In this document: in pieces, positions 1-47,577 of the stretch | Layout of the letters: each line of letters begins with the position of its first letter | Position numbering within the stretch: position 1 is the first letter of the stretch | DNA from: Acidimicrobiales bacterium | GTDB taxonomy: Bacteria; Actinomycetota; Acidimicrobiia; Acidimicrobiales; JACCXE01 | Direction: 5' to 3' | Length of the DNA stretch: 47,577 bases | NCBI GenBank assembly: GCA_035546775.1 | Contig: DASZWD010000038.1 | Coordinates: 1-47,577 of the forward strand | Program-made: the position numbers and the translations under genes | The notes under the pieces: model-generated | The model's input: only the letters and a program-made list of their open reading frames with translations | Databases searched by the model: none | What the model was told of the DNA's origin: nothing

Positions 1-25
1 TATCTAGACAGGAAGACACTAAGAG

Positions 26-2515
<2,490 letters not shown>

Positions 2516-2533
2516 TTCCCAAGTCGTTGGGAA
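2516..2533. repeat. Perfect hairpin 1 after clpB
   Basis: TTCCCAA, a GTCG loop, then TTGGGAA form a perfect 7-bp stem starting on the base after the clpB stop codon. It has no U-run, so it is not a classic intrinsic terminator. It is the first of two near-identical inverted repeats here and could be an RNA stem or an operator. Confidence 0.6.
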
Positions 2534-2550
2534 GTCTTCTAGATCCCAAC

Positions 2551-2566
2551 TCCCAAGTCGTTGGGA
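2551..2566. repeat. Perfect hairpin 2 after clpB
   Basis: TCCCAA, GTCG, TTGGGA repeat the core of the hairpin at 2516-2533. Further copies of TCCCAAC lie at 2544-2550, 2568-2574 and 2590-2596. The earliest possible start codon of the next gene (TTG 2561) lies inside this stem. Confidence 0.6.
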
Positions 2567-3700
2567 ATCCCAACAATCCATCAATTGGATCCCAACGGCT
2601 CCGATGTAGTTGATGTGAACGAGGCACTCGCCACTGCATTTCCGCTCCGTGCAGTCGTCGACAACCTCCCCGACGCGGTGTCGGCGTTTCGCGCCATTCG
2701 TGCCGACGACGGTCTCGTCGTGGACTTCGAGTGGGTGTACGCCAACACCGCGGCGGCAACGGTCGGCTTGGAGCCGAGCGAGCTGTTCGAGGCGTTCCGT
2801 CACGTGATCGACACCGGCGAGGTGTACGTGCATCCGTCGTTGTGGCGCGTGCGCGACCGCGGCGACGGCGTCACCGAGCGGCGGGCCTGCGAAGTGCGGG
2901 TGACCAAGTCCGGCGACATGGTCGTCGTCGTGTCACGCGACGTGACCGAGGATCTCATCGTCGCCGGGTTACGCGAACTCGCCCTCGAGCAGGAGCGGTC
3001 GATCACCCAGCAGCTGCGCGAGCTCGACGCTTCGCGCGCCGCGCTCATCGCGGCCGTCACCCACGACTTCCGCACGCCGCTCACTGGCATCGTCGGGTTG
3101 AGCTGGCTGCTCGACAGCGACTGGGACGACATGGAAGAAGCGACCCGGCGCGAATACGTGCGCGACATCGTCCGCTCGGGCGAGGAGCTCGACCGGCGCA
3201 TCACGTCGGTGCTCGAACACCTCAAGCTCGAGACGGGTCGCTACGAGATCGAACTCGAGATATGCAATGTGGGCGACGAACTCGCCGGTGCCATCGACCG
3301 CATGGGCATCATGCTCGAGGCCTACACGGTGGCGTTCGAGGTGCCCGAGGACGCGCTCGTCGTTGCCGACCGCACGGCGTTCGCCCGCGTCGTCGAGAAC
3401 CTGCTGTCGAACGCCGTCAAGTACGCGCCGCCCGCCACCCGCGTCACCCTGCGCGCCGAACGCGAGGACGACGCCGTGGTCGTCAGCGTCATCGACGAGG
3501 GCCCCGGCATCTCCGAGGAGGATGCGCAGCGCGTCTTCCAGCAATTCGAGCGCCTCGAGTCGGGCCGGCGCGTCGCCCACGGCAACGGGGTGGGTCTCTC
3601 GGCCGTTCGTCAACTCGTCGAGCTGATGGACGGGCGGGTGTGGGTCGAGCCCAACGAGGGCCGCGGCAGCGCCTTCCGCTTTGCCCTTCCCGCGGCGTAA
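2561..3700 (+). CDS. Soluble PAS-domain sensor histidine kinase
   Basis: A two-component sensor kinase without membrane segments, so probably a cytoplasmic sensor. After a PAS-like region (about 28-135) comes a HisKA domain with H-box THDFRTPL, phospho-acceptor His168. The HATPase domain follows, with N-box ENLLSNAVKYAP from 279, G1 DEGPGI from 312 and G2 GNGVGL from 341 (numbered from TTG 2561). All catalytic boxes are intact. The start is uncertain: TTG 2561 lies in a hairpin, and TTG 2585 or GTG 2615 are equally possible and keep the PAS domain. No response regulator is encoded nearby. The next gene, 59 bases downstream, is a second kinase that lacks the phospho-acceptor, so the two may work together. 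Confidence 0.9.
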   Translation: MGIPTIHQLDPNGSDVVDVNEALATAFPLRAVVDNLPDAVSAFRAIRADDGLVVDFEWVYANTAAATVGLEPSELFEAFRHVIDTGEVYVHPSLWRVRDRGDGVTERRACEVRVTKSGDMVVVVSRDVTEDLIVAGLRELALEQERSITQQLRELDASRAALIAAVTHDFRTPLTGIVGLSWLLDSDWDDMEEATRREYVRDIVRSGEELDRRITSVLEHLKLETGRYEIELEICNVGDELAGAIDRMGIMLEAYTVAFEVPEDALVVADRTAFARVVENLLSNAVKYAPPATRVTLRAEREDDAVVVSVIDEGPGISEEDAQRVFQQFERLESGRRVAHGNGVGLSAVRQLVELMDGRVWVEPNEGRGSAFRFALPAA

Positions 3701-3759
3701 CTCGCCCTGATTCGCTACCGTCTTGGGGCGGTCTGGTTTCGCAATACGGGGTGGGGAGA

Positions 3760-6300
3760 ATGCAACTGGGGCGGTCGACGCATGAACCGGCGCGGTATGT
3801 GCCGACGTACATGCTCGCGGGCGTCGTCGGGATCGTCGTGTACTTCCGGCTCACCGATGACGTCGCCAAGGCATTCCTGTACGACGGACTCGTCGCCAGC
3901 GGCGGCGTGGCGGTGCTGTGCGGCATACGCCGCCACCGACCGGCGCGTCCGCAATTGTGGTTGCTGGCGGCGGTCAGCCTGTTCTGCCTCGCGGCCGGCG
4001 ACGTCGCCTTCGACGTTCTGAACCTCGTTCGTCACGTCGACCCCGTGCCGGTGCCGTCGTGGGCCGACGGCTTCTATCTCGCCAGCTATCCGTTCCTGCT
4101 GGCGGCAACGTGGGGTATGGCCCGACGGCGGCTGCCGTCGCGCAAGATCGACACGTTCCTCGACTTCGCTGTGATCTCGCTGGCGGCGGCGATCGGCGTC
4201 GCTGGGCCGCTCGTGACGGCGAACGCCGGCGGCCATCGCTCGGTGGCGGCCGTGCTCGTCGCCACGGCGTATCCGATCGCCGACATCGCCGCCCTCGTGC
4301 CCACGATGTACCTGGCGCTGCACCGCGGGATACGCAACCCCGCGACCGAACTCCTCATCGCCTCGCTGCTGTTCCTCACCGTCGGCGACGTGGTGTTCGC
4401 TTACCTCGGGGCGAATGGCTACGACGTCGGCGCGGGTGTCGAAGTCACGTGGTTGGCCCACGCGGTGTTCCTGGGCGCCGCCGCCTTGCACCCCGCGATG
4501 GTCGCCGTCGCCGACCACCCGGCGCAGCGGCGCACGCGCCTCGAAGCGGTGCGCGCCGCCATCTTCGGCTTGGCGCTGATTCCACTCGTGCTCTCGCCCG
4601 TCTCGGACGCCGCCTTCCCACGCGTGCACTACCTCGAGATGCCGGCGCGCCTGGCGCTGATAATCGTCGTGCTGGCGCGCCTGCTGCGTTTCTCGGAAGA
4701 ATCCGAAGTGGCCCACGACCAGTCCGCTCGCCGCGCCGCCGCGCTGGCGCGAGCGCGCGAGGAGATCGCCCACATCGTGGCCGGCGCGGCCGACGCCATC
4801 ATCGGCGGCGACGCCGACGGGCGCGTCACCGCGTGGAACGCCGGCGCCGAGCGGCTGCTCGGTGTTCCGGCCGACGCGGCGATCGGCGGCAGCATCGCCG
4901 ATTACATCGCCGAGGACATCGGTCCGTGGGCGGAGGCGTTCCGCAGCATGATGCCGGGCGACATCCGCAGCGCGGTGATGCCGGCGATCCGCGGCGACGG
5001 CGTGTCGATCCTCGTCGACGTGCGCCTCGGGTTGGCGACGGCGCGTGACGGGCAGGTGACGGGTTGGGTTGCGATCGCCCGCGACGCGTCCGAAGCACTC
5101 GTCGCGCCCACCGCCGGTGCGCTCGACGCCGCCCAGGTGCTGCACAACGTCGAGACGATCATCGGACGGGTGGTCGACGTGACCGCCGTCGGGCTCGTTG
5201 CTTTCGGGCGCGACGGTGCGGGCTACCACGAGGTCCTCACGGTGGGCGAGCGCGTCGCCATCCACCTCCCCGACGAAGGCGACCTCGGCGATGACGGCCG
5301 TAGCGTCGTGCGCGACCTGCCCACGGTGTTTCGCGCCCGCGTCGACGCCCACGGCGTCGCGCCGGTCGAGCGGTTCTTGAGCCGCACCCGCGCGCGCAAC
5401 GGCGTGGGCGTGACGATCCGCCACGCGACGCTCGGACCGATCGGCCTGCTGTTGATCGGGCTGGCCGACGACGAACTGCCGTCGGAATCCGTCCTCGAGA
5501 CCATCCGCGTGCTCGTCCCCTCGCTGACGCGGGTGGCGCGCAGCCTGATGCTCGACGACGAAGAGGAGACCGCGGCGCGCCGCCGCGCCGACGTCGACTC
5601 GTTGCGCGCCGACTTGTCGGAGTTCGTTCGCAACGACATGCGCAGGCAAGTCGGCGCCATCCGGGGCGCGCTCGACGTGCTGCGCGACGAGAAGGTCTCG
5701 CTTGGCGAGAGTTGGCGGCAGCGATTGCTGGCGAACCTCGACGCCAGCGTGACGTCCCTCGAGCAACTCGTGGGCGACGTAGCGACTGCGGGGCTTGTCG
5801 TCGACGGTCGCTTCCCGTGCGACCTGCGCCTGATCGACAACCCGAGCGCCGTCATTCGCGCCGCGGTCGACGCGGCGCGGTGCTCGATCACCCAACCAAT
5901 CGAGTTGCACCTCGACGAGTTGCCGCCGATCCGCGGTGACGCCGAACGTTTGACCCAGGTCCTCGGTCAGCTGATCTCGAACGCCGCCAAGTTCTCGCCC
6001 CACGATCAGGCGATCGGGGTCTCGGCCGCCGTCGAGAGCGGAACGGGCCGGCTGCGCATCGCGGTGCGCGATCGCGGCATCGGGATCGCGCCCGAGGACC
6101 AACCGCTGATCTTCGGCCGCTTCGCCCGCGTGCACCGCGCCGAAGACCACGAGGTTGCCGGCGCCGGACTCGGGCTCTACATCGCCCAGGGCATCGTGGA
6201 GAGCCACGGCGGGCGCATCTCGGTGACGAGCCGTCCCGGTGACGGTTCGGTGTTCTACGTCGAGTTGCCCGTCGCCGCCGCGGTCGTCGCCGGCCGCTGA
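3760..6300 (+). CDS. Polytopic membrane sensor kinase with degenerate H-box
   Basis: An 846-residue membrane protein. Residues 15-310 hold about ten hydrophobic segments, followed by a linker, a PAS domain (about 334-445, around DGRVTAWNAGAERLLG), a GAF-like stretch, a dimerisation helix pair and a C-terminal HATPase domain. The ATP-binding boxes are intact: N-box with Asn741, G1 DRGIGI from 771, G2 GAGLGLYI from 801. The H-box is not: where kinases read HELRTPL this protein reads NDMRRQV, with Asn625 at the phospho-acceptor place (codon 5632-5634). It can probably bind ATP but cannot autophosphorylate at the usual site. ATG 3760 was chosen; in-frame GTG 3751 is an alternative, and upstream sequence belongs to the previous gene in another frame. 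Confidence 0.88.
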   Translation: MQLGRSTHEPARYVPTYMLAGVVGIVVYFRLTDDVAKAFLYDGLVASGGVAVLCGIRRHRPARPQLWLLAAVSLFCLAAGDVAFDVLNLVRHVDPVPVPSWADGFYLASYPFLLAATWGMARRRLPSRKIDTFLDFAVISLAAAIGVAGPLVTANAGGHRSVAAVLVATAYPIADIAALVPTMYLALHRGIRNPATELLIASLLFLTVGDVVFAYLGANGYDVGAGVEVTWLAHAVFLGAAALHPAMVAVADHPAQRRTRLEAVRAAIFGLALIPLVLSPVSDAAFPRVHYLEMPARLALIIVVLARLLRFSEESEVAHDQSARRAAALARAREEIAHIVAGAADAIIGGDADGRVTAWNAGAERLLGVPADAAIGGSIADYIAEDIGPWAEAFRSMMPGDIRSAVMPAIRGDGVSILVDVRLGLATARDGQVTGWVAIARDASEALVAPTAGALDAAQVLHNVETIIGRVVDVTAVGLVAFGRDGAGYHEVLTVGERVAIHLPDEGDLGDDGRSVVRDLPTVFRARVDAHGVAPVERFLSRTRARNGVGVTIRHATLGPIGLLLIGLADDELPSESVLETIRVLVPSLTRVARSLMLDDEEETAARRRADVDSLRADLSEFVRNDMRRQVGAIRGALDVLRDEKVSLGESWRQRLLANLDASVTSLEQLVGDVATAGLVVDGRFPCDLRLIDNPSAVIRAAVDAARCSITQPIELHLDELPPIRGDAERLTQVLGQLISNAAKFSPHDQAIGVSAAVESGTGRLRIAVRDRGIGIAPEDQPLIFGRFARVHRAEDHEVAGAGLGLYIAQGIVESHGGRISVTSRPGDGSVFYVELPVAAAVVAGR

Positions 6301-6307
6301 GGCGCGC

Positions 6308-7597
6308 CTAGAGGATCTCGAACGCGCCGGCGCGCCCGTCGCGGGGCGTGACGCCGACCACGACGCGGTCGCCCTGGGGCGACACGAAGGTGAGCTGCGC
6401 CTGGCCGCCGAACACGTTGCGGTGCACCAGCCGGCTGTCGCCGAAGCGACCGATGAGATCGGTGGCCGCCGCCGCGGCAGCGACGGGCGGCTTGCCCCCG
6501 ATGGCGACCTCGGCGTCGAGCAACGAGGCGAGCCGGGTTTCGTCGCGTGCCTCGAGCGCGGCGGCGAAGTCGTTTACGTAGGCCTTCACCGGCGTTGCCT
6601 TGCGATGGTTGAACTCGCGCCGGACGCGCCGCTTGGCGCGCGCCCACAGGTTGCGGGCGCGCTCGGCGCCCACGCCGATCGCATCGCGGGCGTCGTAGGC
6701 GACCGTCGCCGGCGTGCGCAGCCGCGCCAGGCGTGCCACTTCGGCTTCGTCGGCGTAGCCGAGCTCGGTGAGCAGACCGCCGGCGGCGCGCGCCACGCTG
6801 CGCTCGGCCAGCGTGTCGCCCTCGCGCTTGCGCACGCCCACCTTCGAGGACCCGAACATGTTCACCGGGGCGCGCCCGAACTCCGCCGCCTCCTCGCACA
6901 GGGTGGCGTCGTAGGGAAGCCGGAAGTGCTCGAAGATCTGCGCGAGGGCCGCCGGCGTATCGCGCACGATGTCCTCATAGCGCAGCTCCAGGTAGGCCAG
7001 GTTCCCGAAGTGGGCGCGAATGTCGCGCACCTCGGCGGCCCACGCCCGCGCCATCACTGCGGGGTGCGTGTAATCGGACGACAGGGTCTTCCAGTTGGCG
7101 CGCTGCGACGACGTGGCGTCGCGCCCGTCGCGGATGATGTGCACGTAACGCGCGTCGGGGTACAGCTCGGCTTGCAGCGCCGACTGCATTTGGTGATTCG
7201 GCGTCTTCTCCAGGACCAAGGTGGCGTCGGGACGCGTGCCGTTGCGCTGAGCCAGGAAAACCGAGTCGGCGAATTGTCGGGCAATCGTGAGCAGTTCGTC
7301 GCGCGACACCCACGTGTGGAGCTGGTTGCCCGAGTCGCCGATGAAGAAGTTCTCGAATGCCGGCGGCAGCACTTCGCAGAACAGGTGCGACTCGCCGCCG
7401 GTCGCGATCAGCGGGTGGGTGAACAGCAGCTGCTGCAGCCACGTGGTGCCGCTGCGGGGCGCGCCGACGACGAAGCCGACGTGCTCGAACAACGGACTCG
7501 CCGAAGGATCGAAGGGTGCCGTGCGTTGCCTCGCCTGGGCGACCGTGTCGTAGATCGACTCGCGGCGCGCCGACAGCCGATCAGGTTCGGTGGACAT
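6308..7597 (-). CDS. PAPS-dependent sulfotransferase with C-terminal extra domain
   Basis: A 429-residue sulfotransferase that should move sulfate from PAPS to a hydroxyl or amine, probably on a surface glycan or glycolipid. The 5'-phosphosulfate loop is GAPRSGTTW at 45-53 and the 3'-phosphate motif is IIRDGRDATSSQ at 154-165; LEKTPNH lies at 129-135 between them. After the catalytic domain (about 40-290) comes an Arg-rich linker and a final segment of about 95 residues that looks like a small NTF2/SnoaL-type fold. The same tail ends the paralog at 38794-39939, and the two align without gaps through the first 50 residues, which supports this ATG. A TAATCT -10 box lies 7 bases upstream. The acceptor is unknown. 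Confidence 0.9.
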   Translation of the reverse strand: MSTEPDRLSARRESIYDTVAQARQRTAPFDPSASPLFEHVGFVVGAPRSGTTWLQQLLFTHPLIATGGESHLFCEVLPPAFENFFIGDSGNQLHTWVSRDELLTIARQFADSVFLAQRNGTRPDATLVLEKTPNHQMQSALQAELYPDARYVHIIRDGRDATSSQRANWKTLSSDYTHPAVMARAWAAEVRDIRAHFGNLAYLELRYEDIVRDTPAALAQIFEHFRLPYDATLCEEAAEFGRAPVNMFGSSKVGVRKREGDTLAERSVARAAGGLLTELGYADEAEVARLARLRTPATVAYDARDAIGVGAERARNLWARAKRRVRREFNHRKATPVKAYVNDFAAALEARDETRLASLLDAEVAIGGKPPVAAAAAATDLIGRFGDSRLVHRNVFGGQAQLTFVSPQGDRVVVGVTPRDGRAGAFEIL

Positions 7598-7603
7598 CGT
7601 CGG

Positions 7604-7610
7604 TAGATTA
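7604..7610. promoter_or_regulatory. Overlapping divergent -10 boxes (TAGATTA)
   Basis: TAGATTA gives TAGATT on the plus strand and TAATCT on the minus strand. On the minus strand the box ends exactly 7 bases before the sulfotransferase ATG at 7597. On the plus strand it ends 7 bases before an in-frame TTG at 7617. That spacing is typical of leaderless transcripts. No convincing -35 box is seen on either side. Confidence 0.45.
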
Positions 7611-7655
7611 CGTGGCTTGACCGACGCCTACCGGCCCCGGGGATCTTCGCTCGAG

Positions 7656-8804
7656 ATGGAGATCGCCCTTACACCGGCCGATGTGGCCGGGCTACCGGGC
7701 GCCGGTCACGTGCAATTCGAGGGCGCGGCGGAGGGCTTGGCGCCGGAGTTGTTCGCCCACGGCGTCAAGCGCATCGTGGATTACTACGTGATGGGCATGC
7801 ACGCGGAGTACGGCCTCAGCAACTTTGCACCGCCAAAGCCGTTCCTGCTGTTGCTGCGCCAGCTCACCGACGATCTCTATGCCGCCATCAGCGACGGACC
7901 AGTCGCCGATGCATCACCGGGCAACGCCGAAATGGAACCGATCATCCGCGCGCTCTATCCGGCGGCGCCTTCCTCGGTCCCGCCCGTACCCGCGCCGCAG
8001 AACGCGCGGACAGACGCGGCGGCGCCGGTGATCGTCGTCGGGTTCCCACGCAGCGGCACGACGTGGTTGCAGCGCATGTTGCAGGCCCATCCCGATCTCG
8101 CGGGCCCTGAAGGCGAAACCTGCCTGTTCACGAGTCTGCGCGACGTGCTCGCGAACGATGCCCTGATGGGCCTCGCCGGTCGCGCCGCCGTCGTCGCCGC
8201 CGTGCGCCGTTTCGCCCGCGCGCTGTTTGCGTACTGGCAGGAACACAACGCGCCGGACGCATTGCGCGTCGTGGAGAAGACCCCGAGCAACGTCGACCAC
8301 CTCGAGACGATCGTCGAGTTGTTTCCTGAAGCTTCGATCATCGGCATCTACCGGGACGGGCGCGACGTCGTGCACTCGTTGATGCAAGTGCAGTTCGGCA
8401 CCGACGACCCGACTGCGGCGGCGAAAGGGTGGGTGCGGTCGTTTCGCAAGTTGCAGGCTTTCGCCGCGGGGTCCGACCGAATTCGCGTCGTGCGGTACGA
8501 GGAGTTGCTCAGCGATCCGACGGCGCACGTGGTCGAGTTGCTGGCGTGGCTTGGCTTGCCGGTGGACGATCGCGTGCGCGCTGCGCTCGAGGCGCAAGCC
8601 GGCACGCGGGTGAGTCAGCACCAGGTGCGCCACTCCGAGGGGCTGTCACCGGCAGAGGCGTACGCCGTGTACCGGCACGGCGGTGAGCTGCTGGTCGAGC
8701 TGGGCTACGCCACGCCGCAGGAGGTGCGCGCCGTGAAGCTGCGCCCGGGCTATACGTTCCAGCTCGTGCGCCGGCGCGCCGGGCGTCTAATGCGGAACCG
8801 GTGA
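7656..8804 (+). CDS. PAPS-dependent sulfotransferase
   Basis: A second sulfotransferase, 382 residues from ATG 7656. The PAPS 5'-phosphosulfate loop GFPRSGTTW is at 129-137 and the 3'-phosphate motif IYRDGRDVVHS at 231-241. About 125 residues precede the catalytic core and match nothing I recognise; they are not a signal peptide. The C-terminal tail domain of the other two sulfotransferases is absent. The open frame extends upstream to TTG 7617 and GTG 7590, but the latter overlaps the divergent neighbour head to head. The last 18 bases overlap the convergent acyltransferase. Acceptor unknown; context suggests the surface polysaccharide. Confidence 0.87.
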   Translation: MEIALTPADVAGLPGAGHVQFEGAAEGLAPELFAHGVKRIVDYYVMGMHAEYGLSNFAPPKPFLLLLRQLTDDLYAAISDGPVADASPGNAEMEPIIRALYPAAPSSVPPVPAPQNARTDAAAPVIVVGFPRSGTTWLQRMLQAHPDLAGPEGETCLFTSLRDVLANDALMGLAGRAAVVAAVRRFARALFAYWQEHNAPDALRVVEKTPSNVDHLETIVELFPEASIIGIYRDGRDVVHSLMQVQFGTDDPTAAAKGWVRSFRKLQAFAAGSDRIRVVRYEELLSDPTAHVVELLAWLGLPVDDRVRAALEAQAGTRVSQHQVRHSEGLSPAEAYAVYRHGGELLVELGYATPQEVRAVKLRPGYTFQLVRRRAGRLMRNR

Positions 8805-9908
8805 CGCGACTCTCTTTTTCAACCGCAGGAACGGCTGCTCGATCAAAAGCCACGACGTGGTGACCGCTCCCACCATGATCACGAGGCCGGTTGCGGTCAA
8901 CGCAACGCGGTTGCCCGTGCCGAGCACGTGCGAGGCCATGCGCAACGAAAGCGTCTGCCACAAGTACAGGCCGTAGGACACCTTGCCGATCGTCCGCATC
9001 GGGCCCCACTCCATCGGCGCCACGAGCGGAGGAACGCCGAGGACGACCGCGAGGATCACGACGCCGGCGGCGAGGGAGATGAGGGTGAAGCCCCCGTCGA
9101 ACACGAAACCTTCGGCCTTCACGAACAACGCGACGAAGACCAGGAACGCGGCGCTGACGATCGCGGCCTGACGCAGCCAGCGTGTCGGGACCATGTCCCA
9201 GCGCCACAGGAACGCGCACAGTGCACCGATGAGCAAGCCATCAGCGCGCGCATCGGGGCGCATGTACGCCGCGGGATAGCCGGCGCCCCAGTTCCAGATG
9301 ACCACTCGGATCAGAGCGGACAACAGCGCGCCCGCACCGATCGTCCACAGCACTGCGGGGCGCGTCTTGGCGAAGCGGAGTACGCCGAGCACGAGTAGCG
9401 CCGGCCACACCAGATAGAACTGCTCCTCGATCGCCAACGACCACGTCATGCCGATGCCCGAGCCGATCATGTGCGGGAGCTTGTAGACCTGCGCGAAGTT
9501 CGACACGTAGAACACGACCGACGCGACTTCCTTGGTCGCTTCGCGCATCGGACTGCCGATAGCGAGCGAATACACGACGAAGACGACGAGTACCGCGTAC
9601 AGCGCGGGGAGGAGCCGGAGGGCACGCCGGGCGTAGAACTTCCGAAAGCTGACCTCGCCCGTCCCCGATTTCTCGCCCACCAGCAGCGTCGTGATGAGGA
9701 ATCCCGAGAGCACGAAGAAGATGTCGACTCCGGCATAGCCGCCGGGGACGAGGCCGTCGGGCCGCCACGAGGGCTTCCACATCGTGCCGTAGTGCAGACC
9801 GATCACCAGCAGCACGGCCACGGCGCGGATGCCGTCGAGGCCCGGCACGTGGTGGAACCGACGGGCGCCAGCCGCGTCGAGCTCGTCGAGACCGAGGGTG
9901 TCCGTCAT
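8787..9908 (-). CDS. OafA/YrhL-type membrane acyltransferase (acyltransferase 3)
   Basis: A 373-residue integral membrane acyltransferase of the family that adds O-acetyl or other acyl groups to polysaccharides, peptidoglycan or antibiotics. About ten membrane helices are visible. Family marks are the catalytic-His helix VIGLHYG, DIFFVLSGFLIT, the RR..RLLPA motif, WSLAIEEQFYLVWP and GKVSYGLYLW near the end. The start is ATG 9908; a longer frame to 10028 only reads antisense-like sequence inside the neighbour. It lies 7 bases after its close paralog (9916-11046) in the same operon and is clearly a tandem duplicate. Acyl donor and target cannot be read from sequence. Confidence 0.93.
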   Translation of the reverse strand: MTDTLGLDELDAAGARRFHHVPGLDGIRAVAVLLVIGLHYGTMWKPSWRPDGLVPGGYAGVDIFFVLSGFLITTLLVGEKSGTGEVSFRKFYARRALRLLPALYAVLVVFVVYSLAIGSPMREATKEVASVVFYVSNFAQVYKLPHMIGSGIGMTWSLAIEEQFYLVWPALLVLGVLRFAKTRPAVLWTIGAGALLSALIRVVIWNWGAGYPAAYMRPDARADGLLIGALCAFLWRWDMVPTRWLRQAAIVSAAFLVFVALFVKAEGFVFDGGFTLISLAAGVVILAVVLGVPPLVAPMEWGPMRTIGKVSYGLYLWQTLSLRMASHVLGTGNRVALTATGLVIMVGAVTTSWLLIEQPFLRLKKRVASPVPH

Positions 9909-9915
9909 CGACCAG

Positions 9916-11046
9916 TTAGTGGGCGACCGGGGCCGCGACCCGAGACTTGAGCCGTAGGAACGGTCGTTCGATGAGGTGCCACGACGCGACGGTCGACAGC
10001 AGCGTGAGGCCAACGGCGGCGAACGCAACGAAAACGCGACCCTCGGCTCGGAACACCCGGAGGGCGATCACGATCGCCAGTGGATGCCAGAGGTAGAGCC
10101 CGTACGAGACCTTGCCGATCCAGCGCAGCGGTTGCCATTCCAATACGGGCAGGAGGCTGGTGCGGTTTTCGGCGATCGCGAGGATGATGACGCCCGTTGC
10201 CAGGGAGACGGCAGTGAACCCCGCGTCGTACATCACACCGGTGAGGTGCACGAGCACGGCCAACGCCAGGATCGCTCCGGCGCACAGAAGCGCAACTTCG
10301 TTCAACCAGCGCCGCGGGACGAGTTCCCAGCGCCACGCGAATGCGCAGAACGCGCCGATGAGCAAGCCGTCGGCGCGGCAGTCGGGACGCATGTACGCGG
10401 CCGGGAAGCCCCCGCCCCAATGCCACACGATGATGCGGATGACCATCGACGCGACCGCCCCCAGGGCGATGGTGACGAGCACGGTCTGGCGCGTCTTGGC
10501 GTAGCGCAGCAGACCGAACATGAGTAGCGCGGGCCACACGACGTAGAACTGCTCTTCGATCGCCAGTGACCACGTGAAGGTCAATCCCGATTTCTGCATC
10601 TCCTTCAAGAAGAAGGTCTGCGCGAAGTTCGACACGTAGAACACGACCGAGAGGATCTCTTGCAACGTGGTCTTGATCGATGCGTCGGTGGTCCACACGT
10701 AGAGCAGGTATGCGAGGAGCACGCCAGCCAGCGCCGGGAACAACCGCAGCGCCCGCCGGGCATAGAACTTGCGGAAACCGACCGAGCCGACCTTCGCCCG
10801 CTCCTCGACGAGCAGCGACGTGATCAAGAAGCCGCTCAGGACGAAGAAGATGTCGACGCCGATGAATCCGCCGTGGAACAAACCGCCCCCATCGCCCCAC
10901 AGCGTGCCGATGTGGAACGCGATGACCAGCACGACGGCGACTGCCCGGACACCGTCCAACCCCGGAATGTGGTGGAAGGTTCGCGGATGCGGGGGGTCAA
11001 GCCGCACCAGGGTGTCGGCGGCTGATCCCGCCGCGCCTCCAGGCAT
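9916..11046 (-). CDS. OafA/YrhL-type membrane acyltransferase (acyltransferase 3)
   Basis: Paralog of the next gene in the operon, 376 residues, with the same order of motifs: VIAFHIG, DIFFVLSGFLIT, RRALRLFPA, WSLAIEEQFYVVWP and GKVSYGLYLWHP. By eye well over half of the residues are shared. ATG 11046 is chosen because it follows the upstream glycosyltransferase stop by only 5 bases; the open frame continues to 11727 but that extension is a shadow of the upstream gene. It probably acylates a sugar of the surface glycan. Keeping both copies suggests two acylation positions or two acceptors. Confidence 0.93.
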   Translation of the reverse strand: MPGGAAGSAADTLVRLDPPHPRTFHHIPGLDGVRAVAVVLVIAFHIGTLWGDGGGLFHGGFIGVDIFFVLSGFLITSLLVEERAKVGSVGFRKFYARRALRLFPALAGVLLAYLLYVWTTDASIKTTLQEILSVVFYVSNFAQTFFLKEMQKSGLTFTWSLAIEEQFYVVWPALLMFGLLRYAKTRQTVLVTIALGAVASMVIRIIVWHWGGGFPAAYMRPDCRADGLLIGAFCAFAWRWELVPRRWLNEVALLCAGAILALAVLVHLTGVMYDAGFTAVSLATGVIILAIAENRTSLLPVLEWQPLRWIGKVSYGLYLWHPLAIVIALRVFRAEGRVFVAFAAVGLTLLSTVASWHLIERPFLRLKSRVAAPVAH

Positions 11047-11051
11047 CGAGT

Positions 11052-12089
11052 TCAAATTAGCAAGCGGCGGTAGCGCACCGAGCCTCGCAGCAGGCTCCAG
11101 GCGGCGGCGGCGTCGCCCGCGATGAACACGAAGACGGTTCGGGCCCACAACCGCAGGCCGCGCCGGCGCCGCGGGACGAGGTAGGTCACGTACGGCAGCA
11201 GCGCCAGCAACGGGATCCACGAACGCAAGACGATCGCGCCGAGCAGCCCCACGAACGCCAGGTCGAACGCCGCCGATCGCGCCGAGAAGAACCACCTGAG
11301 AAAGAACCGGCGCCGCAGCTCGGGCACGCCCGCGATGAGGCCGGGAAAGATGTCCATGCCGTTTCGCTCGTGCAGCCAGCCGCGAACGTCGCGTGGCTCG
11401 ATGCGGTGATACACGAGGGCGTCGTCGGCGAACGCGGTGGTGGTCTGTCGAGTCGCCCGCAGCACGTCCCAACCGAGCAATGTGTCTTCGCCGCCCATCG
11501 GGCTGCCCCCGCGCCCGGCGCGGTAACCCGGCAGCGTGCGAAAGCCCCCCACGGCGCGCACGTCGGCGCGGTGGTAGCCCATGTTGCACGTCTCGAAGAG
11601 GTCGGTCGTCGCCCGAATGGCGAGGGTGTGGTCCCAGCGCCCGCGGGCGCCGGCCTCGGTCTCCGTGCGCCCCTGCACGATGCGGTGCGCGTCGTCCTCT
11701 AGCGCGGCGAGCATCGCGGCAGCCCATCGCGGTGTCGGTAAGCAGTCGTCGTCGGTGAACGCCAGCAACGGCGCCCGTGCGAGCTCCACGGCGACGTTCC
11801 TGCCCGCCGATGGCCCGGAGTTCTTGGCGAGGCGCGCGACGCAGACCGAAAGTGGCGAGGACTCCGCGAATTGCCGGAGCACCTCCCAGGTGTCGTCGGT
11901 CGACGCGTCATCCGCGATGACGACTTCGAAGCGCGACCGCTCCAGGTCTTGGTGTTCGAGGGCGTCGAACAGACCGGGGAGATAGTGGGCGCGCCGATAC
12001 GTCGAGACGATGACGCTGAGCGAAGGCTTAGTCGAGCCCCACGCCGGACTGTGCCGAACCTCTGCGGGCGGCAAGCTTGCGCTGCTCAT
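11052..12089 (-). CDS. Family 2 glycosyltransferase
   Basis: A 345-residue inverting GT-A transferase. The N-terminal half shows SVIVSTYRRAHYL, the ADDASTDDT nucleotide-binding stretch, a conserved FTDDDCLP metal-binding DxD, and GGEDTLLGWD in the acceptor/catalytic region. The last 100 residues carry hydrophobic segments that should dock it on the membrane. The start is ATG 12089, whose ATGA overlaps the stop of the upstream FkbM gene by 4 bases; GTG 12107 is an alternative. It resembles the transferase at 18483-19463 in layout. Donor and acceptor unknown. Confidence 0.9.
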   Translation of the reverse strand: MSSASLPPAEVRHSPAWGSTKPSLSVIVSTYRRAHYLPGLFDALEHQDLERSRFEVVIADDASTDDTWEVLRQFAESSPLSVCVARLAKNSGPSAGRNVAVELARAPLLAFTDDDCLPTPRWAAAMLAALEDDAHRIVQGRTETEAGARGRWDHTLAIRATTDLFETCNMGYHRADVRAVGGFRTLPGYRAGRGGSPMGGEDTLLGWDVLRATRQTTTAFADDALVYHRIEPRDVRGWLHERNGMDIFPGLIAGVPELRRRFFLRWFFSARSAAFDLAFVGLLGAIVLRSWIPLLALLPYVTYLVPRRRRGLRLWARTVFVFIAGDAAAAWSLLRGSVRYRRLLI

Positions 12090-12889
12090 GCAAGCCGAGC
12101 GACCCACTCTGGATGGTCGCGGTGTACCGCCACCCAGTTTGAGTCGGCGAACGTCTCCAATGCCATGTCGTAGGCCATGAACTCGACGGCGTTGGGTGCG
12201 ATCCGCCCGACGGAAAACCCATACGCGGTCATCTGCTCGAAGAAGTCACGCAGCAGATACTTCGTGAGGATCGACACTCGTCCGTACTCGAACTGCACCG
12301 CGCCGATGCTGCCGCTCCCGAACGCCTTGGCAAAGCCCTCGATGACCTGCGGCTCGGCGCCCTCGACGTCGAGCTTGAGAAAGTCGATGCGGTCGACGCC
12401 GGCTTCGGCCATGTAGGCGTCGCCCGTCGACACCGCCGCTTCGATCGCCGTCGACTGGGCGTCGTGCGGGTAGTCCGTGATCGTCGTCAGCGCCGGATGA
12501 TCGGGGTAGTGGTGAATGGTGATGGTGCCCGGTGCTGAGCTGAGCCCGAACGAGTTCACCCGCACGCGAGCGTCGTTCTCGTACCGCTTTGTGAGACCCG
12601 CGGCAGTGGCGGGCGAGATCTCGAAGGCGTGCACCGCGCTCGCTCCGCACGCCAGTGCCTGCGCCGTCCACTCGCCCACGTTCGCCCCGACGTCGAACAC
12701 GACGCCAAGTTCGCCGCGCAACTGCTGCAAGACGCGTGCCTCGCCGTTGTGAGCGATGTCGCGCAGGACCACCGGGGCGCCTTCGTAACCGCGCAAGAGG
12801 GCGCGCGACGCCCGAACCGCCGCTTTCACGGCTCGACTGTCACGCCGGCTCCCGACCTGTTCGATGAACGCTTGCATTCGGGAACTCAC
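12086..12889 (-). CDS. FkbM-family S-adenosylmethionine methyltransferase
   Basis: A 267-residue SAM-dependent O-methyltransferase of the FkbM family, often found in polysaccharide loci where it methylates sugar hydroxyls. The SAM-binding motif VVFDVGANVGEWT is at 63-75, the acidic loop HAFEIS follows, and the family motif LKLDVEGAE lies near 170. The start is GTG 12889 (ATG 12877 also in frame). TACGTT 9 bases upstream looks like a leaderless -10 box. First gene of the operon running down to 8787. Its paralog at 14750-15583 lies on the far side of the ABC exporter. Confidence 0.9.
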   Translation of the reverse strand: MSSRMQAFIEQVGSRRDSRAVKAAVRASRALLRGYEGAPVVLRDIAHNGEARVLQQLRGELGVVFDVGANVGEWTAQALACGASAVHAFEISPATAAGLTKRYENDARVRVNSFGLSSAPGTITIHHYPDHPALTTITDYPHDAQSTAIEAAVSTGDAYMAEAGVDRIDFLKLDVEGAEPQVIEGFAKAFGSGSIGAVQFEYGRVSILTKYLLRDFFEQMTAYGFSVGRIAPNAVEFMAYDMALETFADSNWVAVHRDHPEWVARLA

Positions 12890-12898
12890 AGCCTGCAG

Positions 12899-12904
12899 AA
12901 CGTA
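12899..12904 (-). promoter_or_regulatory. Candidate -10 box for FkbM gene
   Basis: TACGTT on the minus strand ends 9 bases before GTG 12889, a spacing that would give a leaderless or nearly leaderless transcript. No good -35 is visible. Confidence 0.35.
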
Positions 12905-12944
12905 GCGGACGAGGGCCGTCTGTGTTCTGACCGGCGGCGACCGG

Positions 12945-12950
12945 TAACTT
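12945..12950 (+). promoter_or_regulatory. Candidate -10 box for ABC exporter
   Basis: TAACTT ends 9 bases before ATG 12960, again fitting leaderless transcription. No Shine-Dalgarno sequence is placed before this ATG, which agrees. The -35 region is weak. Confidence 0.35.
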
Positions 12951-12959
12951 CAGGTCCGC

Positions 12960-14744
12960 ATGCGCCGCCTCCCGTCGTTCTCGGTCTCTATCAAAGCGTG
13001 GCGTGAGGTTGAGGAGTTTGTCCACGTCGGGCGCTTCCGCGTCCTGATGCTGGCGGCGATGGGCGCCGTCGTCGGTGTCAGCGAATCGGCCTTCCTCGCC
13101 ATTCTCGCCACCGTCGGCATCGCGATCGCCGGACGGAACGGCGCCGATCTGTCAGCGGTGAAGCTGCCCGGCTTCAGTCTCACGGGCCTGTCGATCCCGC
13201 AGCTGCTGGAGCTCGGAGCGACCCTCGCCATTGTCACGATGCTGGTGCAGTTCTTCATCACGGTGCAGCTGTCGCGGATCACAGCCGAGGTCAACACGAT
13301 CATGCGGCGGGCGATCTACAAGGAGTTTTCGCACGCCAGTTGGCGAACGCAGCGCACCGAAGTCGAGAGCGCGTTCGTGAACTTCATCGTCTTCCACGTG
13401 CCACGCGCCAGCAGCATGGTGACGTCGATCATCAGCCAGCTCACTTCGGTGGCGACACTCGCCGTGTTCCTCGTCGTCGCCACCGCCATGGCCCCAGCCA
13501 TCGCGCTGGTCGTGATCGCCCTCGGCGCCGTGCTGTGGTTCGGGTTCTTGCCCGTGCGTCGGATCACCCGCGATGCCGGCGAAGAGTCGAAGATGATGAC
13601 GCGGCGGCTTTTCCGCACGATCATCGATGCGATCTCCGCCAGCCGTGAGATCAAGGCCTACGGCGTCGAAGACCCGATCCGGGAGCAGATCAACACCGAG
13701 ATCGACGAACTCGAACGTCCGGCATTCCGAACCCGCGTGGCGTCGGGCTTCGTCCCCGTGCTCTACCAGCGCCTCGTGTTCCTGATCCTGCTCGGTGGCG
13801 TCGCCCTCGTGTACATCCTCGACATCAAGGACGTCGGTGCCATCGGCGCGGCGCTGCTCATCGTGCTGCGGGCGATGCAGCAGGCCCAAGGCGTGCAAGC
13901 GGCCGATCCCGTGATCGCCGAGGCGCGGCCCTGGCTCGCCGAGCTCAAGGAAGGCCGCGATAAATACGCCGCCGGTCGCATGCACGTGGGCGACGCGGTG
14001 CTCGGTCCCCTCGAGGAGATCGAGATCGACAACGTCACCTACTCATACGGCGAACCGGGTCAACCGTTGGCGCTCGACGGCGTGAGCTTCAAGGCGAAGC
14101 GTGGGCAGTTGATCGGCGTCATCGGGCCGTCGGGGAGCGGGAAGTCGACGCTGTCGGAGCTCCTGGTGCGCCTCGACGAGCCGACCACGGGCACGTACCG
14201 GGTCAACGGTCGTCCGGCGAGCGACTACGACCGCGAGTCCTGGACGCGTCAGGTCGTGCTGGTGCCCCAGATGGGTCATCTCATCACGGCGTCGGTCGAG
14301 GACAACATCCGGTTCCTGCGCGAGGGCGTCACCCAGGAGGCGGTTCGGAGCGCGGCCGACAAGGCGAACCTGACGGTGGACGTACTCGAGTTCGAAGAAG
14401 GCTTCGACACGAAGGTGGGCGAGCGCGGCAACCGCGGCTTGTCGGGTGGCCAGCGCCAGCGCCTTACCATCGCCCGCGCACTGGCGGTGCCACCGGGGCT
14501 GATCGTCCTCGACGAACCGACGAGCGCGCTCGACCACAAAGCCGAAGGCGTCATCGTCGAGACGATCGAGCGACTGCGTGAGCACGCCCTCGTCATCGTC
14601 GTCGCCCACCGGCTGTCGACGCTGCGCCACTGCGACCGCGTGCTCGTGCTCCGCGACGGCAAGACCGAAGCGTTTTGCTCGCCTGACGAACTCGCTGATC
14701 AGAGCACGTTCTTCCGCGAGGCGGGCACGACGATCGCGCCGTAA
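12960..14744 (+). CDS. Type I ABC exporter (fused permease and ATPase)
   Basis: A 594-residue half-transporter that should work as a homodimer, with six membrane helices in residues 25-320 and a nucleotide-binding domain after 345. Walker A is GPSGSGKST at 389-397, signature LSGGQ at 494-498, Walker B Asp518 with catalytic Glu519, and the switch His550. Such proteins include lipid-linked oligosaccharide flippases (PglK type) and lipid A exporters (MsbA type). Its place between two FkbM methyltransferases in a locus without a visible Wzx makes a glycolipid flippase role plausible, but substrate cannot be read from sequence. Single-gene unit with its own candidate promoter. Confidence 0.92.
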   Translation: MRRLPSFSVSIKAWREVEEFVHVGRFRVLMLAAMGAVVGVSESAFLAILATVGIAIAGRNGADLSAVKLPGFSLTGLSIPQLLELGATLAIVTMLVQFFITVQLSRITAEVNTIMRRAIYKEFSHASWRTQRTEVESAFVNFIVFHVPRASSMVTSIISQLTSVATLAVFLVVATAMAPAIALVVIALGAVLWFGFLPVRRITRDAGEESKMMTRRLFRTIIDAISASREIKAYGVEDPIREQINTEIDELERPAFRTRVASGFVPVLYQRLVFLILLGGVALVYILDIKDVGAIGAALLIVLRAMQQAQGVQAADPVIAEARPWLAELKEGRDKYAAGRMHVGDAVLGPLEEIEIDNVTYSYGEPGQPLALDGVSFKAKRGQLIGVIGPSGSGKSTLSELLVRLDEPTTGTYRVNGRPASDYDRESWTRQVVLVPQMGHLITASVEDNIRFLREGVTQEAVRSAADKANLTVDVLEFEEGFDTKVGERGNRGLSGGQRQRLTIARALAVPPGLIVLDEPTSALDHKAEGVIVETIERLREHALVIVVAHRLSTLRHCDRVLVLRDGKTEAFCSPDELADQSTFFREAGTTIAP

Positions 14745-14749
14745 GCGCG

Positions 14750-15583
14750 CTACTTCAACCGGTTGAGGAGATCGGTGCGGGACTCGTGCACCGCGAGGTA
14801 GTTCGCGTCGGTGAGCGTTTCCATGGCGAGATTGAACGGCACCGCCTCCCACGCGGTGGGCAGGATGCGGCCGATCAGAAAGCCCCATTTGGTGAGGTCC
14901 GCGTAGAAGTCGCGCAGCATGTACTTGGTCAACACCACGAACTTGCCGTACTCGAACTGCACCGCACCGATGGCCCCGCGTTCGAAGGCGTTGGCGAAGC
15001 CGTGCAGCACCTTCTCCTCGGCGCCTTCCACGTCGATCTTCAAGAAGTCGATCTTGTCGACTCCGTTCTCCGCGATGTAGTCGTCGCCCGTTCGGACCGG
15101 CACCTCGATCTGTTCGGACTCGATCTCCCACGGGAAGTCCGTCATCGTCGTCAGCACCGGCAGATCGGGGAAGTGCCGAATGGTGATCGTGCCCGCTTCG
15201 TCAGACAGTCCGAATGAGTTGATGTGCACGCGGGCGTCGCTGCCGTGGTTGTCGCGCAACTGCGCCGCGGTCGTCGGCGAGATCTCGAAGGCGTGCACCT
15301 CGCGGGCACCGGCGGCGAGCGCGTACTTCGTCCACTCACCGACGTTGGCTCCGACGTCGAAGACGACGTCGAGTTGAGGGCCGAGCTGGGTGAGGACCCA
15401 GTTTTCGCCGTTCGTGGCGATGTGTTGCAACACCGCGTTGGCGCCGTCGTAGCCGCGCACGACGTAGCGCGCCATGTTGACGATGCGCTTGGCGACGGGG
15501 TTGCGGCGTCCCTTCACGCCCACCCATCCCATTAACCGGGCGGGCGTCGAGACCTGGCCGCGGGGATCGACCTTGGGGCTCAT
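14750..15583 (-). CDS. FkbM-family S-adenosylmethionine methyltransferase
   Basis: Paralog of the gene at 12086-12889, 277 residues, with VVFDVGANVGEWT, HAFEIS and LKIDVEGAE in the same order and long shared stretches around them. It should methylate a sugar hydroxyl of the glycan. ATG 15583 is chosen because its ATGA overlaps the stop of the upstream cytidylyltransferase by 4 bases, making a two-gene operon. The partner makes a CDP-6-deoxy sugar precursor, so this methyltransferase may act on that deoxy sugar (inference). It ends 5 bases from the convergent ABC exporter. Confidence 0.9.
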   Translation of the reverse strand: MSPKVDPRGQVSTPARLMGWVGVKGRRNPVAKRIVNMARYVVRGYDGANAVLQHIATNGENWVLTQLGPQLDVVFDVGANVGEWTKYALAAGAREVHAFEISPTTAAQLRDNHGSDARVHINSFGLSDEAGTITIRHFPDLPVLTTMTDFPWEIESEQIEVPVRTGDDYIAENGVDKIDFLKIDVEGAEEKVLHGFANAFERGAIGAVQFEYGKFVVLTKYMLRDFYADLTKWGFLIGRILPTAWEAVPFNLAMETLTDANYLAVHESRTDLLNRLK

Positions 15584-16287
15584 ACGCGCATCCACGGCGG
15601 CGAACCGCCTTCGCACAGCGACGTCAGCTCGAGTGCGTCCTTGTAGGTGTCCATCGATTTCCAGAACCCCGGGTGTTTGTACGCGAACAGCTCGCCGTCG
15701 CGGCCAAGAGCCGGCAGCACGTCGCGCTCGAGGTCTTCACCGGGCGTAGGCCACTTGTCGAAACAGTGGCGGTCCATCACGAAGAACCCGGCGTTGATGT
15801 AGTGGTCGGGCAACCGCGGCTTTTCCTTGAAGCCGACGACGCGCCCGTCGTCGCCAAAATCCACGGTGCCGTATTGCGACGGAAGGGGCACGACGGTCAT
15901 CGTCGCGCAACCGCGGTGCGCGTGGTGGAACTCGAGCGACGCCTGGAGGTCCACGTCGCCCAGGCCGTCGGCGTAGGTGACGAAGAACGTGTCGCCCACC
16001 TTGTCGGCGATGGCGCGGACGCGGCCGCCCGTATTGGTCTCTTCGCCGGTGTCGATCACGTCGACGGTCCACGGCTCGTCGAGTTCCTTGGCGAACTCGT
16101 CGAGCAATTCCTTCTTGTAACCGGCCGCCAGCACGAAGTCGGTGAAGCCGTGGGCGGCGTAGATCTCCATCACGCGCCGAACCACGGGTTGGCCTGCAAC
16201 TTCGAGCAACGGCTTGGGCACGGTGGCGGTCTGCGGGTACGCACGCGTGCCTTTGCCACCACAGAGGATGACGGTCCGAACCGACAT
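15580..16287 (-). CDS. rfbF: Glucose-1-phosphate cytidylyltransferase
   Basis: Makes CDP-glucose from CTP and glucose 1-phosphate, the first step toward CDP-6-deoxy and 3,6-dideoxy sugars. The 235-residue protein carries the nucleotidyltransferase signature LCGGKGTRAYP, PKPLLEVAGQPVV, the family block VDVIDTGEETNTGGR, TYADGLGDVD, and the C-terminal HPGFWKSMDTYKD that separates RfbF from the dTTP enzymes. It is slightly shorter than the usual 255. ATG 16287 is used; TTG 16293 is two codons earlier. TAGTTT lies 8 bases upstream. The divergent neighbour is CDP-glucose 4,6-dehydratase, confirming the pathway. Confidence 0.93.
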   Translation of the reverse strand: MSVRTVILCGGKGTRAYPQTATVPKPLLEVAGQPVVRRVMEIYAAHGFTDFVLAAGYKKELLDEFAKELDEPWTVDVIDTGEETNTGGRVRAIADKVGDTFFVTYADGLGDVDLQASLEFHHAHRGCATMTVVPLPSQYGTVDFGDDGRVVGFKEKPRLPDHYINAGFFVMDRHCFDKWPTPGEDLERDVLPALGRDGELFAYKHPGFWKSMDTYKDALELTSLCEGGSPPWMRV

Positions 16288-16295
16288 GGCCAAGG

Positions 16296-16301
16296 AAACT
16301 A
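16296..16301 (-). promoter_or_regulatory. Candidate -10 box for rfbF
   Basis: TAGTTT on the minus strand ends 8 bases before ATG 16287 and would give a leaderless transcript. In contrast, the divergent rfbG has a clear ribosome binding site, GAGGA at 16309-16313, 9 bases before its ATG. Confidence 0.35.
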
Positions 16302-16322
16302 ACTCGCCGAGGATTTCCTTTT

Positions 16323-17387
16323 ATGGTTACCGACCGTATGAATCCCGCAGTGCTCGGTTCGCTGCGCGGGACGCGGGCACTCGTGACCGGTCACACCGGT
16401 TTCAAGGGCGCGTGGCTCGCGGCGTGGTTGAATCTGCTCGGCGCCGAGGTGCACGGGGTCGCGCTCGCCCCACCGGCGCGCGGCTCGTTCGTCGACCTCG
16501 GGGTGGCGTCGTATGCCCACACGATCGAGGCCGACGTGCGCGACGCCGACGCCGTCGACGAGGCGGTCAAGTCGGTCGAACCCGACATCGTGTTCCATCT
16601 CGCCGCGCAACCGCTGGTGCGCGCCGCGTGGGCCGACCGGCGCGCCACCTATGGAACCAACGTCATGGGCACGGTCAACGTGCTCGAAGCGGCGCTGGCC
16701 GTGCCGTCCGTGCGCGGCGTCGTCGTGGTCACGACCGACAAGGTCTACGAGAACAACGAAGAGGGTCGCCCCTTCGCCGAGGGCGACCGTCTCGGCGGCC
16801 ACGACCCCTACAGCGCCTCGAAGGCCGCAGCAGAGATCGCCGTCGGCCCTTATCGCCGCAGTGACCTGATGGGCCTGCACGTCGCCCCGGTCACCTCCGT
16901 GCGCGCCGGCAACGTCATCGGCGGCGGCGACTGGTCGGCCGATCGCTTGATCCCCGACATCGTGCGCGCGCTGGAAGCGGGAGAGAACATCACCCTGCGC
17001 CGCCCCGACGCCGTGCGGCCGTGGCAGCACGTGCTCGACTGCGTGCACGGTTACCTGCTCGTCGCCGCCGCCCAGCTCGACGGCCGCCCGCTGTCGCCGG
17101 CGTACAACTTCGCCCACGCCCGCGGGGCGGCGACCGTCCTCGAAGTCACGCGCGCCGCGGTGAAGCACTGGGGCGCGGCGCAGGACCGCATCGTGATCGA
17201 GCGCGAGACCGACGCCCAGGAAGCCGGCTTGCTCACGCTCGACCCGGCGCTGGCCCACAAGGAACTCGGGTGGGAACCGGCGTGGACGCTGGACGAGACG
17301 ATCGCCGAGACCATTCGTATCTACCGTGACCCGTCCGCCGGGCGCGCGCAGATCGAGGAGCACATGGAGCGCACCGGCTCCAAGTGA
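16323..17387 (+). CDS. rfbG: CDP-glucose 4,6-dehydratase
   Basis: Converts CDP-glucose to CDP-4-keto-6-deoxyglucose with bound NAD. The 354-residue extended SDR shows the Rossmann motif TGHTGFKG at 22-29, the TTDK motif at 137-140, the catalytic Tyr163 and Lys167 in YSASK, and the family stretch RAGNVIGGGDWS. GAGGA sits 9 bases before ATG 16323. It begins the plus-strand operon that continues through two glycosyltransferases, and the next start overlaps its stop by 4 bases. No RfbH-type 3-dehydrase, reductase or epimerase of the later pathway is found nearby, so the final sugar is unknown. Confidence 0.95.
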   Translation: MVTDRMNPAVLGSLRGTRALVTGHTGFKGAWLAAWLNLLGAEVHGVALAPPARGSFVDLGVASYAHTIEADVRDADAVDEAVKSVEPDIVFHLAAQPLVRAAWADRRATYGTNVMGTVNVLEAALAVPSVRGVVVVTTDKVYENNEEGRPFAEGDRLGGHDPYSASKAAAEIAVGPYRRSDLMGLHVAPVTSVRAGNVIGGGDWSADRLIPDIVRALEAGENITLRRPDAVRPWQHVLDCVHGYLLVAAAQLDGRPLSPAYNFAHARGAATVLEVTRAAVKHWGAAQDRIVIERETDAQEAGLLTLDPALAHKELGWEPAWTLDETIAETIRIYRDPSAGRAQIEEHMERTGSK

Positions 17388-18502
17388 GGGTCGCATTACT
17401 CAGCCCGTACGTTTGGCCCGAGGTGCGGCGCGGGGGCGAGCGCTACCTCGACGATCTCGCGTGGTATTTGCGCGGCGCGGGCCACGACGTCGACGTCATC
17501 ACCGGCACGGCGCGCGCGCCGGGGGTGACGCACACGGACCACGGCGACGACGTGCGCCTGGCGCACCTGCGCGGCGTGGCACGGGGTCGCGTGCAGGTCA
17601 CGTCGGTGGAGACGTTTGGGCTCCGCGTCGTGCCGACGCTGGTGCGGCACCGCTACGACGTCGTGCACTCGCTCAACCCCAACGCGGCGCTGGCGGCCCG
17701 AGCGGTGGGCCAGCGCGTCGTGTTCACCCTGCTCGGCTACCCGACGCCGGAACTGCTGGCCAGCAAACCGGTCAAGGCGCGGGTGCTGCGGGCGGTCATG
17801 CGGACGGCGGGGGCGGTGACGGCGCTGTCGGAGAGCGTCGCCGCCGACGTCGAGGCGACGCTCGGGCGCCGCCCCGTGGTGATCGCCCCGGGAGTGCGCA
17901 CGAACGCATTCGCGCCCTCCGGCCGAACCGCGGTGTCGACGATCCTGTTCGCGTCGGCGATGCGGCCGGAAAAGGGCGTCGACGTCTTGCTGCGAGCCTT
18001 CGGCGCGATTGCCTCTCGGCGTTCCGATGTTCGTCTCGTGTTGTGCGGGCCCGGCGACCCGGAGTGGGCGTTCACGAGCGCGGGCGACGCCGTAGCGCCG
18101 TATCGCGACCGCGTCGACGTGGTCGGTGCCGGCTCGCCCGACGAGCTGCCGGCGCGTTACGCCGCGTCGCACGTGACCGTGCTGCCGTCGCGCAACGAGG
18201 CGTTCGGGCTCGTGCTGGCGGAATCGCTGGCGAGTGGGACACCGGTTGTGGGCTGCCGTGGTGGCGGCGCCGACGACATCGTGACCGACGAGGTCGGTCG
18301 CATCGTGAACCACGGCGACGCCGACGCGCTCGCGGCTGCGATCGGCGACGCACTCAGCCTTGCGGCCGACCCTGAGACGGCGCCGCGCTGCGTTCGTCGT
18401 GCCATGACGTGGGACTGGCAACAGGCCATCGGCCCGCAGCACGAAGCGCTGTATCGCGACGTCGCGAGTACCTTGCACCGCCGTGGCCGACATCGCACCT
18501 GA
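17384..18502 (+). CDS. Family 4 (GT-B) glycosyltransferase
   Basis: A 372-residue retaining GT-B transferase. The N-terminus reads LLSPYVWPEVRRGGERYL, the usual GT4 acceptor-side start with its glycine pair. The C-terminal nucleotide-sugar domain has FASAMRPEKGVD and the E-x7-E block NEAFGLVLAESLASG. The GTG start at 17384 overlaps the rfbG stop by 4 bases (GTGA), so translation is probably coupled, and the CDP-6-deoxy sugar product could be its donor (inference). The 3' end overlaps the next gene by 20 bases. Confidence 0.92.
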   Translation: MRVALLSPYVWPEVRRGGERYLDDLAWYLRGAGHDVDVITGTARAPGVTHTDHGDDVRLAHLRGVARGRVQVTSVETFGLRVVPTLVRHRYDVVHSLNPNAALAARAVGQRVVFTLLGYPTPELLASKPVKARVLRAVMRTAGAVTALSESVAADVEATLGRRPVVIAPGVRTNAFAPSGRTAVSTILFASAMRPEKGVDVLLRAFGAIASRRSDVRLVLCGPGDPEWAFTSAGDAVAPYRDRVDVVGAGSPDELPARYAASHVTVLPSRNEAFGLVLAESLASGTPVVGCRGGGADDIVTDEVGRIVNHGDADALAAAIGDALSLAADPETAPRCVRRAMTWDWQQAIGPQHEALYRDVASTLHRRGRHRT

Positions 18503-19463
18503 AGTGTCCGTGGTGTGCTCGACGTTCGAGCGGGCGCACAAACTGCCGCCGTTCTTCGCGGCGCTCGAGGCACAAACCCTCGACGCCGGCCGGTTCGAGG
18601 TCGTGATCGTCGACGACGGATCGAAGGACGACACCGGCGCCGTGTTGCAGCGGCTCGCCGACGCATCGAAGCTGCACGTGCGCATCGTGTCGTTCCCGCA
18701 GAATCAAGGCCGATCGAAGGGCCGCAACGCCGGCTGGCGGGCGGCGAAGGCGCCGATCGTCGCCTTCACCGACGACGACTGCGCGCCCGATCCGCGCTGG
18801 CTCGAAGAAGGGCTGAAGGCGATGGCGGCGACGGGCGCCACCGTCGTCGTGGGCCGCACCGACCCCAATCCGGCGCAGGCCGGCAACACGGGCGTGTTCA
18901 GCCGCACGCAGCGCGTCAACGAGTCGTCGGGAACTCGTTACTTCCACACCTGCAACATCTTCTACCGGCGTGACGCCCTCGAACGCCTCGGCGGCTTCGA
19001 CGTCGGCTTCCGGTTCAAGGGCGGTGAGGACACCGACCTTGGCTGGCGCCTCCTCGAATCCGGCGGCACGGTGGCCTTCGCCAACGACGCTGTTGTCCTC
19101 CACGACATCAGCAAGAGCAGCTACCGCGCCGCGCTGCGCGAGGCGTCGATGTGGCTCGACATCCCCCGCGTCACCCGCCTCCACCCCGTCAAGGCGCGGC
19201 CGATGCTGGTGCACCGGCTGTTCTGGAAGAAGACCCACGAGCTCGTGCTCGTCGCCATCGGCGGGATAACCGTGGCGGCGATCGCCCGCAATCCGTTGCC
19301 GTTGCTCGGGGTCATCCCGTGGATCAATTTCCGGCTCCGTCGCTGGCCCATCGGCTCCGGCGCGCAGCGCATGCTGTACCTGCCGCACGCATTCCTCATC
19401 GACACCGTCGAGGTCTCCTCGATGGTGCGTGGCTCCTTCCTGAACCGGGTGTTCGTTTTGTAA
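18483..19463 (+). CDS. Family 2 glycosyltransferase
   Basis: A 326-residue GT-A transferase with SVVCSTFERAHKL, VIVDDGSKDDT, the metal-binding FTDDDCAPD, the NIFYRRDALERLGGFD acceptor block and GGEDTDLGWR. The C-terminal 80 residues hold hydrophobic segments suited to membrane association. The GTG start lies inside the end of the preceding GT4 gene. It has the same layout as the transferase at 11052-12089. Last gene before the 226-base gap. Confidence 0.9.
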   Translation: MADIAPEVSVVCSTFERAHKLPPFFAALEAQTLDAGRFEVVIVDDGSKDDTGAVLQRLADASKLHVRIVSFPQNQGRSKGRNAGWRAAKAPIVAFTDDDCAPDPRWLEEGLKAMAATGATVVVGRTDPNPAQAGNTGVFSRTQRVNESSGTRYFHTCNIFYRRDALERLGGFDVGFRFKGGEDTDLGWRLLESGGTVAFANDAVVLHDISKSSYRAALREASMWLDIPRVTRLHPVKARPMLVHRLFWKKTHELVLVAIGGITVAAIARNPLPLLGVIPWINFRLRRWPIGSGAQRMLYLPHAFLIDTVEVSSMVRGSFLNRVFVL

Positions 19464-19689
19464 ACCCCGAATTACATGGGTGTGAATACGCCCGAATACG
19501 CAGGATTTTTGCCCCCGCTTATAGAATCCTTGGCCCCGTTGGGTCCTAGTTGGGATTGCGGGCAGGCGTGGGCAAGAAATTTCGTAAGGAATTGGGACTT
19601 TCTCCGATTCCGTATGTACGGGGATCGCAGCTTGGGAGTTCCGCCCAGGCATTCCCCTCAGAGGAAGAGCGGATTGGGGTGGAGCGCTG
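19464..19689. other. 226-bp intergenic region, probable regulatory DNA
   Basis: The largest gap in the window and clearly richer in A+T than its surroundings. It holds a hairpin GGGTG-TGAATA-CGCCC around 19478-19493, two GAATACG copies (19484 and 19494), a TATAGA -10-like box at 19520-19525 with no good -35, and an inverted repeat CCGTA-TG-TACGG at 19610-19621. TTGGGA occurs at 19550, 19592 and 19632, with TTGGGG at 19674, a spacing of 40-42 bases. It probably contains the promoter and leader for the wecG operon. I recognise no known riboswitch. A short open frame across it does not look like a real protein. Confidence 0.5.
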
Positions 19690-20574
19690 ATGACGCTGCT
19701 TGACGACACGGGTTCTGCGCCGGTCGCGCAGCACACGCGTCGCGCCCGCGTTCGTAAGCACCACGACGAGGGGGTGGTGCTCGACCTGCGGACGCACCGC
19801 CTCGTGCCGCCGCGCCAGCCCGTGAACCTGTTCGGCCTCGACGTCGACCCGCTCAGCCTCACCGAATCCGTCGACCGTGCCGAGGCGCTCATCGAAACCC
19901 GCAGCCCTCGCCACCACGTTTGCATCAACGCCGCCAAGGTCGTCGGCATGCGCAACGACGAGCGGCTCGCCGAGGTGCTCGCCAATGCCGACATGGTCAA
20001 CGTCGACGGTCAGTCGATCGTGTGGGCGTCGCGACTGCTGCGGGCCAAGGTGCCCGAGCGGGTCGCCGGCATCGACTTCATGGAAGCGCTCATCGCCCGC
20101 GCCGCGGAGCGCGGCTGGGGCGTGTACTTCCTGGGCGCCACCGACGCCGCCCTCGAAGCCTGTGTTGCCCACTTCCAGGGGCGCTTCCCCGACCTGATCG
20201 TCTCGGGTAGCCACAACGGTTACTGGACCGACGAGGAGCAGGCCGACGTGTTCGGCGAGGTCGCCGCCTCCGGCGCGCAGCTGGTCCTGGTGGCGCTGCC
20301 CACGCCGCGCAAGGAGTACCTCGTGGGCGACAACCTGGCGGCGTTCGGCAATGCCCTCGTTGTCGGCGTCGGCGGTTCGTTCGACGTCTTCGGCGGGCTC
20401 GTCTCGCGGGCGCCGAAGTGGGCGCAGAATTGGGGCCTCGAGTGGGCGCACCGCTTGGCGCAAGAACCGCGCCGGATGTGGAAGCGCTACCTCGTCGGCA
20501 ACTCGAAGTTCTGCTACCTCGTCGCCCGCACGTGGTGGCAAACACGCATCACCCGCAGTGGGGCGGTGAGCTGA
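19690..20574 (+). CDS. WecG/TagA/CpsF family glycosyltransferase (GT26)
   Basis: A 294-residue GT26 enzyme. Members add N-acetylmannosamine (TagA) or ManNAcA (WecG) to a polyprenyl-pyrophosphate-linked GlcNAc. Family marks are NLFGLDVDPLSL, the HHVCINAAKVV stretch, NADMVNVDGQSIVW with its conserved Asp, VAGIDFMEAL, YFLGATDAALEA and the closing LALPTPRKE-like and VGVGGSFDVFGG blocks. GGTGGAG lies 5-6 bases before ATG 19690. The WecB epimerase at 23264-24367 would provide UDP-ManNAc. The next gene starts within its stop codon (TGATG). Confidence 0.93.
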   Translation: MTLLDDTGSAPVAQHTRRARVRKHHDEGVVLDLRTHRLVPPRQPVNLFGLDVDPLSLTESVDRAEALIETRSPRHHVCINAAKVVGMRNDERLAEVLANADMVNVDGQSIVWASRLLRAKVPERVAGIDFMEALIARAAERGWGVYFLGATDAALEACVAHFQGRFPDLIVSGSHNGYWTDEEQADVFGEVAASGAQLVLVALPTPRKEYLVGDNLAAFGNALVVGVGGSFDVFGGLVSRAPKWAQNWGLEWAHRLAQEPRRMWKRYLVGNSKFCYLVARTWWQTRITRSGAVS

Positions 20575-21332
20575 TGTCGATCGCCTTTGACCGCGAAGCG
20601 CTCGAACTCGGCACCCTCGACGTCCGTGACCCCGACAAAGTCGTCGTCGACCTCCGGCGCGCCGAGAAGACGAGTAACCCCACCGCACCGACAACCGCGC
20701 CCGAGATTCTCGTGCGCCGCGAGGCCTCGGCGACCAAGCGCTTCCTGAAGCGGGCCATCGACGTCGTCGGTGCGTCGGTGCTCCTCGTCGTCGCCGCGCC
20801 GATCGCGGCGTGCATCGCGCTCGCCATCCGCGTGACCAGTGGCAAGCACGTGTTGTTCAAGCAGACGCGCGTGGGCCTCGACGGCGCCTTGTTCACCATG
20901 TACAAGTTCCGCACGATGGTGCGCGACGCCGAGGATCTGCGTCACCAGCTCGTCGAGCACAACGAGGCCGACGGCCTGTTGTTCAAGATTGCCGACGACC
21001 CGCGCGTGACGCGTCTGGGTCGGGTGCTGCGCCCGCTCGGTCTCGACGAGCTGCCGCAGTTGCTCAACGTCCTCAAGGGCAACATGAGCCTCGTCGGCCC
21101 CCGCCCCGCGCTCCCGGTCGAGGTCGACAAGTACGACGAGCGGCTCAAGGCGCGTCTGTGGGTGAAGCCGGGCCTGACCGGTCTGTGGCAGATCAACGGT
21201 CGCCACGAGCTCAGCTTCGACGACTACGCCCGTTTCGACCTGCACTACGTGGACAACTGGTCGCTGATGCTCGACCTGTGGGTCCTGGTTGCAACGCTGC
21301 CGGCGCTGTTGCGTCGGCGTGGCGCCTACTAA
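20574..21332 (+). CDS. Polyprenyl-phosphate sugar-1-phosphate transferase
   Basis: The initiating phosphoglycosyltransferase: it moves a sugar 1-phosphate from a UDP-sugar to undecaprenyl phosphate at the inner membrane face. The 252-residue protein has one hydrophobic segment (about 63-83), then the conserved cytoplasmic domain with [41 protein letters not shown] and [12 protein letters not shown]. It lacks the four extra N-terminal helices of WcaJ/WbaP, so it is the short PglC/RfbP-core type with about 55 extra residues before the helix. ATG 20574 shares one base with the wecG stop. Confidence 0.94.
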
Positions 21333-21352
21333 CAGCGGATACCTTGTCGGCG

Positions 21353-22069
21353 ATGTCGTCGCCCCGCCGCATGCTTACGCTCCTGCGGCCGCGGAACTGG
21401 CCGGTCACCCTGCGCAAAGTGCCGAGCACCCGGCGCGCCCGTCTCCTGCTGCGCCTGCGCTTCCTGTCGTGGTGGCACAGCGCGCCGATCGAAGTGTCGA
21501 TCGCACCCGACGTCACCATCGGCAAGCGCGTCAACCTCGAGATCCGCTCCCATACGCGTAACTCGCTTCACGTCGGCAAAGGCTCGACGATCGGCGACGA
21601 TGTGCGCCTCCGCTTGCGCGGCGGATCGATCCGCATCGGCGAAAGCGTCGACGTACGCGCCAACACGGTGCTCAACATCACCGGAGGCGACCTCGTCGTC
21701 GACGGGCCGAGCAACATCGGCTGGGGCGTGGCCATCCACTGCGCCGAGTCGGTGACCATCGGCCACTTCGCCCAGATCGCGGAGTACTCCACCATCGTCG
21801 ACAGCAACCACGTGCAAACAGCGCCCGACGAGTGGAGCTACTTCAACACCACGAGTGCGCCGATCGTGTTGAAGCCCGACGTGTGGGTGTGCCCCAAGAG
21901 CACGGTCACCATGGGCGTCACCATCGGCGAACACGTCATCGTCGGGCCGAGCTCGGTCGTGACAAAGGACGTGCCGCCGGGCGTGTTGTCCTCCGGCATC
22001 CCGGCGCGGGTCATCAAGGAACTCGACCTGCCGTGGAAGCCGCGCGTGGGCGACATCGACCTCGCCTAG
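21353..22069 (+). CDS. Hexapeptide-repeat (left-handed beta-helix) acetyltransferase
   Basis: A 238-residue protein whose middle and end consist of hexapeptide turns (VTIGKRVNLEI, STIGDDVRL, IRIGESVDV, SNIGWGVAI, VTIGHFAQI, VTIGEHVIVGPSSVVTKDV) that build the left-handed beta-helix of O-acetyltransferases such as maltose or colanic acid acetyltransferases. Acetyl-CoA is the expected donor and a glycan sugar the expected acceptor. DSNHV in the central loop supplies the likely catalytic His. ATG 21353 lies 20 bases after the preceding stop. It is cytoplasmic, unlike the two membrane acyltransferases. Confidence 0.88.
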   Translation: MSSPRRMLTLLRPRNWPVTLRKVPSTRRARLLLRLRFLSWWHSAPIEVSIAPDVTIGKRVNLEIRSHTRNSLHVGKGSTIGDDVRLRLRGGSIRIGESVDVRANTVLNITGGDLVVDGPSNIGWGVAIHCAESVTIGHFAQIAEYSTIVDSNHVQTAPDEWSYFNTTSAPIVLKPDVWVCPKSTVTMGVTIGEHVIVGPSSVVTKDVPPGVLSSGIPARVIKELDLPWKPRVGDIDLA

Positions 22070-22073
22070 CTGC

Positions 22074-23288
22074 ATGCGCATCTGCCTCATGGCACGCCAG
22101 TTCCCTGTCGTGTCGCAGACCTTCGTCCTCAACCACGCCGCCGGTCTGTTGGCGCGGGGCCATGAGGTGGTCGTCGTGCCGATCATGCGCAGCGACGACG
22201 AGGAGTTCGCCACCGACGAGTTCAACGCCGTCATCGCCGCCACCGCGCCGACCCCGGCGCCTCTCGGTGGGGGCAAGCTCGCCCGGATGGCCGGCGGCGC
22301 GCTACGACTGGCCACCGCCGACGCGCCGTCGCGGCGATTCGCGCTGGCGAAGGGCGACGACTTCCCGCTCCAACGCGTTGGGTTGCGTTTGTTGATCGCG
22401 TCGCGGCTGGCCAACGCCGCTCCCTTCGACGTGCTGCACGCCCACTTCGGTCCCACGGGTGTCGCCGCCGTCGCGTTGCGCGACGCCGGGGTGTTCGACT
22501 CGCCGATCGTGTGCTCGTTTCACGGTTATGACGCCAACGTGATCGCGCAGCAGGTCCCCGGCATTTACGAACCGATGATCGGTCGCGCCCACGTCACCGC
22601 CGGCACGGCGTTCATGCGCACCGTGGTCGAGAACCTCGGCTTCCCGCCGGGCGACGTCACCGTGTGGCCCCAGGGCGTCGACACGGCGCGCTTCGTGCCG
22701 CGCCCGCCGCGGCCGGCCGACGGTACGTTCCGGGCGCTGTCCGTCGCCCGCCTCGTGGACTTCAAAGGCCTCGACATCTCGATTCGCGCCGTCGCCGCGG
22801 CGCGCTCGCGCGTGCCGGGCCTGCGCTACACGATCATCGGCGAAGGTGAACGGCGTGACAACCTCGAGCGCCTGGCGAAGGAACTGGGTGTCGACGACAT
22901 CGTCACCTTTGCCGGCGCCCGCTCGCACGACGAGGTGCTCGCCGCGTTCGCGCACGCCGACGTGTTCCTCATCACCGGCCGGGTCGACTCCGAAGGTCAG
23001 AAAGAGGGCCAGGGCGTGGCGCCGCTCGAAGCAGCCGCCAGCGGCTTGCCCGTCGTCGCGGCGCGAGCCGGTGGGCTCACGGAGGTCGTCGTCGACGGCG
23101 AAACGGGCATCGTCGTCGAGCCCGAGAATCCGGTCGCGGCGGCTGAGGCGCTCGTCCGCTTGGCCGGTGACGCTCCCCTGCGCACGCGGCTCGGGACAGC
23201 CGGGCGGGCGCACGTGGAGGCGAACTTCTCGCACGCACACAGCCTTGACGTGATCGAGGGTGTCTACCGATCCGTCGGCCGTAGATGA
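22074..23288 (+). CDS. Family 4 (GT-B) glycosyltransferase, WcaL/AmsK-like
   Basis: A 404-residue GT-B transferase resembling the colanic acid/amylovoran enzymes WcaL and AmsK: MARQFPVVSQTFVLNH at the start, VLHAHFGPTGVAA, CSFHGYDAN, and a C-terminal domain with SVARLVDFKGLDI and the E-x7-E-type block QKEGQGVAPLEAAASGLPVVA. ATG 22074 follows the acetyltransferase by 4 bases. The last 25 bases overlap the convergent wecB gene. Probably extends the repeat unit; donor unknown. Confidence 0.92.
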   Translation: MRICLMARQFPVVSQTFVLNHAAGLLARGHEVVVVPIMRSDDEEFATDEFNAVIAATAPTPAPLGGGKLARMAGGALRLATADAPSRRFALAKGDDFPLQRVGLRLLIASRLANAAPFDVLHAHFGPTGVAAVALRDAGVFDSPIVCSFHGYDANVIAQQVPGIYEPMIGRAHVTAGTAFMRTVVENLGFPPGDVTVWPQGVDTARFVPRPPRPADGTFRALSVARLVDFKGLDISIRAVAAARSRVPGLRYTIIGEGERRDNLERLAKELGVDDIVTFAGARSHDEVLAAFAHADVFLITGRVDSEGQKEGQGVAPLEAAASGLPVVAARAGGLTEVVVDGETGIVVEPENPVAAAEALVRLAGDAPLRTRLGTAGRAHVEANFSHAHSLDVIEGVYRSVGRR

Positions 23289-24367
23289 CCCGCGGGGCCG
23301 CCGCCGGCGAGCAGTACCTCGGCGATGCGCTCACCGGCGTGCCCGTCCCACCCCGGGATCTCTGACGCCGGTTGGGCGCCGTGGCCAATGGCGCGGCGCA
23401 CCTCGTCGCGAATGCGCTGCGGATCGCGTCCCACAACCACGTTCGTGCCGAGCTCGACGGTGATCGGCCGCTCAGTGTTGTCCCGCAGCGTGATGCAGGC
23501 CACACCCAGCGCGCTCGTCTCTTCCTGCACGCCGCCGGAGTCGGTGAGCACGACGCGCGCTGAAGCCTCGAGGGCGATGAAGTCGAGGTAGCCCTGCGGC
23601 TCGACGAGGGCGATGCCCGGAGCGAGGGCCATCTCCGCCAGGCGGGCGCGTGTGCGCGGGTGCACGGGGAACACCAGCGGCAACTCCTCGGAGATCTCGC
23701 CCAAGGTGTCGACCAGTGTGCGCAACATCTGCGGGTCGTCGACGTTGGCCGGGCGGTGCAGCGTGACGAGGCCGAAGCGGCCGGGGTCCACGCCGACCGC
23801 GTCGATGATCGACCGCTGCTTGGCGCGTTCGACGTTGGCCAACAACGTGTCGATCATCACGTTGCCTACGAGGTGGATCTGGTCGTCGCGGTAGCCCTCG
23901 GCCTTGAGGTTGGCCACGGCGTCGGCAGACGGAGCCAACAGGTAGTCGCTAATACGGTCGGTGACGACGCGGTTGACCTCTTCGGGCATCGTCCAGTCGC
24001 GGCTGCGCAGTCCCGCTTCCACGTGCGCCACCAGCGCGCCCGCTTTTGCGGCGCTGAGCGCGGCGGCGACGGTCGAGTTGACGTCGCCGACGACCACGAC
24101 GACGTCGGCGGGCCACTCTTCCAGCAGGCCCTCTATACCGACGAGCACGCGCGCCGTCGTTTCGGCGTGCGTGCCCGATCCAACGCCAAGGTAGCGGTCG
24201 GGGGCGCGCAGACCGAGCTCGTCGAAGAACACGTCGCTCATCGCCGCGTCGAAGTGCTGGCCGGTGTGCACGAGCAGCGTGTCGGCGCCCCGGGCGTCGA
24301 GCGCGTCGACCACGGGTTTGATCTTCATGAAGTTCGGCCGCGCGCCGGCAACGCAGACAATCCTCAT
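23264..24367 (-). CDS. wecB: UDP-N-acetylglucosamine 2-epimerase (non-hydrolysing)
   Basis: Interconverts UDP-GlcNAc and UDP-ManNAc in the cytoplasm. The 367-residue protein shows VAGARPNFMKIKPV, HTGQHFD, VVGDVNSTVAAALSA, HVEAGLRSRDWTMPEE, VTLHRPANVDD and TDSGGVQEETSALG, the standard WecB/MnaA set. Length and motifs fit the non-hydrolysing type better than the NeuC hydrolase. ATG 24367 starts directly at the conserved N-terminus; the longer frame to 24571 is a shadow. TACGAT ends 9 bases upstream. It probably feeds the WecG-type transferase at 19690. Confidence 0.95.
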   Translation of the reverse strand: MRIVCVAGARPNFMKIKPVVDALDARGADTLLVHTGQHFDAAMSDVFFDELGLRAPDRYLGVGSGTHAETTARVLVGIEGLLEEWPADVVVVVGDVNSTVAAALSAAKAGALVAHVEAGLRSRDWTMPEEVNRVVTDRISDYLLAPSADAVANLKAEGYRDDQIHLVGNVMIDTLLANVERAKQRSIIDAVGVDPGRFGLVTLHRPANVDDPQMLRTLVDTLGEISEELPLVFPVHPRTRARLAEMALAPGIALVEPQGYLDFIALEASARVVLTDSGGVQEETSALGVACITLRDNTERPITVELGTNVVVGRDPQRIRDEVRRAIGHGAQPASEIPGWDGHAGERIAEVLLAGGGPAGHLRPTDR

Positions 24368-24376
24368 GACGATCCG

Positions 24377-24382
24377 ATCGTA
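24377..24382 (-). promoter_or_regulatory. Candidate -10 box for wecB
   Basis: TACGAT on the minus strand ends 9 bases before ATG 24367. It overlaps a perfect 13-bp palindrome, ACGATC-C-GATCGT at 24369-24381, in the 16-base gap after the upstream gene. This suggests wecB can be transcribed on its own as well as by read-through. Confidence 0.3.
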
Positions 24383-24383
24383 C

Positions 24384-25250
24384 TTACGCGACGGGCGGGT
24401 CGAAGGCCCGCTCCAGGATCCGTTGCGCGCGGTAGTCGAGCAGACACGCTCGTAGCGCCCACCACGGACCCACGCGGTAGCCCGCCGCACGCGCCTTGCG
24501 GTACGGGCCGAGCGACAGGCGCGCCTCGGGCCGGCGAAGGCTGCCTTGCAGCGCGCGTACCCGCGGCGCACCGCCGGCGATGCGGCGGACCTTGGCCAAG
24601 AGCGCGGTGGCGCTCGAGCGCGCCGGATGCGTTATCCGGGCGTCCGGCGTGTACACGAGGCCGAAGCCCGCTGCTTTGGCGCGCAGGCAGAAGTCGGCGT
24701 CGCCGCCGGTGCGCAACGTGGAGTCGAACTGCACGCGGGCGAACACATCCCGGCGCACCGCGAGGTTGCAAGTGGCTGCGAACCCGTCGAGCTCGACGTA
24801 GGTCTGCTGGCGCAGGTGGCGGGTGGAGTCGACCCATTCGGCCGGGTTTGGTCGCCGATGCGCGAAGCGGAAGTCGACGCCGCCTCCGCTCAGCGCCGCC
24901 GTGTCCAACGCGGCGACGTGCGCGCGCACCCACCCTGGAGCGACCTCGCAGTCAGTATCGGTGAACAACACGCATGAGGCGGCCGGGTCGAGCGCCGCGA
25001 GGGCGGCGTTGCGCGCCGCGTACGAGCCTTGGTTCGGCACGACCTCCACGACCATGGCCCCCTCGGCGCGCGCGGCCGCGGCTACGCGAGCGTCGCCCCC
25101 GTCCACCGCAACGACGACACGCAGTTGTTCGCGCGGATAATCCGTCGCCCACACCGAACGCAGCGTCGCCCCGATGGCGTCTACTTCGTCGTAGACCGGG
25201 ATGCACACACCGACGATCGGCTCGTCGGCGTCGCTCGTCGGAGGCGGCAC
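24384..25250 (-). CDS. Family 2 glycosyltransferase
   Basis: A GT-A transferase of about 288 residues. It shows VGVCIPVYDEVDAIG, VVAVDGGDARV, YAARNAALAALDP, the metal-binding FTDTDCEVAPGW, LAVRRDVFARV and GGDADFCLRAKAAGFG. No membrane anchor is evident. The start is uncertain: GTG 25250 leaves 58 bases to the divergent neighbour and begins just ahead of the fold; TTG 25301 or ATG 25352 would lengthen it and crowd or overlap that neighbour. Followed by wecB after 16 bases. Confidence 0.87.
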   Translation of the reverse strand: MPPPTSDADEPIVGVCIPVYDEVDAIGATLRSVWATDYPREQLRVVVAVDGGDARVAAAARAEGAMVVEVVPNQGSYAARNAALAALDPAASCVLFTDTDCEVAPGWVRAHVAALDTAALSGGGVDFRFAHRRPNPAEWVDSTRHLRQQTYVELDGFAATCNLAVRRDVFARVQFDSTLRTGGDADFCLRAKAAGFGLVYTPDARITHPARSSATALLAKVRRIAGGAPRVRALQGSLRRPEARLSLGPYRKARAAGYRVGPWWALRACLLDYRAQRILERAFDPPVA

Positions 25251-25308
25251 GCCAAGAGCTTGCCCTACGACGCCACCGTCGGGGGACAGTGCCTGCCACA
25301 ATTCCCGG

Positions 25309-26280
25309 ATGGATTCGGCGCAGGACACGCAGCAACTGCGCGTGTCGGTCATCGTGCGCTGCCTCAACGAGGGCGCGCACATCGGCCGGCTCCTCGACGG
25401 CTTGCTGGAGCAGACGCGTCAACCCGACGAGATCATCATCGTCGACTCGGGTTCGACCGACGACACGCTGGAGGTCGCCGGGCGCTATCCGACCAAGATC
25501 GTCCACATCAAACCCGAGGAGTTCTCCTTCGGTCGTGCGCTGAATCTGGGCTGCGAGGCTGCTTCGGGCGACATCTTGGTGTCGGTCAGCGCCCACGTGT
25601 ATCCGATCTACGACTCGTGGCTGCGCGAGCTCGTGGCGCCGTTCGCGTCCGACGACGTGTCGCTCACCTACGGGCGCCAGCAGGGCGACGAGCGCACGAC
25701 GATCTCCGAACAGCGGATCTTCACGCAGTGGTTTCCCATCGTCAGCGAACAGCGCCAGAGCCACCCGTTCTGCAACAACGCCAACAGTGCCGTGCGGCGG
25801 GAGGTGTGGCAGCGCTACCGCTGGGACGAGTCGCTGACCGGTCTCGAAGATCTCGCGTTGGCGAGGCGCTGCATCGAGGACGGTGGCACGATCGCGTACG
25901 TCGCCACCGCCCCGATCGTTCACGTGCACGAAGAGACTTTTGCCAAGGTGCGCAACCGCTATCGCCGCGAGGCGATCGCCCACAAGGCGATCTACGACGA
26001 GCAGCGCATGGGTCGCTTCGAGGCGATCGGCTTGGCGCTGGCGAACATCGGCGGCGACCTGGCCTTCGCGGCCAAGCACCGCGCGCTGGTGCGCAACGTC
26101 GCCAGCATCATCGGCTTTCGCACGGCGCAGTTCATGGGCAGCTACCAAGGCTTCGCCCAGAGCGGGCCGGTGCATTCGGAACTGAAGCGGCGCTTCTATT
26201 ACCCCGCGGGCCGCATCGGGAAGCGGGAAGAACCGGGCGGCCCGGACGCGCGCCGCATCGAATACGGAGGCGACGCGTGA
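25309..26280 (+). CDS. Family 2 glycosyltransferase, rhamnosyltransferase-like
   Basis: A 323-residue GT-A transferase: VSVIVRCLNEGAHIG, IIVDSGSTDDTLEV, ALNLGCEAASGD, VSAHVYP in place of the more usual DxD wording, FCNNANSAVRREVW and LEDLALARRC. The C-terminus, rich in Tyr and Arg with RFYYPAGRIGKREE, resembles rhamnosyltransferase-type GT2 enzymes. ATG 25309 is the first start that does not run into the divergent gene's core. First gene of a five-gene operon with the NeuA-like enzyme, whose GTG overlaps its stop by 4 bases. Confidence 0.88.
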   Translation: MDSAQDTQQLRVSVIVRCLNEGAHIGRLLDGLLEQTRQPDEIIIVDSGSTDDTLEVAGRYPTKIVHIKPEEFSFGRALNLGCEAASGDILVSVSAHVYPIYDSWLRELVAPFASDDVSLTYGRQQGDERTTISEQRIFTQWFPIVSEQRQSHPFCNNANSAVRREVWQRYRWDESLTGLEDLALARRCIEDGGTIAYVATAPIVHVHEETFAKVRNRYRREAIAHKAIYDEQRMGRFEAIGLALANIGGDLAFAAKHRALVRNVASIIGFRTAQFMGSYQGFAQSGPVHSELKRRFYYPAGRIGKREEPGGPDARRIEYGGDA

Positions 26281-26954
26281 CAACCGTGGTGGGGCTCGTG
26301 CCAATGCGGCACGACAGCGAACGGGTGAAGGGCAAGAACTACCGGCTCCTCGGCGGGCGCCCGCTGTATCACCACGTGGTGGCGGCGCTCCTCGACTCGG
26401 GCGTCGTCGACCAGGTGCTCATCGATACCGACAGCCCCTTCATCGCCGAGGATGCACCCGCGCACTTCGATCGGGTCAGCGTGATTCCGCGGCCCGAGCA
26501 TCTCCTCGGCGGCCACACGCCCATGAACGCCATCCTGCTCCACGACGTGTCGCAGGTCGACGCCGACCTGTACTTGCAGACGCACAGCACGAACCCTTTG
26601 CTGCGGGCTTCCACGATCGCCGCCGCCGTCAAGACGCTCGTCGACCAGCGGCCCGAATACGACTCACTCTTCGGCGTGACGGCGTTGCAGACGCGGCTGT
26701 GGTGGGACGGCGCCCGGGCGGTCAACCACGACCCCGCTGTGCTGCTGCGCACGCAGGACCTGCCACCGATCTACGAGGAGAACAGCAACCTGTACCTGTT
26801 CGATCGGGAGACGCTCGAGCGGCGCGGTAACCGCATCGGCGACCGGCCGCTGCTTTTCCCGATCGACCGCGCCGAGGCGTGGGACATCGACGAGGAGATC
26901 GACTGGACTGTGGTTGAAGCGCTCTACGCGCAGCGGGAACACGCCGGTGAGTGA
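26277..26954 (+). CDS. NeuA-like (acylneuraminate) cytidylyltransferase
   Basis: A 225-residue member of the CMP-NeuAc/CMP-Kdo synthetase family, which activates 2-keto sugar acids with CTP. The N-terminal nucleotide loop is VPMRHDSERVKGKNYR, then LLGGRPLYHHVV, LIDTDSP, LYLQTHSTNPLLR, SLFGVT, IYEENSNLYLF and WDIDEEIDW, which keep the CTP-loop Arg and Lys and the metal-binding Asp. The loop wording (MRHDSERVKGKN) differs from the classic PARGGSKRIPxKN, so the substrate may not be a nonulosonic acid. No NeuB synthase is found here. It is translationally coupled to a 2-hydroxyacid dehydrogenase and an SDR, probably acting on the same substrate. Confidence 0.85.
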   Translation: MTTVVGLVPMRHDSERVKGKNYRLLGGRPLYHHVVAALLDSGVVDQVLIDTDSPFIAEDAPAHFDRVSVIPRPEHLLGGHTPMNAILLHDVSQVDADLYLQTHSTNPLLRASTIAAAVKTLVDQRPEYDSLFGVTALQTRLWWDGARAVNHDPAVLLRTQDLPPIYEENSNLYLFDRETLERRGNRIGDRPLLFPIDRAEAWDIDEEIDWTVVEALYAQREHAGE

Positions 26955-27897
26955 CGCGCCGCGCCTACTGGTGACGTGCCGGCAGATGCAGGTGTCGATG
27001 CCGCTCGTGGAGCACCGGTTGAAAGACGCCGGCGTCGAGTGGGATTGCCCGCCGATCCCCGGTCAGCAGTTCTCCGCCGAGCAACTCATCCCGATTATCG
27101 GCAACTACGACGCCATGATCGCCGGCGACGACTACGTCACCGCCGAGGTGCTGCGCGCCGGACTGCCACGTCTCAAGACCGTGGCCAAGTGGGGCATCGG
27201 CGTCGACGGCATCGACCTCGCCGCCGCCGCCGACCTCGGCATCGCCGTGACGAACACACCGGGGATGTTCGACGACGAAGTCGCCGACGTCGCCTTCGGC
27301 TACGTGCTCAGCCTGTTCCGTGGCCTGCACCAGATCGACCGGGCGGTGCGCGCCGGCAACTGGACCAAGATCGAAGGTCACACGCCGCGGGGCCACATCC
27401 TCGGCATCGTCGGCCTCGGTGGCACCGGCCGCGCGATGGCAGTGCGGGGCCAGGCCGTCGGCTTCGAGGTCATCGGCAGCGAGCCGGTCGCGGCCAACGC
27501 GGAGCAGGCGGCAGCCATGGGGGTGCGCGTCACATCGGTGGATGACGTCTTCTCCGAGTCCGATGTCGTGTCGCTGCACTGCCCCCTGACGCCCGAGACC
27601 CGACGCCTCGTCTCGGCGCAGATGCTGGCGCGGATGAAGCCCGGCGCCTACTTGGTGAACGTTGCCCGCGGTCCAGTGGTCGACGAGGCGGCGCTGATCG
27701 CCGCGCTCGAGCGGGGGCACCTCGCCGGCGCGGCGCTCGACGTGTTCGAGGTCGAACCGTTGCCCGCCGACAGCCCGCTGCGCCGCTTCGACAACGTCAT
27801 CCTCGGGGCCCACAACGGATCGAACACCGCCGAAGCGGTGGCCCGAACCAGCCGGCAGGCCGTCCACAACGCGCTGACCAGCCTCGGCCTCGCGTGA
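26947..27897 (+). CDS. D-2-hydroxyacid dehydrogenase (phosphoglycerate dehydrogenase-like)
   Basis: A 316-residue NAD-dependent dehydrogenase of the D-isomer family, which oxidises a D-2-hydroxy acid or reduces the 2-keto acid. The Rossmann motif GIVGLGGTG is at 153-161, and the catalytic residues are Arg241 (in NVARGPVVDE), Glu270 (in FEVEPLP) and His289 (in LGAHNGS). It lacks the ACT regulatory domain of SerA, and its neighbours are not serine genes. GTG 26947 overlaps the upstream stop by 8 bases and the next GTG overlaps its own stop by 4, so the three are tightly coupled. It probably makes or consumes the acid handled by the NeuA-like enzyme. Confidence 0.9.
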   Translation: MSDAPRLLVTCRQMQVSMPLVEHRLKDAGVEWDCPPIPGQQFSAEQLIPIIGNYDAMIAGDDYVTAEVLRAGLPRLKTVAKWGIGVDGIDLAAAADLGIAVTNTPGMFDDEVADVAFGYVLSLFRGLHQIDRAVRAGNWTKIEGHTPRGHILGIVGLGGTGRAMAVRGQAVGFEVIGSEPVAANAEQAAAMGVRVTSVDDVFSESDVVSLHCPLTPETRRLVSAQMLARMKPGAYLVNVARGPVVDEAALIAALERGHLAGAALDVFEVEPLPADSPLRRFDNVILGAHNGSNTAEAVARTSRQAVHNALTSLGLA

Positions 27898-28601
27898 AGA
27901 CCGTCGTCGTCACCGGCGCCCGCGGTGGTATCGGCGCGGCGGTCATCGAGCTGTTCAACGCGTCGGGGTGGCGCACGATCGGCGTCGACCGCTCGGCGCC
28001 CGGTGAGGATCACTCGGCGCGGTATCTGCAGAGCGACATCGCCGACGCCGACGGTCTCACGGCGCTGAGCGACGCGCTGCGCGAGGAAGACCGCATCGAC
28101 GCGCTGGTCAACAACGCAGCCGTCATGATGGACAAGGACTTCGCCGACCTTTCGGTGGCGGACTGGGACGCCACCATGAACACCAACGTGCGGCCGGCGT
28201 TCGTGCTCACGCAGGCGCTGCTGCCCCAACTCGCCGCGGCGATCGGCGGCGTCGTCAACGTGGCGTCGGTGCACGCCATCGCCACCTCGCGCGGCGTAGC
28301 GGCCTACGCGGCGAGCAAAGGCGCACTCGTCGCCTTCACCCGCGCGACGTCGCTCGACCTGGCGTCGTTCGGTGTGCGGGTCAACGCCGTGTGCCCCGGG
28401 GCGACCGACACGCCGATGCTGCGCGGTGACCCCGCGGTGCGCCAGGCGCTCGTCGACCGCACGCCGCTGCGTCGCATCGCCGACCCCGTCGAAATCGCGC
28501 AGGCCGTGCTGTTCCTCGCCGACAGCGAACGATCGGGGTTCATCACCGGCCAGACGCTCGTCGTCGACGGCGGTGCCACGTCGCGGCTCAGCACCGAGTA
28601 G
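27894..28601 (+). CDS. Short-chain dehydrogenase/reductase
   Basis: A 235-residue classical SDR. TGARGGIG at 7-14 binds the NAD(P) and NNAA at 73-76 supports the fold. The catalytic residues are Ser125, Tyr138 and Lys142 in YAASK, and the protein closes with the usual GFITGQTLVVDGG. Arg10 and Arg33 might favour NADPH, but this is a guess. The third coupled gene of the NeuA-like/dehydrogenase pair; an oxidoreductase beside a NeuA homologue recalls the PtmA-PtmB pair of the legionaminic acid pathway. Substrate unknown. Confidence 0.92.
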   Translation: MKTVVVTGARGGIGAAVIELFNASGWRTIGVDRSAPGEDHSARYLQSDIADADGLTALSDALREEDRIDALVNNAAVMMDKDFADLSVADWDATMNTNVRPAFVLTQALLPQLAAAIGGVVNVASVHAIATSRGVAAYAASKGALVAFTRATSLDLASFGVRVNAVCPGATDTPMLRGDPAVRQALVDRTPLRRIADPVEIAQAVLFLADSERSGFITGQTLVVDGGATSRLSTE

Positions 28602-28605
28602 CCCG

Positions 28606-29706
28606 TTGCCGGGCACGACCGACCTCGTTGTCCTTCTCGGCACGCCGTGGTCGCGGTTGGCGTGGCAGAACACCCGCTGGCGCAGCGTCTTGCAGCAATG
28701 GGCTGGCGACGCACGCTTCACGACGGTCAGCGTCGTGGACTTTCCGTCGATGTCGCTGCGCAACCTCGTTCGCACCCGCGCCGAGCGCATCGACTCGTGG
28801 GACGACCGGGTCACCGCCCTCGCCGGGCGTGTGCCTGTCTACCGTGCGCCGTCGCCGCTCGACGCGCTGGCGTGGCGGATGACGGGCGCGGCGCTGACGG
28901 GCGCGTTGCCGGCGCAGGGCACGCGCCGAGTGGTGGTCGCAGCCACGCCGTTGTGGGCTCCCGTCTTGCGGTATCTCGACGCCGATCGTCGCGGGTTCGA
29001 CGCCGTCGACGATTGGCGGGCACTCCCGGTGGCGGCGCGTGTCGGCGGTCACGTCCTGCGTGGCTATCGCGCGGCGGCACGCGCCGACGCGGTGACGACC
29101 GTGTCGCCGGAGCTGGCCGACCGCCTGCGGGCCGACTTCGGCATCGACGGGCGCCCCGTGCCCAACGGCGTCGACGTGGAGGCGTACACCGCGCCGCTGG
29201 GCGACGCACCGCCCGGACTACCCGAGGGGTCCTTTGCCGTGTACCTGGGCGTGGTGCAGCAGCGCGTCGACGTCGGGCTCCTCGCCGCCGCCCAGCAGGT
29301 CCTGCCCGTCGTCGTCGCCGGGCCGGCCGACGACGCCACGGCGCGGCAACTGCGTGACCTTGGCATCACGTGGCTCGGCCCCGTCGGCCCTGACGTCGTG
29401 CCCGCCCTGTTGCGGCGTGCCGCCGTCGGCCTGCTGCCGCATCACGTCAACGCGCTCACCACCAGCATGAGTCCGATGAAGGTGCTCGAGTACTTGGCGG
29501 CGGGTTTGCCTGTCGCGGCGACGCCGGTTCCCTTGACGGTCGCGTCCGATCGGATCGTGGTGGCGAGCGCTGCCGGCTACGGCGAAGCCGTGCGTGACGC
29601 GCTGGCGCACGGGCGACTGGACGCGCCCGATCCCGCGGTGCGTGCTTTCGGGTGGAACAGGGTGGCGGAAGCGCTCTTCTCCGCCCACGTCAACGGCGAG
29701 CGTTAG
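28606..29706 (+). CDS. GT-B glycosyltransferase (group 1 type)
   Basis: A 366-residue GT-B protein. The N-terminus, DLVVLLGTPWSRLAWQNTRW, is a variant of the GT4 start. Later marks are DAVDDWRALP, AVTTVSPELADRL, PNGVDVEAY and the nucleotide-binding block SPMKVLEYLAAGLPVAATPVP, where Glu and its following helix match the GT4 motif. TTG 28606 is the only start that keeps the conserved N-terminus, and it lies 4 bases after the SDR stop. It may transfer the sugar made by the upstream triad. Its stop shares 4 bases (TTAG) with the convergent gene. Confidence 0.85.
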   Translation: MPGTTDLVVLLGTPWSRLAWQNTRWRSVLQQWAGDARFTTVSVVDFPSMSLRNLVRTRAERIDSWDDRVTALAGRVPVYRAPSPLDALAWRMTGAALTGALPAQGTRRVVVAATPLWAPVLRYLDADRRGFDAVDDWRALPVAARVGGHVLRGYRAAARADAVTTVSPELADRLRADFGIDGRPVPNGVDVEAYTAPLGDAPPGLPEGSFAVYLGVVQQRVDVGLLAAAQQVLPVVVAGPADDATARQLRDLGITWLGPVGPDVVPALLRRAAVGLLPHHVNALTTSMSPMKVLEYLAAGLPVAATPVPLTVASDRIVVASAAGYGEAVRDALAHGRLDAPDPAVRAFGWNRVAEALFSAHVNGER

Positions 29707-30944
29707 TCGAAGCGGGGCGCGCCCCGAGCGATCAGCGCGGGGATGTGGCTGCGCGTCACGCCGTGCACGTGCTTGCCGGCCGCTTCGCCGACCGCCAGGA
29801 ACTCGTCGAGATAGCGCAGATGCCGGTCGTAGTAGTTCGTGTAACTGGTGGTGCGGAAGAACGCAGGGTGAGCAGCGAACACGTCGTTCATGAGCTCCTG
29901 GCTGTATTGCAGCTGCGCGTTGTGCTTCCAGAAGTAGTTCTCCGTTTGCACCCGGCCGTCGCAGCCGCCGACGTCGACTTCGTCGACGAGCGCGAAGGCC
30001 ACCGGCAGCATGAGGTAGGTGAGCACGTTGCCCGACATCACGACCTTGGCGTTCGTCTCCGTCGGCCACGCCCACTCGGTTCCGGTGTCGTCGAGGGTCA
30101 CGAGCCGATCGCGCACGTCGGGCATGTGGGCCAGCAGCAAGCCGGCATAACGCGCCGGTATCACCACGAGCGCGTCGCAGACGGCCAGCGCGCCGCGCAG
30201 GTCGGCGCGGAACGCCGCGGCGTAGCGGCTCGGTCCGAAGTGGAAGACCGGGTCGGCAAAACAGATGACGTCGGGGCGCAGCTTCGTGATGAGGTCGATG
30301 TCGCGCACGGCCGAGTTGCACACGATGCGCACGTCGGCGGTGACTCGCGCGGGATCGAGTTCGCTGGCCGACGGCCCGGTGCCGAGCGCCAGGGCGCGCC
30401 CGCCGGTGACGCGGCGCGCCAACAGGCGCGGGACGGTCGAGAGTGGATCGGGTGGCGGTTCGGGCGCCAACGCGGCGCGGAGACGGAGATAACCGAGCTC
30501 GGACGTGTACGCGAAGACCGGATCGGCGATGCTCATTGATCGAATGTGGGGCAGCACGCGCGCTACCGAGCCGACGGCGATGCGGTGGAGCACGTGGCGT
30601 ACCCCGCGCCCAGTCGGCAACGGACCCGACGCGATGCGGTCGCGCTGCACGAGGTCGGGATCCATGTGGGGCGCGTCGGCGGGCGAGAACGCCATGTGGT
30701 CGGCGCCGGCGATGTAGATCGGTACCGTCGCGTCCGCCAGGTACCAGTTGATGCGTGCCACCAGGTCGGCGAGTTCGGCGGCGTCGCGCGGTGCCGGTTC
30801 GAAGACCAACGCGTCGATGTTCGCCCGGTGCTCGGGCACGGCCAGACGCTTGAACCCGGCGTGGAAATACTTGCGCAGCTTCGTGTCGAGCACGTTCGGC
30901 TTGCCGAACGCCGCCGCCTGACCCTGCTGCGTACGGTCAGCCAC
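29703..30944 (-). CDS. MptE-like (DUF115) domain protein
   Basis: A 413-residue protein. The central region, GGRALALGTGPSASELD then VRIVCNSAVRDIDLI, LRPDVICFADPVFHFGPS and VVIPARYAG, has the glycine-rich loop and the 'Pro-Asp...Asp-Pro' layout of the MptE-like/DUF115 fold. That fold is shared by archaeal hydroxymethylpterin diphosphokinase and by Maf-type flagellin glycosyltransferases, which transfer nonulosonic acids. The C-terminus (TTSYTNYYDRHLRYLDEF) may belong to the same catalytic unit. GTG 30944 overlaps the upstream stop by 8 bases. The assignment is by eye; a sialyltransferase-like or GT role in this locus is more likely than pterin metabolism. Confidence 0.65.
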   Translation of the reverse strand: MADRTQQGQAAAFGKPNVLDTKLRKYFHAGFKRLAVPEHRANIDALVFEPAPRDAAELADLVARINWYLADATVPIYIAGADHMAFSPADAPHMDPDLVQRDRIASGPLPTGRGVRHVLHRIAVGSVARVLPHIRSMSIADPVFAYTSELGYLRLRAALAPEPPPDPLSTVPRLLARRVTGGRALALGTGPSASELDPARVTADVRIVCNSAVRDIDLITKLRPDVICFADPVFHFGPSRYAAAFRADLRGALAVCDALVVIPARYAGLLLAHMPDVRDRLVTLDDTGTEWAWPTETNAKVVMSGNVLTYLMLPVAFALVDEVDVGGCDGRVQTENYFWKHNAQLQYSQELMNDVFAAHPAFFRTTSYTNYYDRHLRYLDEFLAVGEAAGKHVHGVTRSHIPALIARGAPRFD

Positions 30945-31800
30945 GCATGTTCTCCCGGAACCAACGAACGGGCGAGCGCGCCAGTGCGTGCAGCCGGGCC
31001 GTTTGCTCGGTCCGATTGGCGCGCTTGAGTTCGGCGGCGAACGGGCCGGGCCCGGCGGTGACATAGGCCCACAGCATCACCGCCGACCCGACGCCGACGG
31101 GACGCATCGCGCTGTAACGGACGAGTCGCAGGGCGAAGTAGGCCGGGTGATAACCCGTCCAGCGGGCGACGACGCCGCCGCGGCGGCGGCCGCGCAGCAC
31201 GCCCTCGCTCGAGCCGGTGCGCCGGGCGCTGGTCGCGATGGCCTCGGGCACGACGCGGATCTCGAGGCCGGCCGCCCGAATGGCGACCTCGTCGAGAACG
31301 TCCCAGCCCAGCGCAATCGGCACGCCCGCCGCGACATCCCACGCGGCGCGGTTGTAGGCGCGCAGGCCGCCGCGGACGTGGTGGGGCTGCGAGCGATCCG
31401 CAACGTCGGCGATCACACCGCCGATCACGCCGACGTCGGGCGCCACCTTCGTGAGCGCGGCGAAGTGATCCGGGGCGAGGACCAGGTCGGCGTCGATCTT
31501 CAGCACGCGCTCGGCGTCGGGTAGCCGTTCGAGGCCGGCCGCCACCCCGTCGGCGAAGGCGACCCGTTCGGACGCGCCCAGCAGGCCGCCGGTGTTCGTG
31601 CGCCGCAGCACGTGCACGGGAAACGGCATTGACTGCGGGTCGACGCACTCGGCGGTGCCGTCGTCGCTGCCGTCGTCGACAATCACCCACAATCCGATCG
31701 TTTGGACTGTTTGGGCGGCGAGCGAGGCCGCCAGTTGCGGCAGCCGATCGCGTTCGTTGCGCGCCGGCGTCACCAGCAGCCAGGGCGCGCTGATCGGCAT
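30937..31800 (-). CDS. Family 2 glycosyltransferase
   Basis: A 287-residue GT-A enzyme with LLVTPARNERDRLPQL, VIVDDGSDDGT, LKIDADLVLAP (metal-binding DAD), and GWDVLDEVAIRAAGLEI. A hydrophobic stretch around VGSAVMLWAYVTAGPG may touch the membrane. ATG 31800 has AGGG 8 bases upstream on its strand and leaves 31 bases to the divergent gene. It is coupled to the MptE-like gene downstream by an 8-base overlap. Confidence 0.88.
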   Translation of the reverse strand: MPISAPWLLVTPARNERDRLPQLAASLAAQTVQTIGLWVIVDDGSDDGTAECVDPQSMPFPVHVLRRTNTGGLLGASERVAFADGVAAGLERLPDAERVLKIDADLVLAPDHFAALTKVAPDVGVIGGVIADVADRSQPHHVRGGLRAYNRAAWDVAAGVPIALGWDVLDEVAIRAAGLEIRVVPEAIATSARRTGSSEGVLRGRRRGGVVARWTGYHPAYFALRLVRYSAMRPVGVGSAVMLWAYVTAGPGPFAAELKRANRTEQTARLHALARSPVRWFRENMRG

Positions 31801-31831
31801 GTCCAACCCTGGCACACGCGATGATGCGACG

Positions 31832-32728
31832 GTGAACCCCGCAACGGCCGCGCGCGTCGGGGTTGTCATCGTGACGTACGCCTCGGGCGCCGACATTGGT
31901 CACGCGCTCGGCTCGCTGCCGACCGCGGCGATGGCGCGCGTCGTCGTGGTCGACAACGCATCACCCGACGACACCGTCGCGATCGTGCGCGCCCTCGACC
32001 TGCCGAACGTCGAGGTGGTCGAACAGGACAACGTCGGTTTCGGCGCCGGCAACGACGCCGGCCGGGCGCGGCTACCGGCGACGGCGGAGTTTGTCCTGTT
32101 TCTCAACCCCGACTGCGTGATCCAAGGCTCCGACATCGAGCGTCTCGTCGGCTACCTCGACGCCCACCCCACCTGCGCGCTCGTGGGTCCAGCGCTGCGC
32201 GACGCCGACGGGTCATTGCGCACCCCCGGCGGCACGTTGCCCACGCCCATGACCGAGTTGCGACCCCTGTTGCCCGCGCCGGTCGGCCGCTTCCTCGTCC
32301 GCCGCCAGCTCGACGGCGCGACGGCCCGGTCGGGCCCAGTGGGCTACGTGGAGGGAGCATGCATGCTGGCGCGCCTCGACGCCTTCGACGCCGTCGGCGG
32401 TTTCGACCGCCGCTACTTCTTGTGCTTCGAGGAAATGGATCTTGCGCACCGGCTCAGCGACGCCGGGTGGAGCGTTGACCTGTGCCTCGACGCGACGGCG
32501 ACACACGCCGCGCAGCAGTCCCGCGCCCAGGTACGGGCGTTCAGCCTCTATCACCAGTTCCGCAGCCAGCGGCTGTATCTCGAGCGCTGGCACGGCGAGA
32601 AGGCGGCGCAGCGTTACGCGGCGGCGGCGGGTCTGTGCTGGTGGCTGCGCAAGGCGACGCGCAACCTGTCGGCCGCCGACTACCGCGTGTTGCGCGCGGC
32701 TTCCCGCAAGGCACAATTGCCCGGGTGA
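31832..32728 (+). CDS. Family 2 glycosyltransferase, WbbL/rhamnosyltransferase-like
   Basis: A 298-residue GT-A transferase: VGVVIVTYASGADIG, VVVDNASPDDT, NVGFGAGNDAGRA, FLNPDCVI (metal-binding site), EGACMLARLDAFDAVGGFD and CFEEMDLAHRL. This wording is typical of WbbL-type rhamnosyltransferases. GTG 31832 is the only start close to the fold; no good ribosome site is seen. First gene of the operon that carries the polymerase, chain-length regulator and DUF4012 protein; the next GTG overlaps its stop. Confidence 0.9.
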   Translation: MNPATAARVGVVIVTYASGADIGHALGSLPTAAMARVVVVDNASPDDTVAIVRALDLPNVEVVEQDNVGFGAGNDAGRARLPATAEFVLFLNPDCVIQGSDIERLVGYLDAHPTCALVGPALRDADGSLRTPGGTLPTPMTELRPLLPAPVGRFLVRRQLDGATARSGPVGYVEGACMLARLDAFDAVGGFDRRYFLCFEEMDLAHRLSDAGWSVDLCLDATATHAAQQSRAQVRAFSLYHQFRSQRLYLERWHGEKAAQRYAAAAGLCWWLRKATRNLSAADYRVLRAASRKAQLPG

Positions 32729-34152
32729 GCGACAACCGTCTCGCCGTTGCCGGTGTCGTCGCCGTGTTCTTCGTGGCCGCGTACGCGGCGCGGTACTCGG
32801 TTTCGATCGCGCTGGCGGTGTTGTTGTGGGGCATCGCCGCGACCGTCGCCCGTCGGCACGTGCGCGGTGCGGTTGTCGCCGGCCTCGCCTTCATCGCGAT
32901 CATCCCCATCTATTGGGTGCCGAACATCCCTGGGAGCACCGTGGCGGCGTCGCCGGTCGTGCTCGTGTGCGCCACGCTGTTGCCGGCCGCGCTCGAACTG
33001 CGCCATCGAATCCGCATCGGTGTGCTCGACCGTCTCGTGATCGCTTACTCGGTGCTCGTCACCATCGCGTACCTCGTCAACACGTCGGGCGGCTTCATCG
33101 GCGCGATCACTGGGGCCCTGTTCTCGTCGCTCCTGCCCTACGCCACGTTCCGCCTGTTGAGCCTGCGCCGCGAGATGTCGACGTCGGCGGCGATCGGCGT
33201 GCTCATCGGCGCCGTCGTGTCGGCGATCGTCGCCGTGCGCGAGTACCGCGGCGTGAAGAATCCGTTCTTCGCCCTCTTCCCGCGCGGCCATGCTCACGCC
33301 TTCTTTGCCCGTGCCGACACGCGGCTCGGTCACCCGCGACCGGAGGCGTCGTTCGGCCAGGCGATCGCCCTCGGCATGTTCCTCGTGCTGGCGATCGTGC
33401 TCGTGCTCGGACTGGCCTGGCGCCGCGAGGGCAAGGCGCCCGTGCCCCGGCCCGTCCTGTACGGCGTCGCCCTGCTCAGCCTCTTCGCGCTTACCGAAAA
33501 CCTCGTACGCGGCCCGCTGGTGATGCTCGCCTTCGCCGTCGTCGTCCTCCTTATCAGCGAGTCGCGTCGCGGCCATCACGGACGCGGCGTGGTTATCGCC
33601 GTCGGGCTCGCCGTACTGGTCAACGTCGGTTCGTTCGCCAACGTGCTCCAGTTGCGCGATCAGACGTTCAGCGAGGGCAGCAGCGTCAATCTCAGCGGCG
33701 AATACCGCGTCGAGATCTGGCACGTCGTGTCGGACCGGTCGAACTTCTCGCTCGTCGGCAAGCAGGTCGTCGACGAGGACGGCGTGGGCTTCACCGCCGC
33801 CGCCGGTCAAGACGTCGGCCTCAAGTCCTTCGACAACGCCTACGCGCTCATTTACATCGGCTACGGCGTGCTGGCGCTGCTGGTGTTCATGGCGATCGCC
33901 CTGCGCGTCGGCAAGGCGGCCTTGCTCGACCGGCTGGCCGTGATCGACCACGCGTGGGCCGCCGCCATCCTCGCCGCGTTCATCAACCTGATGACGGTGA
34001 ACCTATTGACGCAGTTTGCGCACATCTTCTGGATCGGCATCGGTCTCATCGCGTCGGCGATCCAGCGCGCCGGCGACGAGGGTGAATCCGAAGAACCCCC
34101 GACCGCCGACTACCGTTTGTCCCCGTGGATCTCCAGGCCTTCGTCAGCCTGA
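32725..34152 (+). CDS. O-antigen polymerase/ligase-like membrane protein (Wzy/WaaL type)
   Basis: A 475-residue protein with about eleven hydrophobic helices and a large polar loop around residues 300-375, the layout of Wzy polymerases and WaaL ligases. The loop contains SGEYRVEIWHVV and VVDEDGVGF; polar loops of this family bind the lipid-linked glycan. It would polymerise repeat units at the outer face of the membrane. Gene order (next to the Wzz/tyrosine-kinase protein) favours a polymerase. GTG 32725 overlaps the preceding stop by 4 bases, and the 3' end overlaps the next gene by 28. Confidence 0.83.
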   Translation: MSDNRLAVAGVVAVFFVAAYAARYSVSIALAVLLWGIAATVARRHVRGAVVAGLAFIAIIPIYWVPNIPGSTVAASPVVLVCATLLPAALELRHRIRIGVLDRLVIAYSVLVTIAYLVNTSGGFIGAITGALFSSLLPYATFRLLSLRREMSTSAAIGVLIGAVVSAIVAVREYRGVKNPFFALFPRGHAHAFFARADTRLGHPRPEASFGQAIALGMFLVLAIVLVLGLAWRREGKAPVPRPVLYGVALLSLFALTENLVRGPLVMLAFAVVVLLISESRRGHHGRGVVIAVGLAVLVNVGSFANVLQLRDQTFSEGSSVNLSGEYRVEIWHVVSDRSNFSLVGKQVVDEDGVGFTAAAGQDVGLKSFDNAYALIYIGYGVLALLVFMAIALRVGKAALLDRLAVIDHAWAAAILAAFINLMTVNLLTQFAHIFWIGIGLIASAIQRAGDEGESEEPPTADYRLSPWISRPSSA

Positions 34153-35585
34153 TTCGGCGACGCTGGCCGATCGTGGTACTGGCATTCGTCGTATGTCTCA
34201 CCAGTTCGGCGGCGCTCTCCGCTTCGCAGACCAAGCAGTACAGCGCGACGGCGCGCATGTTCGTCAGCGTCCCCGACGTGATCAACGTGAGCCAGGCGGT
34301 GCAGGCGGTGCAGCTCACGTCTGACCTGATGCAGAGCTACGCCAAGATGGTCGACGCCAACATCACCACCGGGCGCGTCGCCAACCGACTCAGCGGGCGC
34401 ATTCCTGCAGCGGAGATCCGCGGCAAGGTGTCGGCAGCCGCGATTCCCCAGACGCTGCTCATCGACGTGAAGGGCGGCGACTCCAGCCCGTCGCTGGCGG
34501 CCGACCTCACCAATCAAACGGCGGAAGCCCTGAGGTCGGTCATCGACCAGCTCGGCAAGCCGAGCGGCATCGAGGCGACGATCATCAGCCGGGCCTCTGT
34601 CCCGTCGAAGCCCGTGTCGCCCCAGCCGGCGCGCGACCTCGCCGTCGGGTCCTTCCTCGGCCTCGCTCTCGGCCTCGCCGTGGCGCTGGCGATGGACGCC
34701 CTCGACCGCACGATCCGGGAGGAAGAGGTCGCGTCGGAGATCTTCGGTGCGCCGGTGCTGTGTTCGATCCCCAAACAACGCAACCTCGCCGCCGACCCGC
34801 TCGTGGCGCTCAAGCCCGGCGGCTCGCCTACCGGTGAGGCCTACCGCGCCCTGCGTACCGCCATCCGGTTCCGCGAGTCGGCCCAAGCGCTCAAGACGGT
34901 GCTGGTCACGTCCGCCGCCGCCGGCGACGGCAAGTCGACGATCGCCTCGAATCTCGCCATCGCGATGTCGCTCGACGGTGCCCGCACCATTCTCATCGAC
35001 GCGGACCTCCGCCGCACTCGCCTGAACTCCATCTTCGACATCGAGCCGGGCCCCGGGTTGACCGAGGTGCTCCTCGGCAAGATGCCGCTCGAAGACGCGC
35101 TTGTCCCGTTCAGCCGCGGCCTGTCGATCCTCCAGGTCGGCAACTACACGCTCAACCCGTCCGAAGCGCTCGGTTCGCAAGTGATGGTGAAGGTGCTCGA
35201 AGAGGCCAAGCGCCTCGCCGACATCGTGATCGTCGACGCCCCGCCGATCCTGCCCGTCGCCGACCCGGCCGTGCTCGCCGCGCTCGTCGACGGCACCGTG
35301 ATCGTGTGTCGCTGGCATCGCACGTCGCTCCACGCCGCCGGTTCGACGCGCTCGATGCTCGACAACGTCGGCGCCGACGTCATCGGGGTCGTGCTGAACG
35401 CCGAAGGCGGCGGGCGCTCGAACAACTACTACCGCCACTACTCCAACCGGCCGCAGCATCGTCGCGGCGAAAGGCAGCCGGCGGCCAAGCCGGCATCGGT
35501 GCCCGAGGCTTCGGCCAACGGTGCCGGCAACGGAGCCGCCAACCCATCGGCGACCCCGGGCGCTCCTGCCAAAGATGGTGGGTGA
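34125..35585 (+). CDS. Wzz-type co-polymerase fused to BY tyrosine kinase
   Basis: A 486-residue polysaccharide co-polymerase. Two membrane helices (about 13-33 and 174-190) enclose a Wzz-like extracytoplasmic domain. The cytoplasmic half is a bacterial tyrosine kinase with Walker A SAAAGDGKST at 263-272, Walker A' TILIDADLRR and Walker B IVIVDAPPI. A short tyrosine cluster (NNYYRHYSN) in the tail is the likely autophosphorylation site. It should set chain length and control Wzy assembly. Both halves in one chain is usual in proteobacteria and also seen in actinobacteria. GTG 34125 lies inside the end of the polymerase gene. Confidence 0.92.
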   Translation: MDLQAFVSLIRRRWPIVVLAFVVCLTSSAALSASQTKQYSATARMFVSVPDVINVSQAVQAVQLTSDLMQSYAKMVDANITTGRVANRLSGRIPAAEIRGKVSAAAIPQTLLIDVKGGDSSPSLAADLTNQTAEALRSVIDQLGKPSGIEATIISRASVPSKPVSPQPARDLAVGSFLGLALGLAVALAMDALDRTIREEEVASEIFGAPVLCSIPKQRNLAADPLVALKPGGSPTGEAYRALRTAIRFRESAQALKTVLVTSAAAGDGKSTIASNLAIAMSLDGARTILIDADLRRTRLNSIFDIEPGPGLTEVLLGKMPLEDALVPFSRGLSILQVGNYTLNPSEALGSQVMVKVLEEAKRLADIVIVDAPPILPVADPAVLAALVDGTVIVCRWHRTSLHAAGSTRSMLDNVGADVIGVVLNAEGGGRSNNYYRHYSNRPQHRRGERQPAAKPASVPEASANGAGNGAANPSATPGAPAKDGG

Positions 35586-38109
35586 CGCCTGGCTTCTCGG
35601 CGTCGCGATCTTCCTGACGCTGATTACCGCCGGCGCCCTTTCTCTCTACGAAAACCAGGCCACCCGGCGCGGCCTGCGCTTCCGCCGTTTCGAACGACCG
35701 GGCGCTACCGCCCTCATCGTCGGCTTCAGCCTGGCCGCGCTCGTGACCGGCAAGCTCGGCCAGAGCTGGTTCGTCCTGCCGGCCGCCGCCTTCGCGGCGT
35801 TGTCGGGCACCTTGTTGTTGCGCCGCGGCGGGCGGCTCCTCTCGTTCGTCCTGCTGTGGGCGATGGCCGCCGTGGTGGTGTTCTGCCTCGACGCCCAGAT
35901 GCCGGCCTACGGGATCCGCGCCGTCGACGTCGTGTTCACCGGGCTGCTGCTGGCGTGCTTCGCCAGCCTGATCCGCGAACTCGACATCCTCGGGTCCGCT
36001 GGCTGGTTCGCTGCGGTCGCCGCCGCCGTCGGCACCGCGGTCGTCGCGTACACGGCGCACAGCACGAAGGACGAACGCGTCGCCGTCCTCGTGGCCGGCG
36101 CGGTATTCGCCGTCGCCGCGGTGTCACCGTTCGGCTCGGGGATGTTGGGCCGTATGGGGTCTCGCCTCGCGGGCCTCGTGATCGGTGGCCTTGCCATTCG
36201 CGCCGCGGTCGGCTCGCCGGTGGGCATGGTGGCCGTCGTCGCCGGCGGCATCGTGTGCGCCCTCGCCTACCTCGTCACGCTGGAGTCGCCCGACCGCGGC
36301 CGCGCCTTCATCGGGGTCCTCCTCGCCGGCGGTGTCGCCGTGGCCGCCGCCGTCCCGGCGGCGGTTGCGCTGCTCGACGTGTACCGGCCGATTCACCGCG
36401 CGGTCGCCGTCAGCCGCGGTCTGGTGAAGGCCGACGCCGGGCAGCTCACGACGACGAGCGCGCAGCTCGGAGGCTTGCAGCACACATTCGCCTCAAGCGC
36501 CGCCCGCCTCGACAAACCAACGGTCACCGTTGGGCGTGTCGTTCCGTTCCTCAGCGCCAATCTCGACGCAGCCAAGACGAGCGCACAGGTGGCGGCCAAC
36601 CTCGCCGGCTCAGCGCGTCGGCTCATCGACGCCGTCAACGTGAACGCGGCGGGCGTGCACCAAGCAACGGTCGAGCGCGCCGCGCTGGCGCAGCTGATCG
36701 ACGGACTCACGGCGGTGCAGAAGGACGTGCACCGCGCGGATAGCCAGCTCGGATCGGGCCAGAACGCCGAACTGCTCGTGCCCGAACTGCGCACCGGCGT
36801 CGCCGACCTGCGCACGCAGGTGCACTCCGTCGACCGCCGCGTCACGACGTCACTCGCGGGCGCCCGCCTCGCCGACACCCTCCTCGGCTTTGATCGCCCG
36901 CGCCGGTACTTCATCGCCGTGCAGAACAACGCCGAGAGCCGCGCCACCGGTGGCTACATCGCCAACTACGGCATCCTCGTGGCCGACCACGGCCGTATCA
37001 CGCTGCCGCAGTTCCGCCGTACCTCGGAGTTCGACGCCAAGGGCGCGCCCCGGCGGACGCTCAACGCGCCGAAGGACTACCTGCGTCGCTACTCGCGTTT
37101 CGACGTCGATCGCGAGTGGACGAACGTCAACATGTCGCCCGACCTCCCGACGATCGGCAAGATCATCGCCGACCAGTACCGCCAGTTCAGCGGCACGAAG
37201 GTCGACGGCGTCGTCACCGTCGATCCCCTGGCGCTGGCCGGGTTGCTGCGCTTGACCGGGCCGGTGCGCGTCGCCGACTGGCCCGTGCCGATCACGGCGG
37301 ACAACGTCGTCAAGATCACGCTGCACGACGAGTACATCGCCTTTGACAACCAGCTGGACAATCGCATCGACTTCCTCGGAACGGTCGCCAAGACTGTGTT
37401 CGACCGCCTGACCAACGGGGGCCTGGTCGACCTCGTGCGCGCCGGCAACGTCATCCACGACGCAACCGCGACGCGTCACCTGCAGGTGTGGTCGGCCGAC
37501 CCGGCCGCGCAGCGCTTCTTCGTGGCGACGGGGGCCGCCGGCGCCATCGGTTCGCTGCGGGGTGACGCGTTGATGGTGACGACGCAGAACGCCGCGGGCA
37601 ACAAACTCGACTACTACCTCCATCGGTCGATCACCTACGACGTCAACGTGAGCACTGTCGACGGTCGCCGCCGCGTCGACGGCACGCTGACGGTGGCACT
37701 GCGAAACGACGCCCCCGCCGGGGGCGAACCGAAGTACGTGATCGGACCGTTCGACAGCCGCTTCAAGGCGGGGCAGAACCGGCTATTCGTAACGGTGTAT
37801 TCGCCGCTGGTGGCGTCGGCCGCGACGATCGACGGCAATCCCCTCGAGGTGCAGGGTGCGCCCGAGTTCGGCCGCTTCGCCCAGTCGGCGTTCGTCGACG
37901 TGCCGCCCGGAACGACCCGCACCCTCGTGTTCCGGCTCGGTGGCGTCATCCGCGACGGCGACGGTTACCGGCTCGACATCGTGCGCCAGCCGCTCGTCTA
38001 CGACGACGCATTCTCGCTGCATCTCAGCGGCGTCACTCCCCGCGATCTACGCGAAAGTGGTCCGCTGTCGCACGATATTCATCTGGAAATCCCCTATTCG
38101 GGCAGCTAG
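35575..38109 (+). CDS. DUF4012 protein with N-terminal polytopic membrane domain
   Basis: An 844-residue protein. The first 275 residues form about eight hydrophobic helices, followed by an Ala-rich, probably helical extracytoplasmic stalk (about 285-435) and a C-terminal DUF4012 region beginning at RRYFIAVQNNAESRATGG (443-460). DUF4012 proteins are found beside exopolysaccharide genes in actinobacteria; their activity is not known. The extra polytopic region is more than the one or two helices I expect for the family. ATG 35575 overlaps the kinase stop by 11 bases. A role in polymer export or wall attachment is only inferred from context. Confidence 0.82.
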   Translation: MVGDAWLLGVAIFLTLITAGALSLYENQATRRGLRFRRFERPGATALIVGFSLAALVTGKLGQSWFVLPAAAFAALSGTLLLRRGGRLLSFVLLWAMAAVVVFCLDAQMPAYGIRAVDVVFTGLLLACFASLIRELDILGSAGWFAAVAAAVGTAVVAYTAHSTKDERVAVLVAGAVFAVAAVSPFGSGMLGRMGSRLAGLVIGGLAIRAAVGSPVGMVAVVAGGIVCALAYLVTLESPDRGRAFIGVLLAGGVAVAAAVPAAVALLDVYRPIHRAVAVSRGLVKADAGQLTTTSAQLGGLQHTFASSAARLDKPTVTVGRVVPFLSANLDAAKTSAQVAANLAGSARRLIDAVNVNAAGVHQATVERAALAQLIDGLTAVQKDVHRADSQLGSGQNAELLVPELRTGVADLRTQVHSVDRRVTTSLAGARLADTLLGFDRPRRYFIAVQNNAESRATGGYIANYGILVADHGRITLPQFRRTSEFDAKGAPRRTLNAPKDYLRRYSRFDVDREWTNVNMSPDLPTIGKIIADQYRQFSGTKVDGVVTVDPLALAGLLRLTGPVRVADWPVPITADNVVKITLHDEYIAFDNQLDNRIDFLGTVAKTVFDRLTNGGLVDLVRAGNVIHDATATRHLQVWSADPAAQRFFVATGAAGAIGSLRGDALMVTTQNAAGNKLDYYLHRSITYDVNVSTVDGRRRVDGTLTVALRNDAPAGGEPKYVIGPFDSRFKAGQNRLFVTVYSPLVASAATIDGNPLEVQGAPEFGRFAQSAFVDVPPGTTRTLVFRLGGVIRDGDGYRLDIVRQPLVYDDAFSLHLSGVTPRDLRESGPLSHDIHLEIPYSGS

Positions 38110-38194
38110 TTCCCACAATTTTTGCTCACCTGTGTCACACTTGTGCGGGCGGAATTTCGGCGCACGCGCCCAAAGCTGAGGAAAAGTCAAACCT

Positions 38195-38797
38195 GTGTTC
38201 AAGAAAACTCTCCTGTTTCTGGTCACGGCGCTCATGCTCGCCTCCGCGAGCGCGGCCCTGGCCCAGACGGGCACGTACCCGGCCAATTCCGCGATCGTCG
38301 TGCGCGACGTCAACGGCAACATCGTCGACGGCACCCACGGCCTCCACGTCGGCGATCCGATGCACATCCACTCGACGGGCTGGAAACCCGGCAGCTCCGT
38401 CGCCTTCGACTTCTTCTCGACGGTCATCCACCTCGGTGACGTCAACGCCGATGCGAGCGGCGCGGTCGACGCCACGTTCCCGGTGCCCAACGTCGAGCCG
38501 GGTCAGCACACCCTGCGGCTCACGGGCATCGGAGCCGACGGCAAGCCCCGCACCGTCGACTACCCGATCCTCGTGGTGCCGGCGTCGCAGGTCCTCGGTT
38601 CGACACTCGACAGCTCGGGCAGCTCGTCGGCGCTCGGTAGCTCGGGCGGCACGTCGACGGGGACGGGCGGCGTGTTCGGCAAGACGGGTCTCGACCACGC
38701 CCTCGACATCGCCGGGGTCGGTCTCGCCTTGCTCGCCGTCGGTCTCGTGCTGTCGCTGGCGGTGCGCCGCTCGCGGCGCGAAGACGCGCTCGTCTAG
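38195..38797 (+). CDS. Secreted, membrane-anchored beta-sandwich protein
   Basis: A 200-residue exported protein: signal peptide (1-23, ending ALAQ), one Ig-like beta domain (about 30-130), a Ser/Gly-rich linker, then FGKTG, a hydrophobic helix and RRSRRE. The end looks like a sortase sorting signal in which LPxTG is replaced by FGKTG, or simply a C-terminal membrane anchor. No sortase gene is seen. GTG 38195 has GAGGA about 12 bases upstream. The 85-base gap before it may hold its own promoter, though none is clear. Function unknown; probably a surface protein linked to the glycan. Its stop shares CTAG with the convergent sulfotransferase. Confidence 0.78.
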   Translation: MFKKTLLFLVTALMLASASAALAQTGTYPANSAIVVRDVNGNIVDGTHGLHVGDPMHIHSTGWKPGSSVAFDFFSTVIHLGDVNADASGAVDATFPVPNVEPGQHTLRLTGIGADGKPRTVDYPILVVPASQVLGSTLDSSGSSSALGSSGGTSTGTGGVFGKTGLDHALDIAGVGLALLAVGLVLSLAVRRSRREDALV

Positions 38798-39939
38798 AGC
38801 GCTTCGACTAACACCGCCGCGCCGCGGCGGACGACGACGCGCACGACCACCCGCTCGGATTGCGTCGTCACGAACGTCAGCGTTGCGGCGTCGCCTACCA
38901 CCCGCCGCTGCGTGAGCCGGGCGTCGGCCAAGTGGGCGAAGGAGGCATCGGTTCCGGCCACCAGACCGGCCGCCACGTCATCGGCAACGCGTCGCACGGC
39001 GCGTTCGTCGTCGCCCCGACGACGCATTAAGCGTCGCCGGCCGGGTCTTGGCCGGGGCTGGGCGGCCGCCGCGCGCACTTCCTCCGCGGTCGCGTAGCCG
39101 AGTTCGACGAGCAGATCGCCGGCGGCGACGGCCACCGCGCGTTCGGCCAGCGCGTCGCCGGCGTGCTTGCGCACGCCGACGCCGGGCGATTGTGGCGACG
39201 TGTGGACCGGGGCGCGCCCGAACTCCGCGGCCGCCGTGCACAGGGCGTCATCCGCCGCCAGGCCCAAGTGGTCGAAGATGCGCGCCAGCATCCCTGCGGT
39301 ATCGGCGACGACGTCCTCGTAACGCAGTTCCAGATAGGCCAGCGAGCCGAAATGGGCGCGGACGTCGCGCACCGACGCCGCCCACGCCGCCGCGGCCCGA
39401 TCGGCGTCGGCGAACTCGGCGTCGGTGGCGCCCCACAGCTCACGCTGCGAAGCGGTGGCGTCGCGGCCGTCGCGAATGATGTGGACGTAGCGGGCGTCGG
39501 GATACAGCGCCGCCTGGAGCGCCGCCTGCAAACGATGGTTCGGCGTCTTCTCCAACACCATGCGAGCCTCCGGACGCGTGGCGGCGCGTTGGGTCTCGAA
39601 CACGTGGTCGCACAACGCTCGGGCACCGGTCAGCAGCTCGGGGCGCGCCACCCACGTCGACAGGTGCGACATGCCATTCGGGTGCTCGAAGTTCGCGAAC
39701 ACGGCCGGCAGCCCCTCGCAGAAGAGGTGACTCTCGCCCCCGGTCGCCAGGTCCGGATGCACGTAGAGCAGTTGCTGTAGCCACGTCGTACCACTGCGGG
39801 GGGCGCCGACCACGAACGCCACGCGTTGGTACAGCGGACTGGTCGCGGGGTCGAACGTCGCGTGCCGTTGTGCCGGGTCGGCGAACGCGTCGTAGATGCT
39901 CTCGCGGCGCGCCTCCACACGAAAAGCGTAGGTCTGCAA
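38794..39939 (-). CDS. PAPS-dependent sulfotransferase with C-terminal extra domain
   Basis: A 381-residue sulfotransferase closely related to the gene at 6308-7597: GAPRSGTTW at 45-53, LEKTPNH, and IIRDGRDATASQ occupy the same positions. The final 65 residues are a shortened version of the same C-terminal tail, and the linker is about 30 residues shorter. The TTG start at 39939 keeps residue numbering identical to the paralog; GTG 39918 is an alternative. It closes the glycan locus on the right, divergent from the serine hydrolase with 10 bases between starts. Acceptor unknown. Confidence 0.9.
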   Translation of the reverse strand: MQTYAFRVEARRESIYDAFADPAQRHATFDPATSPLYQRVAFVVGAPRSGTTWLQQLLYVHPDLATGGESHLFCEGLPAVFANFEHPNGMSHLSTWVARPELLTGARALCDHVFETQRAATRPEARMVLEKTPNHRLQAALQAALYPDARYVHIIRDGRDATASQRELWGATDAEFADADRAAAAWAASVRDVRAHFGSLAYLELRYEDVVADTAGMLARIFDHLGLAADDALCTAAAEFGRAPVHTSPQSPGVGVRKHAGDALAERAVAVAAGDLLVELGYATAEEVRAAAAQPRPRPGRRRLMRRRGDDERAVRRVADDVAAGLVAGTDASFAHLADARLTQRRVVGDAATLTFVTTQSERVVVRVVVRRGAAVLVEAL

Positions 39940-39949
39940 AAGTCAGAAC

Positions 39950-42842
<2,893 letters not shown>

Positions 42843-42862
42843 GCCCCCGCCTCTCCTCGCCA

Positions 42863-42907
42863 ACTTGTGTTCTGTCGCACCCGAAACGGGTGCCACACAA
42901 CACAGGT
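42863..42907. terminator. Long hairpin between convergent purA and rpiR
   Basis: A 45-base stem-loop: an outer stem of 9 pairs (including TGTGTT/AACACA), a C-C mismatch, 3 pairs, a second C-C mismatch, then GCACCCG-AAA-CGGGTGC with 7 pairs and an AAA loop. It lies between the stops of two convergent genes and could end transcription from both sides, although it has no U-run. It may instead be a dispersed palindromic repeat or an RNA protection element. Confidence 0.5.
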
Positions 42908-42924
42908 TTGCGCGGTGAGACAGG

Positions 42925-43758
42925 TCAGCGGCGGGGGCGCGCGGGTTTCGGGCTGCGTGACCGCAGCTCGCGGTACGCGAGGGCTCCGAGCGCGTTGAGG
43001 ACGGCGCCGTCGACGGAGCGCGACACGTAGCGCTCGCTGTCGCTCACCGCATCGGGCGTGATCACGACCACGCGATCGGCGAGCGACGCCAGCGGCGACC
43101 GGCGCGCTGACGTGATGACCGAGAGGTCGGCGCCGCGTTCCTTCGCGGCGCGGGCGACGGCGAGAACCTCGGGCGTGCGACCCGAGCGCGACAAAGCGAG
43201 GACGGCACCCGAGCGATCGAGCAGCGTCGCGGCGACGAGTTGCGCTTGGGAGTCGGGATACCAGCCGACTCGAACGCCGAGCGCCAAGAACCGGAGGGCG
43301 GCGTTGCCGAGCAGTGACCCCGAGCCGCCAACCGCAGCGAAGAGCGCGACCTCGGCGTTGACCAACGCGCGGGCGATCGCGACCAGCGCCTCTGCTTCGA
43401 CGGATTCGGCGGCGGCAGCGATCTGCTGCGCGTCGCCCAGCATGGAACGGCGGACCAGCGCGGCCTCCCCGGTGAGTTGAGGAGCGTCGTTCGCCGCCGC
43501 CAGCGTCGTCTTGGCGCCGCTGGCGCGCGCCGCCGCGAGCTTGAGCGCCTCGAAGCCCTCGAAGCCCAGGCGGCGGGACGTCCGCACGACCGTGGCAGGG
43601 TCGACGCCGGCCTCGCGTGCGATTGACGCGGTCGTCTCGTCGTCGAGCTGGTCGAAGCGCGCCAGGAGGACATCGGCGGCGCGGCGTTCCGCCGGCGGCA
43701 ACTCGAGTGCCTCGGCGCCGAGCCGGTCGACGGGCAGCTGCAATGACATTGCAAACAT
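42925..43758 (-). CDS. RpiR/MurR-family transcriptional regulator (HTH plus SIS domain)
   Basis: A 277-residue regulator. The N-terminal HTH_6 domain (about 10-85) includes ETTASIAREAGVDPATVVRTSRRLGFEGFEALK. The C-terminal SIS domain binds a phosphosugar in known members: FAAVGGSGSL, RVGWYPDSQAQ and ALSRSGRTPE. ATG 43758 or 43749 are both possible. Two perfect TGCAA-type palindromes lie at its own start and in the divergent promoter region, so it probably represses itself and purD. A sugar-phosphate sensor next to purine genes might monitor PRPP or ribose phosphate; that is inference. Confidence 0.9.
   Translation of the reverse strand: MFAMSLQLPVDRLGAEALELPPAERRAADVLLARFDQLDDETTASIAREAGVDPATVVRTSRRLGFEGFEALKLAAARASGAKTTLAAANDAPQLTGEAALVRRSMLGDAQQIAAAAESVEAEALVAIARALVNAEVALFAAVGGSGSLLGNAALRFLALGVRVGWYPDSQAQLVAATLLDRSGAVLALSRSGRTPEVLAVARAAKERGADLSVITSARRSPLASLADRVVVITPDAVSDSERYVSRSVDGAVLNALGALAYRELRSRSPKPARPRR
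43739..43753. promoter_or_regulatory. Palindromic operator 1 (TGCAATG-A-CATTGCA)
   Basis: A perfect 15-bp inverted repeat centred at 43746 that covers the start codon at 43749 and reaches into the first codons of the rpiR-type gene. Its centre is 31 bases from that of the second palindrome, three helical turns, as expected for cooperative binding of dimers of an RpiR-type regulator. Confidence 0.55.
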
Positions 43759-43768
43759 CGTGCCAGGA

Positions 43769-43785
43769 TTGCAACGCCGTTGCAA
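43769..43785. promoter_or_regulatory. Palindromic operator 2 (TTGCAAC-GCC-GTTGCAA)
   Basis: A perfect 17-bp inverted repeat centred at 43777. Its right half (TTGCAA, 43780-43785) is also the best -35 box for purD, so a bound regulator would block RNA polymerase. Related TGCAA palindromes are the usual sites of RpiR-family proteins. Confidence 0.65.
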
Positions 43786-43808
43786 CCCTTCCAACCGGCG
43801 GCTACAGT
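43780..43808 (+). promoter_or_regulatory. purD promoter, probably leaderless
   Basis: TTGCAA at 43780-43785, a 17-base spacer, and TACAGT at 43803-43808 match four of six bases at each box. The -10 box ends 8 bases before ATG 43817, which puts transcription start at or next to the start codon. No Shine-Dalgarno sequence is present, in agreement. Confidence 0.6.
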
Positions 43809-43816
43809 CGAGCGTG

Positions 43817-45046
43817 ATGCGAGTCGTCGTCGTCGGATCCGGAGCCCGTGAGCACGCGCTGTGCGTGGCTCTCTCCCGGACGGCCGAGGTGGTCTGCACC
43901 CCCGGTTCGCCCGGCATCGAAGCGGTGGCCACCTGCGTCGACGACGACGCCGAGAAGCTCGAAGCCGACTTGTTCGTCGTCGGTCCGGAAGCACCACTGG
44001 TCGACGGGTTGGCCGATCGCCTGCGGGCGCAGGGCAAGCGCGTGTTCGGCCCCGGCGCCGACGGCGCCTTGCTCGAAGGCTCGAAGGCCTACATGAAGCA
44101 GGTCGTGCAGGCCGCCGGTGTGCCGTCGGCGCGCTACGCGCCCTTCGACGACGCCGACGCCGCGGTGGCGTACCTGCGTGATTCGGCGGGCCCCTACGTG
44201 ATCAAGACCGACGGCCTGGCCGCGGGCAAGGGCGTCCTCGTGACCGACGACCTCGAAGTCGCCATCGCCGATGCGCGCGACAAGCTCTCGGGTGCCACCT
44301 TCGGCGGCGCCGGCGCGACCGTCGTGATCGAAGAGTGCATGACGGGACCTGAGCTTTCTGTGCTGGCGGTGTGCGACGGCTCCAAGTACGTGCTGCTGCC
44401 CGCGGCGCAGGACTTCAAGCGCATGTTCGACGACGACCAGGGTCCCAACACCGGCGGCATGGGCGCGTACACGCCGGTGCCCGGCGTCGACGTGGACGCG
44501 TTGGAGATCGGCCCCAAGTTCGTGCAGCCGACGCTCGACTACCTCCGCGCCCACGACGTCGACTATCGCGGCGTGCTGTATGTCGGGCTCATGCTCACAC
44601 CGGAGGGCCCGAAGCTCGTCGAGTACAACGTGCGCTTCGGCGATCCGGAGTGCGAGGTCATCGTGCCGGGTCTCCAGGGCGACGTGGCCGCGCTGCTGGC
44701 GTCGGCCGCCGACGGCGCCCTCGACCCCTTCGGCGCCGGCCGGGCGCGCGACGCGGCGGTGATCGTGATGATCGCCAGCGACGAACCGGCGGGCGGCGTC
44801 ATCACCGGCGTCGCCGCCGCCGACGCGATCGACGGCGTCACCGTCTTCCACGCCCGCACCACCCGCAACGCGGCGGGCGAACTCGTGACCGCCGGCAGCG
44901 GTCGCATCCTCGGCGTCTGCGGCCGCGGCCCGACGCTGCGCGCCGCGCGCGAGCGCGCCTACGCCGGCGTGGCCGAGATCTCCCTACCCGGCGGTTATCA
45001 CCGCACCGACATTGCGGCGAAAGCCGTCGCAGAAAGCGAGAAGTAG
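43817..45046 (+). CDS. purD: Phosphoribosylamine-glycine ligase (GAR synthetase)
   Basis: Joins 5-phosphoribosylamine and glycine using ATP in the second step of purine synthesis. The 409-residue ATP-grasp enzyme has VVVVGSGAREHAL, VVGPEAPLVDGL, SKAYMKQVVQAAGVP, VIKTDGLAAGKGV, the ATP-grasp block DDDQGPNTGGMGAYTP, and NVRFGDPECE with metal ligands. ATG 43817 is used (GTG 43814 just before). It is a stand-alone PurD, without the PurM/PurN fusion of animals. First gene of the purD-purE-purB-purC operon. Confidence 0.97.
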   Translation: MRVVVVGSGAREHALCVALSRTAEVVCTPGSPGIEAVATCVDDDAEKLEADLFVVGPEAPLVDGLADRLRAQGKRVFGPGADGALLEGSKAYMKQVVQAAGVPSARYAPFDDADAAVAYLRDSAGPYVIKTDGLAAGKGVLVTDDLEVAIADARDKLSGATFGGAGATVVIEECMTGPELSVLAVCDGSKYVLLPAAQDFKRMFDDDQGPNTGGMGAYTPVPGVDVDALEIGPKFVQPTLDYLRAHDVDYRGVLYVGLMLTPEGPKLVEYNVRFGDPECEVIVPGLQGDVAALLASAADGALDPFGAGRARDAAVIVMIASDEPAGGVITGVAAADAIDGVTVFHARTTRNAAGELVTAGSGRILGVCGRGPTLRAARERAYAGVAEISLPGGYHRTDIAAKAVAESEK

Positions 45047-45050
45047 AACC

Positions 45051-45500
45051 ATGGCAAAGGTCGCGATCCTGATGGGGTCGGCCAACGACGAAGGCAAGAT
45101 GGCGGGCGCGAAGGAAATGCTCGAGCGCTTCGGCGTCGAAGTCGACATGCACGTGATGTCGGCGCACCGCAACCCGCACGACGTCGGCAAGTTCGCCACC
45201 GGCGCCCGCGACGCCGGCTATTCGGTGCTCATCGGCGGCGCCGGCCTCGCCGCCCACCTCGCGGGCGTGCTCGCCGCGCACAGCTCGCTGCCCGTCATCG
45301 GCGTGCCGCTCAGTGGCGGCATCGCCAACGGCCTCGACGCCCTGCTCGCCACCGTGCAGATGCCCTCGGGCATTCCGGTGGCGACTGTCGCCGTCGACGG
45401 GTCGAAGAACGCCGGCATCCTGGCGGCGCAGATCATCGGCGTCAGCGATCCCGACGTGGCCAAGAAGATCGATGAGTTCAAGGCGAACGGTGCCCGCTAA
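45051..45500 (+). CDS. purE: N5-carboxyaminoimidazole ribonucleotide mutase
   Basis: Class I PurE, which moves the carboxyl group from N5-CAIR to C4 and normally works with PurK. The 149-residue protein shows [24 protein letters not shown] with the catalytic His, [16 protein letters not shown] and [10 protein letters not shown]. Asn replaces the more common Ser in the MGSxSD motif and Thr in SAHRTP; such variants exist in other phyla. ATG 45051 is 4 bases after the purD stop. No purK is in the window. Confidence 0.95.
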
Positions 45501-46796
45501 GTGATCGGTCGTTACACCCGTCCGCAGATGGCGGCGCGCTTCGACGACGTGGCGCGCTTTGCGACCTGGCTCGAAGTCGAGATCCTCGCCGTCGAAGCCT
45601 GGGCGCGCCTCGGCGTCATCCCCGACGCCGACGCCGTCGCCCTGCGCGAGCGGGCGCCCAAGGTCGACGAGGAGTTCGTCGCCGCCGTCGCCGAACGCGA
45701 GCGCACCACCGACCACGACGTGGCCGCCTTCGTCGACGTCGTCCAGGAACGCGTCGGCGGTACCGCGGCGCCGTGGGTGCACTACGGCCTCACGTCATCC
45801 GACGTCGTCGACACCGCGCAGTGCGCCATGGTCACCGGCGCCATCGACGCGCTGCTCATCGGCATGGACGGCTTGGTCGCCGCGCTGATCGAACTGGCGA
45901 ACGAGCACCGGCACACGGTGATGGTCGGGCGCACGCACGGCATTCACGCCGAGCCGATGACGTTCGGCGCCAAGGTGGCGCTGTGGGCCCTGCAAGCCGA
46001 CCGCGACCGCACCCGGCTGCGCGCCGCCCGCGCGTCGATGGCCGTGGGCAAGCTGTCGGGCGCGGTGGGCACGTACAGCAACATCGACCCGGCGGTCGAG
46101 GAGTACGTGTGCGGCAAGCTCGGCCTCACGCCGGTGCCGGCCACGCAGGTGATCGCCCGCGACCGCCACGCCGAGTTCCTCTACGTGGTCGGCACCATCG
46201 GCGCCACACTCGAACTCATCGCCACCGAAGTGCGCCACCTGCAGCGCACCGAACTCGGCGAGGCGCGCGAAGCGTTCCGGGCCGGGCAGAAGGGTTCGAG
46301 CGCCATGCCCCACAAGCGCAACCCGATCAAGTCCGAGAACCTCACCGGGCTCGCCCGCGTGATGCGCAGCTACATCGGCCCCGGCCTCGAAGACGTGGCG
46401 CTGTGGCACGAGCGCGACATCAGCCACAGCTCGGTCGAGCGCATCGTGCTCGCCGACGCCGCCATCGTCTGTGACTACGCCATCGCCCGCGCCACCGACC
46501 TCGTCGCCAACCTCGTGGTCAACGTCGAGCGCATGCGCGAGAACCTCGACCTGTCCTACGGCTTGGTGTTCAGCCAGCCCGTGCTGCTGTCGCTCGTCGC
46601 CAGTGGCATGCTGCGCGACGAGGCATACCGCATCGTCCAGTCCTGCGCCATGGAAGCATGGGAAACCCGCACGTCGTTCCGCGCGCTGCTCGAAGCCCAA
46701 GGCATAGCCGCGGACGTCCTCGACGAGGCGTTCGACCTCGAACGCTCGTTGCGCAACATCGATCGCACATTCGACGCACTGAAGGAGATCTCTTAG
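45501..46796 (+). CDS. purB: Adenylosuccinate lyase
   Basis: Catalyses two fumarate-releasing steps: SAICAR to AICAR and adenylosuccinate to AMP. The 431-residue protein of the fumarase/aspartase superfamily has [27 protein letters not shown] with the general acid His, [11 protein letters not shown], and the signature [11 protein letters not shown] on the catalytic serine loop. GTG 45501 starts on the base after the purE stop. Its stop codon overlaps the purC start by one base (TAGTG). Confidence 0.97.
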
Positions 46797-47577
46797 TGGC
46801 CCGCACGCCCGTCTACTCCGGCAAGGTCCGCGACATCTACGCCGTGGGCGACGACAAGTACCTCTTCATCGCCTCCGATCGGTTGTCGGTGTTCGACGTC
46901 GTGCTTAACGAGCGCGTGCCTGACAAGGGCCGCGTGCTCACCGGCATGACGCACTACTGGCTCAACGAGCTGGCCGACCTGGCGCCGAGCCACATGATCA
47001 CCTGTGACCCCGCCGAGATCGCGGCGGCGGGCGCGCCCATCGAAGAGGGCGACGCCGGCAAGGCGATGCTGGTGCGCAAGGCCGACATGCTCAGCATCGA
47101 GTGCATCGTCCGGGGCTACATCACCGGCTCGGCGTGGTCCGAGTACAAGAAGTCGGGAACGATGAACGGCACGAAGCTGCCCGCGGGCATTCAGGAGTCG
47201 GAGAAGCTGCCCGAGCCGGTGTTCACCCCCTCGACCAAGGCCGAGATCGGTGACCACGACGAGAACATTTCCTTCGAGCAGGCGGTCAACATCATCGGCA
47301 AGGAGAACGCCGAGCTGGCGCGTGACCTCTCCGTGACGGCCTACGTCCGGGCGTCGGAGCAGGCGGCGCAGCGCGGCATCATCCTCGCCGATACGAAGTT
47401 CGAGCTTGGCTGGATCGACGGCAAGCTGTCGTTCTGCGACGAGGTGCTCACGCCCGACTCCTCGCGCTTCTGGCCCGTCGACGAGTGGAAGCCGGGCGTG
47501 ACGCCGCCGAGCTTTGACAAGCAGCCCGTGCGCGACCTGCTCGCGGCGACGGGTTGGAACAAGGAGCCGCCGCCGCC
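46796..47577 (+). CDS. purC: SAICAR synthetase, cut by the window end
   Basis: Phosphoribosylaminoimidazole-succinocarboxamide synthase, which adds aspartate to CAIR using ATP. From GTG 46796 about 260 codons are open to the last base of the window, so the C-terminus is missing. Motifs: VYSGKVRDIYAVGDD at the ATP site, IASDRLSVFDVVL, IVRGYITGSAWSEYKKSGT, FTPSTKAEIGDHDENIS, LADTKFELG and CDEVLTPDSSRFWP. The product is the substrate of the upstream PurB, and one-base overlap indicates translational coupling. The length seen is already near that of the 290-residue actinobacterial forms. Confidence 0.95.
   Translation, partial: MARTPVYSGKVRDIYAVGDDKYLFIASDRLSVFDVVLNERVPDKGRVLTGMTHYWLNELADLAPSHMITCDPAEIAAAGAPIEEGDAGKAMLVRKADMLSIECIVRGYITGSAWSEYKKSGTMNGTKLPAGIQESEKLPEPVFTPSTKAEIGDHDENISFEQAVNIIGKENAELARDLSVTAYVRASEQAAQRGIILADTKFELGWIDGKLSFCDEVLTPDSSRFWPVDEWKPGVTPPSFDKQPVRDLLAATGWNKEPPP

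Follow-up and report, generated by a model that had tools for sequence, protein, structure and literature searches.

A conserved NeuA-like, hydroxyacid dehydrogenase and SDR gene module from an Acidimicrobiales bacterium as a candidate route to a CMP-activated sugar acid

Three overlapping genes of an Acidimicrobiales bacterium, encoding a NeuA-like cytidylyltransferase, a D-2-hydroxyacid dehydrogenase (HDH) and an SDR oxidoreductase, may lie at the core of a pathway that needs no NeuB and is dedicated to a surface-glycan precursor: a CMP-activated 2-keto sugar acid (ulosonic acid) without an N-acyl group. We assign this reading a probability of roughly 55%. The well-known CMP sugar acids (sialic, legionaminic, pseudaminic and Kdo) derive from PEP-dependent synthases such as NeuB and KdsA.

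Layout and conservation of the module

The genes lie in a contig stretch of 47,577 nt that was analyzed as a whole (the window), in which genes were delimited by hand; the GC-rich DNA defeats simple longest-ORF calling. The features considered here are as follows.

25201-26280, + strand: GT2 glycosyltransferase that opens the run (PF00535, E 1.9e-22), overlapping the NeuA-like gene by 4 bases
26277-26954, + strand: NeuA-like cytidylyltransferase of a distinct clade, GTG start (PF02348, E 3.4e-34)
26947-27897, + strand: D-2-hydroxyacid dehydrogenase, GTG start (PF02826, E 5e-60; PF00389, E 3e-20)
27894-28601, + strand: SDR oxidoreductase, GTG start (PF13561, E 2.8e-50; also PF00106)
28606-29706, + strand: GT4-like glycosyltransferase, directly 3' of the SDR gene (PF13692, E 1.4e-9)
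29703-31064, − strand: neighbor earlier called MptE-like, family unconfirmed (no Pfam match at E<1)

The first five genes form a co-directional run. Direct reading of the sequence bears out the overlaps on which an earlier, sequence-only reading had based its coupling of the three enzymes, 8 bases between the NeuA-like and HDH genes and 4 bases between the HDH and SDR genes, and Pfam matches agree with its flanking glycosyltransferases, GT2 on the 5' side and GT4-like on the 3' side. Since the GT4-like gene could start 5 bases past the SDR stop codon, it is probably on the same transcript as the triad. The same reading had also pointed to a nearby MptE-like protein, and this assignment did not hold up: the neighbor at 29703-31064 matches no Pfam family at E<1, PF01973 included, and gives only a weak, partial trace (4.8 bits, hhalign probability 0.6%) against a profile of module-associated MptE-like proteins. 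No confirmed MptE-like gene was found elsewhere in this genome, an empty search answer that is weak evidence. In related loci, a true MptE-like (PF01973) gene often stands 3' of the triad.

A genome-wide scan gave at least 80 related loci, and the fractions that follow use those with enough flanking sequence. The sequence-only reading had proposed such a neighborhood search and had taken rare co-occurrence of the three families as a ground for abandoning its proposal. Among the matches listed, the NeuA-like gene is followed by HDH in 61 of 77 loci and by HDH plus SDR in 49 of 71, all four genes including the MptE-like one are present in 32 of 61, and a GT2 gene of one cluster (c3) occupies position -1 or -2 in 37 of 75; the genes thus co-occur often. 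The order GT2-[cyclase]-NeuA-HDH-SDR-MptE, whole or in part, recurs in Cyanobacteriota, Chloroflexota, Bacteroidota, Myxococcota, Planctomycetota and one archaeon; Nitrospirota and Pseudomonadota have the NeuA-HDH pair at the least. No relatives were detected on viral contigs (single-protein scan) or in phages (tblastn).

The association also persists where the genes are unlinked. In genomes with a lone NeuA of this clade, mostly Bacteroidota, the module HDH is encoded elsewhere in 10 of 11; seven of these have the SDR gene adjoining it, and several have an MptE-like gene. The unlinked HDH often stands as HDH-SDR-MptE. Among 295 Bacteroidia genomes, the five with module-type HDH all carry the NeuA-like gene and an SDR gene adjoining HDH. 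The NeuA-like gene occurs in 10 of the 295 (overlap with HDH p ~ 1e-8, by a hypergeometric count uncorrected for kinship), and five of these 10 are without the module HDH subtype, which counts against the pathway proposed above. Taken with the order kept across many phyla, this co-occurrence upholds the earlier view of the three enzymes as one unit; the NeuA-HDH-SDR arrangement is not due to chance.

The NeuA-like enzyme and its separation from NeuB

The nucleotide loop MRHDSERVKGKN reported earlier is present in the NeuA-like protein, which retains K20 and N21 of the KN loop as well as D203 and D205 of the D-x-D metal site. We also carried out the structure prediction suggested earlier, using input alignments from which plasmid-derived rows were left out. 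The AF2 model (pLDDT 94.7) has the CTP_transf_3 fold, in line with the PF02348 match, and its best solved structure match is the CMP-Kdn synthetase 9t4z (Z 26.7), whose substrate lacks the N-acetyl group. CMP-Kdn and CMP-Neu5Ac synthetases (9t4z, 1eyr and 1qwj) share with it the fold (Z 25-27, rmsd 1.8-2.5), the N-terminal Arg/Ser/KN loop, the metal site and the sugar-pocket Asn/Tyr. However, identity is only 20-24%, the replacements Q104→H, R165→T and F192→R are invariant and K142→Q occurs in most members, and the module enzyme lacks a NeuB partner.

The clade is separated from ordinary NeuA with branch support of 98/90. No NCBIfam equivalog level is reached; the top-scoring model, PseF (TIGR03584), matches all 42 members scanned, but PseF lies on the opposite side of the supported branch and gives the window protein 72.4 bits against a cut-off of 205.7. 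H103, R140, T159 and R186 are invariant within the clade, and the catalytic D203/D205 pair is retained. Among the matches listed, the equivalents of Q104, R165 and F192 of the Nm enzyme are H, T and R in 77 of 77 members, so that the carboxylate-binding Arg and Gln104 of NeuA proper are absent and T159 and H103 stand in their places; the equivalents of Nm D209/D211 and N175 are retained, and that of Y179 is kept in 75 of 77 listed members. In the Nm enzyme, the Neu5Ac carboxylate is bound by R165, and F192 is a position of the N-acetyl pocket. With Thr in place of R165, the C1 carboxylate would need another partner, for which R140 and R186 are candidates, or the substrate would bind differently. 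Because the pocket is altered, the best reading is that the enzyme, with predicted use of CTP, activates a sugar acid other than Neu5Ac, Leg or Pse with CMP. The earlier suggestion of an unusual CMP-activated acid therefore stands as far as the pocket points away from these three.

Loss of the Arg would also be consistent with a CMP acceptor that is another hydroxy acid or a phosphonate rather than a 2-keto sugar acid, giving a CMP-phosphodiester that decorates glycans; CTP activation of phosphonates is reported to be common in surface decoration (PMC6697681). We consider this highly improbable: the D-x-D site and the Asn/Tyr pair, which contact ulosonic sugars in the NeuA family, are retained, and a non-systematic reading of the loci turned up no PEP mutase. 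The structural match to the CMP-Kdn synthetase, with which R186 is shared, instead raises the question of whether the acid is Kdn or Kdo, supplied by an unrecognized or lyase-type aldolase, with HDH and SDR modifying an octulosonate or nonulosonate. This is quite improbable, given that identity to the Kdn enzyme is 24%, that the carboxylate Arg of that enzyme is lost and that neither KdsA nor NeuB accompanies the triad as a direct partner.

The window holds no NeuB (PF03102), and the whole genome holds a single match, on another contig (C28), adjoining its own SpsF-type cytidylyltransferase. Hence the earlier statement that no NeuB-type synthase accompanies the module is correct, and its caveat that a NeuB elsewhere might serve an ordinary NeuA finds that NeuB already partnered. 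More generally, the clade is HDH-linked and not NeuB-linked, whereas 19 ordinary NeuA homologues from the phylum of the window have NeuB within 1.5 kb in 15 cases and HDH in none. As the genome does carry NeuB and PseB/PseC-like enzymes, the NeuA-like protein could in principle act as a further activating enzyme for the nonulosonic acid that the C28 cluster makes, with HDH and SDR serving an unrelated sugar. We regard this as very improbable in view of the SpsF already in that cluster, the replaced Arg and F192 positions in all listed clade members, and the presence, next to the module in Chloroflexota loci, of NeuB together with another NeuA (c12). An SDR + NeuB + NeuA set of the PtmA/PtmB kind likewise stands as its own group next to the module in many loci of this phylum. 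The comparison with the PtmA/PtmB legionaminic pathway drawn earlier thus holds for the pairing of an SDR with a NeuA homologue near glycosyltransferases but is otherwise superficial; HDH has no counterpart in that pathway.

The two dehydrogenases

Both enzymes are intact at their catalytic residues, as described earlier. HDH has both Pfam domains of the D-2-hydroxyacid dehydrogenase superfamily and the catalytic R241, E270 and H289 (AF2 model pLDDT 94.6). It shares the fold and the R-E-H residues with D-3-phosphoglycerate dehydrogenase, glyoxylate/hydroxypyruvate reductases and 2-ketogluconate reductase (36% identity to 1wwk) but falls under every NCBIfam equivalog cut-off, lacks the phosphate-site Arg and has conserved GDD, KWG and HN motifs. 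GDD (60-62) and KWG (81-83) occur in 57-59 of 59 relatives and are absent from the same-genome HDH paralogues alignable in that region. R54 and R75 of the human PGDH phosphate site correspond to G60 and K81, with D61, D62 and W82 near-invariant, whereas the SerA-like paralogue of the same genome (L119) keeps both Arg residues. A phosphoglycerate dehydrogenase or serine function is ruled out by the motifs together with this separate SerA-like gene.

The SDR has the N98-S125-Y138-K142 tetrad and is of the NAD type (D32). While it shares the Rossmann fold and tetrad with classical SDRs (aldose 1-dehydrogenase, 2,3-butanediol dehydrogenase and FabG types), it has its own S-V-H-A loop and, in most members of an alignment of 24 relatives, a C-terminal LSTE tail, and it reaches no equivalog. 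It resembles glucose/aldose dehydrogenase models below cut-off, making oxidation of an aldose at C1 a putative activity only.

Proposed route and its significance

Within the NeuB-independent pathway, we tentatively favor, at clearly less than even odds, a route from aldose through aldonate and 2-ulosonate to CMP-ulosonate, which rests on inferred chemistry. C1 oxidation of an aldose by the SDR would give an aldonolactone, which would open spontaneously or, where one exists, through a PF04199 cyclase-family or SMP-30 lactonase; from the aldonate, HDH would form the 2-ulosonate by oxidation at C2, and the NeuA-like enzyme would join this to CMP from CTP. Transfer would fall to the adjacent glycosyltransferase and, in other genomes, probably to the MptE-like enzyme. 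A PF04199 gene lies just 5' of the module in 15-16 loci among the matches listed, and an SMP-30 gene lies near two Roseobacter copies, both being lactonase candidates; profile search found no cyclase homologue in the genome studied here, an empty answer that is weak evidence.

In a second variant of the module, an HpcH/HpaI aldolase replaces the SDR, so HDH could have another role. It might produce hydroxypyruvate or a similar keto acid from a hydroxy acid, for condensation with an aldehyde by an aldolase encoded elsewhere in the genome, with the SDR tailoring before or after activation and a CMP-ulosonic acid again as product. The sister run NeuA - HpcH/HpaI aldolase - epimerase - cyclase - HAD phosphatase - HDH - MptE and the Acuticoccus run aldolase-NeuA-HDH-HAD fit such an aldol route. 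We nevertheless judge it unlikely, as several variant members carry an HDH of another subtype (RCG, not KWG) and an aldolase of this kind was seen adjoining NeuA only in variant loci and in none of the triad loci.

In the literature searched, we found no description of this gene combination or of CMP-hexulosonates. For capsular hexulosonic acids, E. coli K3 with 4-deoxy-2-hexulosonic acid is cited as precedent (PMC10433991, reference list). It is conceivable, though somewhat short of an even chance, that the module represents a widespread new class of CMP-sugar donor, a CMP-hexulosonate or a related compound, which two NAD dehydrogenases would produce from common sugars with no NeuB/KdsA aldol step and which a dedicated MptE-like enzyme would transfer, in at least one archaeon as well as many bacterial phyla. 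The module amounts to three or four small proteins, which can be tested together in a single assay. If the NeuB-independent pathway is real, a NeuA-like enzyme with two dehydrogenases and no PEP-dependent synthase would be a new route, probably to a new sugar, in bacterial surface chemistry, and many database labels reading "acylneuraminate cytidylyltransferase" and "phosphoglycerate dehydrogenase" would be corrected.

Conservation of the NeuA-HDH-SDR gene order

Direct reading of the window bears out the gene positions of the sequence-only reading, as well as its overlaps of 8 bases between the NeuA-like and hydroxyacid dehydrogenase genes and 4 bases between the latter and the SDR gene.

25201-26280: GT2 gene, overlapping the NeuA gene by 4 bases
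26277-26954: NeuA-like cytidylyltransferase, start GTG, PF02348
26947-27897: D-2-hydroxyacid dehydrogenase (HDH), start GTG, PF02826/PF00389
27894-28601: SDR, start GTG, PF13561/PF00106
Possible start 5 bases past the SDR stop: GT4-like gene

None of the three triad proteins reached a curated NCBIfam cut-off. WecB (non-hydrolysing UDP-GlcNAc 2-epimerase; 23264-24508, minus strand), in the same glycan region, exceeds its own.

A first sample of 396 genomes from the same phylum held only NeuA homologues about 30% identical to the window protein; at these ordinary loci NeuB lay within 1.5 kb in 15 of 19, and HDH stood beside NeuA in 0 of 19. On plasmids we found five homologues with 44-55% identity, followed directly by HDH in all five and preceded by an overlapping GT2 gene in three. 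Their alignment with the window protein (A1), used to query 84,980 species genomes in a single scan, yielded at least 565 confirmed relatives, of which the best 80 (54-67% identical) were kept. Among these best 80 of at least 565, HDH follows NeuA at 61 of the 77 loci with room, an MptE-like gene is present at 35/61, and all four genes occur together at 32/61. The co-occurrence across genomes that the sequence-only reading had proposed to check is thus frequent, with HDH and SDR following NeuA at 49 of 71 loci with room in the same set. The commonest order is GT2 - [PF04199 cyclase] - NeuA - HDH - SDR - MptE-like PF01973. By record title, the triad or the NeuA-HDH pair occurs in Cyanobacteriota, Chloroflexota, Bacteroidota, Myxococcota, Nitrospirota, Planctomycetota, Pseudomonadota and a Methanosarcinales archaeon, many of these records being MAGs whose single taxon labels may be wrong; two loci (L073 and L085) carry near-identical genes under different phylum labels. 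The closest relative of the window triad among the matches listed (L032, NeuA 66%) comes from a MAG titled Bifidobacterium breve, an apparently doubtful label.

The window contains no cyclase, and the nearby MptE-like protein of the sequence-only reading was not borne out, as no MptE-like gene was confirmed there. The protein in question, at 29703-31064 (minus strand), carries a G-T-G-P-S motif, matches no Pfam family and could be distantly related to MptE-like or GT42-type transferases. For the role of transferase in the window, the GT2 at 25201-26280 is a conserved candidate.

Scattered genes and an aldolase variant

We searched 11 genomes in which NeuA lacks an adjacent HDH over their whole length. 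An HDH of the module profile was present elsewhere in 10 of them (370-505 bits, far above the next homologue); SDR adjoins it in seven, and an MptE-like gene then follows in four Saprospiraceae-type genomes, in the one checked being 50-55% identical to the cyanobacterial module MptE-like. Among 295 Bacteroidia genomes drawn evenly, 10 match the NeuA clade profile. The HDH profile matches five, every one of which belongs to those 10 (hypergeometric 1.4e-8, without correction for kinship), and SDR adjoins HDH in all five. This co-occurrence shows that the pathway is a unit even where its genes lie apart. At L042, L060, L064, L094 and L108 (Saprospiraceae and other Bacteroidota), a lone NeuA-like gene stands in a housekeeping context, in three cases with an RdgB-like gene upstream, and HDH-SDR, often with MptE-like, occupies another conserved place.

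In the other five NeuA-positive Bacteroidia genomes, NeuA is accompanied by an HpcH/HpaI aldolase or by the genes that usually go with it (NAD epimerase, PF04199 cyclase, HAD phosphatase, a further HDH; MptE-like in at least one). Similar arrangements exist at L048 and, in Acuticoccus, L027, and the sister module, arranged around a NeuA-like gene that belongs to this group, is located as follows.

L183-L187
L048: 8303-13866
L027: 8210-12662

NeuA enzymes of this group are thus found repeatedly alongside HDH, cyclase and MptE-like partners where no NeuB accompanies them, and the pairing with an aldolase or its companions keeps a rival, aldol-based route alive.

Active sites and predicted substrates

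A branch with 98/90 support sets the 77 NeuA clade members apart. Aligned to the N. meningitidis CMP-Neu5Ac synthetase, for which residue roles are described (PMC2901514), all 77 keep the metal Asp pair D203 and D205 and N169, and 75 keep Y173. Throughout the clade (77/77), Q104 of the meningococcal enzyme is replaced by H103, R165 by T159, and F192 of the N-acetyl pocket by R186; R140 is likewise invariant. Of 35 homologues outside the clade, 28 have Arg at the R165 position. The best match of the AF2 model of the window protein (pLDDT 94.7), level with the Neisseria enzyme, is CMP-Kdn synthetase 9t4z (Z 26.7, 24% identity). Kdn has no N-acetyl group. The substitutions and this match together argue for a substrate that carries no N-acyl group at that position, and for an acid held in a changed way.

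The sequence-only reading had counted an ordinary CMP-NeuAc or CMP-Kdo synthetase, paired with a NeuB or KdsA elsewhere in the genome, against its proposal. The single NeuB match does lie elsewhere, in a separate cluster on contig C28, but that cluster contains SpsF, so this NeuB has its own activator. The nonulosonic acid cluster (L025; C28, 1-7179) comprises a PseB-like dehydratase, PseC-like aminotransferase, GSA-type aminotransferase, Gfo/Idh oxidoreductase, SpsF cytidylyltransferase and NeuB-type synthase, the neighbours of NeuB being named from our reading of translations.

HDH has the family fold and catalytic R241-E270-H289 and lacks the phosphate-site arginines of PGDH, the residues that hold the phosphate in that enzyme. 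Of 59 relatives, 57-59 retain G60-D61-D62 and K81-W82-G83, which are absent from the paralogues of the same genome alignable there; one of these paralogues, the SerA-like L119, carries the classic PGDH motifs that the module HDH lacks. Judged from sequence, the acidic and aromatic residues at the site would fit a polyhydroxy acid. The SDR is an NAD-type enzyme whose tetrad is intact and whose LSTE tail is conserved in most members. The functional models nearest to it are broad, with aldose dehydrogenases among them, so that the reaction given to it below is a predicted one.

A possible route to a CMP-ulosonate

Searches confined to open-access full text turned up no description of the gene set, and we provisionally regard the module as undescribed. 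Most simply, the combination of two NAD dehydrogenases with a cytidylyltransferase and, optionally, a lactonase-like hydrolase suggests a route in which SDR would convert an aldose to an aldonolactone, which would open to the aldonate spontaneously or by the cyclase/SMP-30; HDH would then yield a 2-ulosonate. We give this complete route a probability of only about 0.3. A CMP-ulosonate is the likely product class of the NeuA-like enzyme, and a glycosyltransferase would pass it to a glycan.
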